Shown piece by piece: positions 1-64,000 of a stretch of 64,000 nt of DNA. Positions within the stretch are counted from its first letter, which is position 1. Every line of letters begins with the position of its first letter. The notes under the pieces were generated by a model. That model was not told where the DNA came from and made no database searches. It was given only the letters and a program-made list of their open reading frames with translations. Origin of the DNA: Chryseolinea soli (GTDB lineage Bacteria > Bacteroidota > Bacteroidia > Cytophagales > Cyclobacteriaceae); assembly GCF_003589925.1 (NCBI RefSeq), contig NZ_CP032382.1, forward strand, positions 6,634,001-6,698,000, in the 5' to 3' direction. The translations under genes were made by a program, and so were the position numbers.

Positions 1-881
1 TCAGGTCGTCGGGCTTGGATGTAGCGATAGCCTCCGGCTTGTGTAAGTTTTTCCGGGGTCAACGTTGCCGTCACCACTTCATCGCCTAGCGTTCGGCATT
101 CGGTGAGGATATCTCCAAACGGGTCGAGGATCATGGAGCAGCCGTTCTTTAGCTGGTCGTCGTCCATGCCGATGGGGTTGGCAAACACGGCATAGACCGC
201 GTTGTCGTAGGCCCGTGCGGGGAGCCATTTCATAAGCCATCCCCTGCCCTTCATGCCATCGAACTCCAGGCGCAAGGACGTGGGATCTTTTTCGCGGTTC
301 TTCCAAAGGGCCGGATCGACAAAGCCCGCGCCGGGTCGTGTTGAGGGGGTGCACATGGTGACATGGGGCATAAAAATAACCTGTGCACCTAAAAGCGTGG
401 TGGCCCTCACATTCTCGACGATGTTGTTATCATAACAAATGAGCACACCAAATTTCCATCCTTCCCATTCAAACACGGTATAGGCTTCACCGGGCAACAA
501 GTTGGGATTGATGAACGGATGCAACTTCCAATGCTTGGCGACCAGGCCATTCTTGTCCACACAGACATAGGCTTTGTGAAGTTGGTCGTCTTCATCTTTT
601 TCAAACAAGCCCGCGAGCACTGCGATATCGTATTTTTTGGCAATCCCCTGCAGCCGGTCAATGGAAGGCCCCTGCGGTATATACTCAGCCAAATCCAACA
701 TCTGCTGTCGCGACAAGTGCCGGGCGAATGTATAGCCCGTCACGGAGCATTCATGAAACGCCACCATACGCGCCCCCTGTGCCACGGCCTTGGCACACAG
801 CCGGTCGATCGTCGCCAGATTATACTCCTTGTCCCCACTCCGATTTTCAAACTGAGCCGTAGCAATTTTTATATCTTCCAT
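1..881 (-). CDS. Nitrilase-family carbon-nitrogen hydrolase (3' end cut off by window edge)
   Basis: This gene runs off the left edge of the window; about 293 codons from the ATG at 881 are visible. The family hydrolyses nitriles or amides with a Glu-Lys-Cys triad. All three motifs can be read: Glu44 in a FHECSVTGY context, a Lys in KHWKLHPF, and the nucleophilic Cys in LICYDN. There is no signal peptide, so the enzyme is probably cytoplasmic. The C-terminal part (PARAYDNAVYAVFANPIG, then SMILDPFGDIL) is typical of the family. The substrate cannot be told from sequence. The next gene upstream, GH9, lies on the same strand with a hairpin between them, so the two need not be co-transcribed. Confidence 0.85.
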   Translation of the reverse strand, partial: MEDIKIATAQFENRSGDKEYNLATIDRLCAKAVAQGARMVAFHECSVTGYTFARHLSRQQMLDLAEYIPQGPSIDRLQGIAKKYDIAVLAGLFEKDEDDQLHKAYVCVDKNGLVAKHWKLHPFINPNLLPGEAYTVFEWEGWKFGVLICYDNNIVENVRATTLLGAQVIFMPHVTMCTPSTRPGAGFVDPALWKNREKDPTSLRLEFDGMKGRGWLMKWLPARAYDNAVYAVFANPIGMDDDQLKNGCSMILDPFGDILTECRTLGDEVVTATLTPEKLTQAGGYRYIQARRP

Positions 882-933
882 GATCCATTATATTTTATAC
901 TCTCACAAACCGTCGCATCGCTTTTATGTCGCC

Positions 934-959
934 GTTGTTGGAGTTTCTTCTCCAACAAC
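934..959. terminator. Hairpin between GH9 gene and nitrilase gene
   Basis: A perfect 10-bp stem (934-943 pairing with 950-959) encloses a 6-nt loop. It lies about 50 nt after the GH9 stop codon on the minus strand, where a terminator would be expected. No T-run follows on either strand, so factor-independent termination is uncertain. It could also protect the mRNA 3' end. Confidence 0.4.
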
Positions 960-1006
960 AGCAGCTTCGTCAGGTCATTCCCAACACCAGCATTAACATC
1001 CCTCTC

Positions 1007-2851
1007 CTACCGCACCGCCGTGCTCACCAAATACCACGCCCCATGCGGCAGCCACTGTTCCGCCCAACGCCAATCATCGTCTTTACCGGTCTTCAGATAG
1101 CTCAGATCATAATCAATACCATCCTCATCCTCGAATCCACCCGTAATGCCATTGCAGATGCCGCCCGGTGCATTCGTGTATTGATACGTACCGAAGAACA
1201 TATACGCAATGTTGTTCCGCCCGGTTCCATGCAACATGCTGGCATCATACGGATTTAACCCCAGGATCCAATTGAGTTGATTCCAGGCGTAGGTCTGCAG
1301 TTGATTGTAGAAAGCAGCGTCGTCTTTAAAGTAAGGTGCTGCCAGGCGGGCTGCCGTCGCCAGCGAGCCGAGGCGTGCATTTTCACCTTGCCACCAGGGC
1401 GCAGCTTCCGTGTCGTGGGGAAAGAAGAACGTCGTGCGCTTCACGCCGTCTTTGTTTTGCACGAGTTGACGGGCATAGCCAAACGGGTTGTTGATCTCAC
1501 GGGTAACTTCCAACTCGAACGCGAGCGACTTCCGTACCGTCTCCAACACCTTCTTCCGCGTTGCTTCATCGGCTACGGGAAGATAGTTCACCAGCGACAC
1601 CACGGGCAACCCGGCGTCGGCCGCGTGAAAGAAGGGGCGAACGCCATCGTCGGCGCGCCAATAGTTTTTATAGGTGCCGGTGGTAGTGAGGCGATCCATG
1701 AGATTTTTCGCGCGTTTGTCGGCAGCCTGTTTATAGACCGGTTTCTTCGTAACCTTATAGAGTTCAGTAGCGCCCATCAGGGCACAATAGTCGTCAAGAA
1801 TGTTCTCTTTACCATCGTTTGTATACGCCACATTGTTCTTCTCGAGGAAAGCAAACGCATCTTCCGCAGCTTTCAAATAGTCGGCCGATGTAAAATCGCC
1901 CGACACCGGGTATGTGCTGGCCATGGCCAGCGCGGCAATGGACACACCGGCGCCGGCCCGATAGCTCACTTCGTAGGTCGCCTGGTTTTGAACGCTCTCG
2001 ATGTTGCCATAGTTGGTCTTGTCTTTTGTCTCGATGGTTTTGATGGCGTAGCCTTTGTGATCCTTGCCGATCTTGCGGTCTTCCGGTTTCTTCTCGGGAC
2101 CGGGACCGGACACCGAACGATAGAAAGATCCATTCGGATTTTTAACCCGCACCAGGTAATCGGCGCCAAACATGGCTTCGTCCAGGGTCTTGCGTTTGTA
2201 TTGTTTGAAAGCCACATCGTTGCGGGCGTCCATCAGGGCATAGGTCCTGAACAGGCTCCACACGGTGAGCGAGATCTGTTGCGGGTTGAAGTAGGTGGAG
2301 AACGACAGGTGTGACAGGTGCTTGCCATAATCGCCCGTGGCATCATACCAGCCGCCGTGAGCGTCAACATGTGTGTCCGTGTCTTCGAGTTTCACATTGC
2401 TGTCGGCTTTGTCGAGCAAGCCCGAGGCGCGCTGTCCTTTGAAATAATACACGACGTTCGACAGGGTGTTCCGCTCCAACAGGTCTTTTTGGATGACAAA
2501 CGGAAACGATTGGATGGTGCCGCCGTTGGTGGCGCACTCGATGATGTAGGTGCCCTCTTTTGTCACCGCGTCGAAGTCAACGGTCCAGAAGTGCCAGTCC
2601 TTCCATTTTTTCACGGGGCCGGTCTTTGTGGCGTTGCCGGAAAACACCGGGGTGTTGGTGGTGTAATCTTTTATGGAGAAGGTGGTCACTTCATCGGAGG
2701 CTTTGCCTTGTATGACGGCGTGCTTCGGCCCCGTGGCTTCGTAGCCGAGGTGGTTGATGAGCACTCTTGCTTTTTGGGCCAAGGTGGTTTGTGTGATGAG
2801 CGCGAAGAGGCTCACTAAAATCAGGTGCACAAGGCGGGAAGATCTTTTCAT
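1007..2851 (-). CDS. Glycoside hydrolase family 9 (endoglucanase-like), exported
   Basis: GH9 enzymes are inverting beta-glucanases that act on cellulose, mixed glucans or their oligomers. The start at 2851 gives a clean Sec signal peptide (MKRSSRL, hydrophobic run, ending TTLAQ); an in-frame ATG at 2887 would add 12 residues before it. Residues about 27-125 form the Ig-like CelD_N domain (VLINHLGYEATGPKHAVI). The catalytic (alpha/alpha)6 domain follows. The Asp pair is in GGWYDATGDYGKH near residues 165-180, the substrate His in HGTGRNNIAY, and the general-acid Glu in WRWAEQWLPHGAW at the C-terminus. There is no T9SS tail, so it probably acts in the periplasm or at the outer membrane on imported oligosaccharides. 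Confidence 0.9.
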   Translation of the reverse strand: MKRSSRLVHLILVSLFALITQTTLAQKARVLINHLGYEATGPKHAVIQGKASDEVTTFSIKDYTTNTPVFSGNATKTGPVKKWKDWHFWTVDFDAVTKEGTYIIECATNGGTIQSFPFVIQKDLLERNTLSNVVYYFKGQRASGLLDKADSNVKLEDTDTHVDAHGGWYDATGDYGKHLSHLSFSTYFNPQQISLTVWSLFRTYALMDARNDVAFKQYKRKTLDEAMFGADYLVRVKNPNGSFYRSVSGPGPEKKPEDRKIGKDHKGYAIKTIETKDKTNYGNIESVQNQATYEVSYRAGAGVSIAALAMASTYPVSGDFTSADYLKAAEDAFAFLEKNNVAYTNDGKENILDDYCALMGATELYKVTKKPVYKQAADKRAKNLMDRLTTTGTYKNYWRADDGVRPFFHAADAGLPVVSLVNYLPVADEATRKKVLETVRKSLAFELEVTREINNPFGYARQLVQNKDGVKRTTFFFPHDTEAAPWWQGENARLGSLATAARLAAPYFKDDAAFYNQLQTYAWNQLNWILGLNPYDASMLHGTGRNNIAYMFFGTYQYTNAPGGICNGITGGFEDEDGIDYDLSYLKTGKDDDWRWAEQWLPHGAWYLVSTAVR

Positions 2852-2887
2852 AAGTAGGGATTGAATTTCGGATATAACATTATTCAT

Positions 2888-3335
2888 GTTTCAGGCGAAT
2901 TCAAATAGCGGGGAGAATAATTTTTTTGAAGAAGATGGATGTGCGGTTAAAACTTGGTTCCAGTTCGTTTATGTGCGCGTGTGTAAGAAATACATTTAAA
3001 CATTCTCTATTGCTAAAGCCTTTGGCGAGCAGGCTTCACCTTCGCTAAAGCTCCTGTCTTCGCTAAAGACACGACGGGTAAGTCAAAGATTGTCGACACT
3101 TTCATATCCTTGTGCCCCGACTTTTGTCGATACAGTTTTCCTTACCACTGTTCGGTGTGTGCGTGTGCGCATTTTTTTAAATCGATTGGAAAATTGTTTT
3201 CCTACCGCACAAAAAATATTCGGGCGCTTCGGCACAGTTATGTGGGACAATTCCACAGCAGAATATTTATATTCGTCGTGACAGTGGGATACCGCTGTTT
3301 TTGGTTCATCGACAAATCCTAACCACTAAACCTAT
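2888..3335. other. Intergenic region between divergent GH9 and SelA-like genes
   Basis: This 448-nt stretch separates two divergently transcribed genes and should hold both promoters. I could not place a convincing Bacteroidota TTTG/TAnnTTTG promoter pair. It contains one copy of a short dispersed repeat at 3029-3077 (separate entry). The two open frames at 3090-3322 show no recognisable protein features and are treated as spurious. Confidence 0.6.
3029..3077 (+). repeat. Short dispersed intergenic repeat, TTCGCTAAAG type, copy 1
   Basis: Two copies of CTTCGCTAAAG lie about 20 nt apart within a conserved ~32-nt core (3037-3068). The same core recurs in inverted orientation at 9015-9057 with one mismatch and one single-base gap. 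Both copies are outside genes. Nothing in the sequence tells whether the element works as DNA or RNA. Confidence 0.7.
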
Positions 3336-4565
3336 ATGTTAAATCGCAGACAACTTATCCAACGCCTCTCCGGCTTTCCCCTGCTGGGCGGGCTGTTTGC
3401 TGCCACATCCCTACCCACGCTCACGGTTGCCGGCACACCCAAACAGGCACCCAAGCGCGACCTTTATAAAGAGCTCGGCATACGCACCTTTATTAACGCC
3501 GCCGGCACGCTCACCTTCATGACCGGTTCACTCATGCACGACGAAGTGCTGGACACCATCACGGGCAGCGCCAAGGACTTCTGTATGCTGGACGAAGTGC
3601 AGGACAAAGTAGGCGAACGCATCGCCAAGCTGGTACACTCCGAAGCCGCTGTAGTCACCTCGGGAGCCTTCTCGGGCATGACCCTGGGGTTGGCGGGTAT
3701 CCTCACCGGTATGGATCAAAAGAAAGTACCGCAGCTTCCCCACCTGGAATACACCGGGATGAAATCGGAAGTGATCTGCCAAAAGGCACACGATATCGGA
3801 TATAATCAAGCCTTGACCAATACGGGTTGTAAGATCGTGCAAGTAGAGACCGCCGAAGACGTGGCCAAGGCCGTGAACGAACGCACCGCCGTGATGCACT
3901 TCCTCAACATCGAAGCCGACAAAGGCAAGATCATGCACGAAGAATGGGTAGCCCTCGGAAAGAAGTTTGGCGTCCCCACATCCATCGACATCGCAGCCGA
4001 CGTGCCGCCGGTGAGCAACCTCTGGCGCTTCAACGATATGGGTTTCGACTTCGTGGTCGTCTCCGGTGGAAAGGCCATGCGCGGCCCTCAGAGTGCGGGC
4101 ATCCTCATGGGGAAGAAAGATCTTATTGCCGCCGCCCGCCTGCACATGGCTCCCCGCGGTTCGACCATCGGTCGCGGCATGAAAGTAAATAAAGAAGAGA
4201 TCCTGGGCATGTATGTGGCCTTGGAGAAGTATGTGAACGCCGATCACGACAAAGAATGGAAGGAATGGGAAACGGCAATTGCTGTTATCCAGAATGCCGT
4301 GAAGCCGCTCAACGGTGTGACCACCGAAATACATGTGCCCCCGCTGGGCAACCATACCCCTACCCTACGCATCGCGTGGGACAAAGAGAAAGTGAAGACC
4401 ACCGACAAAGATCTGAAGGAAGCCTTGCGCGGCGGCACCCCTTCGATCGAAGTGGGCAACGCCGGCGAGAATGCCATCAATGTGACGGTGTTCATGCTGA
4501 AGCCCGGCCAGGAAAAGATCGTGGCCACCCGTCTGAAGGAAGAATTATCAAAAGCTTCTGCATAG
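3336..4565 (+). CDS. SelA-like PLP-dependent enzyme with Tat signal
   Basis: This is a fold-type I PLP protein of the selenocysteine synthase-like group, which includes ammonia lyases acting on amino sugars or amino acids, for example D-glucosaminate-6-phosphate ammonia lyase. It is not expected to be a true SelA. The N-terminus carries a twin-arginine motif (NRRQLIQR), a hydrophobic run and a VAG-type cleavage region, so export as a folded holoenzyme is likely. Family features seen are the INAAGTLT motif near residue 54, Asp218 in SIDIAAD for the pyridine nitrogen, and the Schiff-base Lys246 in VVSGGKAMRG. It is the first gene of an exported cluster that also has RidA, which removes reactive enamines and imines released by such lyases. 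Confidence 0.8.
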   Translation: MLNRRQLIQRLSGFPLLGGLFAATSLPTLTVAGTPKQAPKRDLYKELGIRTFINAAGTLTFMTGSLMHDEVLDTITGSAKDFCMLDEVQDKVGERIAKLVHSEAAVVTSGAFSGMTLGLAGILTGMDQKKVPQLPHLEYTGMKSEVICQKAHDIGYNQALTNTGCKIVQVETAEDVAKAVNERTAVMHFLNIEADKGKIMHEEWVALGKKFGVPTSIDIAADVPPVSNLWRFNDMGFDFVVVSGGKAMRGPQSAGILMGKKDLIAAARLHMAPRGSTIGRGMKVNKEEILGMYVALEKYVNADHDKEWKEWETAIAVIQNAVKPLNGVTTEIHVPPLGNHTPTLRIAWDKEKVKTTDKDLKEALRGGTPSIEVGNAGENAINVTVFMLKPGQEKIVATRLKEELSKASA

Positions 4566-4581
4566 CGAACGACGGCACACT

Positions 4582-5319
4582 ATGATGAACAGGCTTCTCC
4601 TTTTTGTATTGCTTGTCGGTTGTCATCGTGTGGTCTTCGCGTTTCGCCCCGTCGCCGATTCGGCAACGATCGTGGTGAAGAAGACTGCCGATTTCAAGGT
4701 CAATGGTGAAGGCACGGCGCCCGCCTGGGCCAATGCCGCGTGGATACCCGTGACCGTTCAGGAATCCCCCTCCGGCAAATCCATGCCCACGCGGGCCAAA
4801 GTGTTGTATTCGGATAAAGGCGTGTATTTTCTGTTTGTCAGCGAAGATCAAAAACTCACGACCACGCTGACGGAAGACTTTGTTGGTTTGTGGAAGGAAG
4901 ATGTGGTGGAAGTGTTCCTCTGGCCCGATCAAAGCATGCCGGTTTATTTTGAATACGAGCTTTCTCCCATGAACTATGAGTTGCCCATCCTGGTGCCCAA
5001 TTTCAAAGGACGCGCCATGGGATGGCAGCCGTGGCATTATGCCGATGAACGCAAAACCCAACACGCCACCAGTGCGCAGGGCGGTGAGAAAAAAAGCGGC
5101 GCGTCCGTCAAAAGCTGGACGGCCGAGATCTTCATACCCTTCCGGTTGTTGGGCCCGCTCGTGAGCGGCACTCCAAAGCCTGGCGATCGTTGGCGCGCGA
5201 ACCTTTATCGCATCGACTACGACAACGGAGCCACCTACTACGCCTGGCGCCACACCAGCATGGTGAAGGGCTCCAACTTTCACGAATACGACCGATTTGG
5301 TACCCTCTTATTTGAATAA
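4582..5319 (+). CDS. Exported CBM9-like (family 9 carbohydrate-binding-type) protein
   Basis: The 245-residue protein starts 16 nt after the SelA-like gene. It has a Sec signal (MMNRLLLFVLLVGCHRVVFAF); the GCH in it is not followed by a convincing lipobox context. The mature part matches the CBM9-like fold often found as stand-alone proteins in Bacteroidota: APAWANAAWIPVT at the start, then TRAKVLYSDKGVYFLFVSED, then a DVVEVFLWPD strand and a closing WRANLYRID segment. Such domains bind sugars or small ligands; no catalytic residues are evident. Its place between two exported enzymes suggests a ligand-capture role, which is inference. Confidence 0.7.
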   Translation: MMNRLLLFVLLVGCHRVVFAFRPVADSATIVVKKTADFKVNGEGTAPAWANAAWIPVTVQESPSGKSMPTRAKVLYSDKGVYFLFVSEDQKLTTTLTEDFVGLWKEDVVEVFLWPDQSMPVYFEYELSPMNYELPILVPNFKGRAMGWQPWHYADERKTQHATSAQGGEKKSGASVKSWTAEIFIPFRLLGPLVSGTPKPGDRWRANLYRIDYDNGATYYAWRHTSMVKGSNFHEYDRFGTLLFE

Positions 5320-5348
5320 CCATCCCAGACCAAACCTCTACCCCCTGC

Positions 5349-7094
5349 ATGATCCTGACGTTAACCCGCAGCCGGCCTTTCAAAGTGATCTTACTCCTGT
5401 TTGTCGTTTTCACGCTCACGCGTTGTAAAGACAAACTTCCCCCCGGCGATCCCGGCAACGGAGGCCTCTTGCTCCCGCGCGGATTCGAAGCCGTGGTGGT
5501 GGTCGATAGCTTAAGAGGCCGCGCCCGTCAGCTCGCCGTGAATGACAACGGCGACATCTATGTGAAGTCGCGCTTCTCCAAACCCGACGCCCGCAACGTC
5601 GTCCTGCGCGACACGAACGGCGACGGCAAAGCCGACAGCATCAAAGAGTTCGGGAGCTATGAAAAAGAAAGGACGTATGGCACCGCCATGCGCGTCCACA
5701 AGGGTTATCTCTATCTCAGTTCAGAACTCACTGTGTATCGCTACAAGTTGACGCCGGGTAAGATGGTCCCCGAAGACTCCATCGAGACCATTGTGATCGA
5801 TGATCACGAACACGGCTCGCACGAACACATCGCCAAACCCATTTGCTTTGACAACAACGGTCACCTGTATGTGCCCTTCGGCGCGCCTTCTAACTCCTGC
5901 CAGATCATGAACCGGACGCCACAAAATCCCGGTCAAGATCCTTGCCCGCAACTGGATCTACACGGCGGTGTGTGGCGCTTTGATGAGAACAAACCGCGCC
6001 AGACACAAAAAGACGGCATCAAGTTCGCGACCGGCATCCGCAGCGTTGTGGCCATGGAATGGAACCCGATGGACGACAATCTTTACCTCGTCATGCACGG
6101 CCGCGACGACTTGTTGAGACTCTGGCCCAACCTCTTCTCACCCTGGCAAAGCGCCGTCTTGCCGGCGGAAGAGTTCCTGAAAGTGACCGAGGGCGCTGAC
6201 TTCGGATGGCCGTATTGCTATTATGATCAATTGAAAGAAAAGAAAGTGCTGTCCCCGGAGTACGGTGGCAACGGCGACTCGGTCGGACGCTGCGATCAGT
6301 TCCAAAAACCACTCATGGGTTTTCCCGGGCACTGGGCTCCGAATGATCTGTATTTTTACAAAGGCGATCAGTATCCTGAACGATATAAGCAAGGCGCATT
6401 CATCGCCTTTCACGGATCTACCAATCGCGCACCCTATCCGCAGTCCGGTTACATCATTGTGTTTGTGCCGTTCAAAGACAACAAACCGACCGGTCAGTGG
6501 GAAGTGTTTGCTGATGGCTTTGCCGGCGTAGATCCCGTCGTGGATGTGAGCGATGCGGTCTATCGTCCCATGGGCATTGCTGAAGGTCCCGACGGCTCGT
6601 TGTATATTTCCGATACGGAGAAAGGAAAGATCTGGAGGATCATGTACAAGGGCGACAAAGCCAAGTTTGGCGCCGAAGACCTGGCGGATATGGAGAAACG
6701 CAAACAAGCCACCAACGTTCGCAACCCTGATCCGATCAACGACAACCTCGACAAAGGGAAGGCCGTGGGTGGACAAAAAATTTACGAGACCTATTGCGCC
6801 ACGTGTCACCAGAAGAACGGCAAGGGGGCCTCCGGAAGATTCCCGCCGCTGATCAACACCGAGTGGGTGAACGGTGACAAAAAACGATTGATTGGCATCG
6901 TGCTGAATGGCATGGAAGGCAACCTTGAAGTGAATGGAGAAACCTTCGTCAACGCCATGCCCCAGCACAGCTTCCTTAGCGACGAAGACGTGGCCAAGAC
7001 GCTGACCTACATTCGCCAGAATTTCGGCAACAAGGCCAGCGCCGTGGAAACCGACGAAGTGACCGCCGTTCGCAAAAAGCTTCCGAAGAAATAG
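5349..7094 (+). CDS. Beta-propeller (PQQ sugar dehydrogenase-like) lipoprotein fused to c-type cytochrome
   Basis: A lipobox (FTLTRC) follows a hydrophobic N-terminus, so the 581-residue product is probably a periplasmic lipoprotein. Residues about 45-440 form a beta-propeller of the soluble glucose/sorbosone dehydrogenase type (PRGFEAVVVVDSLRGRARQLAVNDNGDIYV; later GIRSVVAMEWNP and GADFGWPYCYYD). A class I cytochrome c domain follows, with the haem motif CATCH near residue 483 and a probable axial Met in AMPQHSFL near 534. This arrangement fits a quinoprotein-type dehydrogenase that passes electrons to its own haem. The substrate and the need for PQQ are not provable here. It lies 29 nt after the CBM9-like gene. 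Confidence 0.82.
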   Translation: MILTLTRSRPFKVILLLFVVFTLTRCKDKLPPGDPGNGGLLLPRGFEAVVVVDSLRGRARQLAVNDNGDIYVKSRFSKPDARNVVLRDTNGDGKADSIKEFGSYEKERTYGTAMRVHKGYLYLSSELTVYRYKLTPGKMVPEDSIETIVIDDHEHGSHEHIAKPICFDNNGHLYVPFGAPSNSCQIMNRTPQNPGQDPCPQLDLHGGVWRFDENKPRQTQKDGIKFATGIRSVVAMEWNPMDDNLYLVMHGRDDLLRLWPNLFSPWQSAVLPAEEFLKVTEGADFGWPYCYYDQLKEKKVLSPEYGGNGDSVGRCDQFQKPLMGFPGHWAPNDLYFYKGDQYPERYKQGAFIAFHGSTNRAPYPQSGYIIVFVPFKDNKPTGQWEVFADGFAGVDPVVDVSDAVYRPMGIAEGPDGSLYISDTEKGKIWRIMYKGDKAKFGAEDLADMEKRKQATNVRNPDPINDNLDKGKAVGGQKIYETYCATCHQKNGKGASGRFPPLINTEWVNGDKKRLIGIVLNGMEGNLEVNGETFVNAMPQHSFLSDEDVAKTLTYIRQNFGNKASAVETDEVTAVRKKLPKK

Positions 7095-7141
7095 AAAATA
7101 GTTTTTTTAATTTATGATTTAACCTTTAAACAATACCCAAA

Positions 7142-7600
7142 ATGAAAGAACAAAGAAGATCGACCCTCAAAAAATTGTTTGCTTCCGCAGCCGGCCTTGT
7201 CGGGCTTGGCATCGCCTCCGCTAAAGCCGACGCAACGCCAGAAAAAGAAGTGTTCAACGTGGTGAAAGACGACCAGGATGTACCGCTCTTCTCCGGTTCC
7301 ACCAAGTTCAACAACCTGGTATTCATCGCCGGCAAAGGCGCCCACTTCGAAGGCGACATCACGGCCCATACCAAACACGTATTGGACGAGTTGGAGAAAG
7401 AACTCGAAAAGGCTGGATCGTCCATGAAGAAAGTGCTGAAATGCAGCGTATTCCTTCACGACCTCAACGACTACAAAGCGATGAACGAAGCCTACAAAGG
7501 CCGCTTTGGCGATAAGCCCCCGGTGCGTACAACGGTAGCTGTATACGGCGGAGTTCCCGGCGACTCGCTGGTGGAAATTGACTGCATCGCTTATATCTAA
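7142..7600 (+). CDS. RidA-family enamine/imine deaminase with Tat signal
   Basis: RidA (YjgF/YER057c/UK114) proteins hydrolyse reactive enamine and imine intermediates made by PLP-dependent lyases. This copy has an unusual N-terminal extension, a twin-arginine signal (EQRRSTLKKLF, hydrophobic run, SAKADA), so it is probably exported. Family marks are the Arg129 region PVRTTVAVYGG and the terminal LVEIDCIAYI. At 152 residues it is longer than the usual ~125 only because of the signal. It is the expected partner of the Tat-tagged SelA-like enzyme four kilobases upstream in the same cluster. Confidence 0.88.
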   Translation: MKEQRRSTLKKLFASAAGLVGLGIASAKADATPEKEVFNVVKDDQDVPLFSGSTKFNNLVFIAGKGAHFEGDITAHTKHVLDELEKELEKAGSSMKKVLKCSVFLHDLNDYKAMNEAYKGRFGDKPPVRTTVAVYGGVPGDSLVEIDCIAYI

Positions 7601-7655
7601 ATCTTATCCTCCGGAGGAAGTTTTATTACTACGAAACCTAAACATTCAAACAGAC

Positions 7656-8906
7656 ATGCTTCGAAAATATATTCTATCCCTTTTAACCGTGCTTTGTTTC
7701 GCCGTGTCGTTACAAGCACAAGACTATACCCTATTGATCAAAGGCGGGCATGTCATTGATCCGAAGAACAATATCGACGACATCATGGACGTGGCCATCA
7801 AGGATGACAAGATCGCCCTGGTGGCCAAGAACATCGACGCCAAAAAAGCGGCGCAGGTGGTCGACGCCAAAGGCATGTATGTCACGCCGGGCGTTATCGA
7901 TATTCACTCACACAACTTCTTCGGCACCCAGGAAAATCATTACCTGGGCGACGGATTCGAAGCGCTTCCTCCGGATGGCTTTACCTTCCGGGCCGGTGTG
8001 ACCACGGTGGTGGATTGCGGCGGTGCCGGATGGAAAACATTCGACACCTTTAAGGCAAACGTCATCGCCCATTCGAAGACCCGTGTGCTTTCCTTCCTCA
8101 ACATTGTGGGTGAAGGTATGCGCGGCGGCCCTTACGAACAAAACCTCAACGACATGGACGCCAAGCTGACGGCCATGGTGGTGAAACAACACCGCGAGAT
8201 CGTCGGCATTAAAGTCGCGCACTATACCGGTGCGGAGTGGGATCCGGTGGATCGCGCCGTAGAAGCCGGCAAAAGTGCCAACGTGCCGGTGATCGTGGAC
8301 TTCGGTGGACACATTCCCAACCTGAGCATCCAGGAACTCTTCACCAAGCACCTCCGCCCCGGCGACATCTTCACACACACCTTCGCGCGCCTGGCAGGAC
8401 GCCAGCCGATCGTGGGTCCTGATGGAAAAATTCTTCCCTTCGTCGTGGAAGCCCAACGCAACGGCATTGTGTTTGACGTGGGACACGGCGGCGGAAGCTT
8501 CACGTTCGTGCAAGCCATACCCGCATTGAAGAGCGGTTTCTTTCCCAACACCATCAGCACCGACCTGCATACCGGTAGCATGAACGCCGGGATGAAAGAC
8601 CAACTCAACGTGATGTCCAAATTCCTCAGCATGGGCATGCCGCTGCAGCAAGTGATCAAAGCCTCGACCTGGAGCCCCGCCCAAGTGATCCATCGCGACG
8701 ACCTCGGTCACCTCACCGCCGGTGCCGGCGCGGATGTCGCGGTCTTTAGTGTGTTGACGGGAAAATTCGGATTCATCGACTCCAGTGGCGCCAAATTCCA
8801 GGGTACGCAGAAATTTGATTGTGAGCTTACGCTGCGCGATGGCAAAGTCGTGTGGGATTTGAATGGTATCTCCAGACCGGCGTGGGACGCGCCGGAGAAA
8901 AAGTAA
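7656..8906 (+). CDS. Exported amidohydrolase/deacetylase-family metallohydrolase
   Basis: The ATG at 7656 is chosen because it gives a Sec signal peptide (MLRKYILSLLTVLCFAVSLQAQ); upstream in-frame starts only add unstructured residues and overlap ridA. The protein belongs to the amidohydrolase superfamily, in the deacetylase/dihydroorotase-like branch. Likely metal ligands are His84 and His86 (DIHSHNF), the Lys of GIKVAHY (probably carboxylated), the His of VDFGGH and of DIFTHTFA, and the Asp of STDLHTG. Relatives in this branch are frequently encoded beside SelA-like PLP enzymes, as here. It may release a free amine from an N-acylated or cyclic substrate for the PLP enzyme to act on (inference). 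Confidence 0.85.
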   Translation: MLRKYILSLLTVLCFAVSLQAQDYTLLIKGGHVIDPKNNIDDIMDVAIKDDKIALVAKNIDAKKAAQVVDAKGMYVTPGVIDIHSHNFFGTQENHYLGDGFEALPPDGFTFRAGVTTVVDCGGAGWKTFDTFKANVIAHSKTRVLSFLNIVGEGMRGGPYEQNLNDMDAKLTAMVVKQHREIVGIKVAHYTGAEWDPVDRAVEAGKSANVPVIVDFGGHIPNLSIQELFTKHLRPGDIFTHTFARLAGRQPIVGPDGKILPFVVEAQRNGIVFDVGHGGGSFTFVQAIPALKSGFFPNTISTDLHTGSMNAGMKDQLNVMSKFLSMGMPLQQVIKASTWSPAQVIHRDDLGHLTAGAGADVAVFSVLTGKFGFIDSSGAKFQGTQKFDCELTLRDGKVVWDLNGISRPAWDAPEKK

Positions 8907-8925
8907 AAAATACATTTAACCTCAG

Positions 8926-8989
8926 AGACGCAAAGGCGCAAAGAAAGACGCGGAGGTAGCTTGGCGTTTAACTTTGCGCCTTTGCGTCT
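8926..8989. repeat. Palindromic GACGCAAAGGCGCAAAG-type repeat
   Basis: An 18-bp perfect inverted repeat (8926-8943 with 8972-8989) encloses 28 nt. It sits between the convergent ends of the amidohydrolase gene and the oxidoreductase gene at 9074, so it may act as a bidirectional terminator or mRNA-stabilising hairpin. A related palindrome occurs at 28204-28287, also between convergent genes. Short repeats of this composition are dispersed in many bacterial genomes. Confidence 0.8.
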
Positions 8990-9014
8990 TTCTATGCTCG
9001 CCGACTTGCCCATT

Positions 9015-9057
9015 GTAGCTTTAGCGAAGACGGGAGCTTAGCGAAGGTGAGGACGGC
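9015..9057 (-). repeat. Short dispersed intergenic repeat, TTCGCTAAAG type, copy 2
   Basis: This is the inverted partner of the copy at 3029-3077, sharing the ~32-nt core with two differences. It lies just after the palindrome at 8926-8989 and 17 nt before the stop codon of the convergent gene. Confidence 0.7.
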
Positions 9058-9073
9058 TTAAATGGTATTTACG

Positions 9074-9739
9074 CTACGCATGGGCAAGCGCTACAATATC
9101 GGGCACCTCCAATATCTTCTTATCCGTGCCAACCGTCACCGTACGGATCATCGCCTTTCCCACCTCCGCCAGCGTGCAGAAATATTTCGGAAAGAGCTTA
9201 CGGCTCACGGGAAACATCCAGTTCACATATTTATAAAACGATAGCACATTCTTCAACCCCGGCGTAGGCAACATAAATCCCGGCCGGAACGCAATGGCTT
9301 GTTTGAAGGGCAGCTTGAACAGGTCGTTTTCCGTTTTTCCTTTCACACGCGCCCACATTCCCTTGCTCTCGGTGGAGTCGGTGCCAGCCCCGGAGACATA
9401 GCAAAACGTCATGCCGGGATTTTGTTTGGACAATATCGTCGCCAAGTGCAGCGTGAGCGTGTAGGTCATTTTTGTATACTCCGGTTCCTTCATCCCCACC
9501 GACGAAACTCCCAGGCAAAAAAAGCAGGCGTTGTAGCCCGCGAGCTGGCTTTGGATGGGCGTGAGATCAAAAAAATCGGCGTGGACGATCTCCTTTAGCT
9601 TAGGATGGGTCACACCGCTGGGCTTGCGGGTGATCACCAGCACGGCTTCCACGGCGCTATCTTGCAAACATTCGTGCAACACGCCCTCTCCTACCATGCC
9701 GGTAACGCCGGTGACGATCGCTCTTACAGTGGTCTTCAT
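9074..9739 (-). CDS. NAD(P)-binding Rossmann-fold oxidoreductase (atypical SDR, HTATIP2-like)
   Basis: The 221-residue protein begins with a dinucleotide-binding segment (RAIVTGVTGMVGEGVLHECL) and lacks a signal peptide. The later YVSGAGTDSTESKGMWARVKGKTENDL region resembles the YxxxK surroundings of atypical SDRs, and AIAFRPGFMLPTPG is typical of NAD(P)H-binding epimerase-like proteins. The substrate is unknown. It is a single gene, convergent with the exported cluster. Confidence 0.75.
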   Translation of the reverse strand: MKTTVRAIVTGVTGMVGEGVLHECLQDSAVEAVLVITRKPSGVTHPKLKEIVHADFFDLTPIQSQLAGYNACFFCLGVSSVGMKEPEYTKMTYTLTLHLATILSKQNPGMTFCYVSGAGTDSTESKGMWARVKGKTENDLFKLPFKQAIAFRPGFMLPTPGLKNVLSFYKYVNWMFPVSRKLFPKYFCTLAEVGKAMIRTVTVGTDKKILEVPDIVALAHA

Positions 9740-9884
9740 TTTGTTTTTGTCTTTAGGAATATTGATTTACTTAAAAATTATCGCTTGATCAAGCCTCCTC
9801 CCCTTAGGAGATATCATCGCCGTACAGACTCTTGCAAGTGCCTTTACTTAGCGGTAAATTAGGAAACAACCAACCCCCACCGCT

Positions 9885-11048
9885 ATGCCAGTATATTTCT
9901 ATGTACTTTTTGCAATAGGGCTTTTCACCAGCGACGAGCCTCCCTTTCAACCCCAGGTGGTCGACGATTCCATATCCATCGGCTATGGCCTGGCTATCGG
10001 GGATGTAGACGGAGACGGAAAGCCGGATATTTTATTGGCCGACAAAAAACAATTTGTCTGGTATCGCAACGGCGACTGGAAGCGCTTCCTGATGGCCGAA
10101 AACCTCACCGCCTCCGACAACGTCTGCATCGCCGCCCGCGACATCGACCGCGACGGCAAAGTGGAAGTGGCCGTCGGTGCCCAATGGAATCCCTCGGAGA
10201 CGGCCGATACCGTGAAGTCAGGCGCCGTTTTCTACCTTTCCCGTCCCAACGATCCAACCCAGCCCTGGAAAGCCACGGCGCTTCACCACGAGCCCACCGT
10301 GCACCGCATGCGTTGGGTCAAGGTCGGCCCTACGCAGTTCCACCTCGTGGTCGTGCCGCTTCATGGCCGGGGAAACGCTAATGGCGCGGGAGATGGTGTG
10401 AAGGTCCTGGCCTACATTCCCCCCACGAAGCAACTCGACGACGCCACAAAATGGAAGTATGCCCTGATCGACCGCTCCATGCACCTCACCCACAACCTCG
10501 ACGTGATCCCGGAGCGAAAAAATGAGTCCATCTACATCGGCGGGAAAGAAGGGATCAAAGCCTTTTACTACGACGGCAAAACCTGGAAACCCGGTCCCGT
10601 AGTTGTTGGAGACAAAAGTTTTGGCGAAGTACGCCGGACAACCTCCGGAAACGAAACCCTTGTCGCCGCTGTGGAGCCGATGCACGGAACGGACCTCACG
10701 CTCTATGCATCTTCGGGAAAAACAAATACCTTCTCGCGAAACGTGTTAACCACAGGACTCAACCAAGGCCATGCGCTGGCCGTGGGCGATCTTATGGGCC
10801 TGGGCAATAGCCAGGTAGTGGTGGGCTGGCGTGAGCCGGATGCCGATAAAAAAACGGGTATCAAAATGTTCATTCCCGCCAACAGCACCTACACCCAATG
10901 GAACGCCGTCGCCATCGACGACAATGAAATGGCCTGCGAAGATCTACAGGTGGCCGATTTGAATGGCGACGACAAAAAGGAAATCATCGCCGCCGGAAGA
11001 GCGTCGCACAACCTGAAGATCTATTGGAATCATTCACCCGCAAAATAA
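9885..11048 (+). CDS. FG-GAP/VCBS-repeat exported protein
   Basis: A short hydrophobic N-terminus (MPVYFYVLFAIGLF) is a likely signal peptide. At least three Ca-binding beta-propeller repeats are readable: AIGDVDGDGKPDILLAD, ARDIDRDGKVEVAVGAQ and QVADLNGDDKKEIIAAG. Such proteins form seven-bladed propellers outside the cytoplasm, often for binding carbohydrate or protein partners. No catalytic domain is seen. Its stop codon overlaps the 5' arm of a strong terminator hairpin. Confidence 0.8.
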   Translation: MPVYFYVLFAIGLFTSDEPPFQPQVVDDSISIGYGLAIGDVDGDGKPDILLADKKQFVWYRNGDWKRFLMAENLTASDNVCIAARDIDRDGKVEVAVGAQWNPSETADTVKSGAVFYLSRPNDPTQPWKATALHHEPTVHRMRWVKVGPTQFHLVVVPLHGRGNANGAGDGVKVLAYIPPTKQLDDATKWKYALIDRSMHLTHNLDVIPERKNESIYIGGKEGIKAFYYDGKTWKPGPVVVGDKSFGEVRRTTSGNETLVAAVEPMHGTDLTLYASSGKTNTFSRNVLTTGLNQGHALAVGDLMGLGNSQVVVGWREPDADKKTGIKMFIPANSTYTQWNAVAIDDNEMACEDLQVADLNGDDKKEIIAAGRASHNLKIYWNHSPAK

Positions 11049-11084
11049 AAGCGTTCCAGGTTAGCGGGTAACCTGGAACGCTTT
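11048..11084. terminator. Bidirectional terminator with 16-bp perfect stem
   Basis: Arms 11048-11063 and 11069-11084 pair perfectly around a 5-nt loop; the stem ends are A/T-rich on both sides. It lies between two convergent genes (9885-11048 plus, 11120-12907 minus) and probably terminates both. Confidence 0.85.
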
Positions 11085-11119
11085 CTATGTTTCGACAAAA
11101 TGTTTGTCTGCGCTTGGGC

Positions 11120-12907
11120 TTATGCCGGTTTTTTCAGCGAGGCAATCCAGCGATCGATCTTTCCTTCCAACACATTGAGCGGTATGCCACCCGAGTCCAA
11201 TACCTGGTTGTGGAATTCGGAGATGTTGAATTTGTCGCCGAGTTCTTTCTCCGCCTTGGCGCGCAACTCGCGAATTTTCAACTGGCCGATCTTGTAAGAC
11301 AACGCCTGGCCGGGGATGGCCATGTAGCGCTCGATCTCGGCCACGATAGACTGTTCCGTTCTTGCTTCATGATCTTTCGAGTATTGAATGGCTTGTTCGC
11401 GTGTCCAGCCTTGCGTATGAATGCCGGCATCGACCACGAGGCGGATGGCGCGGTGCATCTCGGCACTCAACATGCCGAAGTATTGATACGGATCGGTGTA
11501 CAATCCCAATTCCTTACCCAGCGATTCTGAATACAATCCCCAACCTTCGGCATAGGCGCTGTAGTTGGTGATGGTCCTGAATTTCGGGAGCGTTGTATTT
11601 TCCATCTGCAACGCGATCTGGTAGTGGTGGCCGGGAATGGCTTCGTGCAGGAACAAGTCTTCGTCGGAAAGGATGTTGTATTTCTTTACGTCGGGAATGG
11701 GTACATAAAACACACCGGGACGACTGCCGTCCTTGGAGCCGGGGTTATACTCGGCACTGGCCGATGCCTCGCGGAACGCTTCCGTGCGCCGTACCTCGAA
11801 AGGTGTCTTCGGTGCCTTGGAGAACAGTTTGACGAGGTTGGGCTTCATGCGCTCGTGGATTTCGTTGAAGTGGGCGATCACTTGCTCGGGCTTGGTGAAC
11901 GGTGTCAGTTCCTTTTTTGTGCGCAGGCTCAGGAAGAAGGCTTTGAGATCGCCTTTGAATCCTACTTGCTCTTTCACGGCTTCCATTTCTTTGGTGATCC
12001 GGTCCACTTCGCTTTTACCGAGGGCAAAGATCTCGTCGGCAGGTTTTGTGGTCGTGGTGTAGAGTCGGATCAGGTAGTTGTAGTAATCTTTTCCGCCGGG
12101 AATTGCATCGATACCCGATTTGTCGGTGGCCGCTTTGAGGTAATCGGTTTCCAGGAATTGTTTGATCTTATGATGGGCCGGAATGATGTGCTTTTCGATC
12201 ATCTCGGTGTAGGCCTTTGTGAGACGGGCTTTATCGTCGGCCGAAAAATCGGCGGGCATGTTTTTGATCGGTGTGTAGAACAAGTGGTCTTTCACCGGGC
12301 CATGGTCCATCGAAGCAAACTGAGGAATGGTTTTCTGCACCAGCACTTTCGGAAGCACATAACCTTCTGCAATGCCTTTCTTCATGTTCACTAATGCGGT
12401 GTCGCACCAGGCTTCGTATTTATGCAAACGCGAGAGCCAGTTGTCATAGTCTTGCACCGTCTTGAACGGATGGATGCTGGCGCCGCTGGCCATTTGTCCC
12501 ACGAACAAGTGCATGGCCGAGAACTGATTCACCGGCATGAGATAGTCCTTGAACTTGAGGCCGTCCAACGCGATGTCGCACTCCCACAGCAACACGTCGT
12601 AATTCATTTGGTCGTCTTCCGACAGGCTGGCGCGATCATAGGCGGTGACACGGTCGCGATAGCGTGTGTAGAGTTCTTTCACCTGGTTGCGATAGTCGGC
12701 CGTCAGCGTGTTGGGCAACAAACTATCGTACCGGTTGTCGCCGATAACGGTAGCGTTGAGGGGAGAAAATTTCAGGTAGTCTTCATAGAAATCGCTCACC
12801 AGGGTGTCGAGCGTGGGCTTGATCGCCGCTACTTCCGATTTCGGGACCTTGTTACAGGCCGCCATGAACAACAGCATCGGGAGGCTTAGCAAAACGAGTT
12901 TTCGCAT
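11120..12907 (-). CDS. DUF885-family lipoprotein (putative zinc metallopeptidase)
   Basis: The signal peptide ends in a lipobox (LFMAACNK), so it is a predicted lipoprotein of 595 residues. The body matches DUF885, a family related to zinc peptidases. The likely metal-binding motif is HEAIPGHHYQ near residue 430, followed by NYSAYAEGWGLYSESLG, where the Glu would be another ligand. Length is normal for the family. Members are mostly uncharacterised, so a peptidase role is inferred from the motif. Confidence 0.85.
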   Translation of the reverse strand: MRKLVLLSLPMLLFMAACNKVPKSEVAAIKPTLDTLVSDFYEDYLKFSPLNATVIGDNRYDSLLPNTLTADYRNQVKELYTRYRDRVTAYDRASLSEDDQMNYDVLLWECDIALDGLKFKDYLMPVNQFSAMHLFVGQMASGASIHPFKTVQDYDNWLSRLHKYEAWCDTALVNMKKGIAEGYVLPKVLVQKTIPQFASMDHGPVKDHLFYTPIKNMPADFSADDKARLTKAYTEMIEKHIIPAHHKIKQFLETDYLKAATDKSGIDAIPGGKDYYNYLIRLYTTTTKPADEIFALGKSEVDRITKEMEAVKEQVGFKGDLKAFFLSLRTKKELTPFTKPEQVIAHFNEIHERMKPNLVKLFSKAPKTPFEVRRTEAFREASASAEYNPGSKDGSRPGVFYVPIPDVKKYNILSDEDLFLHEAIPGHHYQIALQMENTTLPKFRTITNYSAYAEGWGLYSESLGKELGLYTDPYQYFGMLSAEMHRAIRLVVDAGIHTQGWTREQAIQYSKDHEARTEQSIVAEIERYMAIPGQALSYKIGQLKIRELRAKAEKELGDKFNISEFHNQVLDSGGIPLNVLEGKIDRWIASLKKPA

Positions 12908-13041
12908 AGTGTTGAGGTTTAGGTTTTGGATGGGGTTGAGTTATTTAACGTGTCGTTCTCAAAGTAAAGAAAGATTTTCACAGACGCGAAATCTTTTCGT
13001 CACTATAAAGTTTCGCTCCGGGGTTAACACGCCAAAACGGA

Positions 13042-13066
13042 AAAAGCCGGTTGTTCACCGGCTTTT
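13042..13066 (-). terminator. Terminator of the molybdenum hydroxylase operon
   Basis: A 10-bp stem (13042-13051 with 13057-13066) with a 5-nt loop lies 25 nt after the stop codon of the large subunit. On the minus strand it is followed by a T-rich tract, as in an intrinsic terminator. Confidence 0.75.
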
Positions 13067-13090
13067 CTCCTGTTTTATGTTCGGATCATT

Positions 13091-15268
13091 TCATAAACGC
13101 TCACCCAAACTCACCCCTTTCAGTTCCTCCTGTTTGGTGAACGGCTGGTTATACAACCGTTTGCCCAAGGCTTTGAACAGGGCGTTGGCCACGGCTCCCC
13201 CAGTGGGTGGCAGTGCGGGTTCGCCAAGACCGGTGGGATCGATGCCGTTGTTCACAAAATGAACGTCGACGGCCGGCACTTCCTTCATGCGGATAAGGCG
13301 GTAGTTGTTAAAGTTCTTTTGCTCTGCGGCCCCGTCCTTAAATGTGAGGCTTCCAAACAGGGCATGACCCAATCCATCCGTTACACCACCCCGCACCTGC
13401 TGGTTGGCGCCGCTGATGTTTACCACCACGCCACAATCGGCCGCGGCATGGATCTTTTCCAGCACGGGCTTTCCTTTTTTCATCTCGATCTCGGCCACCT
13501 GGGCCACATAAGAGCGATGCGAGAAATAAACGCTGAATCCCTGCGACACCCCTTTCTTTTTGCCCCACTGCGATTTCTCCACCACCAGGTCGATCACGCC
13601 CTTCATGCGGTCGATGTCGTACTTGATGGCGCCCACGGGTGTGGTCTTTGCTTTGGCCAGCAGGTCAAGCCGGAAGGCAACAGGATCTTTGCCCGCGGCC
13701 ATGGCCACTTCGTCGATGAACGCCTGCTCGGCAAACGCCAGGAAGTTGGTGATCGGCGCGCGCCATGCACCGGTGGTGATGGGCGATTTATGTTCTATGG
13801 ATTCGATGAGCAAATTATCTACAGCGCCCGACGGAAAATTATCTTCACGCGTGCAGTTGCCGGCATTGATGCCCACGCCTCTCAGCTTGTAGCCCACGAG
13901 GTTGCCCTTCGCATCCAAGGCTGCCGAAAAGCGATAGCGCACGGCCGGTCGATAGCTGCCACCGGTCATGTCGTCTTCGCGTGTCCAGATCACTTTCACG
14001 GGCGCCTTGATGAGGCTCGATAGCTCGGCGGCTTCCAGCACATAGTCAGCTTTTAATCTCCGGCCAAATCCACCACCCAGACGCGTCAACTCCAGGGTGA
14101 TCTGTTCCGGTGGTATGTTGAGCAACTTGGCGGTCTCGTTGCGCGCCATATCGGGTGTTTGCGACGGCCCCACCAGTTCAACACCATCGGGGCGCACATG
14201 CGCAAAGAAGTTCATGGGCTCCAGCGGACTGTGCGACAGGAATGGACATTGATATTCCTTGGTGATCACTTTCGCTGCCGTTTTGAATGCAGCATCCGCG
14301 TCGCCATCCTTGCGCTTTACCGACACCACGTTGGGGTCGTTGCTGTCTAACAATTTTTTGAAGAGCTGATCGTGATCGGTGGTGCTCTCCAAGGCTGCTG
14401 CACCATCGGGTTCGTATTCGACCTTCAACGCCTTGCGTGCTTTATTCACTTGCCAGGTGGATTTACCCACCACGGCCACATTGTTCTTGAACGTGACCAC
14501 ATCCACAATTCCGGGCATGGCTTTGGCCGCTGCGGCATCGACGGATTTTATTTTTGTACCAAAAGCAGGTGGACGCTGGAGCATGGCAAAGAGCATACCT
14601 TCGCGATAAAAATCCAGGCCATACAACGGCTTGCCCGTGATCATCTGTTTGTTGTCGACATTGCGCACAGCCGTGCCGATCAACTTGAAGTCCTTTTTAT
14701 CCTTCAGCTTTACTTCGGCCGGCACAGCGATAGCCGAAGCGTCGGTGGCCAGTTCGCCATAGGTGGCCTGGCGTCCACTTTCCTTGTGATAGACGACACC
14801 TTTCTCGGCCGTCAACGACGACGACGGAACATTCCATCGCTTGGCCGCAGCCTCCAGGAGCATGTAGCGCGCGGTGGCGCCGGCCTTGCGCAGGCGTTCC
14901 CAACTGTGGGGAATGGCGCCGCTGCCGCCGGTGACCTGGCGTTCATATTTTTTTGTATCGAGCATGGCCTGCTGCACGCGCACTTTCGTCCAGTCGGCGT
15001 CCAGTTCTTCGGCGACGACCATGGGGAACGATGTTTTGATATTTTGCCCCAGCTCGGGGTTGGGCGAGAATATGGTGATCACATCTTCGGGTGAGATCGA
15101 CAGGTAGCTGTTGAATGAAATATCGCTGCCGGCTACCGTGCCGCCGTGGATCACATTCATGATCTTCGCTTCGGCGCTTTCCCAATGAAAGCCCAGCACG
15201 AGGCCACCGCCGGCCGCTGCGGCCAGCTTCAGAAAATCACGTCGACTTGTTTTTGGTATGGAGGTCAT
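13091..15268 (-). CDS. Molybdopterin-binding subunit of a xanthine dehydrogenase-family hydroxylase (IorB type), Tat-exported
   Basis: This large subunit (725 residues) belongs to the isoquinoline 1-oxidoreductase beta-type branch. The N-terminus has a textbook twin-arginine signal (SRRDFLKLAAAAGGG), so the enzyme works in the periplasm. Molybdopterin-contact motifs include GGGFGRRLKADYVLEA and WRAPITNFLAFAEQAF, and the catalytic Glu is probably that of GLGEPALPPTGG near the C-terminus. The gene for the [2Fe-2S] subunit lies 8 nt upstream on the same strand. No FAD subunit or XdhC-like maturation gene is nearby. The substrate, probably an N-heterocycle or aldehyde, cannot be deduced. Confidence 0.9.
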   Translation of the reverse strand: MTSIPKTSRRDFLKLAAAAGGGLVLGFHWESAEAKIMNVIHGGTVAGSDISFNSYLSISPEDVITIFSPNPELGQNIKTSFPMVVAEELDADWTKVRVQQAMLDTKKYERQVTGGSGAIPHSWERLRKAGATARYMLLEAAAKRWNVPSSSLTAEKGVVYHKESGRQATYGELATDASAIAVPAEVKLKDKKDFKLIGTAVRNVDNKQMITGKPLYGLDFYREGMLFAMLQRPPAFGTKIKSVDAAAAKAMPGIVDVVTFKNNVAVVGKSTWQVNKARKALKVEYEPDGAAALESTTDHDQLFKKLLDSNDPNVVSVKRKDGDADAAFKTAAKVITKEYQCPFLSHSPLEPMNFFAHVRPDGVELVGPSQTPDMARNETAKLLNIPPEQITLELTRLGGGFGRRLKADYVLEAAELSSLIKAPVKVIWTREDDMTGGSYRPAVRYRFSAALDAKGNLVGYKLRGVGINAGNCTREDNFPSGAVDNLLIESIEHKSPITTGAWRAPITNFLAFAEQAFIDEVAMAAGKDPVAFRLDLLAKAKTTPVGAIKYDIDRMKGVIDLVVEKSQWGKKKGVSQGFSVYFSHRSYVAQVAEIEMKKGKPVLEKIHAAADCGVVVNISGANQQVRGGVTDGLGHALFGSLTFKDGAAEQKNFNNYRLIRMKEVPAVDVHFVNNGIDPTGLGEPALPPTGGAVANALFKALGKRLYNQPFTKQEELKGVSLGERL

Positions 15269-15276
15269 GGCGTGGA

Positions 15277-15738
15277 TTATTTAAGTTTGGTAGAGGCCAG
15301 GGCAACTGCTTCGCGGATGCGATGATACGTGCCACAACGGCAAATGTTGCCATGCATGGCGTTCTCGATCTGCTCATTGCTAGGCTTAGGATTCTGCGCC
15401 AGCAACGCGGCCGCCGTCATGATCTGGCCCGCCTGGCAATAGCCGCACTGGGCCACATCCACCTCATCCCAGGCCAACTGCACCGGATGATCGCCCAATT
15501 CGGAAAGTCCCTCGATGGTCGTGACCTTCTTCGCGCCCACCGCCGAAACCGGGAGCGAGCACGAGCGCATGGCCTTGCCATCCACGTGCACCGTACAGGC
15601 ACCACACTGTGCGATGCCGCAACCGAACTTCGTACCCACCAACCCCAGGTGATCGCGCAACACCCACAAAAGCGGGGTGTCCGCCTCCACGTCGGCTTCG
15701 AGGGTCCGTCCGTTGATTTGTAACTTGTAGTTTGCCAT
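15277..15738 (-). CDS. [2Fe-2S] subunit of the molybdenum hydroxylase (IorA type)
   Basis: The 153-residue product has the two-cluster layout of molybdenum hydroxylase small subunits. The plant-ferredoxin-like cluster uses the Cys residues of [15 protein letters not shown] plus a later Cys (RSCSLP); the second uses CGYCQAGQ and CRCGTY. The ATG at 15738 gives the standard N-terminus ([22 protein letters not shown]); a longer open frame to 15978 adds sequence with no homology and reaches into a repeat. It has no signal of its own, so it probably crosses the membrane bound to the Tat-tagged large subunit. Confidence 0.92.
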
Positions 15739-15840
15739 GGTGTGATTGTTTTTTTTGGTAAGGTAAGATAGGAAAAACCCCGGCTTTTCGGGGAACGGAT
15801 TGTGGCCACTGGTCGATGTAGGAGGTGAATGGCGACCCCC

Positions 15841-16089
15841 GTCGTGTCGCAGGCACAAACTTTCTAAAAACCTACGCTCGTACTTCAAGACACCCCGAAT
15901 TCCGAGAGCAATGAATCCGGATGTACTTCGCACAGCATAAAACGAACCCCGGCAAACACCGAATGCGTCACACCCCATTCAAACGCATCACCCCACGGAT
16001 TCAGTGCGCTCTCCACGGGTTCCTTGAAAATGTACGAAGCCGTGTGCCTGCGGAATGACGCGCTTTGCAGAACGCACAGAAGAACTTCC
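15841..16089 (+). repeat. ~250-bp structured intergenic repeat, copy A
   Basis: This is one of three related copies (others: 17954-18223 inverted and 48828-49082 direct). Blocks shared by all copies include ACGAA-CCCGGCAAACACCGA, a CTCTCCACGGG block, and a CCTGCGGAA-type block near the right end. The left end has GTCGCAGGCAC and the right end its near-complement GTGCCTGCGGA, so the copy has imperfect terminal inverted repeats. An internal pair (AATGCGT with ACGCAT) suggests further folding. No ORF is conserved among copies, so it is more like a MITE or a structured RNA than a gene. Confidence 0.75.
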
Positions 16090-16099
16090 CTATTTATTT

Positions 16100-17848
16100 T
16101 TATTTAAAGGTTATAGCCTTAAACGTATACCCCCCCGCAACAGCCTTCACCCGGATAACATTCTCCCCCTTCTTCAACACCAGGTCCTTCACATCAATCG
16201 CCTGCCACTTCCCCGCCGTAGCTTGCACCGGGAGCTCCTTCTTGTAGGCAACACCATTGACGATCACACTGATCTTTCCCCCGCCCTCTTCCGAAGCCAC
16301 CACGAAAGAAGTGGCTTGCGCACCTGCGCGTGTAGCCTTCACGGTATATTGCAGCCATTCGTCTGTCTCAATATGATCGACAAAATAGTTGCCTGCCGAA
16401 CCCGGTTCCAAAGTGATGTCCACGCCGTCGTTGCGATAGGTGTGGCCGCGGTTGCCATCGGTGTGTTTGCCGCCGGTAGATACCCAGTAGTTTGCCGAAT
16501 CCTTATCGAAGTAGGCAAAGCGGTTTCTGCCGAGGTCATAGTCCACAGCCTTTAAGGTGGTGCCCGCCTTGACCGTGAAGGGTTTGAACGGTTTGGTGGC
16601 GTCCGTGTGCGGCTGGCGGAACATGGCGTCGATCACGTCGGGATGGTAGATGGTGTTTTCGAGTTTTATGTTGTTGGCCAGTTCGGTCAATCCCTTCGAT
16701 GCTTCCTCCGGTGAGGGTTGCGGTCCGCGTTTGGCCCAGAAGTCGATGATCTTTTGATAGTCGGCAGGCACCTTCACTTCGAGGGGATTGTTGGCGCCCA
16801 GCTTTTTGAGGGGCCACCAGGTCCAGCCGATGTCATTGGATTCCATCAGGTGGATGGCGTCGCGGAACCACACGTTGGAGTTCTCTCCCGTTTCGCCAAG
16901 CCAGACGGGCGTTTGATATTGTTCGCGAAAGTCCAGCATGCGCGAAATGGAAGCCTGGTCGTTATAGTTCCAATATTTGTGAAAGCTGATGAGCATGTTC
17001 TTGTCCCACGGCGGCAGGATGCCGTTGTAGTTGTTGCCCCAGCAATTGCCTTCGATGACGACGATGTGATTTTTATCCACCTCGCGAATGGCATTGGTAA
17101 TGTCCATCATCAATTTTTTGAGCGGCACGTTGGTGGTCTCTCCACAGCCGTTTTTGTCTTCCGCTTTTTCAAATCCCCAGTTGGGTTCGTTGATGATGTC
17201 GTAGGCGGCGATCCAGGGTTCGTTGGCGTAGCGCTCGGCCAGCTTGCGCCAGAGGGCGATCATCTTTTGCTGATTGGCTTCGCTCTGCCACAACGACGGC
17301 TTGGTCGGGTCGCGGTCGGAAATGTTGTTGTCGTTGCCCTGGCCCCCAGGGGCACCGTGGAGGTCCAGGATGAGATAGATCTTGTTGGCCTTGCACCATT
17401 CCAGCAGGTTGTCGGTCATGGCGAAGCCTTGCTCCAGCCAGGTCTGCTGGCCCGGTGTGGGCTCTTCTTCAATGGGAAGTGTGTAGAGGTTGTAGTGCAT
17501 AGGCAGGCGCACCATGTTGAAGCCCCAGGCTTTCAACGAGTCGATGTCGACCTTGCGGGTGTTGTTGGCCAGCCAGGCTTTGTAGAAGGCATCGGTTTGT
17601 TCCTTCCCTGCCAACTCGTTCAGCTTGGCGCGAACCACGCGTTGTTGTTGGCCGATTCCCTGCACCCGAAGCATGTAGCCCTCTTGCAGCATCCAGCCGC
17701 CCAGACCCATACCACGGAAGATTATTTTTTCGCCTTTGGCGTTGACGATGTATTTGCCTTCGGTTTTGAGAAAGCCCTGGCCGTGAAGGGTTAGGGTGAA
17801 CGTTAGTAAGAGTACGAATAAGGATACGATGCGTTTTTGAAAAGTCAT
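16100..17848 (-). CDS. Glycoside hydrolase family 5 with C-terminal CBM6-like domain, exported
   Basis: The signal peptide (MTFQKRIVSLFVLLLTFTLTLHGQ) is followed by a GH5 (beta/alpha)8 domain at residues about 30-350. Readable motifs are FRGMGLGGWM at the start, FNMVRLPMHY, the acid/base Glu in AYDIINEPNW, HKYWNYND, and the nucleophile Glu in VWLGETGEN. GH5 enzymes cleave beta-glucans, mannans or related polymers with retention of configuration. Residues about 440-580 form a CBM6-like beta-sandwich (FAYFDKDSANY; GNYFVDHIETDEWLQYTVKATRAG). There is no T9SS tail. The gene is bracketed by inverted copies of the ~250-bp repeat. Confidence 0.9.
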   Translation of the reverse strand: MTFQKRIVSLFVLLLTFTLTLHGQGFLKTEGKYIVNAKGEKIIFRGMGLGGWMLQEGYMLRVQGIGQQQRVVRAKLNELAGKEQTDAFYKAWLANNTRKVDIDSLKAWGFNMVRLPMHYNLYTLPIEEEPTPGQQTWLEQGFAMTDNLLEWCKANKIYLILDLHGAPGGQGNDNNISDRDPTKPSLWQSEANQQKMIALWRKLAERYANEPWIAAYDIINEPNWGFEKAEDKNGCGETTNVPLKKLMMDITNAIREVDKNHIVVIEGNCWGNNYNGILPPWDKNMLISFHKYWNYNDQASISRMLDFREQYQTPVWLGETGENSNVWFRDAIHLMESNDIGWTWWPLKKLGANNPLEVKVPADYQKIIDFWAKRGPQPSPEEASKGLTELANNIKLENTIYHPDVIDAMFRQPHTDATKPFKPFTVKAGTTLKAVDYDLGRNRFAYFDKDSANYWVSTGGKHTDGNRGHTYRNDGVDITLEPGSAGNYFVDHIETDEWLQYTVKATRAGAQATSFVVASEEGGGKISVIVNGVAYKKELPVQATAGKWQAIDVKDLVLKKGENVIRVKAVAGGYTFKAITFK

Positions 17849-18383
17849 TTCGTTTGGGTTGTATGCGTTCAGGCCGGGACAACACCACGCCTAGTGCGCG
17901 GCGAGTTTAGGCTGGAAAGTAAATGTAGGAATTTATTTGGGTTGTCTTTTCAAGGAAGTACTTCGTACGGTCGACGAAGTGCGTTGTTCCGCAGGCACGC
18001 GCTTCCTCTGGCTTCACACGTTTTCAAGGAACCCCGTGGAGAGCAACATTGGATCCGTGTGGTGATGCATTTGAATGGGGTGTGACGCATTCGGTGTTTG
18101 CCGGGTTTCGTTTTATTCCGTGCGCAGTATCGCCTCGTTCACTGCTCTCGGAATTCGAGGTGTCTTGAACTACTGGCGGAGGTTTTAGAAAGCTTGTAGC
18201 AGCGACACGACGTGCGACATGACGTTGGTCCCTTTTTATCTGGCTGGAATCCGGTACTACCCCAAAAAATATATGCCCCTCTGCTACCAAAAGCCCCGCC
18301 GAAACCGTAACTTCCTTTTACAGATCACCCCCCTATCCTGAAACAAAGCCCGGTTTTAAGGTATTGCCTTTATTGAGAATACT
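17849..18383. other. Intergenic region with repeat copy B and two divergent promoters
   Basis: Most of this 535-nt gap is the inverted repeat copy at 17954-18223. The remaining ~160 nt before 18384 must hold the promoter of the fusion regulator, but I could not identify its boxes. The open frame 18024-18290 lies inside the repeat and is not considered a gene. Confidence 0.6.
17954..18223 (-). repeat. ~250-bp structured intergenic repeat, copy B (inverted)
   Basis: Read on the minus strand this copy aligns along its whole length with copy A (15841-16089). They share an almost exact ~50-nt central block around CGGCAAACACCGAATGCGTC. It has the same left block (GTCGTGTCGC) and right block (GCGTGCCTGCGGAAC). 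It lies upstream of the GH5 gene, head-on with copy A downstream of it. Confidence 0.75.
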
Positions 18384-19478
18384 ATGCCGCTTTACATGGA
18401 TTTCCACAAGAACGTAGTGGCCACTTTCGATGAAGTGGTATTGGCCCATTTGGCCGACCTGGAAGTGCAGGAGAAGCATCACGTGAAGTATCACAAGTTC
18501 TGGATCAACCCGAAAGAGGGCACGATCTACTGTCTCATCGAAGCGCCCGATCGCCACGCGTGCGAGGCCGTGCACAAAGAATCGCACGGACACCTGGCCT
18601 GCTCCATCGTAGAGGTCGATCCCGATTTCTTTAAATTGGTTATGGGCGACGGACACCAGGTCGACAATGGCCCCATGCATCACTCCGACGGCTCGCTGGA
18701 TCTGGGGTACCGGAATATTCTTGCGGTGTCGCTGTGGCATGACCAGGGTGCGCATCCGACGGAGGCGCGCAAACTCGCCTTGGAAAAAATCGCCGCCTTT
18801 CATGGACGCGTCATCAAGTGGGCGTCGAACGATCATCTCATCGGCGTGTTCAACGATTCGGTGAACGCCGTGCGCTGTGCCAAAAAGATAAAGCTGGAAT
18901 TGCTGATCCATCAAAGCCAGGCCGCCGCACAGGCAAATGCCCCTGTACATTTCAAGATCGGCCTGAGCGCGGGGCAACCCATGACAGAAACCTCAGAATT
19001 ATTCGAAGAAGCCGTGAATCTGGCCTTGCGCTTGTGCACGGTGGCCCGCGATGAAGAGATCTTGGTATCGTCGCTGGTAAAACAGCTTTGCCTGGAGGAA
19101 GAACTGGTGGAAAACGACCGGGCCGATGCCGTGAAGTTGCTCAACAACAAGGAAGAAGGATTTATCCTGGAGCTGCTCCGGATCACCGAATCGCGCCTGG
19201 CCGACGAGCGATTCACGATCGACACCCTGAGCCGCGACATCGGCATGAGCCGCCCGCAGTTGTACAGGAAAGTTACCGCCCTGATCGGCCGTCCGCCCAA
19301 CGACCTGTTGCGCGAGTTGCGCATGGAAAAGGCGATGTCGCTCATCAAACAAAAAGCCGGCAACATCTCGGAGATCGCTTTGGAGGTGGGCTATAACAAC
19401 GCCTCCTATTTTGCCAAGTGCTTCCATGAAAAATTTGGTTGCAACCCTTCGTCCTTCGCGGAAAACCATAAGGGTTGA
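18384..19478 (+). CDS. DUF4242 / nucleotide-cyclase-like / AraC HTH fusion regulator
   Basis: Three regions are visible in 364 residues. Residues 1-90 match DUF4242, a ferredoxin-like fold related to a nickel-binding protein (MPLYMDFHK, then KYHKFWINPKEGTIYCLIEAPD and HKESHGHLA). Residues about 110-240 resemble a class III nucleotide cyclase domain (HGRVIKWASNDHLIGVFNDSVNAVRCAKKI; FKIGLSAGQPMTETSELFEEAVNLALRLC), but the usual metal-binding Asp pair and the transition-state residues are not evident, so it is probably a degenerate sensor. Residues about 255-364 are an AraC-family double helix-turn-helix (FTIDTLSRDIGMSRPQLYRKV; ISEIALEVGYNNASYFAKCF). No signal or membrane segment is present. The FAD oxidoreductase that follows at 19602 is the obvious candidate target. 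Confidence 0.8.
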   Translation: MPLYMDFHKNVVATFDEVVLAHLADLEVQEKHHVKYHKFWINPKEGTIYCLIEAPDRHACEAVHKESHGHLACSIVEVDPDFFKLVMGDGHQVDNGPMHHSDGSLDLGYRNILAVSLWHDQGAHPTEARKLALEKIAAFHGRVIKWASNDHLIGVFNDSVNAVRCAKKIKLELLIHQSQAAAQANAPVHFKIGLSAGQPMTETSELFEEAVNLALRLCTVARDEEILVSSLVKQLCLEEELVENDRADAVKLLNNKEEGFILELLRITESRLADERFTIDTLSRDIGMSRPQLYRKVTALIGRPPNDLLRELRMEKAMSLIKQKAGNISEIALEVGYNNASYFAKCFHEKFGCNPSSFAENHKG

Positions 19479-19601
19479 GATCCATGATCAGATAATGTTG
19501 GAGAATGAATAGGTATTGGTGGATTACCTCCCCTGAGGTTGCCTCCTTTGTTCGGCCATTTCAAATACGAATGTGAAGTTCAACCCTAACAAAAATCCTC
19601 T

Positions 19602-21005
19602 ATGATCACAACACTAGAAAACGAGACCAGAACCCTTGATGAACAGGCCCTGTCGACCTTGCGCACCCAATTGCGCGGCCTGATCATCACCCGCAACGAC
19701 GCCTCCTACGACACGGACCGGAAAGTGTACAACGGCATGATCGACAAACGCCCGCTGCTCATTGTGAAATGCCGCGACGTGGCCGATGTGATGGCTACTG
19801 TGAATTTTGCACGCGATCAAAAACTGGTGTTGGCCGTGCGGGGCGGTGGCCACAATGGCGGCGGCCTCGGCATCTGTGACAACGGCGTGGTGCTCGACCT
19901 CTCCCTCATGAAAAGTATCCGCGTAGACCCGGGCAACAAGACCGTGCGTGTGGACGGCGGCTGCACGCTGGCCGACATGGATCATGCTACCCATGCGTTT
20001 GGGTTGGCCGTTCCATGCGGGGTGAACGGCACCACCGGCATTGGCGGACTGGCGCTCGGCGGCGGCCTGGGATACCTGACCCGGCGCTATGGCCTCACGA
20101 TCGACAACATCCTGGAAGTCGACATGGTGCTGGCCGATGGCTCGTTTGTCACGGCAAATGCAAAACAAAATGAAGATCTGTATTGGGCTGTTCGCGGCGG
20201 CGGCGGAAACTTTGGTATCGTCACCTCCTTCCTGTTCAAGGCCCACCCCGTGAGCACCGTCTATGGCGGGCCCATGCTGTGGCATTTGGAAGACGCCAAG
20301 GAGATGATGAAATGGTTTGATGATCTCATGCGGAAAGCACCCGATGACCTCTATGGGTTCTTTGCCTTCCTGGTAGTGCCCCCGGTGGCACCATTCCCGC
20401 CGGAACTGCAGTCCAAGAACATGTGTGGCATTGTTTGGTGTTACACCGGCGCACTGGAGGATGCTGAGAATGCATTCAAGCCCATCCGCGCCTTCAAAAA
20501 ACCTGCCCTCGATTTTGCGGGCCCGATTCCTCACCCGGTGCTCCAAAGCTTGTTCGACGCTTTATACCCGGCCGGCATGCAGTGGTACTGGAAAGGCGAC
20601 CACGTGAACACGTTGCCCGACAAGGCCATCGACATTCACCTGAAATATGGCTCGAACCTGCCCAGCATGTTCTCGACCATGCACCTGTACCCCACCAACG
20701 GCGCCGCCGCCAAAGTAGGAAATAAGGATACGGCCTGGAACTACCGCGACAGCACCTACACCATGGTGATTGCCGGCATCGATCCGGATCCAGTCAAAAA
20801 AGATGTCATCACCGATTGGGCGCGGCACTACTGGGAAGATCTTCATCCCCACAGCGCCGGTGGTTCCTACATCAACTTCATGATGGAAGAAGGCCAGGAT
20901 CGCATCAAGGCCACCTATGGCGACAACTACGACAGGCTGGTGACAGTGAAGAAAAAATACGACCCAAAAAACCTGTTTAGTGTCAACCAGAATATAAAGC
21001 CGTGA
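19602..21005 (+). CDS. FAD-dependent oxidoreductase, berberine-bridge (BBE) type
   Basis: The 467-residue protein has the FAD_binding_4 domain followed by a BBE segment. The flavin-linked His is expected in VRGGGHNGGG; the second covalent Cys of bicovalent members is not apparent where GVNGTTGIGGL stands. GGGLGYLTRRYGLTIDNI and WAVRGGGGNFGIVTSF are further flavin contacts. The C-terminus (YGDNYDRLVTVKKKYDP, then NLFSVNQNI) is the BBE signature. Such enzymes oxidise sugars, alkaloids or phenolic alcohols using oxygen. There is no signal peptide. It lies 123 nt after the fusion regulator, in the same direction. Confidence 0.88.
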   Translation: MITTLENETRTLDEQALSTLRTQLRGLIITRNDASYDTDRKVYNGMIDKRPLLIVKCRDVADVMATVNFARDQKLVLAVRGGGHNGGGLGICDNGVVLDLSLMKSIRVDPGNKTVRVDGGCTLADMDHATHAFGLAVPCGVNGTTGIGGLALGGGLGYLTRRYGLTIDNILEVDMVLADGSFVTANAKQNEDLYWAVRGGGGNFGIVTSFLFKAHPVSTVYGGPMLWHLEDAKEMMKWFDDLMRKAPDDLYGFFAFLVVPPVAPFPPELQSKNMCGIVWCYTGALEDAENAFKPIRAFKKPALDFAGPIPHPVLQSLFDALYPAGMQWYWKGDHVNTLPDKAIDIHLKYGSNLPSMFSTMHLYPTNGAAAKVGNKDTAWNYRDSTYTMVIAGIDPDPVKKDVITDWARHYWEDLHPHSAGGSYINFMMEEGQDRIKATYGDNYDRLVTVKKKYDPKNLFSVNQNIKP

Positions 21006-21062
21006 GGCATTCCTAAACATCTCCTGCGTCCCGCCATCGCACAACGCGCCGGGCGCAGGAGA

Positions 21063-21470
21063 TTATTTTTTTACGCCGGGAGCCGCAAATTTCTGGTAAT
21101 AAAATGCCGGGATCAGCAACATGAGCAAGGTGGGATTTAACACGAGCCGGTGCAGGAAGGAGATCAGCGGCCCGTTGTAGGAAGGAAAATACACTTTCAA
21201 TACGAAATACGGCAAGAGGAAAAACACCAGTCCCGTCAACTGTACGTAGACGGAGAAGATCACGTATTTGCGTTCTTCGAACAAGGCATAGATCAATCCG
21301 ATGGTCAACGCATCGTTCAGAAAAAAGCGAAGGGTGCGGTTGAACAGGAAGTGACTTAGTTTTGAATCGCCAAAGCCCACCCACGCGGCCACGTCCACGC
21401 GTTGCAAAAGAAACACGGCAATCAATCCCGCGACACTGAAGACACCCCAGGCGATGCGATAGCCCTTCAT
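21063..21470 (-). CDS. Exosortase F system-associated membrane protein
   Basis: This 135-residue protein with about four membrane segments overlaps the xrtF stop by 4 nt. The sequence (GYRIAWGVFSVAGLIAVFLLQR; FFLNDALTIGLIYALFEERKY; FLHRLVLNPTLLMLLIPAFYYQ) matches the small partner usually encoded beside XrtF in Bacteroidota. Its molecular role is unknown. It is the last gene of the operon that starts with the sugar transferase. Confidence 0.85.
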   Translation of the reverse strand: MKGYRIAWGVFSVAGLIAVFLLQRVDVAAWVGFGDSKLSHFLFNRTLRFFLNDALTIGLIYALFEERKYVIFSVYVQLTGLVFFLLPYFVLKVYFPSYNGPLISFLHRLVLNPTLLMLLIPAFYYQKFAAPGVKK

Positions 21471-22009
21471 GCTTTTTGCCGTTTAACCCCGGAATATTTT
21501 CGCACCCACCAGATCCACAAGACGAATACGACGACATAAAGAAATGCCGTGAACAAATATTTATGGGTGAAGTACATCGCGTTAGGCATATAGATCGCCA
21601 CCCAAAACAACAAAATGAGGCGCCCGAGATTGGCCACGTGCAGAATGGCAAGTCCAAGGGGCGCAAACCACCACAACGGTCGGCTTATGGGCCCGAACGC
21701 AAACAGGAAAGCCAGAAAAATGATAGCGACGTTGATGCCGTTACATCCCTCGTAGACGGCCAGGATATTACGGTCCTCGAACACGATGTTTGTGATGGGC
21801 GATTTCGTCTCGTCATGAATCTGCGTGGGCCAGCCGCACACATTCAATATCCCTGATGTCTGGCGAGTGGCTTCGCGTGTGGCCCCGTCTACCTGGGGGC
21901 GATAGCTCGAGACATAGGCACCATACAGCAAATTGACGACGACGTAGATGCCTACAAACTTGAGGAGAAAAAATATGGTCGGTTTGAATTCGTGCAATGA
22001 CATGGACAT
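21467..22009 (-). CDS. xrtF: Exosortase family protein XrtF
   Basis: Exosortases are membrane cysteine transpeptidases that process substrates carrying a C-terminal sorting tripartite signal. The expected catalytic set is present: Cys89 in VYEGCNGINV, Arg130 in HVANLGRL and His149 in MYFTHKYLF, placed between membrane segments. The length of 180 residues is typical of the compact XrtF form. The gene lies 22 nt after the second acyltransferase and overlaps the partner gene by 4 nt. No obvious substrate with a sorting tail is encoded in the window. Confidence 0.9.
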   Translation of the reverse strand: MSMSLHEFKPTIFFLLKFVGIYVVVNLLYGAYVSSYRPQVDGATREATRQTSGILNVCGWPTQIHDETKSPITNIVFEDRNILAVYEGCNGINVAIIFLAFLFAFGPISRPLWWFAPLGLAILHVANLGRLILLFWVAIYMPNAMYFTHKYLFTAFLYVVVFVLWIWWVRKYSGVKRQKA

Positions 22010-22031
22010 GCGTTCTGTTTTTTTTACTTCC

Positions 22032-22679
22032 CTATCCGGTTGGCGATGACGAACGCACGATCACTTTTGCAGGCACCCCTACGGCCGTAACTCCCGGACC
22101 AATGTCCCGGATGACCGCGGCGCCCATGCCGATCTTGCTCCTGTCGCCGATGTGCACCCGGTTCTTGATGTTGGCTCCCGCACCGACGAGCACTGCTTCG
22201 CCAATGGTGACCTGGCCGGCAATGTTCACGCCGGGCATGATGGAAGAACAATCGCCGATCCGCGAGTCGTGGCCCACGGTGCAGTTGAGGTTTAGCAACA
22301 CGTGTTTGCCCAATACGATGTCGTTGGTGAGCACGCTGCCAGCACAGAGGATGCTCCCCACGCCGATTTGTATGGCATATTCATCCTGGAGGATGACCGA
22401 AGGATGCTTCAATACAGGAAAGACGACCCGTGCCGGATCGATCCGCTGGGCCACGGCGGCCTTGCTGACCGGGTCGCCCAACGCCAAAATTAAATGTATC
22501 GGATCGTGGAAGGCTTCCAGCACCTCCACACTGCCCAGCACGCGAAGATCGTTTATCGCGGTGCGGGGTGCGATGGCGTCGTCGAGGAAACCGATGGGCT
22601 TGAAGCCTCCCGCCGCACGGGCCAGCGACAGCACTTCCCTGCCCAATCCTCCTGCGCCATAGATCAAGAGCGGTATCAT
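22032..22679 (-). CDS. NeuD/PglD-like sugar O/N-acyltransferase, second copy
   Basis: The protein (215 residues) has the PglD-type N-terminal nucleotide-sugar-binding Rossmann segment (PLLIYGAGGLGREVLSLARA) followed by a left-handed beta-helix of hexapeptide repeats (IGVGSILCAG, IGDCSSIMPGVNIAG, VLVGAGANIKN). The expected catalytic His is in NCTVGHDSRIGD. It transfers an acyl group, usually from acetyl-CoA, to an amino sugar or sialic-acid-like sugar. It overlaps the upstream acyltransferase by 4 nt. Confidence 0.85.
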   Translation of the reverse strand: MIPLLIYGAGGLGREVLSLARAAGGFKPIGFLDDAIAPRTAINDLRVLGSVEVLEAFHDPIHLILALGDPVSKAAVAQRIDPARVVFPVLKHPSVILQDEYAIQIGVGSILCAGSVLTNDIVLGKHVLLNLNCTVGHDSRIGDCSSIMPGVNIAGQVTIGEAVLVGAGANIKNRVHIGDRSKIGMGAAVIRDIGPGVTAVGVPAKVIVRSSSPTG

Positions 22680-23296
22680 AGGGGTGGCGTATTATATTTG
22701 ATGACCCGGGCGGGATTTCCTACCACCACGGCATAGTCCGGCACATCCCTGACCACTACGGCGCCTGCCCCCACCGTTGCCCAGGCGCCAACTCTTTTGC
22801 CGGGAATAATGGTTGCCCCGGCTCCGACAAAGGCTCCCTGGCCCACCTGCACCGTGCCACACAAGATGACGCCCGGCGCCAGGTGCACAAAGTCGGACAA
22901 CACACAATCGTGGTCCACCTGCGCGCCTGTGTTCACAATGACATGCTCGCCAACGCGCGCCTGTGCCTGTACGATCGCTCCATGCAGGATCATGCTGCCC
23001 GCACCCACCTCAGCAAACGGCGACATGACCACCGACGGGTGGACAGTGCTCGTAAACCGGTGGATGGTACCACTCACCACCCGTTTGCGCACGGCATTGT
23101 CGCCGATGGCCACGATGGCGTGGGCGTCGGCACGGAATGACCGGTCGTAGACGCCGCGCTGTGGCACGCCAAACAAGGTTCCCGAAAACTTGGGATCGAA
23201 CAGGGCGATCACGTTGGCCCCTTGCGCCAGGAGACTGTCGAGCACCACGCGGGCATGCTCGCCACCTCCCTGAAGAATTACATCATTGGTTCCCAC
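22676..23296 (-). CDS. NeuD/PglD-like sugar O/N-acyltransferase, first copy
   Basis: This 206-residue protein has the same architecture as its neighbour: an N-terminal [17 protein letters not shown] segment and a hexapeptide helix ([37 protein letters not shown]). The His of QVDHDCVL is the likely catalytic base, and the C-terminus ([10 protein letters not shown]) is standard. It overlaps the sugar transferase gene by 14 nt and the second acyltransferase by 4 nt, so translation is probably coupled. Confidence 0.87.
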
Positions 23297-23888
23297 GAAA
23301 TTTTTCCATTGTTACAGATGTCTCACTACTGATGCCTTCGGCCTTGAACACTTTGAGGACCGTTAAAAATAAGATTTTCAAATCTAATCCCAACGAAATA
23401 TGCTCCACATACCATACATCATAGGCAAACTTCTTGGGCCACGACACCGTATTGCGCCCATTCACCTGCGCCCACCCCGTGATGCCAGGCTTCACGTCGT
23501 GGCGGCGCGCCTGCTCGGCGCTGTACAGCGGCAAATATTCCACCAGCAGCGGCCGGGGTCCCACAAAGGACATATCGCCTTTCAAAACGTTGAACAACTG
23601 CGGCAACTCGTCGAGGGAAGTTTTCCGGATGAACTTCCCGATCGCCGTGAGACGCTTTTCATCGGGGAGCAAATGGCCGTGTGCGTCGCGCTCGTCGGTC
23701 ATGGTTTTGAATTTCACCACGGTGAAGATCCTGCCGTTCTTGCCGGGACGGGGTTGCGTGAACCAGATCTTGCCGCGGTTGGCGATGAGCAACATGACGA
23801 TGCAAATCAAAAGTATGGGTGAGGCCACTACTAAGATGATGAAGGAGCAAAAGTGATCGAAAAAAGGTTTGACTACGTGGGTGTACAA
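23283..23888 (-). CDS. Bacterial sugar transferase (PglC/WcaJ-type phosphoglycosyl transferase)
   Basis: The enzyme moves a phospho-sugar from a nucleotide donor to undecaprenyl phosphate, the first step of glycan assembly. It has one N-terminal membrane hairpin ([21 protein letters not shown]), then [25 protein letters not shown]. The catalytic Asp-Glu dyad is in [25 protein letters not shown], with [12 protein letters not shown] after it. I prefer the TTG at 23888, which gives the family-typical start (M)[10 protein letters not shown] and 201 residues; an ATG at 23966 would add 26 residues without homology. It heads the xrtF operon and pairs functionally with the two acyltransferases. Confidence 0.85.
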
Positions 23889-24072
23889 GGATACTGAAGT
23901 TAACGGCCTAAAATTAAGGAATTTTGGGCAATCGGACGGATGAGCCGGCAACGTGCTGGGGGACATGGAGATGAGGAGGACGACTATACTTCATGAGACT
24001 ACTTCTCAATAGTGACATACGTAACACCACAGGGAAAAGATCAAGCAGCGTGCGGGATAATCAATGGCGGGA

Positions 24073-24654
24073 TCAATCCAGCACCGACAGTGACGTGTTA
24101 ATGATATCGTTAAAAAAAGCCTTGTCTGTCGTTGACTTTGCCGACACGCGTATGCCCTTGATGGTGTTCAGGAAAAAACGGGTAAGCGCTTTTGCATCCT
24201 GCTTACCGCTGATCTCGCCGCTTTCCTGTCCCTTGCGGATGGCGCGGTGAAAAGCCTCTTCGACCTGTTTGTCGTTTTTGCAAACAATATCTTTCACTTT
24301 TGCATCGTGTGGCGCTACCTCTACTTCGGCATTGACCATGAAACAACCCTTGTGCTGTTTGTCTTTCAACAGGTTGCCGGTGATCAATTGCAAAAGCTGT
24401 TTGATGGCCTCTTTGGCCGATTCGGTATTGGCGACGATATCATCCACCTGACTACCCCCGGTATTCTGGTAGAATTCCAGCGCCTTCAGGTATAAAGTGT
24501 GTTTATCGACATACGTATCATACAGGCTCGACCGGCTTATGCCCAGTGCATCCACCAGGTCCTGCATGGAAGTGCCATTGTAACCTTTCAGCCAGAAAAG
24601 ACGCACGGCCTTCGCCAATACTTCGCTTTCATCAAAATCTTTACTTCGTGCCAT
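24073..24654 (-). CDS. TetR/AcrR-family transcriptional repressor
   Basis: The first ~60 residues are a TetR helix-turn-helix (AVRLFWLKGYNGTSMQDLVDALGISRSSLYDTYVDKHTLY). The remaining ~130 residues form the variable ligand domain, with the TetR_C-like LLQLITGNLLKDKQHKGCFMVN segment. The 193-residue length is usual. It lies 78 nt downstream of an SDR gene on the same strand. Two similar sites in front of that SDR gene are candidate operators, so it probably represses itself and the SDR in response to the SDR's substrate. Confidence 0.88.
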   Translation of the reverse strand: MARSKDFDESEVLAKAVRLFWLKGYNGTSMQDLVDALGISRSSLYDTYVDKHTLYLKALEFYQNTGGSQVDDIVANTESAKEAIKQLLQLITGNLLKDKQHKGCFMVNAEVEVAPHDAKVKDIVCKNDKQVEEAFHRAIRKGQESGEISGKQDAKALTRFFLNTIKGIRVSAKSTTDKAFFNDIINTSLSVLD

Positions 24655-24732
24655 AACACAAAAAGCTTTGCCTGTTCAAGGCAAAGCTATTCATTTTTCA
24701 ATAACGGTAGGTACGCAGCTACGGGTATCTGC

Positions 24733-25482
24733 TTACCGCATGCCGCCGCTGGCAATGATCGTTTCGCCTGTCAACCAGCGTGAGTCATCCGATGCCAGAA
24801 ATACGGCAATGGGTGCGATGTCGTCGGGCTGACCGATACGGCCGAGGGGCGTTTGGGTTACGGCGTTCTTCTGGAAATCGCTGCCGATAAACCCTGCGGA
24901 GTGTGTTCCTTCTGTTTCAACGATACCCGGATTAATGGCATTGACCCGGATCTTCTTTGCCCCCAGCTCCTTGGATAAAACCTGGGTGATGGAATCCACG
25001 GCGCCTTTGGTACCCGTATAGATCGAGCTGCCAGGCGGTGTGATGCGGGTCACGGTCGAGCTGATGTTGATGATGCTTCCACCCTTGTCGCCAAAGCTCT
25101 TTACCGCGCCCTTGGTGACGAGCAACAGTCCCAGCACATTGGTGTTGAACTGGCGGTTGAATTCTTCGACGGTGAGGTCTTCGATCAGGCCAAACTGATA
25201 AATGCCGGCATTGTTGACCAATACATCAACACCACCAAAGGCCTTCTGCGCTTCGGTGAAGATGCGGTCTACATCTCCCGGTTTCGATACGTCGCCTTGT
25301 ACGGCCAGTGCCTTGCCACCCTGGCTTACGATATCGGCCACTACTTTTTCGGCGCCCGCTTGGGCCGATGCATAATTGACAACAACCGCTGCCCCTTCGG
25401 CGGCGAGACCCTTGGCTATTTCAGCGCCAATTCCTTTTGATGCTCCCGTAACTACGGCTACTTTGTTCGCTAGTTTTTTCAT
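24733..25482 (-). CDS. Short-chain dehydrogenase/reductase (3-oxoacyl-ACP reductase-like)
   Basis: This is a classical SDR of 249 residues. The cofactor motif is TGASKGIGAEIAKGLA, followed by NNAG (VDVLVNNAGIYQ). The catalytic Ser, Tyr and Lys are in IINISSTVT, SSIYTGTKGAV and the same segment. The acidic-to-small residue pattern after beta-2 (VVVNYASAQAG) suggests NADP(H) preference. The C-terminus (FLASDDSRWLTGETIIASGGMR) is family-typical. The physiological substrate is unknown; the TetR gene downstream suggests an inducible detoxification or catabolic role. Confidence 0.9.
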   Translation of the reverse strand: MKKLANKVAVVTGASKGIGAEIAKGLAAEGAAVVVNYASAQAGAEKVVADIVSQGGKALAVQGDVSKPGDVDRIFTEAQKAFGGVDVLVNNAGIYQFGLIEDLTVEEFNRQFNTNVLGLLLVTKGAVKSFGDKGGSIINISSTVTRITPPGSSIYTGTKGAVDSITQVLSKELGAKKIRVNAINPGIVETEGTHSAGFIGSDFQKNAVTQTPLGRIGQPDDIAPIAVFLASDDSRWLTGETIIASGGMR

Positions 25483-25509
25483 GTTTTTGTGGTTTGATCC
25501 GTTTATTTT

Positions 25510-25560
25510 GGAATAAGTGTTCCAGAATGAAACGATAATCCGGAATATTCGTTCCAGAAT
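25510..25560 (-). promoter_or_regulatory. Tandem operator-like sites upstream of the SDR-tetR operon
   Basis: Two 19-bp elements, GGAATAAGTGTTCCAGAAT (25510-25528) and GGAATATTCGTTCCAGAAT (25542-25560), share 15 of 19 positions and each contains a GGAA-N6-TTCC palindrome. They are spaced 32 bp apart, three helical turns, and end 28 bp upstream of the SDR start codon. They are the natural candidates for the TetR binding sites. Confidence 0.6.
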
Positions 25561-25570
25561 TATAAAATAT

Positions 25571-25798
25571 TTAGGAAGCCGCCGTAAAAAATTGATCGTT
25601 AAGGAATTTCAAGTGTGCACCCGCTAGGATCGTAGGAAAGCCGGTGGTACGCTGGCACGTGGGAATGGACTTGGAAAGGATAGTCCGTCCAAAAGTATCG
25701 TGCGTATATTCGATAGCGCCCTTGCACACGTTCGGTACGGGGGCCGCTGAAATAAACTTTTTGCCACCGAGAAGCCTTTTATTCTTTCCCGTGTCCAT
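25571..25798 (-). CDS. Unrecognised 75-residue ORF
   Basis: The frame begins at an ATG at 25798, 28 nt after the LytTR stop codon, and ends just before the SDR operator sites. I recognise no domain. The product is moderately basic, without signal or membrane segment, and has a regular composition (…TTGFPTILAGAHLKFLNDQF…). Its third codon positions show no strong bias. It could be a small gene, the remnant of a larger one, or chance. Confidence 0.3.
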   Translation of the reverse strand: MDTGKNKRLLGGKKFISAAPVPNVCKGAIEYTHDTFGRTILSKSIPTCQRTTGFPTILAGAHLKFLNDQFFTAAS

Positions 25799-25826
25799 CG
25801 GTTGTAAGTTTTTCGCGGAACCTTCT

Positions 25827-26555
25827 CTATGCCTCCAACTTAAGCACCCTTCCCACCTCATGCTTGTACATCCTACTGATCGGCAGTTTTTTCTTAGCAA
25901 CCTCTACCATTTCGCTGTTGTAGGATTCGATTTTGTTCAAAGCGATGATGAACGAGCGGTGAATGCGAATGAAGGCTTGCGGCGGCAAGGTTTCCTCTAG
26001 CGACGAAATGGATTTCCGGGTGATGATGTTTTTGGTTTGGGTGACCACACGGATGTAGTCTTTCAGGCTTTCGATGTATAAAATATCAGCCAGGCTGACC
26101 TTGATCATTTTTCGATCGGCGCGAAAATAGAGATGCGGGTCGGTGGTTTCTTTTTCGGTGAAGAGGTTTTGCGTTGGTGTGGTGGAGAGATCGGTTTCCA
26201 TGACCTTGTTCACGGTTTTGATGAAGCGGTCGAATGAAATAGGTTTAAGCAAGTAGTCCATGGCGTTCTCTTCAAAACCTTCCACGACAAATTTGTGAAC
26301 AGCCGTGGTGAAGATGATCTTCGGTGGATCCGTCAGTGTTTTAATAAAGTCCGCGCCCAGCCATTGCGGCATTTGTATGTCGAGAAAAAGGAGGTCTATG
26401 GCGTGGTGTTGCAGGGCGGAAAGGGCTTCTACTGCCGTGTTACAGGCTGCGGCCAGTTGAAGCTGCGGCACACGATCGATGTATTGCTCCAGGACGGAAA
26501 GGGCAAGTGGTTCGTCATCCACCGCCAGGCAAATAATTTTTTTTGGCTGTCGCAT
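25827..26555 (-). CDS. LytTR-family response regulator
   Basis: The 242-residue protein has an N-terminal receiver domain with acidic pocket (AVDDEP) and phospho-acceptor Asp59 (LLFLDIQMP), the switch Thr in KIIFTTAV and the conserved Lys in YLLKPI. The C-terminal half is a LytTR DNA-binding domain (IKVSLADILYIESLKDYIRVVT; FIRIHRSFIIALNKIESYN). Such regulators normally pair with a 5TM/LytS-like or YesM-like histidine kinase encoded next door; none is here. Its targets are unknown. Confidence 0.92.
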   Translation of the reverse strand: MRQPKKIICLAVDDEPLALSVLEQYIDRVPQLQLAAACNTAVEALSALQHHAIDLLFLDIQMPQWLGADFIKTLTDPPKIIFTTAVHKFVVEGFEENAMDYLLKPISFDRFIKTVNKVMETDLSTTPTQNLFTEKETTDPHLYFRADRKMIKVSLADILYIESLKDYIRVVTQTKNIITRKSISSLEETLPPQAFIRIHRSFIIALNKIESYNSEMVEVAKKKLPISRMYKHEVGRVLKLEA

Positions 26556-26861
26556 AGAGAGAGGGGCTTAGGATGTGGGTATACTTAAATATAAGCATAA
26601 CCCCTGTCAACTTCAGGACGCGGGTCGGCCGGATAACGAAGTTTGTAGACCAATGGCATTCGTCGCAAAATGCAAGAGGGCTTGAGATTTCCAGCGGGCC
26701 AATGACCATACGAAACCAGTAGGCGTAGCCGCTTCCAGCACAAAGTTCCCATCGCCAGGCGGCATCTGCCGCTGAAAGCGTGCCTTCCGGCTCAAATATG
26801 GGTATCGGTTCCCAGGGGATAGTAACTTCCTTCATCATTCATTTCCCCCAAAAAACCGCCT
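26556..26861. other. Intergenic region of unclear content
   Basis: This 306-nt gap lies between the divergent LytTR and haloperoxidase genes. Minus-strand frames are open across most of it (up to 26838), in two registers, with no recognisable domain. It might hold a decayed gene. I see no repeat or strong hairpin. Confidence 0.4.
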
Positions 26862-28184
26862 ATGAAAAAGTATCTCTCCCTTTCTCTGATGGTTTGTCTC
26901 TTGGCTTTTTCCGCGTGCTGGGAGCACGGGAAACAACCCGTAGCAAAAAAGTATCCGTCCACCGTAGCCACCACCTGGATCAATCTGCAACAGAAATTAA
27001 CGAAGACCACCGCGGGTTACAGTCCGGGCGTGACCGGGCGTGCGTTTGCCTATACCGGACTTTCGCTTTATGAATCCATCGTGCCGGGCATGCCGGGCTA
27101 TCGATCGATGGTGCCCTTGATGGGCGGGCCCACGATCAGTGTGCCGGCCAATTGCCAGTCGTTCTATTGGCCGGCCAGTGCAAACGCCGCGATGGCCAGC
27201 ATGATCCGGAATCTATTCGAAAGCACGTCGGCCGCCAACAAGGTCTCGATCGATTCGTTGGAAGCCGCATTCAACACCGAGTTTCACGGCGAGGTGCATG
27301 GCTCCGTGCTGCAAAACTCGGCCGACTTCGGCCGGAGTGTGGCAGAGGCCATCTTCGAATGGTCAAAGTCCGACGGCAGTCATGAAGCCTACAAGCCTCA
27401 GCCCAACACCTATGTTCCTCCGGTCGGCCCCGGCCTTTGGATCCCCACTCCTCCTGCGTTTGCGCCAGCAGCGTCGCCCTATGTGGGAAATGACCGGTCG
27501 TTCACACCCGGCATAGCCGCCCAGACGCAGCCCACCACCTTCCCACTGCCACCGTATTCTGAAGTGCCCGGTTCCAATTTCCGCGATATGGTGGTCTTCT
27601 CTTATAACCTTTCGCAATCGCTCACTCCCGCAGACATCATCACAGCGAAGTTCTGGGCCGACATCCCGGGCAACTATAACGGCACGGCCCACTTCACGAA
27701 TATCGCCACACAACTCATCATCGTAAAAAAACTAAAGCTCGACGAAGCCGCCCTGGTCTATGCGAAGCATGGCATTGCCCTTCGGGATGCTATCATTTCC
27801 ACTTTCAAAACGAAATATCGTTATAATGTGATCCGGCCCATCTCCTACATTCGCAACGTCATGGGGTTCACCAACTGGAACACCGTAGTCCCAACGCCGC
27901 CACATCCGGAGTTCAGTTCAGCGCACGCGGTTATCGGCAAAGCATCGTCGGTGGTGCTGGAGAGTTTCTTCGGCAAGAAGTGCGCCTTCGTTGACCGTAC
28001 ACACGAGGCCCTCTATGGCGCGCGATCCTACAACACCCTGGCCGAGTATGCAGAAGAGGGCGCATGGTCGCGCGTGCTCGCTGGAATTCACTACAACAAG
28101 ACGGCGGCCAACAGTCTCATCCAAGGCCAAGCCGTTGGGGACATGGTCAATAGCCTGCCGTTTAAAGTGGGTCACGATCGTTAG
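26862..28184 (+). CDS. Vanadium-dependent haloperoxidase-like lipoprotein (PAP2 superfamily)
   Basis: A signal peptide ends in a lipobox (LLAFSACWE), so it is a predicted lipoprotein of 440 residues. The C-terminal half carries the vanadate/phosphate-binding set of the PAP2/haloperoxidase superfamily: KYRYNVIRPISY, a PSGH-like block reading PEFSSAHAV, and SRVLAGIHYNKT with the ligand His. The N-terminal helical part (WINLQQKLTKTTAGYSPGVTGRAFAYTGLSLYES) is typical of Bacteroidota members. These may act as haloperoxidases or as acid phosphatases; sequence alone does not decide. Confidence 0.85.
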   Translation: MKKYLSLSLMVCLLAFSACWEHGKQPVAKKYPSTVATTWINLQQKLTKTTAGYSPGVTGRAFAYTGLSLYESIVPGMPGYRSMVPLMGGPTISVPANCQSFYWPASANAAMASMIRNLFESTSAANKVSIDSLEAAFNTEFHGEVHGSVLQNSADFGRSVAEAIFEWSKSDGSHEAYKPQPNTYVPPVGPGLWIPTPPAFAPAASPYVGNDRSFTPGIAAQTQPTTFPLPPYSEVPGSNFRDMVVFSYNLSQSLTPADIITAKFWADIPGNYNGTAHFTNIATQLIIVKKLKLDEAALVYAKHGIALRDAIISTFKTKYRYNVIRPISYIRNVMGFTNWNTVVPTPPHPEFSSAHAVIGKASSVVLESFFGKKCAFVDRTHEALYGARSYNTLAEYAEEGAWSRVLAGIHYNKTAANSLIQGQAVGDMVNSLPFKVGHDR

Positions 28185-28203
28185 GATTCGCATCCCAAAA
28201 AAA

Positions 28204-28287
28204 ACTTTGCGTTGACTTTGCGTCTCAGCGCCTTTGCGGCAAAATTTGAACCGCAAAGGCGCAGCGACGCAAGGAAAGGCGCAAAGT
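28204..28287. repeat. Palindromic GCAAAGGCGC-type repeat between convergent genes
   Basis: A perfect 12-bp core stem (GCGCCTTTGCGG with its complement) is extended by further imperfect pairing on both sides (CTTTGCG… with …CGCAAAG). It is related to the palindrome at 8926-8989 and, like it, lies between convergent stop codons. It probably ends transcription in both directions. Confidence 0.75.
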
Positions 28288-28300
28288 ATTAAGGCATGGC

Positions 28301-30169
28301 TTACTCGTTGCGCTGTTTCGTGAGTTCAACAATCGTCATCGTCATCGCAGGAAGGGTTAGCGTGCCGTTGGAGGTCTTGCCGGTGAGCACGTCTTTGCTG
28401 CCCTGGAAGTCTTTTGTTCGCTCCGCATAGTCCGACAGTTGTATGCTTTTATCGGTGCCGTTCAGGTTGACGGCGCACAGGATGGTTTGATCGTTGTCGT
28501 AGCGGAAATAGACATAGACGTTGTCTTTGGGAACGTATTGCGTGAGCTTCCCACTTTTGATGGCCGACGAAGATTTTCGATAGTTGGCGAGCGCTTTCAC
28601 GTAGGCCTGGGTCTCTCTTTCCTGGGGCGTGAGGTTCTCTTGCGTGAAGGCATTTTTCTTGTCGCCTTTCCAGCCGCCGGGGAAGTCGAGGCGCACCCAG
28701 CCATCGCGGGGATAGGTTGCCCCTTTCATGAGCACTTCGTCGCCGTAGTAGAATTGGGGAATGCCGCGGGTGGTGAGGAGCCAGCCGATGCCGATCCTGA
28801 ACTTGGCCACGTCTTCCTTCACTTGCGTGTAGAAGCGGTTCATGTCGTGGTTGTCGAGGAAGGTCACCAGTTTCATCGGGTCTTTGTACACGAAGTCGTG
28901 AGTGAGCATCGTGTAGTACTTGTTGAGCCCATCGTTGGGATTGTCCAGCGCGGCAGCGATGTTGAAAGCCGTTTGGAAATCGGTGACACCCGGGAGGTTG
29001 CTCTTGAAGGGGACGATGAGATTGTTCTCCATGAAGTAGGATTGATTCAGCGGACTTCCCACCCAGGTCTCGCCAAACAGATGCAGCTTGGGATATTCCT
29101 CAAGGAGTGCTGCATTGCAGCGGTTCATGAACTCCAGTCCATTGTAGATGTACGTGTCGATGCGCCAGGCGTCCACCCCAAATTCTTCCACACTCCACAG
29201 CGCATTTTGGATGAGGTAGTTGGCCATGTAAGGATTCTCGTGGTTGAGATCGGGCATCATGGGAGTGAACCATCCGTCGGCCATCCGTTTGCGGTCGGTC
29301 TCTGTGCCGTGGGGGTCCATCCAGGCGCCGTCGCGGTAGTTGGTGTTGGTGTAGGCCGGCCATTCGTGGAGCCAGTCTTTCATGGGTTTGTCCTGGACCG
29401 TGAAGTGGTACAGACCGGCGTGATTGTAGACGGCATCCTGAACGAGGCGCATGCCGCGTTTGTGCAGTTCGTCGCTCAGCTTTTTATAGGCGTCGCTCCC
29501 CCCAAATCTAGGATCGATCTCGTAATGATTGGTCATCGCATAGCCGTGCTCGGTGCGGTTGGGCATGTCGTTCTCGATGACGGGCGTCATCCAAAGCGCG
29601 GTCACGCCGAGGCCCTGGAGATAGTCTAGGTGATCGATGACCCCTTGAAGGTCGCCGCCGTGGCGGTGATAGATCGAATCGCGGTTCAGAGTCTGATCGC
29701 GCATACCCGCCACATGGTCGTTGGTGACGTCGCCATTGCTGAAGCGGTCGGGCATGAGCAGGTAGATGAAATCGCCGGCATCAATGCCTTGCGCAAAAGC
29801 TTTACCCTTGCCGGCCCGCCGGGGCTGAAGCGCCCAGGTCACGGATTTGGTTTTCCCTTTGCGGACAAAATCGATGGAAACATTTCCGGGTTTTGTGCCG
29901 GGCGCCACCGTGAGATCGAGCGCATAGTAGTGGGCATTTTCAAGCCGGTCGATCTTGTCAAGCGTGACACCGGGATAGTTGATCCGCACATCGGCCTGGT
30001 TAAAATCCGCCTGGGTGCTCCTGACCAGCAACTGGACTTTGTTCCATTTCATGTCCACCCACCAATGCGGCGGATACACGTCGGGAGACTGCGCTTTGGC
30101 ATGCAGGAAACACAAGGCAAAGCAAACCGGCAAAACTATTTTCATGAACGCGGGTGTCGTTGGTTTCAT
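28301..30169 (-). CDS. GH13 neopullulanase/cyclomaltodextrinase-like enzyme (SusA-like), periplasmic
   Basis: The ATG at 30169 gives a signal peptide (…MKIVLPVCFALCFLHAKAQ); an upstream start at 30283 would add a His-rich tail from the neighbouring gene's end. Residues about 25-125 are the N-terminal beta-sandwich of cyclodextrin-degrading enzymes (VYPPHWWVDMKWNKVQLLVR). The catalytic barrel shows the four GH13 regions: DAVYNH, GVDAWRIDTY (nucleophile Asp), LFGETW (acid/base Glu) and FLDNHDMNR. It should cut imported malto-oligosaccharides or cyclodextrins in the periplasm. It is the last gene of the sus operon, 23 nt after the secreted amylase. Confidence 0.92.
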   Translation of the reverse strand: MKPTTPAFMKIVLPVCFALCFLHAKAQSPDVYPPHWWVDMKWNKVQLLVRSTQADFNQADVRINYPGVTLDKIDRLENAHYYALDLTVAPGTKPGNVSIDFVRKGKTKSVTWALQPRRAGKGKAFAQGIDAGDFIYLLMPDRFSNGDVTNDHVAGMRDQTLNRDSIYHRHGGDLQGVIDHLDYLQGLGVTALWMTPVIENDMPNRTEHGYAMTNHYEIDPRFGGSDAYKKLSDELHKRGMRLVQDAVYNHAGLYHFTVQDKPMKDWLHEWPAYTNTNYRDGAWMDPHGTETDRKRMADGWFTPMMPDLNHENPYMANYLIQNALWSVEEFGVDAWRIDTYIYNGLEFMNRCNAALLEEYPKLHLFGETWVGSPLNQSYFMENNLIVPFKSNLPGVTDFQTAFNIAAALDNPNDGLNKYYTMLTHDFVYKDPMKLVTFLDNHDMNRFYTQVKEDVAKFRIGIGWLLTTRGIPQFYYGDEVLMKGATYPRDGWVRLDFPGGWKGDKKNAFTQENLTPQERETQAYVKALANYRKSSSAIKSGKLTQYVPKDNVYVYFRYDNDQTILCAVNLNGTDKSIQLSDYAERTKDFQGSKDVLTGKTSNGTLTLPAMTMTIVELTKQRNE

Positions 30170-30192
30170 GGTGTGGGGATAAAGTGAGGTGG

Positions 30193-33021
30193 TCAATTTT
30201 TGATGATGGTGGTGGTGTACTGGGTCGTTCCCTTTCCAATCTTTAAAATGTATAAGCCGGGAGCAAAGGACGTGGCATCCCAATGGTTCCGGTCTACTTT
30301 GTGCAGGGACATCGGTTGTCCCAACGTGTTGAAAGCACGAACGTCGAGGTCGCTTTTATCGGCCGCGTCGATCTGCAACACACCGCTGGATGGATTGGGA
30401 TAGACCGTATAGGAAAATTTCGGACGCTCCTCCTCTACCCCGGTAATGGTTTTCAAGGCCACATCGGTGTAGAGCCTGTACTCACCCGGTTGCAGCGTCA
30501 TGCTCACGGACGTGGTGGTCACAGATAACGGCGTTGCTTTGACATAGTCATACCATGTGCCGGCATGCAGAAACGTTACGGTGACGTTTTGTGGCGTCAC
30601 ATCAAAATTCCCTACGATCTGCACATTCATCTGGCTGGCATCCGAAGGCGTCGCGGTGTAGGGATTGTTCAGTAACGTGATCTGTTTTAGCAATTGATTC
30701 CCCGTGGTGATGGTGGCGTCACCCTTCGTGAAAACGCTATACGTGTTTCGAAGCCGGATGAGGTCGGCCACGTGATCGTGCAAAGCCGCGCGCTCGGGCA
30801 CGGTTTGATAGTTCCACAACACAGGCTTGGCCGTTACGCGGCAATCGGTGCTGATGGTGCCATCGGTGCAGCGGTTGATGCTTTGATCATATCCCAGCTC
30901 TTCAAATTCCCACAGCATCTTCGGCCCCGGCAGCGTGTAGAAAAAGGTAGCGGCAGCTTTCATGCGATTCAATGCGGTGGCCAGTGTCTTCACCGAATAC
31001 GTGCCGGATGAATTTCCATAATTCAGCGCCTTATACATCATGCGTTCCTCGTCATGACTCTCCATATAGGACACCAGTCGCGGATCGGTCCAACTGCGAG
31101 TCTTGTAATACCCCCACGAAATATCCGAGCCGGTGCCAAAGCCCATGGCCGTCTGCGTGTAGGCGTAGTTCTCATTTCCCCACAGCATGAGGCCGTCGGC
31201 AGCAAGAACTGTTTCCTCTGAGTTGTCGGCAAAATGTTCCAGGATGAGATAGGCATCGGGTGTGTGCGAGCGGACGCGGGCCGCCATACGTTTCAGGATG
31301 TCGATGCGCGATTGGTCATACGCGGACCAGGCCGCCACATCGCTGCCGGAATTTTTCTGTGTAAATCCTTTCGACAAGTCATAGCGAAATCCATCAACTT
31401 TATATTCGTTCAGCCAATGATAGTTTATGGTGTCGACGTATTGCTGCGTGTATTTGCTTTCGTGGTTCATGTCAAAGAAAACGCTATACGGGTGGGTAGC
31501 CGTCACGTTAAACCACTTGTTGGTGGGATTGGGTTTCATGGCGGTGAAATCAAAATCCATCATCACATAGGCATTGGGGAGGTCCTGATGGTTCAATACC
31601 ATGTCCATGATCACGGCGATGCCGTTCAGATGGCAGATGTCTATAAATTCTTTGAACTTATTTTTGCTGCCATAATATTTATCGGGGGCAAACATGAACG
31701 TGGGGTTGTAGCCCCAACTGTCGTTGCCGTTGAATTCGGTGATGGGCATCAGCTCGATGGCGTTGATGCCGAGTTTCTTAAAATAGCCGATCGTGTCCAT
31801 GAGGCTCTGGTAGGTCCGGGCATTGTCGCCAAAGAAGTCGCGGATGTGCAACTCATAGATGACGAGATTTTCAGGGGCCGGCTTATGATAATCCGAGGCT
31901 GTCCAAGCAAAGGGTGTTTGTGCCGTCTGCAACACGGCCACGCGGTTGAAATACCATTGCGTGTTGAGGGCTTGCGAAGGATAAGACTTTAAACTGGGAT
32001 AGGTTGTCGCCGGAATATATTGGTCATCCGGGTCCAGCACTTTGTCGGCAAATGGGTCGGCGATCTTTATGGATTCATCCACCAGGTATTGGAAGCCATA
32101 CTCCTCTCCGGCTACGAGTCCGCTCAGGGTGAGCCAAAAATGCTCGCCATCTTTTTTCATTTTATAGTCCTCGTCGATGGCCCAGTCGTTAAAGTCGCCG
32201 AGCACATACACAGAAGTCTTGCCCGGTGCCAGCAAGCTGAGTGTCGCCTGGCTTGGGTCGCCGCTGTTATAATTTATACCGTCGACAATGCCTGCGGGGC
32301 GCGGCGCATTTGCAGTGGCGGTGCGAACATAATAGGCAAAGGTGCTGGTCTTGGTGTCCGTGCCATTGTTGGCCGATCCTTCCACCGTGACCGAGCCTTC
32401 CGTTTCGGTTACCGTGTGTGTATAGTTCAATGTTGTGTTTTGAACGATGCTGGCTTTTGAAACACCACCCACTTTTATTTCGAGATCGGCTGTGGCCGAT
32501 GCCTTTAGGGTCATGGGGATCTGATCACCCGTGTTCACAAAAAAGGTGGATTGAGTTGGGGTTGTGAACTTGACAGAGAAGCCGGTGGTGATGGTGATGT
32601 ATTTATCGACATCCGTCTGCTTGTTCTCGCTCCAGTCGCGGCTTTTTAACTTCAAGCCGATTTGCGTGATCGCAGAGGCGGGTTTGTTGAAGAACGTCGT
32701 CGGTGTGAAGGTGATCGTGTATTTGTCGGGGTTGGTTGTTAGCCGGTAGCACTTCGCGGCATCTTGCCCGGGCGATGTGGCGGGATTAACGTTGGTGGGT
32801 GCGTCGACGGAATTGCCGCCGGCGTCTTTGAGCCACGTCCAGATGTAAACGGGGTTGGTGTCGTTGTTCCACGCGAACTTATCAAGGCTGGTGCCGGAGA
32901 CGTCGACGGTGATGGTGACCGGTTGGTCGGCAACGGGGAACGCCGGGACGGTGGTTACGATTTGGGCATGGGAGAATTGTGTGATGTAAATGAGAAAGAG
33001 TGGTATAAGTATCCGTTTCAT
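30193..33021 (-). CDS. Secreted multidomain GH13 amylase/pullulanase-like enzyme with T9SS sorting tail
   Basis: The ATG at 33021 yields a Sec signal (MKRILIPLFLIYITQFSHAQ) and 942 residues. An N-terminal starch-binding-like domain (VDVSGTSLDKFAW…) precedes a CBM48-like sandwich (SVYVLGDFNDWAIDEDYKM; FQYLVDESIKIADPFAD). The GH13 barrel has VIMDMVLNHQD, VDGFRYDLSKGF (nucleophile Asp), YLILEHFAD (acid/base Glu) and MESHDEERM. The last ~75 residues are a type A T9SS sorting domain (YPNPSSGVLQID … APGLYILKI), so the enzyme is exported through the Por system and held at the cell surface. It should make the oligosaccharides that SusC/SusD import. Confidence 0.93.
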   Translation of the reverse strand: MKRILIPLFLIYITQFSHAQIVTTVPAFPVADQPVTITVDVSGTSLDKFAWNNDTNPVYIWTWLKDAGGNSVDAPTNVNPATSPGQDAAKCYRLTTNPDKYTITFTPTTFFNKPASAITQIGLKLKSRDWSENKQTDVDKYITITTGFSVKFTTPTQSTFFVNTGDQIPMTLKASATADLEIKVGGVSKASIVQNTTLNYTHTVTETEGSVTVEGSANNGTDTKTSTFAYYVRTATANAPRPAGIVDGINYNSGDPSQATLSLLAPGKTSVYVLGDFNDWAIDEDYKMKKDGEHFWLTLSGLVAGEEYGFQYLVDESIKIADPFADKVLDPDDQYIPATTYPSLKSYPSQALNTQWYFNRVAVLQTAQTPFAWTASDYHKPAPENLVIYELHIRDFFGDNARTYQSLMDTIGYFKKLGINAIELMPITEFNGNDSWGYNPTFMFAPDKYYGSKNKFKEFIDICHLNGIAVIMDMVLNHQDLPNAYVMMDFDFTAMKPNPTNKWFNVTATHPYSVFFDMNHESKYTQQYVDTINYHWLNEYKVDGFRYDLSKGFTQKNSGSDVAAWSAYDQSRIDILKRMAARVRSHTPDAYLILEHFADNSEETVLAADGLMLWGNENYAYTQTAMGFGTGSDISWGYYKTRSWTDPRLVSYMESHDEERMMYKALNYGNSSGTYSVKTLATALNRMKAAATFFYTLPGPKMLWEFEELGYDQSINRCTDGTISTDCRVTAKPVLWNYQTVPERAALHDHVADLIRLRNTYSVFTKGDATITTGNQLLKQITLLNNPYTATPSDASQMNVQIVGNFDVTPQNVTVTFLHAGTWYDYVKATPLSVTTTSVSMTLQPGEYRLYTDVALKTITGVEEERPKFSYTVYPNPSSGVLQIDAADKSDLDVRAFNTLGQPMSLHKVDRNHWDATSFAPGLYILKIGKGTTQYTTTIIKN

Positions 33022-33097
33022 CCCGTTGTGATTTGTGAGTGTTTTTGCTTGCGAACAAATGTGTTTACGTACGTCGGTGTGTACCCTCCGAATTCGT

Positions 33098-33116
33098 GTT
33101 GGTGAAGAACACCAAC
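33098..33116 (-). promoter_or_regulatory. Leader hairpin before the secreted amylase gene
   Basis: A 7-bp stem (33098-33104 with 33110-33116) and 5-nt loop lie about 77 nt upstream of the amylase start codon, downstream of the terminator-like structure at 33135-33180. It may stabilise or regulate the processed downstream message. Confidence 0.35.
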
Positions 33117-33134
33117 GTGGGCGATATGGGTGGT

Positions 33135-33180
33135 AAAAAAAGCTGGCGGGTGAGAACATCCAGCAGCCAGCGCTGGATGT
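33135..33180 (-). terminator. Intra-operon terminator/attenuator between susE-like gene and amylase gene
   Basis: On the minus strand, 28 nt after the susE-like stop codon, a 9-bp stem (33172-33180 with 33156-33164) with a 7-nt loop is followed 14 nt later by seven T residues (33135-33141). The 186-nt gap that holds it is the longest inside the sus operon. It probably reduces read-through from the binding-protein genes into the enzyme genes. Confidence 0.55.
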
Positions 33181-33207
33181 GTCTCCCCTACCAACTTTTC
33201 GCAAACA

Positions 33208-34827
33208 TCATTTCTTTGTGATCGTGTACGTATATCCTGTCGGGGCAAGGTTGAGTTCGATGAGGTAGGTTCCGTCACCGGGTGACTTTATGTTTCCTCC
33301 ACCATATTCCAACCATCCGTCGGCATTGCTGTCGCCAAAATTGATGTCCCAGCTGTTGTTGGCTCTGAACTTCAGTTCATGCGTACCGCCGGTGAGCACA
33401 ATGTTGTCGATGGACAGGGTGTAGGTTCCCATACCGCCGGTGAGCGTCAACACGCCCGGGTCGGGGTCGTTGGCAGGCCATCCGCCGGGAGTGGCATCGC
33501 CCACTACTGCCCACGTGGTGAGGGTCGTCGTATATTTCAAGGTGAGGAAGTCGGCAGTGATGCGATAGAATCCATCGGTCGGCACCTGGATGTTGTTGCC
33601 TCCATCCTGTACGAGGTTACCGTCCGTGCTCTTGCCCCACGCGCCAGCCCAATCCTGAACCTGCAGGAACTTGAATCCACCGTTGGTGTCGGTATGCTTC
33701 AGGTAGGCATACATTTCAAATTTGCCATCTGCCGTTTTCATAAACTGAACGGACGCACCGGGATTCCAACCGGCCGACGAGGCATCGCCGACGAGGTATA
33801 ATTTATCGGGATACGGGTAGCGCACGAGCGTGATCGTGTACTTCAACGTGGCATCGTTAAACGTTATCTTATAAAATGCATCTGCGCCGTCCCACACAAA
33901 ATTAGGGCCGTATTCGGCTGCTGTTCCCTCTTTGTCAGAGTCGCCATAGTTCTTTCCTTTGAAATAAGGGCTCTCGGAGAATTTGAATTCGTCGTTGGGC
34001 TTCAGTCGCACTTCGGCAAGCTCCCAGCTGTTGTCGGCTTTCAATTGGAACTTGCTTTCGTCGCCTTCAAAATTATTGAAGTTGCCCAACACATAAAGGC
34101 CCGAGAGGTTGGTCTTGAAATTCACAGCAGGCTTCACGGAATACGCGAGGGTCTGGTCGTTGAACGTGATGTTGACAAGGCCCGAGAATTTACAATCCGT
34201 GTTGCCATTACCACCTTCGGCGTGGTTGGAGTTCATCAAACCATCACAACCGGGATCGCCCCAATCTTCGTCGGTCCAGTCCGGTGTGTTTTTCAGTTTC
34301 CAGGCTTTGCCTTGCAGATCGACGTTCTTGATCTCCCAGGTAAAGTCGCTGATCAGCGTCAACTCTGCAGCACCCCAACCGTTGAATTCACCGGCGATAT
34401 ACATTTTCGTGTTCTTGGCCGGGTATAAGGTTTGGGAAACACTGAAAGGCACCGATTTTTCAATCGTCAGGTTGCGGGAATTTACACCGGTGATTTCCAT
34501 GGTATAGGCACCCAGTGGCAGCGCAGCTGAATTGAAGTCGCTTGACTTGGCCACGAGGGAATCCTTTGTCCCGCTAAGGGCTTTTGTCATCGTATACAAA
34601 GTCGTGCCGGCTTCGTCTTTCAACGTCAGCGTTCCGGAGGTCAGCGGGGCGCCGCTCACCAAGACGGCCTTCAAATCAAACGTGCCGATCTTCACGCTAA
34701 CGGTTGGGCTGGAGCTGAAGACCGTTGGAGGAAAGCTGAGCTGTCCTTCCACGTCCTCCACCTTATCCTGGCAGGAATAGAGCGCGGCGGCAAAAATGAG
34801 CGAAAAATATAGAAATAGCTTTTTCAT
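33208..34827 (-). CDS. SusE/SusF-like starch-binding surface lipoprotein
   Basis: The start at 34827 gives a lipoprotein signal (MKKLFLYFSLIFAAALYSCQ). An N-terminal SusE-type domain (FPPTVFSSSPTVSV…) is followed by four tandem starch-binding-like modules starting near MYIAGEFNGWGAAEL, LYVLGNFNNFEGDES, LYLVGDASSAGWNPG and WAVVGDATPGGWPAN. Each shows the aromatic and Asn/Gly pattern of SusE/SusF carbohydrate modules. With 539 residues it is closer to SusF in module number. It should hold starch at the cell surface for the secreted amylase and SusD. Confidence 0.88.
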   Translation of the reverse strand: MKKLFLYFSLIFAAALYSCQDKVEDVEGQLSFPPTVFSSSPTVSVKIGTFDLKAVLVSGAPLTSGTLTLKDEAGTTLYTMTKALSGTKDSLVAKSSDFNSAALPLGAYTMEITGVNSRNLTIEKSVPFSVSQTLYPAKNTKMYIAGEFNGWGAAELTLISDFTWEIKNVDLQGKAWKLKNTPDWTDEDWGDPGCDGLMNSNHAEGGNGNTDCKFSGLVNITFNDQTLAYSVKPAVNFKTNLSGLYVLGNFNNFEGDESKFQLKADNSWELAEVRLKPNDEFKFSESPYFKGKNYGDSDKEGTAAEYGPNFVWDGADAFYKITFNDATLKYTITLVRYPYPDKLYLVGDASSAGWNPGASVQFMKTADGKFEMYAYLKHTDTNGGFKFLQVQDWAGAWGKSTDGNLVQDGGNNIQVPTDGFYRITADFLTLKYTTTLTTWAVVGDATPGGWPANDPDPGVLTLTGGMGTYTLSIDNIVLTGGTHELKFRANNSWDINFGDSNADGWLEYGGGNIKSPGDGTYLIELNLAPTGYTYTITKK

Positions 34828-34840
34828 GTTTATGTCAGTT

Positions 34841-36445
34841 TTAGTAACCGTCATTCTGTTTTAATTTCGTATTGGCCGTCAAGGCTGCCGAGGGAATAGG
34901 GAACACGTTGCGGAACGCTTGGGTTTGCTTTCCGGCAGCGCTTTCGCCGCCTTTCCAAGGCCAGATGGCACGCGGGTCGCTGTTATCGCTCACCGTCAGC
35001 AAGCCAAAGCGAACCAGGTCGGTTCTTCTGTGACACTCCCAACTGAGCTCACGACCGCGCTCGTCGATGATGAAACTGAGCGTGAGATCGGAAGCCTGGA
35101 GGTTTCCATTCGTATTGCCATAGGCGCGGACGCGCAGTTGGTTGACGTAACCCAAAGCTGTGCCGGCATCGCCACCGGAACCGCCTCTCAAAACGGCTTC
35201 AGCGTACATGAGATAAACATCGCCCAAACGGAACATCGGGAAATCAGTGTCGGCAAACGTGGTGTTGCTGCCCGGGGCTCCCGTAGAGCTCACGTTCTGG
35301 AATTTCGGATGTGCATAGCCCTGATTGAAACTCGTGTTCGGTGTCGAGGGTATGTCTTTCGATTGGCCATCGGTGTAGAAGTTGCCACGACCGTCAGCAG
35401 GTGCAAACAAATTCACAATGTTCGCCGTAACGCGAAGACCGGCCCAGCCGCCATCGATGCCATAGTCAGAAGGTTTCATTTTGTCGCCTCCCACAGCCGC
35501 GTGGGCCAGGAAGGTTGTACCGCCATAGGTCTTCGTATAGGTTCCATCAAACGCCACCGGGAAAATGATCTCGGGTGACTTGTGATTGTCGGCCAGGAAG
35601 AGATTGCCATATACCGGGTCGAGCGTGTAGGCGTTGGACGCAATGATCTTGTTCAAATACGTCAACGACTCGGTATACTTCTCTGCACCAATGTAGGTCT
35701 CGGCGTTGAGATACAATTTTGCCAACAGCATCCAGGCAGAAGCCTGGTCGACGCGGGCATATTCCATGGTCTTGGGTTTGCCCAGGTCAGGTTCCACGGC
35801 GAGCAGTTCACTTTCGATGTAGTTGAACACATCTTGCTTGCCGCCTGCCGGCTGCCCGGGAGCATCCGTGCCGATGGGGTTTGTTTCAGGCACCAGCGGA
35901 ATGCTGCCGAACATGTCGAGGCCATGCCAGTAGCTCAGTGCACGGAGGAAACGCACCTCGGCGCGGTATTGTTTGATGTCCGCCTTCATGGCATCGGTAA
36001 CGCCACGTGTAGCCAGCAAATCATCGGTGGTCTGACGCAGAAATTCGTTGGCCATCGACACCTGGAAATAGACGCGGTTGAACATGGCATTGATAAATTC
36101 GCTTTGCGAGGTCCAGTTCTGGAAGTGCAGGGTTTGGATGGTACCGTCGTTCCAGCCGATCACAGCTTCATCGGTGGGAAGCTCTTGCAAGTTGAAGTAC
36201 ATGCGGATGTATTGCGAGAACCCGCCATCGATGCCGCTGATGTCGGAGTTACCATCACCGGACGATTGACCACCAATGGCCAAGCCGGCATATACTTTGG
36301 CGAGCGATTGCTTGTAGGCCGCAGGGTCGGTAAAAACCACATCCCCTACCGCCGCATTCTTGGGCGTTACGTCCAGGTCGGTGCAGCCAAACACCCCGCC
36401 TAAAAGGACGATGAACGCTATTCGTAGTATCTTTTTATTTTCCAT
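34841..36445 (-). CDS. susD: SusD-like (RagB/SusD family) starch-binding lipoprotein
   Basis: The 534-residue protein has a lipobox (LGGVFGCTDLD) and the family's N-terminal TPR-like region (VVFTDPAAYKQSLAKVYAGLA). The middle contains LRALSYWHGLDMFGSIPLV, a SusD hallmark, and the C-terminus FPIPSAALTANTKLKQNDGY is standard. SusD caps the SusC transporter and captures oligosaccharides. The assignment to starch rests on the two GH13 genes and the SusE-like gene in the operon. The gene lies 31 nt after susC. Confidence 0.93.
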   Translation of the reverse strand: MENKKILRIAFIVLLGGVFGCTDLDVTPKNAAVGDVVFTDPAAYKQSLAKVYAGLAIGGQSSGDGNSDISGIDGGFSQYIRMYFNLQELPTDEAVIGWNDGTIQTLHFQNWTSQSEFINAMFNRVYFQVSMANEFLRQTTDDLLATRGVTDAMKADIKQYRAEVRFLRALSYWHGLDMFGSIPLVPETNPIGTDAPGQPAGGKQDVFNYIESELLAVEPDLGKPKTMEYARVDQASAWMLLAKLYLNAETYIGAEKYTESLTYLNKIIASNAYTLDPVYGNLFLADNHKSPEIIFPVAFDGTYTKTYGGTTFLAHAAVGGDKMKPSDYGIDGGWAGLRVTANIVNLFAPADGRGNFYTDGQSKDIPSTPNTSFNQGYAHPKFQNVSSTGAPGSNTTFADTDFPMFRLGDVYLMYAEAVLRGGSGGDAGTALGYVNQLRVRAYGNTNGNLQASDLTLSFIIDERGRELSWECHRRTDLVRFGLLTVSDNSDPRAIWPWKGGESAAGKQTQAFRNVFPIPSAALTANTKLKQNDGY

Positions 36446-36476
36446 ATAGAATAATGTCAGTTGTTATGAATAAGGA

Positions 36477-39400
36477 TTAGAGTCCGATGTGCACACCAAA
36501 GACGAACGTTCTGGCTCTGGGATACAGGTTGTTGTCGATACCCGAAACCGAAACTTCAGGATCGAGACCGCTGTACTTGGTGATCACAAACGCATTCTGC
36601 ACCGTGGCATACACGCGTATATTGGCTTTGGAGATCTGCTTCACCGAATAACCCAACGTGAGGTTGTCCATGCGCAGGAAGGAGGCGTTCTCTACATAAA
36701 AATCAGAGAAGTACTGCGGCGTGTAATAATTGGCCCGCAGCGAATTCGTGATCAGGTTAAGAGGACGGAACGCATCGCCGGCACGCTGGAAGGTAGAGTT
36801 GGACGCTACGTTGTTGTAAACATAGTTTCCAAGATTCGCCCGCAACGTGAAGCTGAGGTCGAAGTTCTTGTAGTTCAACTGCGACGTGAGGCCCATCAGC
36901 ACTCTCGGTGCCGGGCGGTGGAACGGGCGGAGATCTTTTTCATTGATGATGCCATCGTTGTTCTGATCTACATACATGTTGGTCTTGTCTTCGGCGCCGA
37001 GATTGTCGTTCACCGGCTTGCCATCCGGGCCCGTCTTATGTTCAAATACATAGAAGGCATTCACCGGCTGGCCTACGCGCAGGATCTCGACCTTGTTTCC
37101 AACACCACCCGAAATGTTATCGCCGGCGGCATAGCCCGGGAAATCAGGATCGTTGTTGCCATCCAGTTGCGTGATCTTGTTGGTGTTGTAGGCAGCGTTG
37201 AAGCCCACGTTCCAGGTGAGGTTTGTCGTGGAGATGGCCACAGCATCGAGGGTGAGTTCGATACCTTTGTTTTGCACTTTACCGATGTTGGTCAGGATGG
37301 TGTTCGTGAGGTTGGCACCGGGTGCCACTGCGCGGGTGAACAACAGTTTGTCTGTATTCTTTTGATACACTTCGATGGATCCCGAAAGTCTGCCTTGCAA
37401 CACACCAAAGTCCAAACCGATGTTGGAGGAAGCCGTTTGTTCCCACTGCAGGTTCGTGTCATAACCCGAAGGACGGATGGTGGTGTAATAGGCACTACCA
37501 AACTGATAATTCGCTTGCGGATCGCTTGGCGTGTAAGTGCCCAGGTAGCGGAAATTCCCAATGTCCTGGTTACCGGTGATACCGTATCCCGCGCGCAATT
37601 TCAGGTCGCTGAAGATGTTCTGGTTTTGCATGAAGTTCTCGTTCGCAATTCTCCAGCCCACAGCAGCCGAAGGGAACGTTCCCCATTTGTTGTTGGGACC
37701 AAAACGTGTAGACCCGTCCCGGCGAAGGTTCACGGTCAACAGGAATCGCTCATCATACGCATAGTTCACCCGCCCAAAGAACGAGATGAGCCGGTTCTCA
37801 CCCAGCGATGGGATGGCCGTTGTGCTCAGGGGATCGAAAGGTATGGTCTTGCGTGCTACACCAGGGTTGTTGTAGCCATAGATGTTCGTGCTCAACTGGG
37901 TAGCCGTGTAGCCGTGATTCTCTGCATAGAAGCTTTGCCACGAATAACCACCCGTGACATCCACTTTACTTTTTATGGACTTGAGGTCGCGCGTGTAGTT
38001 GATGTAGCCTTCAAACAACATGCTGTTCTTGTAGGGATTCTGGATCACTACTTTGCCGGTGTCAGGACTGTTCTCTGCTTTGAGTGTACTCGGCAGGAAT
38101 TGCTTGCGCTGACCGCGGGTCACATCATAACCCAGGTTGACGTTGAAACGCAAACCGGGAACAACCTTCACTTTATAGTCCAACTGAAGATTGCCCAAGC
38201 TGCGCAACACCGAGCCCACATCCTGGCTCTGCATGAGGCTGGACACGGGGTTGTTGGGTGAGTTCACTTTGGGCACGCGTTTGCCGCCGATGGAATCGTA
38301 GTATTCATAGTAACCACCAAAAGGGCTCTTGGCATCATACACCGGGTGCGAGGGATCGTAAGAAATTGCGGCACCGATGACATCGGCTGAATAAAAGTCT
38401 TCCGTCACAGCACCTTTCACGTTCACATCGATCTTCAACGCGTCGTCCAGGGCGAGTTGAGAGAAGTTCACGCCGATGTTGGTCTTTTTGGTGTAGGAGG
38501 TCTTGATGATACCATCTTGTTGGAGATGGCCGAGTGAAATGCGGTAGTTCGTTTTGTCGGTACCACCCGACAACGAGAGGTTATGGCTCTGCCCTACCGC
38601 CGTTTGAAAGATCTGGTTTTGCCAGTTGGTGTCATAGGCGCGGTCGGCCACATCGGCCGCCTCGGGATTGCCCATGTACTTCAGGTTTTGCGGTGCGTAA
38701 TACGTCACAATGGAACGGAACTGGTCAGCGTTGAAGACGTCGTATTTCTTGGCCACGGTTCCCACCGATACAAACCCGTCATAGCTCAATGTCGGAGTGC
38801 CACTCTTGCCACGCTTGGTCGTGATCAGAATAACGCCGTTGGCAGCACGCGATCCGTAGATGGCTGCCGCAGAAGCATCCTTCAACACGGTGAACGTCTC
38901 GATGTCGTTGGTGTTGATAAAGTTGAGCGGGTTGCGGCCGGCGGCGGTTCCATCCGAGACCACGGGAATGCCGTCTACAACATAGAGGGGTTCGTTGCTA
39001 GCGTTGATCGACGTACCACCCCGGATGCGGATGCTCGAGCCCGATCCTGGCTGGCCATCCGACGGCGAGATCTGAACACCGGCCACTTTGCCGGTCATCA
39101 GCATGTCGGGTGAAACGATGGCTCCTTTATTAAAAGACTTGGAATCCACCGTGGCTACCACACCGGTCACATCCTTCTTTTCCTGCTGGCCATAGCCCAC
39201 CACCACAACTTCCGAAAGCGAGGTGACATCGACCTGGAGCGTGAGGTTGACCGCCGACTGGCTTCCGACGATCACTTCCTGCGATTTGTAGCCGATAAAG
39301 GAGAAAATGAGCGTTGCGTTATCGGTAACGCTGATAGAATACTGGCCATTGGAGTCGGTGACCGTTCCGTTGGAGGTTCCCTTTTCCAGGATGTTCACCC

Positions 39401-39533
39401 CCGGCAAGGAAGCACCGTCCTCGGCGGAAGTGACCTTACCTGTTACGACCTTGCTTTGTGCCCACGTCAATGTGCTGGTAAGGAGCAACATCGCCGTCAT
39501 CCACGTAAATCGTGTTGTAAACAGTTCTCTCAT
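36477..39533 (-). CDS. susC: SusC-like TonB-dependent outer-membrane transporter
   Basis: The 1018-residue protein has a signal peptide (…MLLLTSTLTWAQ), an N-terminal carboxypeptidase-regulatory-like domain (GKVTSAEDGASLPGVNILEKG), a TonB-box/plug region (VVVGYGQQEKKDVTGVVATV; PLYVVDGIPVV) and a long beta-barrel ending in an aromatic-rich strand (RARTFVFGVHIGL). SusC imports oligosaccharides using TonB energy, with SusD as the lid. It is the first gene of the starch operon susC-susD-susE-like-amylase-neopullulanase, transcribed away from the regulator-containing block. Confidence 0.95.
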   Translation of the reverse strand: MRELFTTRFTWMTAMLLLTSTLTWAQSKVVTGKVTSAEDGASLPGVNILEKGTSNGTVTDSNGQYSISVTDNATLIFSFIGYKSQEVIVGSQSAVNLTLQVDVTSLSEVVVVGYGQQEKKDVTGVVATVDSKSFNKGAIVSPDMLMTGKVAGVQISPSDGQPGSGSSIRIRGGTSINASNEPLYVVDGIPVVSDGTAAGRNPLNFINTNDIETFTVLKDASAAAIYGSRAANGVILITTKRGKSGTPTLSYDGFVSVGTVAKKYDVFNADQFRSIVTYYAPQNLKYMGNPEAADVADRAYDTNWQNQIFQTAVGQSHNLSLSGGTDKTNYRISLGHLQQDGIIKTSYTKKTNIGVNFSQLALDDALKIDVNVKGAVTEDFYSADVIGAAISYDPSHPVYDAKSPFGGYYEYYDSIGGKRVPKVNSPNNPVSSLMQSQDVGSVLRSLGNLQLDYKVKVVPGLRFNVNLGYDVTRGQRKQFLPSTLKAENSPDTGKVVIQNPYKNSMLFEGYINYTRDLKSIKSKVDVTGGYSWQSFYAENHGYTATQLSTNIYGYNNPGVARKTIPFDPLSTTAIPSLGENRLISFFGRVNYAYDERFLLTVNLRRDGSTRFGPNNKWGTFPSAAVGWRIANENFMQNQNIFSDLKLRAGYGITGNQDIGNFRYLGTYTPSDPQANYQFGSAYYTTIRPSGYDTNLQWEQTASSNIGLDFGVLQGRLSGSIEVYQKNTDKLLFTRAVAPGANLTNTILTNIGKVQNKGIELTLDAVAISTTNLTWNVGFNAAYNTNKITQLDGNNDPDFPGYAAGDNISGGVGNKVEILRVGQPVNAFYVFEHKTGPDGKPVNDNLGAEDKTNMYVDQNNDGIINEKDLRPFHRPAPRVLMGLTSQLNYKNFDLSFTLRANLGNYVYNNVASNSTFQRAGDAFRPLNLITNSLRANYYTPQYFSDFYVENASFLRMDNLTLGYSVKQISKANIRVYATVQNAFVITKYSGLDPEVSVSGIDNNLYPRARTFVFGVHIGL

Positions 39534-39895
39534 AGATTTAGATTAGGTTAAGTTTTTTTGTTTGCGGTTCCCGAAAAGGATCCGGGGTTCGACAGTCTGG
39601 AGCCTGGCCGCACCCGTTTGAATTCTCTTAGGAAACGATTGCAACGTACCACTCGCGGGAGCGAGTGTCGGCCCACTTTGAGCAAAAATGGAAGGAGGAT
39701 ACAACGGAGGGGGTGCCGCTTTCCTAAAGTACTGATAATCAAATTATTGAACGAGATGTGAGCAGGTTCCATTTCCTAAAGTGGAACCTGATTTTGGGAG
39801 GGTGATTGGCGTGAAAACGGGAAAGTGGTACGTGGTTCCGGAATCGATCCCGCAAGTTTAGAACAACAAAGTTTAGCAGCCAGCCACGGACTCCC
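39534..39895 (-). promoter_or_regulatory. susC upstream region with repeated TTTCCTAAAGT elements
   Basis: This 362-nt region holds two direct copies of TTTCCTAAAGT (39720-39730 and 39772-39782) and a related inverted TTAGGAAA near 39629-39636. The second copy lies in the loop of a hairpin with a 9-bp perfect stem (39763-39771 with 39782-39790). A 6-bp palindrome pair (39651-39656 with 39661-39666) lies closer to the gene. These are plausible binding sites for the AraC-type regulator encoded at 40636-42570, and the hairpin may also end the lipoprotein transcript. No clear promoter boxes were found. Confidence 0.5.
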
Positions 39896-40546
39896 CTACT
39901 CACTCGCTTTGCTTTCCAAGATCAGGTTCCCATCATTATCATACACCTTGGTCCGCACCAGCTTTCCTTTGAAATATTCATTATACATCCCAACGACTAT
40001 TTTCTGCTTTTGCGAGTCGGATTTCGGTGTCCCATAGTCAAGGACCCTCATATTGTATTCCATCACCAGGGCCGTGTCCATAAAAACCTCAACATGCTGG
40101 ATGAACTGTTGATCTATCATTTTTGAGGTGCATTTTTTCTCGAGGTAGTAGGTTTCTGCCTGGCCCTCATAGTACCGTACCTTTGACAAGGTGTTCCCTT
40201 GTCTATCGTTTTCCGTACTGTCTTTTACGCGATAATTAGTCGTGATTTGACCCTTTGGCCGGGTCAGGGTCACCCAGATTCCAATCTCAACAAAATTAAA
40301 GACCTCCGGATTTTCAGTTTTTAAAATTCGCAGTGTTCCCTTCAGCATCCCATGCCACAAGTTCTTGTCCATCGGGTCGTACAACTCGATGTTTTTCGTT
40401 ATCTCTCCCGTTCGATTGATCTCGTTCTTTTCATCCGGTGTCAGCATTCTCGCATAAATAGCATGTTGTGGATCCTGATATTTCCTGGTCATCGCGCAAG
40501 CGCCAGCGAACAGAGCCACAAATAAAATGACCGAATAATTCTTCAT
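39896..40546 (-). CDS. Hypothetical lipoprotein
   Basis: The 216-residue product has a signal peptide with lipobox (VALFAGACAMTRK). The mature part begins with a charged segment (TPDEKNEINRTGEITKNIELYDPMD) and is rich in beta-strand-like stretches; I recognise no domain. It lies between the membrane-bound regulator and the sus operon, all on the minus strand, 89 nt after the regulator, so it may be co-transcribed with it. A role as a sensor accessory would be speculative. Confidence 0.6.
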   Translation of the reverse strand: MKNYSVILFVALFAGACAMTRKYQDPQHAIYARMLTPDEKNEINRTGEITKNIELYDPMDKNLWHGMLKGTLRILKTENPEVFNFVEIGIWVTLTRPKGQITTNYRVKDSTENDRQGNTLSKVRYYEGQAETYYLEKKCTSKMIDQQFIQHVEVFMDTALVMEYNMRVLDYGTPKSDSQKQKIVVGMYNEYFKGKLVRTKVYDNDGNLILESKASE

Positions 40547-40635
40547 AACGATTACATCGCAATATCGCAGCCAATTAAAAAACTAACCCCCAACAAATTC
40601 CTTCCTCATCCACCCCTCGTTTTAACCCCAACTCC

Positions 40636-42570
40636 CTATTCCTTCAACGTATTAAAAAACGCACTCGGCGTTTGGCTCGTGATTTTCTTAAAAGAACGAT
40701 TAAAGGCAGTCTTCGAATTGAATCCCACATCCAGCGCGATCCCCAGGAGGGTATAATTCTTGTATTGCGGATCCTCCACCCTACGTTTGAATTCATCGAT
40801 ACGGTAGGTATTTATATAATCGAAGAAATTCATACCAAAACCACTGTTGATCACTTTAGAAAGAATATGCGGCTGAAGCTTAAGACGCGAAGCGAGCTCA
40901 ACAAGGGATAACTTCGGGTTGGTGTAAGGTTGATATTTTTCCATGTAGATGGTAACCTTCTCTTTCAGCATGTCAAGGTTTTCCATGGACACTTCCTCTT
41001 TCTCCTTACCGATGTGATTGAGGTAGTCAGCCACCTGGTGATCGAGTTCCACTTTGGTAAGTTCGTCGACTTGCGAAAGGGTTTGCGGCAAACGGAAAAT
41101 GTCGGGTTCGTGGATGACGAAGTAGCCGAGGAAAAAGGTGATCACCGAAAAGGTCATCCAGAGTGTATCGATGCTGATGTCAATGACATTTGATATTTCC
41201 CATCCGAACATCCAGGCCAGCACCGCCACCACAAAAGTGACAAACCAAACGACCAAACAGGCCGCCTGGATGAAAAGCACGGTGTTGAGGTATTGCAGGT
41301 TCTGTTCGTAAGAGTTGCTGTTCTGGTAGTTCACCTTATAAAAATTGATGGCCCCCAGGCATTTCACCCAATAATAAATATTCAACCCCAGGGCTACCGA
41401 CGACATGCAAAAACGGATGATCCGCAACTCGGACTCCGGCTCGATGAGCTTGGCCTGGAAGGCGGGCTGGTCCATCAGGAAATAGACCATGTAGACAAAA
41501 AACTGGACAAACACCGGCACGTAAAAGACCAACCGAAGCTGGTTTCGCGACTGGAACAACAGGCGCTGGATATAGGCATAGAACAGCGGTGCGTAGACAA
41601 ACAAAATAAAATCCGGTATCAACTGCAGCTTCGGCAGCGTGTGCTCCACTTCCGGGTAGCCCGACACCACTTTAATCAGGAGAATGGCCGACGTGAAGCC
41701 GATCAGCAGGATGAGCCAGCGGTTAGCCTCCCGGTTGTATTCCTGGATGGTGGGGATGGTGACGATGAGCAGCAACCCCTGGAACACGGAAAACAACAGC
41801 AGCAGATCGTATATGGAATAGAGCTGAAGCCCGCCGGAAATATCTTCCCAGCCTGCAATCTCCACCCTAATCTTGCCGGTAGCCGAGCGGCGGTTGGTGG
41901 ACCGGTTGGCCATGGTGCGCCCCCCCGAGCTGCTCTCGGCCGATTTCCAGGTGCCGCGGGTGAACTTGTAGTCGATGCGTTCGCCGTTAAAATAAATGAG
42001 CACCTGGTAGCTGCCGTCGATCTGTTTGCGGAGTTTGTAGTTCTTGTCGCCGGGGTTCCAGTTATTGAAGTTTCCCGTCACGTAAAGCGAGGCATCAAAA
42101 GGAGTGCTCTCGGGCACCTTGTCGACAATGAGGGTGTATTCGGGTTGCTTCTCCCACCCTTCTATGACCACGCGCACCAAGTGCGGATTGTCTTCCAACT
42201 GCCGGTTGTAGACGCGGTTGGGCAGGATCTTGCCGTCGGCATAGCCCTCCACAATTTGCCATCCGCCCTGTGTGAATTTGTATTCAAAACTGGTAAGCGT
42301 GTCCGGGAGATCGAAATAGTAGACACCGTCGGGGCGCCGGGTGAGCTTGAAATTTTCCTCGCCGGGACTCCAGTTGTTAAAAGTGCCGGAAATGAAAAGG
42401 CTGGAATCTTTCAGAATAAATTTGGGGTGCTTTATGACCTCTATGCGGATTTGCGCGCGCACATGAAAGGAAATCAACACCAGCAAAAGCACAGGCAGGC
42501 AACGCCACAAAGGGCGGTCTATTCTGCTCACGAGGTTGGTAGACGCCGGCATTTTTCCGATTAAAAACAT
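40636..42570 (-). CDS. Membrane-embedded AraC regulator with two starch-binding-like domains; candidate sus sensor
   Basis: Four parts are visible in 644 residues. A signal/anchor (residues 20-40, ending FHVRAQ) leads to two tandem CBM20/CBM48-like sandwiches at about 41-140 (LFISGTFNNWSPGEENFKL) and 150-242 (LYVTGNFNNWNPGDKNYKL). These repeat each other, including a shared FEYKFT/IDYKFT strand. Seven hydrophobic segments follow between about 250 and 500. The C-terminal ~100 residues are an AraC-type HTH (LSLVELASRLKLQPHILSKVI; LLGIALDVGFNSKTAFNRSF). The topology implies sugar sensing outside and DNA binding inside, in one polypeptide. The adjacent sus operon lacks any other regulator. Confidence 0.85.
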   Translation of the reverse strand: MFLIGKMPASTNLVSRIDRPLWRCLPVLLLVLISFHVRAQIRIEVIKHPKFILKDSSLFISGTFNNWSPGEENFKLTRRPDGVYYFDLPDTLTSFEYKFTQGGWQIVEGYADGKILPNRVYNRQLEDNPHLVRVVIEGWEKQPEYTLIVDKVPESTPFDASLYVTGNFNNWNPGDKNYKLRKQIDGSYQVLIYFNGERIDYKFTRGTWKSAESSSGGRTMANRSTNRRSATGKIRVEIAGWEDISGGLQLYSIYDLLLLFSVFQGLLLIVTIPTIQEYNREANRWLILLIGFTSAILLIKVVSGYPEVEHTLPKLQLIPDFILFVYAPLFYAYIQRLLFQSRNQLRLVFYVPVFVQFFVYMVYFLMDQPAFQAKLIEPESELRIIRFCMSSVALGLNIYYWVKCLGAINFYKVNYQNSNSYEQNLQYLNTVLFIQAACLVVWFVTFVVAVLAWMFGWEISNVIDISIDTLWMTFSVITFFLGYFVIHEPDIFRLPQTLSQVDELTKVELDHQVADYLNHIGKEKEEVSMENLDMLKEKVTIYMEKYQPYTNPKLSLVELASRLKLQPHILSKVINSGFGMNFFDYINTYRIDEFKRRVEDPQYKNYTLLGIALDVGFNSKTAFNRSFKKITSQTPSAFFNTLKE

Positions 42571-42719
42571 TTCCCGAACAGCGAATATACAAGGTTTGGG
42601 GGATTAGGCGGGGGAACGCATTGAAATTAATAGCAACCGCTTTTCAGTGGCTTTTCGTTTTTCTCAGTGCAACATTCTGGTACCTTTGAGCGTCTTAGCA
42701 ACACAAAACCGGCCTGCTT

Positions 42720-45092
42720 ATGTTCCGCAACTATTTCAAAGTCGCCATCCGAAATCTACTCCGCCAGAAAGGCTTTTCGTTCATTAACATCTTCGGCCTG
42801 GCGCTGGGGATTACGTGTACGGCGCTCATCGGGATGTGGGTCAATGACGAGTTGAGTTATGACCGGTTCCACAACGACTATGAACGGCTATACCGGATCA
42901 CGGCAACCCTGCCCGAGATGAAAGTGCATGCCGCCGTAACCCCTGCCCCGCTGGCACAGGCAATAAAGAACGAGATCCCCGAGGTGGAAGATGTGGTGCG
43001 CATCTCCAGCGTGAATCGCGAATTGATCCAGGTGGGCGACATCAAGTTCGAAGAGGATGGTCTCGTCTTTGCCGATTCGAATTTCTTCAAGATGTTCAGC
43101 TTTCCCTTGATCAAGGGCGACCGCGAAAAAGCATTGCTCAATCCGGAAGGCATTGTGATCTCCGAAAAAATGGCCCTCAAATATTTCGGCACCACCGACG
43201 TGCTCGAAAAAACCATCCGCAAAGACAACAAAGACGACTTCACGGTAACGGCCGTTATGGCCAACATCCCCGACAACTCGCACCTGCATGTTGATTTTGT
43301 CCTGCCCATGCGCTTCCTGGCCCGCACAAACGACGACCTCAAAAAGAACATTTGGGACAACTACAACTGGTATACCTACTTTAAGCTGAGCAGCAAAGCC
43401 CCGCAGTCGAAGGCGGCCATCGAGGACCTGGAGAAAAAGATGCAAGCCGTCTATAAGAAAAACGAATCGGTACTCAAAGTAAGCTTCGTGTTGCAACCCC
43501 TGGCGAAGATCCATCTCTATTCCAATTTCCTGGCCGACCTTGCCGGTCATGGCAACGCACAGAACGTATACATTTTTATGGTGGTGGCCGTCTTTATCCT
43601 GGTGGTGGCGTGTCTGAATTTTATGAACCTCGCCACAGCACGTGCCGCCCGGCGGGCAAAAGAAGTTGGGCTGCGCAAAGTGGTGGGCGCCATCAGGCCT
43701 CACCTCGTGGGACAGTTCCTCGCCGAGTCGTTGATCGTCGCTTTGCTTTCACTGGTGCTGGCCTTGCTCCTCATCTATCTCGCACTCCCCTATTTCAATA
43801 CGCTGGGTGGAAAAAATCTGGCCCTTGACTTTACGAACGTGAGACTCATCACAGGCCTGTTGGGTATCACGGTCATCACCGGGTTGTTGGCGGGAAGTTA
43901 CCCGGCACTCTACCTCTCGGGATTTCTTCCGGCCACCGTGTTGAAAGGAAATTTCAACGGTGGCGGCTCCGGAAGTTTGTTCCGGAACACGATGGTAGTG
44001 ATCCAGTTTGCCGTATCGATCTCGCTGATCGTCGGCACCGCGATCGTCTATCGCCAACTGAAATACATCCAACACATGAACCTGGGCTACGACAAGGAAA
44101 ACCTGCTGTATGTGCCCATGACCGGCGAGATGTGGGGCAAATACGAAACGATGCGCACCAAGCTCGCCAGCAACCGGCTGACCAGCCAATATTCGTTTAT
44201 CTCCGGACTGCCTACGTCTTCTTCCGGCGCCACGGTCAGCGTGGAGTGGAAAGGAAAGGACCCGAACTCGCAACCCCTGTTCTACAACACGGCCATCGAC
44301 GAAAATTTCGAGGAGGTTTTTAAGGCTACCTTCCTGGAAGGACATGGCTATACTGAAAATGCCAAAGCCGATTCCACGAGTATCGTCGTGAACGAAGCGG
44401 CACTAAAAACGATGGACATGACGCTGGAGTCCGCCGTCGGAACCAGGATCACGGTGTGGAATAGAGAGCTGACGATCATTGGAGTGGTCAAGGATTTCAA
44501 CTTCAAACCCGTTCAGGAGCCCATCGGTCCGATGTTCCTGAATCGCAATACCTGGGGCGGATATGCCATCGTCCGCACGCTCCCCGGGGAAACGGACAAT
44601 ACCATCAAGGTGCTGGAGCAAATGTGCAAAGAGATCAATCCAAGCTATCCCTTCAACTACAATTTTGTGGACCAGGATATCGCCAAATTATACACATCCG
44701 AGCAACGGTTGGGCAACCTGTTCAACGTCTTTGCCGTGCTGGCCATTGTGATCTCTTGTCTGGGATTGTACGGCTTATCAGCCTATCTCGCCGAGCGGCG
44801 CACACGCGAGTTGGGAATACGCAAAGTGCTTGGCGCTTCCGGGTTCCAACTGGTTTACCTGCTGTCGGCTACCTTCACCCGCCCCATTCTCATCGCCACG
44901 GCCATCGCGGTGCCGCTGGCCTGGTACGGCATGAGCCAATGGCTTGACGGCTTCGCTTATCACGTTGCCATCGACTGGACGATCTTCCTCATCGCCTTCG
45001 TGTCGGCGCTGATCATCGCCTGGCTGACGGTGAGCTTTGAATCGATCAAAGCAGCGACAACAAATCCAGTGACGTCGTTGCGATCGGAATAG
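42720..45092 (+). CDS. ABC transporter permease, FtsX/MacB type (Bacteroidota two-repeat form)
   Basis: The 790-residue protein starts with the family's MFRNYFKVAIRNLLRQKGFSFINIFGLALG segment split across an N-terminal membrane helix. A periplasmic MacB_PCD domain follows, then FtsX-type helices around residues 285-420 (ARRAKEVGLRKVVGA). A second periplasmic domain ends in four-helix FtsX repeat two (RRTRELGIRKVLGASGFQLVYLL). No ATPase is encoded nearby. Such permeases often export peptides, lipids or antibiotics, or transmit stress signals. A role cannot be assigned. Confidence 0.9.
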   Translation: MFRNYFKVAIRNLLRQKGFSFINIFGLALGITCTALIGMWVNDELSYDRFHNDYERLYRITATLPEMKVHAAVTPAPLAQAIKNEIPEVEDVVRISSVNRELIQVGDIKFEEDGLVFADSNFFKMFSFPLIKGDREKALLNPEGIVISEKMALKYFGTTDVLEKTIRKDNKDDFTVTAVMANIPDNSHLHVDFVLPMRFLARTNDDLKKNIWDNYNWYTYFKLSSKAPQSKAAIEDLEKKMQAVYKKNESVLKVSFVLQPLAKIHLYSNFLADLAGHGNAQNVYIFMVVAVFILVVACLNFMNLATARAARRAKEVGLRKVVGAIRPHLVGQFLAESLIVALLSLVLALLLIYLALPYFNTLGGKNLALDFTNVRLITGLLGITVITGLLAGSYPALYLSGFLPATVLKGNFNGGGSGSLFRNTMVVIQFAVSISLIVGTAIVYRQLKYIQHMNLGYDKENLLYVPMTGEMWGKYETMRTKLASNRLTSQYSFISGLPTSSSGATVSVEWKGKDPNSQPLFYNTAIDENFEEVFKATFLEGHGYTENAKADSTSIVVNEAALKTMDMTLESAVGTRITVWNRELTIIGVVKDFNFKPVQEPIGPMFLNRNTWGGYAIVRTLPGETDNTIKVLEQMCKEINPSYPFNYNFVDQDIAKLYTSEQRLGNLFNVFAVLAIVISCLGLYGLSAYLAERRTRELGIRKVLGASGFQLVYLLSATFTRPILIATAIAVPLAWYGMSQWLDGFAYHVAIDWTIFLIAFVSALIIAWLTVSFESIKAATTNPVTSLRSE

Positions 45093-45229
45093 AGTTTTTA
45101 GGATTGCGGCGTGGAAAAAACTTTTACCGCAAAGGATTTTGATGTGCGCTTATTTTGTCGTGAGACCAACGCCGTACCTGTAAAGAGGAGAGCGAGAAAA
45201 ACGCGTTAGCCGACGAAAGCATGTCGGTA
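45093..45229. other. Short intergenic stretch between permease gene and micro-operon
   Basis: Nothing recognisable lies here except the convergent ends of the permease gene and of the small ORF at 45230-45325. No strong terminator hairpin was seen. Confidence 0.4.
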
Positions 45230-45325
45230 TTAGAATTTAAAAATCCTTCTCACCAACTTGACCAGCGCGTATGCGCCTACCATTAACCACGCAGCTATTA
45301 GAATGATTTTGATAATTTCCTCCAT
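45230..45325 (-). CDS. 31-residue single-pass membrane peptide (small ORF d)
   Basis: The ORF opens 3 nt after the stop of small ORF c. A purine-rich AAGGGGA tract, inside the last codons of ORF c, stands about 10 nt before the ATG and could serve as ribosome binding site. The peptide begins MEEIIKIILIAAWL, continues as one hydrophobic helix to about residue 22, and ends in a basic tail (VKLVRRIFKF), which predicts a cytoplasmic C-terminus. I recognise no family. Confidence 0.55.
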   Translation of the reverse strand: MEEIIKIILIAAWLMVGAYALVKLVRRIFKF

Positions 45326-45328
45326 CAC

Positions 45329-45457
45329 TTAAAATCCCCTTCGTCCCCTTTTGAATCGATCGTTTGGTATGTTTATGCTATCATAAAACGATCGGACTGC
45401 CGCTGTCCGTATAACAGCACCGATGGTTGTGTAGTTTTTGGCGTTGTTGAGATCCAT
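45329..45457 (-). CDS. 42-residue basic peptide (small ORF c)
   Basis: It starts 12 nt after ORF b and ends 3 nt before ORF d. The sequence has no hydrophobic helix and ends with a strongly basic tail (DRFKRGRRGF), partly dictated by the purine-rich tract preceding ORF d. The tight packing is the main reason to regard it as real. No function can be proposed. Confidence 0.45.
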   Translation of the reverse strand: MDLNNAKNYTTIGAVIRTAAVRSFYDSINIPNDRFKRGRRGF

Positions 45458-45469
45458 TTTCAGTAACTG

Positions 45470-45589
45470 TTATTCGTTCAACGATTCTTGCAAAATGTAG
45501 TTGAGATGCTGTCCATCCCCTTCTGTATGCCGGGCGATCCGGGTCGGCTTTTTTTGATAGCCGTCGATCCACTCATAAACTTCAACCAT
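45470..45589 (-). CDS. 39-residue acidic/polar peptide (small ORF b)
   Basis: It starts 26 nt after the stop of ORF a, with a GAAGG tract 8 nt before the ATG. It begins MVEVYEWIDGYQKKPTRIA and ends with QHLNYILQESLNE; no membrane segment or known motif is seen. It is one of four consecutive small frames on this strand. Confidence 0.45.
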   Translation of the reverse strand: MVEVYEWIDGYQKKPTRIARHTEGDGQHLNYILQESLNE

Positions 45590-45615
45590 CGTACGCCTTC
45601 TTTGTTCCGGTCAAA

Positions 45616-45708
45616 TCACTTTCTCCAAAAAAAGAACACACCAATGGCAATCCCCATGATCAGGGTTCCAAATACAGCAAATACAATAAGCGTCAGAGCA
45701 TTTTTCAT
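45616..45708 (-). CDS. 30-residue single-pass membrane peptide (small ORF a)
   Basis: This is the first frame of the micro-operon. It consists almost wholly of one membrane helix (residues about 4-27, MKNALTLIVFAVFGTLIMG…) followed by a Trp-Arg-Lys end. A 6-bp hairpin (45744-45749 with 45753-45758) lies in the presumed leader, and a TATCTTC box further upstream resembles the Bacteroidota TAnnTTTG element. Its size and shape resemble small regulatory subunits of membrane complexes or type I toxins, but nothing identifies it. Confidence 0.55.
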   Translation of the reverse strand: MKNALTLIVFAVFGTLIMGIAIGVFFFWRK

Positions 45709-45939
45709 AAACGGGGATTTAGAAAACGATATATAAAAAGGGCCTCTCGTTCTACGAGAAATTATTTACCCTCAATTCAAAATTTCCTGCGCAGCGCTCT
45801 AGCAGCAGCCCTGCGAAGATTGAAGATACAAAAAACCAGTTATTATCTCTTTTTAACTTTTTGCACCTGCCCAACAAAATTTAGAACAACGGATCGTGAC
45901 GCGTGCTCCATCTCCTGATGGCGTGTCGAGAAAATCAGG

Positions 45940-45964
45940 TAAGCCCTTGGACTCCAAGGGCTTA
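45940..45964. terminator. Terminator hairpin downstream of tRNA-Ser
   Basis: An 11-bp perfect stem (45940-45950 with 45954-45964) with a 3-nt loop lies 14 nt beyond the tRNA 3' end. On the plus strand it is followed by six T residues; on the minus strand, the tRNA direction, the T-run is weaker (GATTTT). It may serve both directions. Confidence 0.7.
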
Positions 45965-45978
45965 TTTTTTGATTTCTG

Positions 45979-46068
45979 TGGCAGAGAGAGAGGGATTCGA
46001 ACCCTCGATGCGGTTGCCCGCATAACGGTTTTCGAGACCGTCTCATTCGACCACTCTGACATCTCTCT
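45979..46068 (-). tRNA. tRNA-Ser (anticodon CGA)
   Basis: The minus strand folds into a class II tRNA. The acceptor stem AGAGAGA pairs with TCTCTCT, followed by a G discriminator and an encoded CCA. The D-arm reads GTCAGAGTGGTCGAATGAG. The anticodon stem ACGGT/ACCGT carries loop CTCGAAA, giving anticodon CGA for codon UCG. A long variable arm (GCGGGCAACCGC-like) and T-arm GAGGG-TTCGAAT-CCCTC complete it. Confidence 0.95.
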
Positions 46069-46162
46069 GTGTGGTCTGACCCGCCAGCCGGCGGATGAGG
46101 GTGCAAAAATAAAAACTCCCGCAGGCTTTGCGAGGATTTTCTAAAAAACCTTCGCTTAATTT

Positions 46163-47398
46163 TTACTCGAAGCGCAGCGACTCGATGGGATCGAGGCGTG
46201 AGGCCCGCTTTGCAGGGTAGTAGCCGGAGATAACGCCGACAAAGATACAAACGCCCAGCCCCCACAGCATCGTCATCCACGGCATCACAAACGTGTTGAT
46301 GCCCATGAGCTTGGCCAGCAGGTTGCCGATGAGGATGCCAAGGATAACCCCCGAAATACCGCCCAGCAGACACACCACGATGCCCTCGATGAGAAACTGC
46401 TGTCGTATCCGCAAAGGTGTGGCGCCCAGGGCTTTGCGGACACCCACTTCGCGCGTGCGCTCAGTCACCGACACGAGCATGATGTTCATCAGGGCAATGC
46501 AGGCGCCCAACAGGGTGATGAAGCTGATGCCAAAGCCGCCCATGCGCAAGCCGCCGATGATGCTTTCCATTTCCTGGGCCAGGGTTTCGCTTTTCTCGAG
46601 GTCAAACGAGTTGGGCTGTCCCACCTGGTCGCGGCGGATAGCGCGCATGATGCCGGTGGCCTCGCCCATGGCGTATTCCATCTGGGATGGATCGGAAATA
46701 CCGATGGTCATGTCATACCACAGGCCGCGGCCTTTGGCCATCTGATTACCCTTGATAATGGGCATGAGCACCATATTATCGTAGTTATTCTCGGAGAGCT
46801 CACCCTTTTCCTTCATCAGGCCGATAACACGGAATTGCACACCGGAAATGGAGATCTCCGTGCCGATGGGCTCTTCTCTTTTTCCATAAAGGGAGGTGAA
46901 CACTTTGTGGCCAATGATGGCCACTTGGGTTCCGTATTCCATTTCAAGTTTCGAGAAATTACGGCCTTGCTCGATCTCCAGGCCCTTTATGGGCAGAAAA
47001 TCGGCATTAACCCCCTGAACCTGGACGTTGGGGTTGGTCTTTTTGGAAAGATGCTTCACTTCGGCGAGCTCGGTCACGAATGCCGAGAGGCTGATGGTGG
47101 AGGGCACTTTATATTGGTCGATAAAGCGAAACGCTTCGCTCATGCGGATCTGGGGGTATGTTTTTTCCTTGAGGCCCTGGCGATTGGAGTTCCGGTTGGT
47201 CTTGGAATGGATGTCGAACGTGTTCACGCCCAGGGAGGCCAGGCTTTCGTTGACGGAATATTCGATGCCGTCGATGGCCGTGAGGATGCCCACCAGTGAC
47301 ATGATGCCGATGGCCACGATGAGGGCCGTGAGGACCGAGCGCAGCAGGTTGGCTTGGATGGAGCGAAGCCCCTCTTTTATATTTTCAATCAGGTTCAT
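46163..47398 (-). CDS. ABC transporter permease, MacB/LolC-like
   Basis: The 411-residue permease has the MacB layout: N-terminal helix (ENIKEGLRSIQANLLRSVLTALIVAIGIMSL split over two segments), a periplasmic MacB_PCD domain (about 45-270) and three C-terminal FtsX helices containing RTREVGVRKALGATPLRIR. It differs from the two-repeat permease at 42720. Its ATPase and membrane-fusion partners are not in the window. It probably belongs to a tripartite efflux system encoded elsewhere. Confidence 0.9.
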   Translation of the reverse strand: MNLIENIKEGLRSIQANLLRSVLTALIVAIGIMSLVGILTAIDGIEYSVNESLASLGVNTFDIHSKTNRNSNRQGLKEKTYPQIRMSEAFRFIDQYKVPSTISLSAFVTELAEVKHLSKKTNPNVQVQGVNADFLPIKGLEIEQGRNFSKLEMEYGTQVAIIGHKVFTSLYGKREEPIGTEISISGVQFRVIGLMKEKGELSENNYDNMVLMPIIKGNQMAKGRGLWYDMTIGISDPSQMEYAMGEATGIMRAIRRDQVGQPNSFDLEKSETLAQEMESIIGGLRMGGFGISFITLLGACIALMNIMLVSVTERTREVGVRKALGATPLRIRQQFLIEGIVVCLLGGISGVILGILIGNLLAKLMGINTFVMPWMTMLWGLGVCIFVGVISGYYPAKRASRLDPIESLRFE

Positions 47399-47559
47399 GA
47401 AACTGTCTACAATTGTGTTGTGTTACAATACGTTGATAAAGTACCCCCCAATGTTACAGCCGGAAGCCGATTTTTTAGGGTGAGGCCCTATTTTTGTGCT
47501 ATTCCGTCAAAAATGTCGAAGCAGCGAAGTAAATTTAAGTTCTATAACGGGGTTTGAGT

Positions 47560-48819
47560 ATGAAGCGTAGCGTGTTTTTCCTGTTTTTTTTGGCGGCCTA
47601 CATCACGGCCCACAGCAATTCCATTTTCATTCCCATGGATGAAAAACAGTCCAACCACCTGAAGGCCTATGGCATTGCCTATTGGATCTTGCGCAGCGAC
47701 ATGCAGGTGGACTGGTTGCTGAACTACCGCGGCGGCAGTTTCATGTGCGACTATCACCCCGCCATCCAAAACGAGTTGATGGTGCGCGGCGTAAGCTTCG
47801 AGATCATCTCCGACGCCCAGACCAACCAGATCATCTCCGAGATCGCCAGCCCGGCCATGAACTATGACCTCATGAAGCTGGAGAAATATCCCCGGATCGC
47901 CGTCTACTCCCCCAAGACCAAACAACCCTGGGACGACGCCGTGACCCTGGTGCTGACCTACGCTGAAATTCCCTACGACATTGTTTTTGACGACGAGGTG
48001 ATGAATGGTATGCTAACCAAATACGACTGGCTGCACTTACATCACGAAGATTTCACGGGTCAGTACGGCAAGTTCTATGTGCAATACAGCAACATGCCCT
48101 GGTACATCGAACAGCAAAAAGAAGCCGAAGACCTCGCGCGAAAATTTGGCTTCCACAAAGTGTCGCAGCTGAAGCTGGCGGTGGTGAAAAAGATCAAAGA
48201 GTTTGTGACCTCGGGAGGATTCTTGTTTGCCATGTGCTCCGCCACAGATACATACGACATTGCCCTGGCCGCCGAAGGCCTTGACATCTGCGACCGCATG
48301 TACGACGGCGACCCCGCCGATCCCACAGCGCAGGATAAATTGAAATACGAGAACACCTTTGCCTTTACCAATTTTCGTTTAGAGCGCAACCCGCTCCAAT
48401 ATGAATTTTCGGACATCGACAACCAACCCAACGAGCGGGGTCTGCGCCAGGACAACGACTACTTCTCGTTGTTCGAGTTCTCAGCCAAATGGGACCCGAT
48501 CCCCACGATGCTCACCCAAAATCACACCCGCGTGATCAACGGTTTCTTTGGCCAAAGCACAGGATTCAAGGAGAACCTGATCAAACCCGACGTGGTGATC
48601 ATGGGCGAAAACAAATCAATCAAGGAAGCCAAATACATCCACGGTGTCCTCGGCAAAGGCTTCTGGACCTTCTACGGCGGACACGATCCGGAAGACTATC
48701 AACACCAGGTGGGCGAAGAACCGACCGACCTGAATCAACATCCCAATTCGCCAGGCTACCGTTTGATCTTGAACAACGTGTTGTTCCCGGCGGCGAAGAA
48801 GAAGAAACAAAAAACCTGA
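47560..48819 (+). CDS. Exported protein of Bacteroidota, glutamine-amidotransferase-like fold suspected
   Basis: The ATG at 47560 gives a signal peptide (MKRSVFFLFFLAAYITAHS); a TTG two codons earlier is also in frame. The 419-residue protein is conserved in Bacteroidota, where relatives tend to carry the name asparagine synthetase B, but I see neither the PP-loop nor an N-terminal Cys nucleophile. The segment VKKIKEFVTSGGFLFAMCSATDT, then GKGFWTFYGGHDPED, resembles the class I glutamine-amidotransferase-like fold of exported proteins that lack enzymatic residues. The function is unknown. Confidence 0.6.
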   Translation: MKRSVFFLFFLAAYITAHSNSIFIPMDEKQSNHLKAYGIAYWILRSDMQVDWLLNYRGGSFMCDYHPAIQNELMVRGVSFEIISDAQTNQIISEIASPAMNYDLMKLEKYPRIAVYSPKTKQPWDDAVTLVLTYAEIPYDIVFDDEVMNGMLTKYDWLHLHHEDFTGQYGKFYVQYSNMPWYIEQQKEAEDLARKFGFHKVSQLKLAVVKKIKEFVTSGGFLFAMCSATDTYDIALAAEGLDICDRMYDGDPADPTAQDKLKYENTFAFTNFRLERNPLQYEFSDIDNQPNERGLRQDNDYFSLFEFSAKWDPIPTMLTQNHTRVINGFFGQSTGFKENLIKPDVVIMGENKSIKEAKYIHGVLGKGFWTFYGGHDPEDYQHQVGEEPTDLNQHPNSPGYRLILNNVLFPAAKKKKQKT

Positions 48820-48827
48820 GAGACATC

Positions 48828-49082
48828 ATGTCGCAGGCACGCGTTTTCTAAATACCTACGCCCGCAGTTCAAGACATCCCGAATTTCGAGTGCAGAGAAA
48901 CTGGATGTACTCCGCACTAGCTAAAACGAACCCCGGCAAACACCGAGAAGCTCGTTGCCCACTTTCAATGCAATCACCACACAGATCCAGTGCGCTCTCC
49001 ACGGGATTCCTTGGGCCTCATACGAAGATCGAGGAAACGCGTGTCTGCGGAATGACGTGCTCTCTTGCGCGCGAAGTACTTA
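48828..49082 (+). repeat. ~250-bp structured intergenic repeat, copy C
   Basis: This copy aligns with copies A and B but is more diverged in the centre. Conserved blocks are GTCGCAGGCACGCG at the left, AAACGAACCCCGGCAAACAC, GTGCGCTCTCCACGGG and CGCGTGTCTGCGGAATGACG at the right. The outer blocks are near-complementary, so it has the same terminal inverted repeats. It fills the gap between two convergent genes. Confidence 0.75.
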
Positions 49083-49085
49083 ACG

Positions 49086-49688
49086 CTAATGAATCCTATC
49101 CCCTCTCACGCCCAGTCCTCGCATAATCTCCGCCTCCGCTTCCAACCACTCGCGCCAGCGATGCATGACTACATCTTCCGGAAGGTATTCCTTCGCTAAA
49201 TGCAAAAAGGTTTTATAGTGACCCGCCTCTGAGATCATCAGTTCATGATAGAACTCCGAAAGCTCTGGATCGGGAATGTGTTTCCATAGCACTTTAAACC
49301 GCTCGCAGCTGCGGGCTTCGATAAGTGCGTTGAGCAGTAATTTCTCCACCAACTGTTGTTCGCGGCTGCCTCCTTTTTTGACGAGCTTGAAGAGGGCCTC
49401 CACATATTCGTCTTTGCGCGACGGCCCCAGCGTGTAGCCGCGCTTCTTCAATTCGGCCAACACCCGCTCAAAGTGACTCCACTCTTCGGCAACGATGGGC
49501 GCCAGCACCTCCACGAGTTTTTCGCGATCGGGATGCAGGATGATGAGCGAGATGCAGGAAGACGCTGCCTTCTGTTCACAGTACGCATGATCCACCAGGA
49601 TGTCGCGAATGTGCTCTTGCGCGATATCGATCCACCGCGGGTCGGTGGGGAGTTCAAGTCCTAGTGTGAATTTATCTTTGCTTTCCAC
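49086..49688 (-). CDS. miaE: MiaE-like tRNA hydroxylase (tRNA-(ms2io6A)-hydroxylase family)
   Basis: MiaE is a ferritin-like diiron enzyme that hydroxylates the isopentenyl group at A37 of some tRNAs. In the 200 residues the iron ligands can be placed in DHAYCEQKAA, in APIVAEEWSHFERVLAEL (ExxH), in ALIEARSCERF and in MISEAGHYKTFL (ExxH). Length and the early LPTDPRWIDIAQ segment match the family. It ends 4 nt from repeat copy C. Confidence 0.88.
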   Translation of the reverse strand: MESKDKFTLGLELPTDPRWIDIAQEHIRDILVDHAYCEQKAASSCISLIILHPDREKLVEVLAPIVAEEWSHFERVLAELKKRGYTLGPSRKDEYVEALFKLVKKGGSREQQLVEKLLLNALIEARSCERFKVLWKHIPDPELSEFYHELMISEAGHYKTFLHLAKEYLPEDVVMHRWREWLEAEAEIMRGLGVRGDRIH

Positions 49689-49718
49689 GATTCTTTTAAT
49701 TTACAACTTCCCTGCGAC

Positions 49719-51689
49719 TTAATCATAGAACGACCAGTCGAATCCAAAATCAAGGATCGGGCGTTGGCCGGGGTATTGTGGCGTGGCCATATAGCCCTCC
49801 TTCGTGAACGCCTGGATCAGGTTGTTGTACTTCAGGAAGATGCGGCCGCGTTTGATGCGTGCGCTAAAGAACAGGTCGATCAGCGGAAAACTGGGGGACG
49901 TGAAGGATTGCTGCGTGTAGAATTGCTGGGTGGGTACCCAATAGCTATTGGCAAAGTAGTCGGACTGAAAATGAAAATCGATCCCGCCGTGCATGTCGAG
50001 GTTGCCGTTGAAGAAAATGTTTTCGTACGACAATTGGGAGTTGACAAACACCGCCGGCAATTGAATCGCATTGTCCGCATTCTTAAGGACGCGGGTGTAC
50101 ATGAACTGTGCATTGAAATGAATGTGGCGGGCCATCACCAACGACACCTTTACTTCGGGCGACACAATGACCTGGCCGTCGGAGGTTTGAAAGGGTTGAA
50201 CCACCTGAACAGTGTCTTTGACGGCGTCGGGGACTTCTTTAAAATAGACATAGTTGTTCAGCGTGGTAAACGTGAGCCCCGGCGAGAGTTCGAACGACGG
50301 CGATTTGTAATGAATATAGCCATTCACCTGGGTCATGTTCGTGCTGTTGAAATCGTTGGTCCACACATTGTACATGCCCACATAAGATTGCGTGAGATAC
50401 GAGGGCGAGTACTGCATTTGTTTTAGCGAAGCTTCAAACCACCTGCTCTTAAGGGTACCTTCGATGCGGTAGTTACCATTCTGCTGCACTTCCACCCAGC
50501 CCCCGAGCTCACCAATAGAATCCAGTGCCAACTGCATCCTTCCGCCGATATAGCTCTCTGCGGCCGTATAACTGTTTTGGATGTAAGTGCCCCCCCGGTT
50601 TGTGTACGACACATTCCGCAGGGCGTAATACCCATTATAAAAAAGCTTTAACAAATTACCCTTGATACCCAACTCATTTCGCAAAGCCTTGAACTTCGCA
50701 TAGTCGTTCGTCGAGTCATTCACGATGTTGACAAAACTGCCGTAATAACCTTTCGGCTCCGAGGCCACGACGTCCACAAAATTATTCCCTTGCCGGTAGC
50801 GATCGAAGATGTGATAGACCTGCAGGGCCGATCCCACTTTATATTGGTGGTAGAGGTGAACGTTCATGCGCAGGTCTTCGCTGATGGCTTCATGCAGGCT
50901 GGGTTGCGCGTCGGTGGAGAAATAGTCTTTATACGTAAAATTTTCGCCTTGCAGAATGCCGCCGTATTCTGCGGCATCGTGTTTGGAGCGTTGAAAGTTG
51001 AAGAACAGCCGGTAACTACTGTCTGGCGTTTCATAGGTTGTATAGAGATCGTAGTAGGTAGCCTTCACGTTGCGGTCGCCTTTGCTGGCGCGCTGGACCT
51101 GCTTGTCGATGAGCAAGGCCCGGTAGTTAAACCCGATATTCCAATTGGGTTTGATGTTGCGGCTAAAGGTGATCTTCGTCGTGGAGCGCCCCTTTCCGCC
51201 AAGGTTCACCCGCATGTTAGAGTAGGGCGACTTGGTGTCGAAGTAGCGGATCTTTTCAGCGTCCCAATACACATCGTAGGCGGTAAACCCCGAGGTAGCC
51301 CCGATCATGGTGGGGGGCTTGAAGTAGATCGACTTCATCGCCGTAGCGATGTTGCCAAGATCCTGGTAGAAGTAATGATTCTGCTGCATGTACGTCCACC
51401 GGTGAAAATTGCGGATGGCCGTGTCGATGGTGGAGAACACCGTGCGGTTATAGAAGAAGTCCTGCTCATAGTAATAGCGCGACGTCTTCGGGCCATAGAC
51501 CTGCTTGGTGGTGTCGTCGATGATGCGCGACCCCCTGCGGCGCGTGGGGGCCTGGTCCTGGGCCGCTGCTTGAAAGACGATAGCAGCCAAAAAAAGCAAG
51601 GTCAGTATTGGGCGAAAAAAATGCACGGGCAAAAATAACCGTTGCGATGTGTGGATAGCGGGATTCAGGAAATTTTTTATCTCAGGCAC
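49719..51689 (-). CDS. Putative outer-membrane porin (Bacteroidota porin family)
   Basis: The 656-residue protein has a signal peptide (about residues 26-44, ending FQAAAQ) and a mature beta-barrel pattern of alternating aromatic strands. Segments such as KTSRYYYEQDFFYNR, FHRWTYMQQNHYFYQDLGNIATA and the terminal Asp-Phe-Gly-Phe-Asp-Trp-Ser-Phe match the large putative-porin family of Bacteroidota. It overlaps the 3' end of lpxK by 8 nt if the first ATG is used. The solute is unknown. Confidence 0.8.
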   Translation of the reverse strand: MPEIKNFLNPAIHTSQRLFLPVHFFRPILTLLFLAAIVFQAAAQDQAPTRRRGSRIIDDTTKQVYGPKTSRYYYEQDFFYNRTVFSTIDTAIRNFHRWTYMQQNHYFYQDLGNIATAMKSIYFKPPTMIGATSGFTAYDVYWDAEKIRYFDTKSPYSNMRVNLGGKGRSTTKITFSRNIKPNWNIGFNYRALLIDKQVQRASKGDRNVKATYYDLYTTYETPDSSYRLFFNFQRSKHDAAEYGGILQGENFTYKDYFSTDAQPSLHEAISEDLRMNVHLYHQYKVGSALQVYHIFDRYRQGNNFVDVVASEPKGYYGSFVNIVNDSTNDYAKFKALRNELGIKGNLLKLFYNGYYALRNVSYTNRGGTYIQNSYTAAESYIGGRMQLALDSIGELGGWVEVQQNGNYRIEGTLKSRWFEASLKQMQYSPSYLTQSYVGMYNVWTNDFNSTNMTQVNGYIHYKSPSFELSPGLTFTTLNNYVYFKEVPDAVKDTVQVVQPFQTSDGQVIVSPEVKVSLVMARHIHFNAQFMYTRVLKNADNAIQLPAVFVNSQLSYENIFFNGNLDMHGGIDFHFQSDYFANSYWVPTQQFYTQQSFTSPSFPLIDLFFSARIKRGRIFLKYNNLIQAFTKEGYMATPQYPGQRPILDFGFDWSFYD

Positions 51690-52716
51690 GCTTCAAATGA
51701 TTTAGCACGATCTCATCAAAATCCTGTCCATTTTTGATGAATTCCACTTCGATGGGCAAATAAAACAGCGGAATTTTTTCGATCGCCTCCCGAAAGGCCG
51801 GCGATACGAGCTTGACCTTGTCCTTTTCGGTGGTGAGAAAACTTGCCTGGGGATGCGCTTTTAGGGCACCGGCGAAGTCCTCCAGGTCAGACGCCCGGTA
51901 GGTATGATGGTCTGTGAAATCGAAATGCTTTACCAGGTTAAAGGTTTGTTTTAAATAGTGAACCAGGGGCTTTGCGTTGGCAATGCCTGTGACAAGCACC
52001 ACGTCATCGCCAAGCTTCTGCGCCCGCGTCGTAACCGGCATGGGGCTGCCATAGCGAACGTGGGTGAAGAACACCGGCTTCTCCACATACCGGCGCACCT
52101 GCTGGTCGATGTCCATCATCTCGTCGTCTGAGATTTCGGGGGGACATTTGGTGACCACCACCACATCGGCCCGCGTGGCGCCGTGACGTGATTCCCTGAG
52201 TCGGCCAGCCGGTAAGAGCAGGTCCTCATAAAACGGACGGCTATAGTCCGACAGGAGAATGTTCAGGGAGGGTCTCACCTTCCGGTGCTGGTAGGCATCG
52301 TCGAGCAGGATGATCTCTGTGTCGGGATGATCTTGAAGAATGTTGGGGATAGCCAGCGCGCGTTCTTCGCCTACGGCAACGGTGACGCGGTCGCCATATT
52401 TTTGGTAGAACTGTGTGGGTTCATCGCCCAGGGTGGCGGCGTTGTCGCTGGGGCCGGCGATGCGAAAGCCGGTGGTCGTCCGACCATAGCCCCGGCTTAG
52501 AGTGGCCACCTTACGGTTAGGGGCCAACAACCGGATGAGGTATTCGATCAGCGGCGTTTTGCCCGTACCGCCAACGGTAAGGTTGCCCACATTGATCACG
52601 GGCAGCTCGAAGGTGACGGAAGGCTTTAGCCCGCGATCATACAGCCGGTTGCGCAGACCGGTGATGAAGTTGTAGGCCATGGCCATGGGATAAAGCAAAA
52701 TGCGGAGAAGGATCAT
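51682..52716 (-). CDS. lpxK: Tetraacyldisaccharide 4'-kinase (lipid A biosynthesis)
   Basis: LpxK phosphorylates the 4' position of the lipid A disaccharide on the inner membrane. The ATG at 52716 (rather than a TTG at 52725) starts a membrane-associating N-terminal helix. The P-loop is in INVGNLTVGGTGKTPLIEYL (residues 41-60), followed by LSRGYGRTTTGF and the catalytic ILLDDAYQHRKV segment. At 344 residues it is normal. It is probably co-transcribed with the porin gene. Confidence 0.95.
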   Translation of the reverse strand: MILLRILLYPMAMAYNFITGLRNRLYDRGLKPSVTFELPVINVGNLTVGGTGKTPLIEYLIRLLAPNRKVATLSRGYGRTTTGFRIAGPSDNAATLGDEPTQFYQKYGDRVTVAVGEERALAIPNILQDHPDTEIILLDDAYQHRKVRPSLNILLSDYSRPFYEDLLLPAGRLRESRHGATRADVVVVTKCPPEISDDEMMDIDQQVRRYVEKPVFFTHVRYGSPMPVTTRAQKLGDDVVLVTGIANAKPLVHYLKQTFNLVKHFDFTDHHTYRASDLEDFAGALKAHPQASFLTTEKDKVKLVSPAFREAIEKIPLFYLPIEVEFIKNGQDFDEIVLNHLKRA

Positions 52717-52815
52717 GGCAGTCAAACTGATTTTTTAGAATTCATCACTGCTTACTTATTGACCGGAAGAAGCTATTTTTAACCCCTAACCCATGGCGTC
52801 CGAGTGTCGAAATTC

Positions 52816-53922
52816 ATGAACGCAAGTATAAAAATAAAAGACGTAACCATAACGCTCGAGGCCCTGGCACCCCGCGGATACCAGGAAAACTATGACAACG
52901 CAGGCCTCCTCACCGGCAACGCGAACGCCGATTGCACGGGGATCCTGGTCACACTCGACTGCACGGAAGCCGTCGTGCAAGAGGCCATCCAACAGGGATG
53001 CAACCTCATTGTGGCACACCACCCCATCGTCTTCAAAGGATTGAAAAAGCTCACCGGCAACCACTATGTGGAGCGGGTGATCATCGCCGCCATCAAGAAC
53101 GATATCGCCATCTATGCCATCCACACCAACCTCGACAACGTCATGGACGGGGTGAACCGGAAGATGTGCGAGCGCATTGGCCTGAAAAACCTGAAGATCC
53201 TGGTTCCCAAGACCGACACCTTGAAAAAGCTGGTCACCTTCATTCCCAAAGAGCATGCCGACGCCGTGCTGTCGGCCCTCTACCAGGCTGGGGCGGGCCA
53301 GATCGGCAACTATCAAAATTGCAGTTTCCAGGTGGCGGGCATGGGCACGTTTATGCCCGGCGAGGCGGCCACACCGCACATCGGAAAAACGCACGTCCAG
53401 GAAACGGTGGAAGAGATACGGGCGGAGGTGATTTTCCCCGTGCCGCTGGAGGGTGCGGTATTGGCGGCTTTGCGAAAAGCGCATCCCTATGAAGAAGTGG
53501 CTTATTATTTGAGCGTGCTAACCAATGAAAATCAAGAAGTTGGCTCGGGGATGACCGGAGAGTTGGAGACGCCCATGGAACCTTTGGAATTCCTGCAAGG
53601 TTTAAAAGTACGTATGGAAGCCCAAGTGATCCGCTACACCGCATTCTCCCGCCCTTTGATAAAAAAAGTGGCCGTTTGCGGAGGATCAGGCAGCTTTCTG
53701 CTTTCGAAGGCCATTCAGGCCGGGGCGGACATTTTCATCACTGCCGACTTTAAATATCACGAGTTTTTTGATGCCGACGGGAAAATTATCATAGCCGACA
53801 TCGGGCATTATGAGAGCGAAGCTTTCACCAAAGAACTTTTGCAGGAGGTTTTACGGAAAAAATTTCCTACTTTTGCGATCAATTTTTCAAAGACTGTCAC
53901 GAATCCAATAAGCTACCTATAA
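52816..53922 (+). CDS. Nif3-like dinuclear metal centre protein (GTP cyclohydrolase I type 2 family)
   Basis: The 368-residue product is the long Nif3 form with a central PII/CutA-like insertion (about residues 130-240). Metal-binding motifs are VAHHPIVFKG and IHTNLDN in the N-terminal half, and ITADFKYHEF with IADIGHYESE in the C-terminal half. The ATG at 52816 is preferred over a GTG at 52804, as it sits at the usual distance from the fold's first helix. The cellular role of the family is unsettled. The gene is 3 nt ahead of the coiled-coil gene. Confidence 0.93.
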   Translation: MNASIKIKDVTITLEALAPRGYQENYDNAGLLTGNANADCTGILVTLDCTEAVVQEAIQQGCNLIVAHHPIVFKGLKKLTGNHYVERVIIAAIKNDIAIYAIHTNLDNVMDGVNRKMCERIGLKNLKILVPKTDTLKKLVTFIPKEHADAVLSALYQAGAGQIGNYQNCSFQVAGMGTFMPGEAATPHIGKTHVQETVEEIRAEVIFPVPLEGAVLAALRKAHPYEEVAYYLSVLTNENQEVGSGMTGELETPMEPLEFLQGLKVRMEAQVIRYTAFSRPLIKKVAVCGGSGSFLLSKAIQAGADIFITADFKYHEFFDADGKIIIADIGHYESEAFTKELLQEVLRKKFPTFAINFSKTVTNPISYL

Positions 53923-53925
53923 AGA

Positions 53926-54729
53926 ATGGAAAATCAATCAGTTGCACAGAAGCTCGAAGCGCTTGTTAAACTCCAATTCATTGACACAAAGCTAGACGAA
54001 CTTAAAAAGCTCCGGGGCGACCTTCCCGACGAAGTCCAGGATTTGGAGGACGAAATTGAGGGGTACAAGACGCGCCAAACGCGATACGAAACTGATCAGA
54101 AGGACATTGAAGAAGGTATCAAAAAGTACAAAGAAGGTATCAAGGAAGCCGAAAAGCTGATCAAGAAATACACCGAACAACAGAAAAACGTTAGAAACAA
54201 CCGCGAATTCGACGCCATCACCAAGGAAATAGAGCTTCAGGAGCTGGAAATCCAGATCTGCGAGAAAAAGATCAAAGAAGGCAAAGACCAGATCGGCGAC
54301 AAAAAAGACGAGATCGAAAAGATCAACAACCAGATCAAAGAACGCGGCGAACACCTCGACAACAAGAAAAAAGAACTTGACGGCATCCTGGCCGAAAGCC
54401 ACGAAGAAGAGAAAAGACTGTTAGCAGAACGCGAAAAGGCTACCAAGAAAATCGAAGACAAACTCCTCAAATATTACGAACGCCTCCGTACCAGCCTCAC
54501 CAACGGCCTTGCCGTAGTGCGCGTGGTACGCGGTGCCGCCGAAGGATGTAACATCGTGATCCCTCCTCAAAAGATCGCCGAGATCCGCGAGAAAAAGAAA
54601 ATTGTGATCGATGAGCATTCCGGTCGTATCTTAGCGGACGTTGACATGGACTCTCTCGATGAAGGTGACAAGCCAAAAACTGCTAAAGTGGCTACTCCAG
54701 CCCCTACCAGAAGAAAAAAAGTTGAATAA
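53926..54729 (+). CDS. Coiled-coil protein with degenerate C4 zinc ribbon
   Basis: The 267-residue protein is mostly an antiparallel coiled coil (residues about 20-180, rich in Lys/Glu: KEGIKEAEKLIKKYTEQQKN), as in the CT398-like family usually encoded next to Nif3. Family members end in a zinc ribbon with two CxxC pairs. Here the region reads GCNIVIPPQKIAEIREKK then IVIDEHSGRIL: only one Cys remains and the second pair is replaced by Asp and Ser. Metal binding is therefore unlikely. Confidence 0.85.
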   Translation: MENQSVAQKLEALVKLQFIDTKLDELKKLRGDLPDEVQDLEDEIEGYKTRQTRYETDQKDIEEGIKKYKEGIKEAEKLIKKYTEQQKNVRNNREFDAITKEIELQELEIQICEKKIKEGKDQIGDKKDEIEKINNQIKERGEHLDNKKKELDGILAESHEEEKRLLAEREKATKKIEDKLLKYYERLRTSLTNGLAVVRVVRGAAEGCNIVIPPQKIAEIREKKKIVIDEHSGRILADVDMDSLDEGDKPKTAKVATPAPTRRKKVE

Positions 54730-56236
54730 CCTTTTCATATCTCATTGCCAAAAGGCAGGCGCTCTCGTCTGCCTTTTTTTGTGGTGTGCCACCGCCGTCG
54801 CCGCCCCTCCCGAGGAATGGAAGTTTGATGCCATTTCTCAAAAGGCCTACGACCTGGTGCTCAATCTTCAAACGGTAGAGGCCTATGCCATGCTGCCCAA
54901 TCCCAAAACCCCCCAGGAGCATTATGTGCTGGCCCTGGGTGAAGCGCTGGAGTTGCTCATCACCGAAGACGGTGAAAAATACACCGAATACGAAGACCAC
55001 TTCGAGGAGCGCCTGGAGCGCAAGATCAAACTGAACTCACCCGACGAGCTGTTGTTGCTGGCCGAGATCCGCGTGCAATGGGCCTTCGTCTATTTAAAAT
55101 ACGGTCACGAATTCGATGCCGGCCTCAACCTGCGCCAGGCTTTCCTCACAGCGAAGGAATTGAAGAAACGTTTCCCGGAATATCAAGCCATCAAAAAAAC
55201 GGCGGGCATGCTCGAGGTGATCATCGGCTCGGTGCCTGAGCAATATAACTGGGTGCTGAGCCTGCTCAGCATGGACGGCTCTATTGGCGAGGGCATGGCC
55301 GAGTTGGAATCCTTCACCAAAGCGGGCCATCCACTGAGCTTTGAAGCCGGCATGATCTCGGCGCTCGCCAAGGGCTTGTTGTTGCAGCAAACCGACAGTG
55401 CCGTAACCGAGGCACGCCAGTTGTTGGCCGGTCATCCAGGCAACCGGCTTGCCTTGTTTCTGGGTGGTGCCCTGGCGATAAAAAATTCACAAAGCGAAGA
55501 GGCCTTGTTCCTTCTGAACACCTTGAGTACGAAACACTCGGGGTTGCCCATCTACTACGCCGAATATCTGAAAGGTGAGATCTACCTGCACAAAGCAGAA
55601 TATATGGAGGCCATGGCCGCTTATCGTTGGTTTATCAACCACTACAAGGGACAGAATTTCATCAAAGACGCTTATTATAAAGTGGGGTTATGCTACTACC
55701 TGAACGGGAGCAACAACGATGCGCTGCAGGTCTTCAAACAAGCCCGAACGCTTGGCAAAGAAGCCAGCGAGGCCGACAAATACGCTGCCCGCAGCCTGGC
55801 CGACAGTGAGCTTCCCCACATGCAACTCACAAAAGCCCGCTATGCCACCGATGGCGGCTACTACGACAATGCCCGCAAGATCCTGGAATCTATAACGCCG
55901 GCGCAAGTTCCCAGCAAGCGCGACCAGGTTGAATTGATCTATCGCAAAGCACGCCTGGAGCATAAAACCAACCATCTTTCTCAGGCCAAGGAATTATACA
56001 AAGAGACCGTAAAACAAAACGGCCAGGAGCCCTGGTACTATGCACCCAACGCCTGCCTGCAGCTGGGCTATCTCGCCTGGGCCGACAACGACCTGGAAGG
56101 CGCGAAGACCTTTTTCACACTCGCCCTCTCCTACAAGAAGCACGAATACAAGAACAGCATCGACAGCAAAGCAAAGTCTGCCCTCGCGCAGTTAAAACGC
56201 AATAGTGGGATTGGGTTGGTTGATCAACGCAGGTGA
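54722..56236 (+). CDS. Exported TPR-repeat protein
   Basis: The most plausible start is a TTG at 54722, which overlaps the previous gene by 8 nt and gives a signal peptide (NNLFISHCQKAGALVCLFLWCATAVAA). The open frame upstream of it lies inside the coiled-coil gene. The 504-residue product consists of helix-turn-helix repeats of TPR/Sel1 type, clearest at LPIYYAEYLKGEIYLHKAEYMEAMAAYRWF and APNACLQLGYLAWADNDLEGAKTFFTLAL (segments split here). It is probably a periplasmic scaffold. It converges with, and overlaps by 13 nt, the histidine phosphatase gene. Confidence 0.75.
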   Translation: MNNLFISHCQKAGALVCLFLWCATAVAAPPEEWKFDAISQKAYDLVLNLQTVEAYAMLPNPKTPQEHYVLALGEALELLITEDGEKYTEYEDHFEERLERKIKLNSPDELLLLAEIRVQWAFVYLKYGHEFDAGLNLRQAFLTAKELKKRFPEYQAIKKTAGMLEVIIGSVPEQYNWVLSLLSMDGSIGEGMAELESFTKAGHPLSFEAGMISALAKGLLLQQTDSAVTEARQLLAGHPGNRLALFLGGALAIKNSQSEEALFLLNTLSTKHSGLPIYYAEYLKGEIYLHKAEYMEAMAAYRWFINHYKGQNFIKDAYYKVGLCYYLNGSNNDALQVFKQARTLGKEASEADKYAARSLADSELPHMQLTKARYATDGGYYDNARKILESITPAQVPSKRDQVELIYRKARLEHKTNHLSQAKELYKETVKQNGQEPWYYAPNACLQLGYLAWADNDLEGAKTFFTLALSYKKHEYKNSIDSKAKSALAQLKRNSGIGLVDQRR

Positions 56237-56838
56237 GCCGTATCGTTGTATAACTCAACGGTAAAGAACGAACCACTATAATGCAATAAGTAGAGCCCGA
56301 GGTTCTCGTGCTCGAACATGTCCATCGATTTCAGGGGATAGTTCAGGATGATGCACATCAGGATGCGGATGGCGCGGCCGTGCATGCAGATGAGCACCGT
56401 CTTTTCGTCGGGTTGGTTCATGATGTGCTGGAGCACAGGCTTCATGCGCTTGACCACTTCGTCCGGGCTTTCGCCTCCTTCAATGCGCAGCGTGGTGTCG
56501 CCCAGTTGCCATTGTTTGAGCATGTAGTGATAATACTGGTCTTCTTCGGGCGTGATGGGAAAGCCTTCCTTGGTGCCCCAACTGATCTCGTTCAGCCCCG
56601 CAAATGACTCTACGGGTAAACCCAGATCGATGAAGGATTGCACCGACTCGCGGGTGCGTTTCAGGGCCGACGTATAGACCTTGTCGAACGGGATATCCTT
56701 GTATTTGTTAAAGAAAGCCTGGGCCTGGGCGCGGCCCCGGTCGTTTAAGCTGCTGTCTACCCCGCTGCCCTGGACGATGTTCTGGAGGTTGAAATCCGTC
56801 TGGCCGTGGCGGACGAGGTAAATTTTTTTGCTGCTCAA
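56224..56838 (-). CDS. Histidine phosphatase (phosphoglycerate mutase-like)
   Basis: The phosphohistidine motif is KIYLVRHGQTDFNLQN; the second His is in LICMHGRAIRIL. The TTG at 56838 places this motif at the normal N-terminus (204 residues). In-frame ATGs further upstream (56898, 56985) would overlap the divergent thioesterase gene and add meaningless residues. The family dephosphorylates small phosphate esters or proteins; alpha-ribazole phosphatase-like or phosphoglycerate mutase-like roles are both possible. No cobalamin genes are nearby. Confidence 0.85.
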   Translation of the reverse strand: MSSKKIYLVRHGQTDFNLQNIVQGSGVDSSLNDRGRAQAQAFFNKYKDIPFDKVYTSALKRTRESVQSFIDLGLPVESFAGLNEISWGTKEGFPITPEEDQYYHYMLKQWQLGDTTLRIEGGESPDEVVKRMKPVLQHIMNQPDEKTVLICMHGRAIRILMCIILNYPLKSMDMFEHENLGLYLLHYSGSFFTVELYNDTAHLR

Positions 56839-56896
56839 TTTTGCGTTATTTTGGGCGCAAAAATAAAGAAATAGTCCACCTTCGGACCCGCCTTTC

Positions 56897-57325
56897 ATGG
56901 GAATTTTCAAAACTACTACCACCGTCGAAGCCTTGAACAAATGGTCGGCCAATACCCTGGCCGAGCAACTGGGCATTTCTTTCACCGTGATCGGCGAAGA
57001 TTACCTGGAGGCCACCATGCCCGTAGACCGCCGTACGCACCAGCCGTTGGGCTTGTTGCACGGAGGCGCCTCCGTGGCCCTGGCGGAAACCATGGGCAGC
57101 GTGGCCGCTACTTTGTGCGTGGATGGAACAAAACACTACTGCGTGGGGTTAGAAATCAATGCCAACCACATCAAGAGCGCACGCGAAGGTTTTGTGACCG
57201 GGGTGGTGAAACCCATTCACGTCGGAAGAAAAACTCAGGTTTGGGAAATCCGTATTAGTAACCAGATCGGTGAATTGGTGTGCATCAGCCGGATCACCAT
57301 GGCAGTGTTGGACAGACAAAATTGA
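56897..57325 (+). CDS. menI: Hotdog-fold thioesterase, probable DHNA-CoA hydrolase
   Basis: This 142-residue PaaI/YdiI-type thioesterase has the active-site helix QPLGLLHGGASVALAETMGSVAA, with the catalytic Glu in ALAE. It is 18 nt ahead of menF and leads the menaquinone cluster, which needs an enzyme to release 1,4-dihydroxy-2-naphthoate from its CoA ester after MenB. The MenI assignment rests on this context; on sequence alone only a hotdog thioesterase can be claimed. Confidence 0.75.
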   Translation: MGIFKTTTTVEALNKWSANTLAEQLGISFTVIGEDYLEATMPVDRRTHQPLGLLHGGASVALAETMGSVAATLCVDGTKHYCVGLEINANHIKSAREGFVTGVVKPIHVGRKTQVWEIRISNQIGELVCISRITMAVLDRQN

Positions 57326-57343
57326 GGCGAACCCGGATTTAGC

Positions 57344-58552
57344 ATGGATACTACGACATCAGTTTCATCACCCAGGATTGTTGAAACTGACTATCTTTCT
57401 TTTCTCATCAACTATGCCGTCGACCAGAATTTTTCCGTAGCCGTCTGGCGGCTTCCCAACGACAACACCAAGCACCTCATCCTCTCGCGCGAACACGAGC
57501 TTCTCAAGCCCGACGCCGCGCTGGAAGAGCTTCCCACCGGGTTTATCTTTGCCCCCTTCGACACGGCAGGCGACCGGATCTTTCTGAAAGCTGATTATTC
57601 CTTCTCCTTTACGGACGATACGCTGAAGCCTCCCGCGACAACGCTGGAAACCGCATCAGCCACCTGGCTTCAATCGAAGCTCGGTGACATCAAAAGAACC
57701 AAAGCAAGACATTACGCCCAGGAACATGCCCTGGGCAATCCTGAAAAGGATGCCTACATCGCGCTGGTATCCAAAGGCATTGCCGAGATCGAGCAGGGCG
57801 TGTTCGAAAAAGTGGTTCCTTCCCGTAGCAAGTCCGTTGATCTTCCGTTGGATTTTGACATCGTGACCTCGTTCCTGAAACTGTGCCACGCCAACCCGAA
57901 CGCGCTCATCTCATTCGTGAGCTCGCCGGAAACCGGAAGCTGGCTGGGCGCTACACCCGAGTTGCTGGTGAATGTCGAAGATGGAACCACATTCAAAACC
58001 ATTGCCCTGGCCGGCACACAGCCCTATCGTGAGGGCATGAACCTGAAGTCGGTGGCCTGGACCCAGAAAGACATCGAGGAGCAGGCTTTGGTTGAGCGCT
58101 ATATCATCAGCTGCTTCAAGCGCATCCGCTTGCGCGAATATGACGAGCACGGGCCAAAGACCGTGGTGGCCGGCAATGTGCTCCACCTCAAGTCGGAGTT
58201 CACGGTAGACATGCAGGCCACGGATTTTCTGCAATTGGGCACCATCATGCTGCAGTTGCTCCACCCCACCTCAGCCGTTTGCGGCATGCCGCTGAATCCG
58301 GCCGTGGATTTTCTGCGAAAATATGAGGGCTATGACCGGCAATTTTACGCTGGCTTCCTGGGACCGGTAAATTTTAAGAACAACATTCATATTTTTGTCA
58401 ACCTCCGTTGCGCGCAACTGATGGAAACAAAGGCCATTCTGTATGCGGGCGCCGGGGTCACCATCGACTCCGTGCCGGAGCAGGAATGGGAAGAAACAGA
58501 AATAAAAATGAACACGCTCTTAAACGTTATCAGTCCTTCAAAGAACGCATGA
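57344..58552 (+). CDS. menF: Isochorismate synthase
   Basis: MenF turns chorismate into isochorismate, the entry step of menaquinone synthesis. The 402-residue protein has the chorismate-binding fold: ALVSKGIAEIEQGVFEKVVPSR, GATPELLV, IALAGTQPY (substrate and Mg contacts), EEQALVERYI and PTSAVCGMP. The C-terminal YAGFLGPVNF and RCAQL segments are typical. Its stop codon overlaps the menD start codon (ATGA). Confidence 0.93.
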   Translation: MDTTTSVSSPRIVETDYLSFLINYAVDQNFSVAVWRLPNDNTKHLILSREHELLKPDAALEELPTGFIFAPFDTAGDRIFLKADYSFSFTDDTLKPPATTLETASATWLQSKLGDIKRTKARHYAQEHALGNPEKDAYIALVSKGIAEIEQGVFEKVVPSRSKSVDLPLDFDIVTSFLKLCHANPNALISFVSSPETGSWLGATPELLVNVEDGTTFKTIALAGTQPYREGMNLKSVAWTQKDIEEQALVERYIISCFKRIRLREYDEHGPKTVVAGNVLHLKSEFTVDMQATDFLQLGTIMLQLLHPTSAVCGMPLNPAVDFLRKYEGYDRQFYAGFLGPVNFKNNIHIFVNLRCAQLMETKAILYAGAGVTIDSVPEQEWEETEIKMNTLLNVISPSKNA

Positions 58553-60285
58553 CCCAACCCCGCCAGCAGCCCCTCTACGACATTGCCGAGCTTTGCGCAA
58601 AAAAGCGTTTAACACAGGCGGTCCTGTGTCCGGGTTCCCGGTGTGCGCCGCTCACGTTGTCGTTTGCACGGCACCCGAAAATTCAGACACGAACCATCAG
58701 CGATGAACGCAGCGCAGGGTTTATTGCGTTGGGCATTGCGCAGCACACCAAACTTCCTACCGTGCTGGTTTGCACGTCGGGAACGGCGGCCTATAATTTT
58801 GCTCCCGCCGTTGCAGAAGCTTATTTCAGTGAAACTCCCCTCCTGATCTTTACCGCCGATCGCCCAGCAGAATGGATCGCCCAGCAGGATGGACAAACCA
58901 TTCACCAGCCAGGGATCTACGGACAGCACGTAAAGAAAACATTTCAGCTTCCACAGGAATATGAACACGCCGATAGTAAATGGGCCATCAATCGGATCGT
59001 GAATGAAGCCATCAATCTTTCTTTGCAGGAGCCGCAGGGTCCGGTGCATATCAACGCGCCGTTTCGCGAGCCGCTGTATCCTCAAAAAGATGAAGTCATC
59101 GCGTTTAGCGGGAACGTTCGGGTGATCGAAGATTTCGCGCCGTCATTTGGTTTAACGGAAGAACAAAAGAGAACTTTGTCGGCCGCCTGGCCTACGTTCA
59201 ACAACGTGCTGATCGTGGCGGGACAACAACACGACGACACCAACGGGGTGAGCTCTCTGGCGAATTTCTTTCATACGCATAACATCCCCATCGTGGGCGA
59301 CATCATCTCCAATGTTCACGTCATCGAAAAGGTGGTGCGGCATGCGGATGTGTTTCTCGGACAAGCGTCTGCTGCGGTGAAGAAAACGTTGCAGCCCGAT
59401 TTGCTCATCACCTTCGGGCAGTCGGTCATATCAAAAAATCTGAAACTTTTTCTTCGCGACTTCGCACCAAAAGCGCACTGGCACATCCAGCCGGCGGGGA
59501 TCGTGGCCGATTCGTTCAAGAGCATCACGCAAGTATTTCATACCACGCCTCCCTCCTTCTTCAATTTCCTCAGCACGCTGCAGTCGACGGATTCTTTCAA
59601 GCAACAAAAGCAAGAGAACTTCAACAAGTTTTGGGAAGTGGAAGAGCGACGTGCCGTCCGGACGCTGGACGAATTCTTTCCGCAGCAAGAGTTAGCCGAA
59701 TTGGAAGTGGTTCGCGAGGTCATCCAGCAACTCCCGCCCGATGCCAACCTGCACCTGGCCAACAGCATGAGCGTGCGCTACGCCAACTTCATCGGCTTGA
59801 CGGCGGCGCAAAAAGATATCCACGTGTTTGCCAACCGCGGCACGAGCGGTATCGATGGGTGCACCAGTACGGCCGTGGGCCATGCGCTGGTGAGCGCGCG
59901 ACCCAATGTGCTCATCACCGGCGACCTGGCTTTCTTTTATGACCGGAATGCCTTCTGGCATAATTATGCATTGCCTAACTTGCGCGTCGTGTTGTTGAAC
60001 AATCACGGCGGCGTGATCTTTAAGATGATCGACGGACCGGGCACCATGCCGGAGTCGGACGAATATTTTATCACCCAACAAAAACTCAACGCCCGCAAAC
60101 TCTGCGAGGAGTTTGGGTTCGAGTACCTGAAGCTGGACAACAAGCGCAAGTTCAAAAACCTGTTGAAGGATTTCTTTGAGCCTGACGGAAAAACCAAAGT
60201 GCTGGAACTGGAAAGCGACGGCGTGTTGAACAAGGCCATCTTCGACCATTTGAAACAGAAAATACACAAGAGCTATGAGCTATAA
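58549..60285 (+). CDS. menD: MenD, SEPHCHC synthase (menaquinone pathway)
   Basis: MenD is a thiamine-diphosphate enzyme that joins isochorismate and 2-oxoglutarate. The ATG at 58549 is set by the 4-nt overlap with menF and by the conserved N-terminus ([22 protein letters not shown]). ThDP-contact Glu is in the [17 protein letters not shown] segment, and the diphosphate-binding region is [17 protein letters not shown]. Length (578 residues) is normal. The 3' end overlaps menB by 11 nt. Confidence 0.95.
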
Positions 60286-61099
60286 ATTTCCATGGAAGCC
60301 CGTTAAGGAATACAAGGACATCTTGTTCCACAAATACGACGGCATCGCCCGCATCAGCATCAATCGCCCGCACGTTCACAATGCCTTCACCCCGTTGACC
60401 GTACAAGAAATGATCGACGCCATGCACCTCTGTCGCGAAGACAACGACGTGCGCGTGATCATTCTCACCGGCGAAGGCGGCAAAGCTTTTTGCAGCGGCG
60501 GCGACCAGAGCGTGCGCGGGCATGGCGGCTATGTAGGCGAAGACACGACGCCCCGCCTCAACGTACTCGACCTGCAAAAAATGATCCGCTCCATTCCCAA
60601 GCCTGTGATTGCCGCCGTGGCAGGATGGGCCATTGGCGGAGGGCACGTGTTGCACGTAGTGTGTGACCTGACCATTGCAGCCGAGAATGCGCGCTTCGGC
60701 CAGACCGGCCCTAAAGTGGGCAGCTTCGACGGAGGCTTTGGTGCATCGTACCTGGCCCGCATCGTGGGTCAGAAAAAAGCAAGGGAGATCTGGTTCCTGT
60801 GCGATCAATACGACGCCCAGGAAGCCATCGACATGGGTCTTGTGAACAAGGTCGTTCCCTTGGAAAAATTAGAGGAAACCTATGTGGAGTGGGCCCGCAA
60901 GATCATCGCCAAGAGCCCGTTGGCCATCCGCATGCTGAAGAGTTCGTTCAATGCCGAATTGGATGGACAGGCCGGGATACAGGAATTGGCCGGCAACGCC
61001 ACCTTGCTGTATTACCTCAGCGACGAAGCCAAAGAAGGCAAGAACGCCTTCCTCGAGAAACGCGATCCGGATTGGTCAAAATATCCCAAGTTCCCTTAA
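60275..61099 (+). CDS. menB: 1,4-Dihydroxy-2-naphthoyl-CoA synthase
   Basis: MenB is a crotonase-fold enzyme that cyclises o-succinylbenzoyl-CoA. The 274-residue sequence has [21 protein letters not shown], the crotonase [21 protein letters not shown] segment and the Asp/Gly-rich [22 protein letters not shown] (split here), plus the C-terminal [13 protein letters not shown] tail specific for MenB. It overlaps menD, so translation is probably coupled. Confidence 0.96.
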
Positions 61100-61133
61100 A
61101 AACAAATCCAATACATCGCGGTATTATTTCTAT

Positions 61134-61502
61134 ATGGACATCGAGAAAAGAGAAATCTACAGATCCATCGCCGAGCTGGCGTATGTCATCGCCATTGCCG
61201 ACAAGGGGTTGAGCGCGGAAGAACGTTTTGCGTTTACCAAGATCGCCGAAGAGGAACTCGACTTTGAATCGTGGGCGGCCCAAAGCCGCTTTGAGTTGCT
61301 GGATGAGGTGATACAGCCTTCGATCGAGAAAGCCTACAAAGACGCGCTTCATGATCTGAAGAAACACAAAGATCATTTCACACCGGAGATGAAAGAAACG
61401 GCCATCCGCGTGATGCACAAGGTGGCCAAGGCCTGCAGCGGCTTTAGCCCTAAGGAGGCGACCATCATCGACCGGTTCAAGAAAGACCTGGAAACGCTCT
61501 AA
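61134..61502 (+). CDS. Small TerB-like helical protein
   Basis: The ATG at 61134 gives a 122-residue cytoplasmic protein; a longer open frame inside menB is ignored. The pattern EIYRSIAELAYVIAIADKGLSAEERFAFTKIAEEEL (segments) resembles the TerB/DjlA metal-binding helical domain that has paired acidic residues. A second similar half ends with FSPKEATIIDRFKKDL. It sits between menB and menE, yet has no known place in menaquinone synthesis. Confidence 0.6.
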   Translation: MDIEKREIYRSIAELAYVIAIADKGLSAEERFAFTKIAEEELDFESWAAQSRFELLDEVIQPSIEKAYKDALHDLKKHKDHFTPEMKETAIRVMHKVAKACSGFSPKEATIIDRFKKDLETL

Positions 61503-61522
61503 GCCCACAAGCGGAACGCATC

Positions 61523-62614
61523 ATGAGCCCCTACCCCTTCGATACATTACTGGTGAATGCGAGGGAGGTGAGTCTGAACGATGTGTTGCAACAGCAGGCG
61601 ACATTCCACGACGCCTTTGAAGACGCGTTGTTTTCATTTATCCGCGAATGGCATTCCGGTGTGGAACAATTTTCACAACACACCAGCGGGTCTACAGGAA
61701 CGCCAAAAACCATTTCCGTGACCCGCACGCAAATGACCACCAGCGCGCAGCTCACGGCCGAAGCCCTGGGCTTGAAGGCGGGCGACACCGCTTTGCTTTG
61801 TCTGAGCCCTGATTTTATTGCGGGCAAAATGATGGCCGTGCGCTGTTTTGTTAGCGGAATGAAAATGATCGCCGTCACACCTTCTGCGAATCCGCTTGAA
61901 CACCCGGGCCCAGAAACGATCGATTTCACGGCCATGGTTCCCTACCAGGTGCACGACATTTTACGTTCCGCTCATCCCGAAAGACTTCAACAAATTGGTG
62001 CGCTCCTCATCGGCGGCGCGGCCCTGGATGACGAAAGCCTGGCCATGCTCCAGCCGTTTCGTTGCCGGTGCTATGCGACCTATGGCATGACGGAAACCGT
62101 ATCGCACATCGCCCTGAAGCGATTGAACGGCCCCGATGCCATAGACGATTACAAGACCCTGCCCGGCATCGTTATCTCGCAGGACGAACGGGACTGCCTC
62201 GTGATCGAAGCACCCCATTTCGAGGGCAAGATCGTGACCAACGACGTAGTGCAGATCAAGGATGCGCATACCTTTGCGTGGCTCGGGCGCTGGGATAACA
62301 TCATCAACACCGGGGGCATGAAGGTGATGCCGGAAGACCTCGAGGCGGAGATCGGAAAATTGTTCCGGGGTCAAAAAATTAACAACCGCTTCTTCGTTGG
62401 CAGCCTTCCGGATCGTAAATTGGGGAGCCGGATCATCCTGATCGTAGAGGGCCATGTGCCAGCACCTTTGCGCGAGACGCTCATGACCCGTTTGCGGGAG
62501 CAACTGCCGGGCTATAAAACGCCAAAGGAGATTTTTGTGGTGCCGCGTTTTCAATATACCGGGAGCGACAAGATCAATCGAAAAGAAACCCTGAAAGGGC
62601 TTGCCGGATTGTAA
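61523..62614 (+). CDS. menE: o-Succinylbenzoate-CoA ligase (short form)
   Basis: MenE activates o-succinylbenzoate with ATP and CoA. The ANL-family motifs are present: the P-loop-like TSGSTGTPKTISVTR, YATYGMTETVSHIA, WLGRWDNIINTGGMKV and a C-terminal KINRKETLKGL with the catalytic Lys. At 363 residues it lacks much of the N-terminal region of the ~480-residue enzymes, as is common in Bacteroidota. The assignment rests on motifs plus the men context. Confidence 0.87.
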   Translation: MSPYPFDTLLVNAREVSLNDVLQQQATFHDAFEDALFSFIREWHSGVEQFSQHTSGSTGTPKTISVTRTQMTTSAQLTAEALGLKAGDTALLCLSPDFIAGKMMAVRCFVSGMKMIAVTPSANPLEHPGPETIDFTAMVPYQVHDILRSAHPERLQQIGALLIGGAALDDESLAMLQPFRCRCYATYGMTETVSHIALKRLNGPDAIDDYKTLPGIVISQDERDCLVIEAPHFEGKIVTNDVVQIKDAHTFAWLGRWDNIINTGGMKVMPEDLEAEIGKLFRGQKINNRFFVGSLPDRKLGSRIILIVEGHVPAPLRETLMTRLREQLPGYKTPKEIFVVPRFQYTGSDKINRKETLKGLAGL

Positions 62615-62659
62615 CGATCGCAGTGCTATCTTAGCATTCAACCCAAACCAACCAAAACC

Positions 62660-63166
62660 GTGTCCGAAATCCACCCCGAAATCATCAATGCGTCCGCTGC
62701 CGACATTGCCCTTATTCAGGACATTGCCGAAAAGACCTGGTGGCCGACTTACTCCCCTATCATCACGGATGTGCAGATCCGCTATATGCTGGATGCCATC
62801 TATTCTACCGAGACCCTGTTGAACGTGATCCAGGGCGGATCGCAGCATTTCATCTTGATTAAGGATGAGGCTGGTGTGCAGGGGTTTGCCTCCTATGGCC
62901 CGCGCCCGGACGAGCGCAACGTCTACAAGCTCCACAAGATCTATGTGCTGCCCGACAACCACGGAAAGGGCTATGGCGCCCAACTCGTCGCGGAGGTCAA
63001 AAGAAGACTCAAGATGCAGGGGATCCACACCCTGGACCTGAATGTGAACCGGCATAACAAAGCCCGGGAGTTTTACGAAAAGCTGGGCTTCACGGTGATC
63101 CAGGAAGAAGACGTTCCCATTGGCCCCTATTGGATGAACGACTATGTGATGCGCCTCACTTTTTAG
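62660..63166 (+). CDS. GNAT-family N-acetyltransferase
   Basis: The gene starts with GTG at 62660, 45 nt after menE. The 168-residue protein shows the GNAT acetyl-CoA site KIYVLPDNHGKGYGAQLV and motif B (LDLNVNRHNKAREFYEKLGF). The substrate is unknown. It may be co-transcribed with the menaquinone genes, but nothing suggests a shared role. Confidence 0.88.
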   Translation: MSEIHPEIINASAADIALIQDIAEKTWWPTYSPIITDVQIRYMLDAIYSTETLLNVIQGGSQHFILIKDEAGVQGFASYGPRPDERNVYKLHKIYVLPDNHGKGYGAQLVAEVKRRLKMQGIHTLDLNVNRHNKAREFYEKLGFTVIQEEDVPIGPYWMNDYVMRLTF

Positions 63167-63266
63167 TGTCCGGGCCAACAATATGAGCAACCGCCGGTTT
63201 GTACAGAATAGGTATTGCAGAAACCCTTTGTGAAGTGTTAATTGCCATTTATAAACTGACGGAATA

Positions 63267-64000
63267 GTGCTTTGGTATCGTGAATTTGGAGTAACAGAAT
63301 TGATCTTCATCGCGGCATTCGCCGTGTTGTATATCCTGTATTTTATCCGCATCATCCGCATCGCCACCCGGTTGAAGTCGTCCTACAGCCATGTGTTCAT
63401 CAAGCTGTTTTTCAGGACGTTTTATTTTGCCCTGTTCATCGTGGCGTTGCTGGGACCTTCGTTTGGAGGATCGAAGAAAGAAGTGAAATCGGTGGGCAAA
63501 GACATCATGATCTGCGTGGACCTGTCGAAGTCCATGGACGCCTTCGACATTCAGCCTACGCGGTTGGAGAAAGTGAAGTACGAAATGAAGAAAGTCGTGG
63601 CCGCCTTCAACTCCGATCGCATCGGCATCATTATCTTCTCATCGGAAGCCTTTATGCAATGCCCCCTGACCTATGATCAGAATGCGCTCAACCTCTTTAT
63701 CGAGACCATGAACAGCGGACTTGTCCCCGCCTCGGGCACCGACTTCGGCCCGCCCCTGCGGCTGGCCCTGAAAAAATTGGAGGAGGATGACACCGCACCC
63801 AATGAGCAGGCCAAATCCAAAGTGATCATCCTCATCAGCGACGGCGAAGATTTTGGGGAAGACACCGACGACGTGGTCAACGAAATCGAGAAGCGAGACA
63901 TCAAGCTTTTCACACTCGGTGTGGGCACGGAAAAAGGAGGAAATATTTATGCGGGCAATACGTTAAAGACCAACCGCAATGGCCTGATCGTAGTGACCAA
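63267..64000 (+). CDS. BatA/BatB-type VWA membrane protein (3' end cut off by window edge)
   Basis: A GTG at 63267 gives the usual start of this family (MLWYREFGVTELIFIAAFAVLY, first membrane segment), then a second helix (TFYFALFIVALLGP). A von Willebrand A domain follows with an intact MIDAS: DLSKSMD (DxSxS), the Thr of SGTDFGPPL and the Asp of LISDGEDFG. Bat proteins are periplasm-facing and often encoded with MoxR and DUF58 genes. About 244 codons are visible; BatA and BatB cannot be told apart here. Confidence 0.88.
   Translation, partial: MLWYREFGVTELIFIAAFAVLYILYFIRIIRIATRLKSSYSHVFIKLFFRTFYFALFIVALLGPSFGGSKKEVKSVGKDIMICVDLSKSMDAFDIQPTRLEKVKYEMKKVVAAFNSDRIGIIIFSSEAFMQCPLTYDQNALNLFIETMNSGLVPASGTDFGPPLRLALKKLEEDDTAPNEQAKSKVIILISDGEDFGEDTDDVVNEIEKRDIKLFTLGVGTEKGGNIYAGNTLKTNRNGLIVVT

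Follow-up and report, generated by a model that had tools for sequence, protein, structure and literature searches.

A putative membrane-spanning AraC-type regulator with two CBM48-like domains, linked to alpha-glucan genes in environmental Bacteroidota

A 644-amino-acid (aa) protein encoded in the DNA analyzed here (a stretch of 64,000 nucleotides from Chryseolinea soli, referred to as the window) is probably a one-component activator of transcription, dedicated to its own alpha-glucan locus. The protein, here called the sensor, contains a signal peptide, two CBM48-like domains, seven predicted transmembrane (TM) helices, and an AraC-type helix-turn-helix (HTH) domain. Its gene is adjacent to a sus operon, most of its sandwich-bearing relatives are linked to alpha-glucan genes, and a promoter site upstream of susC is shared among related loci. 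What is known of starch regulation in Bacteroidota comes mainly from SusR of gut Bacteroides, and the sensor family would provide a regulator for environmental Cytophagales and their relatives, with a named candidate operator that can be tested at once.

From these observations, we infer a ligand, a route of signal transmission, a DNA contact, and activation rather than repression. The signal peptide would place both CBM48-like domains in the periplasm, and the seven helices would bring the AraC domain to the cytoplasm. Malto-oligosaccharides, presumably entering through SusC/SusD, would bind the CBM48-like domains, most likely domain 1, and a conformational change would pass through the seven-helix bundle to the AraC domain. 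The AraC domain would then occupy AAAGTGGNNCGAC, in the position of a -33 element, and switch on susC-susD-susE-GH13-GH13; a second subunit may sit on a distal inverted repeat located about 100 bp upstream. A starch-sensor model had been proposed in an earlier note, made from the sequence of the window, and the gene linkage and conserved promoter site partly support that model as a whole.

Sensor gene and CBM48-like domains

The sensor gene (40636..42570, minus strand) begins with ATG and is uninterrupted over 644 codons, at exactly the coordinates given in the earlier note. The signal peptide, read from the sequence (residues 1 to 39; 42454..42570, minus strand), appears to end at Ala39, and the directly following Gln40 was the same in all 49 aligned homologues. 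The C-terminal AraC-type DNA-binding domain recognized earlier was recovered as HTH_18 at residues 559 to 640 (40651..40896, minus strand; E = 1.3e-13), with a score above the Pfam cutoff (51.5 versus 33.6 bits), and this C-terminal double HTH places the sensor in the AraC/XylS family.

Two starch-binding-like sandwiches had been described, with CBM20 among the suggested families. Domain 1 (residues 41 to 140; 42151..42450, minus strand) and domain 2 (residues 143 to 243; 41842..42144, minus strand), both predicted to be periplasmic, have approximate limits, and two sandwiches were also present in the AlphaFold model. The Pfam matches of the sensor itself were below the cutoffs, with AMPK1_CBM at residues 162 to 209 (E = 0.0011; 19.6 versus 26.8 bits) and CBM53 at residues 57 to 87 (E = 0.033). 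No CBM20 match was found in the sensor at E ≤ 1, and that label was therefore replaced by CBM48-like. Three of four Pfam-scanned homologues exceeded the CBM_48 cutoff, one of them also that of AMPK1_CBM, but these three had been preselected as proteins already listed with a CBM48-type domain. Precomputed CBM domains were present in 9 of 120 homologues among the matches listed (eight CBM_48 and one CBM53). Against the Protein Data Bank (PDB), the best match of the sandwich profiles was BoGH13A-Sus (BoSusG). For domain 1, the whole-chain E value of 6.5e-5 was summed over several weak stretches, the best of which (residues 186 to 232) is taken to be the CBM48 of BoGH13A-Sus, and AMPK beta subunits were matched at E = 0.017; the corresponding values for domain 2 were 0.037 and 0.45.

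The CBM48 domain of AMPK is an allosteric glycogen sensor, for which the available excerpts of PMC2642990 list the contacts W100, K126, and W133, with L146 and T148 as further contacts. Counterparts of the first three, the AMPK contacts that were compared, were found in domain 1 (W67, K98, and W104) and in domain 2 (W171, K202, and W208), so that the Trp-Lys-Trp set of CBM48/AMPK1_CBM domains is present in both. In one of the two alignments with AMPK, both Trp columns matched and the Lys was two positions off; the Lys column matched in the other, which leaves the Lys register uncertain in one of the two. W67, K98, W104, W171, and K202 were unchanged in 49 of 49 aligned homologues, and W208 was present in 34 and lost in 15, mostly nearer relatives. 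Because of this loss, domain 1 is the better candidate binder. Although the AMPK beta subunit belongs to a eukaryotic kinase and has a single such domain, its domain is of the same type as those of the sensor (PMC2642990, as excerpted). The sensor family suggests that CBM48 was recruited as a signaling sensor in bacteria, as it was in AMPK.

Another explanation is that the sandwiches are structural or dimerization modules that bind no sugar and that the inducer is sensed elsewhere, for example in the seven-helix core, with the operon still under control of the sensor. In the available excerpts of PMC8040265, two CBM48 domains clasp each other in CE1 esterase crystals, and CE1-linked CBM48 domains had no affinity for the tested glycans; the BoSusG CBM48 is likewise reported, in the excerpts of PMC11633381, as not binding malto-oligosaccharides. 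The loss of W208, the many 7TM-AraC paralogues that lack a sandwich, and the likeness of the predicted bundle to receptors that have a core pocket agree with this explanation as well. It is nevertheless unlikely, since the three domain 1 residues were invariant and since sandwich-bearing members were mostly located beside alpha-glucan genes, whereas sandwich-less paralogues mostly were not. Direct sugar binding by the CBM48-like domains is likely, judged from their sequences. Weighing against the sensor model, the domain is also found on CE1-type esterases and in proteins made up of its repeats alone, where the Trp-Lys-Trp set is kept.

Proteins with three to five CBM48-like repeats were found in six loci (L145, L146, L149, L150, L158, and L164), to which L147 and L148 can be added; most contained no other recognized part (Pfam was run on L145), and no GH13 gene was located beside them within their stretches of 7.5 to 9 kb. 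Esterase-like proteins with one CBM48-like domain (L161, L162, and L163) adjoined GH13 genes on the opposite strand.

Adjacent operon and linkage across relatives

Downstream of the sensor gene and on the same (minus) strand are susC (TIGR04056; 36477..39533), susD (34841..36445), a gene for a SusE/SusF-like outer membrane protein (33208..34854), and genes for a GH13 amylase with a T9SS sorting tail (30193..33204) and a GH13 cyclomaltodextrinase/neopullulanase-like enzyme (28301..30283), as annotated by domain scans (Pfam for SusE/SusF). An ORF for a 216-aa putative lipoprotein (39896..40546, minus strand) lies between the sensor gene and susC; it had no Pfam match above the cutoff and no blastp match in 31 sensor loci. 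The operon had been called complete, a loose description, since no GH97 SusB-type protein was present among the nine Pfam-scanned proteins. The sensor was the sole regulator among these nine, in agreement with the claim that no other regulator is nearby. An FtsX/MacB-type permease gene (42720-45092, plus strand) is divergent from the sensor gene, and a gene for a vanadium-haloperoxidase/PAP2-like protein (26862-28184, plus strand) lies beyond the end of the operon.

A protein search with the sensor returned at least 619 proteins at E ≤ 0.001 among 7,996 candidates. Among the best 120 of the 619, identity lay between 44% and 97%, and at least 91% of the query was covered in all except two cases; named sources among the matches listed were Chryseolinea, Spirosoma, Dyadobacter, Larkinella, Fibrisoma, and a member of the Saprospiraceae. 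A precomputed PF26120 annotation was present on 13 of the 120 homologues among the matches listed (including P0041, P0042, and P0043) but was not recovered when P0041, P0042, and P0084 were scanned with Pfam.

For the linkage analysis, ORFs in the loci were called by a greedy script without a gene finder, and 82 ORFs with sandwich and HTH were reduced to 69 members at 95% identity, among which related species are still counted apart. A member was considered linked if GH13, SusC, or SusD was encoded within 10 kb. By this measure, 57 of the 69 members were linked versus 5 of 50 sandwich-less 7TM-AraC controls, and GH13 or SusC was the immediate neighbor of 48 of 69 members versus 1 of 50 controls. 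One control (in L180) lay inside a family locus; without it, 4 of 49 controls were linked and 1 of 49 was adjacent. These figures were the same under a stricter rule, in which the GH13 match had to cover the catalytic region. Linkage was found for 47 of the 57 members with two sandwiches and for 10 of the 12 with one. The linkage of homologues to starch genes had been set beforehand as a test of the sensor model, and the result bears the model out on this point.

GH13 genes were located near 51 of the 69 members. In 31 named-genome loci plus the window, GH13 was present in 23 of 32, SusC in 20, SusD in 20, and SusE in 17, and the next cluster was present in 4. The usual order, sensor-susC-susD-susE-GH13 on one strand, was kept across genera. 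Some members without susC adjoined amylases with CBM26 or an alpha-amylase C-terminal domain, including a 2,006-aa protein with three amylase and five CBM26 starch-binding stretches (L187); others without susC were beside amylases of 477 aa (L135) and 784 aa with a T9SS tail (L143).

It is also conceivable that the sensor reads one or more other plant or storage polysaccharides, with the starch genes making up just a part of the regulon. A GH53-cluster gene was located between the sensor gene and susC in 4 of the 31 loci (L016, L028, L034, and L035), and CBM48-like relatives occur on esterases, both of which would fit such a role. This is quite improbable, given the GH13 genes near most members, the amylases adjoining members without susC, and a strict operator search that gave one site per genome (see below).

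Candidate operator upstream of susC

A candidate operator, AAAGTGGGCCGACA (39666..39679, minus strand), was identified before susC, together with a promoter -7-type box, TACGTTGC (39641..39648, minus strand), 31 nucleotides from the start of the operator. The box differs from the strict TAnnTTTG, the known form of the Bacteroidota -7 element. Upstream of susC, the loci shared a block, AAAGTGG-NN-CGAC, that started 31 to 32 nucleotides before a TAnnTTTG-type box, with near-invariant block columns and a near-random spacer. Of 29 intergenic regions, 24 (the window included) were tested, and the omitted ones were those of L028, L034, and L035 (<40 bp, behind a GH53-cluster gene), L016 (behind GH53), and L133, in which susC is not next to the sensor gene and no site was found. 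The block was present in 23 of the 24, a set that includes the sequences used to derive the motif, versus a mean of 0.005 and a maximum of 1 in 200 dinucleotide shuffles; the sole miss (L017) had CGC in place of CGA. A -7-type box at the fixed spacing, defined more loosely than TAnnTTTG, was present in 22 of the 24 and in none of the shuffles. Shared descent accounts for part of the intergenic conservation among related genomes.

A GH53 galactanase leads the sus operon in L016 (Pfam, E = 2.9e-103) and, as assigned by clustering, in L028, L034, and L035. In these GH53-led operons, the site was found before the GH53 gene in L016 and L028, and no site reached the threshold of the matrix scan in L034 and L035. 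Weaker copies were located ahead of susC in two divergent loci (L179 and L180) and ahead of GH13 in a Cellulophaga locus (L042). In most members that lack susC (e.g., L135 to L142, L185, L187, L188, and L192), no site was found ahead of the amylase genes. This absence, together with the 12 of 69 members that have neither a GH13 nor a SusC/D gene within 10 kb (for 7 of them, the stretch was no longer than about 13 kb), might suggest that the sensor is merely near the operon and regulates something else. Such a bystander role is highly improbable in view of the sensor-susC-susD-susE order kept across genera and the location of the promoter site at the sensor-susC junction or, in two loci, ahead of the operon's leading GH53 gene.

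In 291 genomes of the order, the strict pattern (site, spacing, and TAnnTTTG) occurred once in each of six genomes, always between the sensor gene and susC according to the gene coordinates; a control search with the reversed pattern gave one match. All six genomes were among the 39 with a family match at E ≤ 1e-80, and the strict pattern was absent from the other 33 of these, including the window's own genome, with its box TACGTTGC. In that genome, the AAAGTGGNNCGAC core matched four times, three times inside ORFs and once in an intergenic region, at the susC site described above. The core read backwards matched 20 times versus 4 forward; by itself, then, the core shows no genome-wide enrichment. 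Given this and the location of the other three matches inside ORFs, a regulon beyond the operon was not proposed. With a looser matrix, 87 sites were scored in the family loci (1,307 kb) and 13 in the control loci (727 kb); matches scoring 12 to 17, mostly inside genes, were left uncounted.

A distal inverted repeat, CCACTTT-AGG-AAATGG (39769..39784, minus strand), is a candidate second site for the regulator. The general form, CCAYTTT-n-AAARTGG, was present in 18 of 24 loci, 88 to 114 bp upstream of the site, versus a mean of 0.83 and a maximum of 3 in shuffles. T-runs follow the repeat in some loci, and it could therefore be the terminator of the sensor gene instead.

Membrane part and comparison with known systems

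An AlphaFold model of the full-length sensor, built on 49 aligned sequences, contained two beta sandwiches, seven long helices, and HTH helices (mean pLDDT, 85.4), with a pTM of 0.61 that makes the domain arrangement unreliable. The predicted TM helices span residues 253 to 487 (41110..41814, minus strand), at 253-274, 280-303, 313-339, 347-364, 381-414, 421-455, and 460-487. A crude hydropathy count over 69 relatives gave four to seven segments, with seven in 19 of 69; the earlier estimate of about seven helices agrees with the model, on which the number therefore rests. With a periplasmic N terminus and seven crossings, the AraC domain would be cytoplasmic. The Lys plus Arg counts of the short loops (1, 3, and 1 for inner loops; 2, 2, and 0 for outer loops) are weak evidence of topology.

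Among the matches listed, the VIA match lists for the seven-helix bundle were filled by GPCRs, a result that other folds could also accommodate. On the basis of the model, the sensor may tentatively be viewed as a GPCR-fold sugar receptor, in which the two CBM48 domains would capture the ligand, the bundle would rearrange, and the last helix would lead into the AraC domain at one dedicated promoter. The periplasmic CBM48 pair ahead of a GPCR-like bundle can be likened to the layout of class C GPCRs. The sensor would offer a single-chain membrane-to-DNA sugar switch, possibly acting through such a bundle. 7TMR-DISM receptors also consist of a periplasmic sandwich, seven helices, and an output domain, as does the sensor. 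Unlike them, the sensor had no PF07695 match, and hhalign, run against a set of 25 sequences that included a short one, gave a probability of 1.1; homology was thus not demonstrable, and a 7TMR-DISM origin of the membrane part was rejected. An origin from HisKA_7TM was likewise rejected, with no PF16927 match and an hhalign probability of 4.0 against only three sequences.

SusR of Bacteroides thetaiotaomicron (BT3705) is, according to the available excerpts of PMC3878776, a membrane protein whose sensor lies in the periplasm and whose DNA-binding part lies in the cytoplasm, and it activates sus genes on maltose or starch (PMC3878776; PMC11633381, both as excerpted). The sensor, on its predicted topology, is likewise a single membrane protein with both parts. 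The DNA-binding part of SusR, according to the same excerpts, does not significantly resemble the DNA-binding parts of other known factors; that of the sensor, in contrast, is AraC-type, and the CBM48-like domains and seven helices also set the sensor apart from SusR as described. The earlier claim of a design unlike that of any known starch regulator should therefore be narrowed to the module set, since the membrane-to-DNA principle is shared by SusR (PMC3878776, as excerpted). AraC-type HTCS proteins also couple transmembrane glycan sensing to an AraC domain and are often encoded beside susC/susD (PMC3878776, same excerpts). Unlike HTCS proteins, which carry a histidine kinase and a receiver in the same chain, the sensor had neither domain (Pfam, E ≤ 1). 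No report of the CBM48-like, 7TM, and AraC architecture, or of a GPCR-like or 7TMR bacterial receptor built in this way, was found in the open-license PMC literature, an absence that carries little weight. The principle is known from SusR; as far as these searches reach, the module set, its spread in environmental Bacteroidota, and the operator are new.

Within the window's genome (8.24 Mb, one contig), one full-length copy of the sensor and 13 partial matches were found. All 13 began at sensor residue 249 or later; seven covered the HTH region only, and the other six, with a best E of 2.8e-31, spanned most of the membrane part. Profile comparison showed homology between the membrane parts of the sensor and of sandwich-less 7TM-AraC proteins (hhalign probability, 99.9). 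These proteins share the AraC HTH but differ from the sensor in lacking a periplasmic sandwich and in being rarely linked to alpha-glucan genes. Given this homology, the sandwich pair looks, from the sequences, like an addition to a shared 7TM-AraC chassis. Proteins of the sandwich-less type, about 380 aa in length, were present in many Bacteroidota loci, including L002 to L005 of the same genome, L046, L047, and similar ones. They possibly form a large, little-described class of one-component regulators and, if the GPCR reading is true, would be a large, hardly described class of GPCR-like bacterial gene switches.
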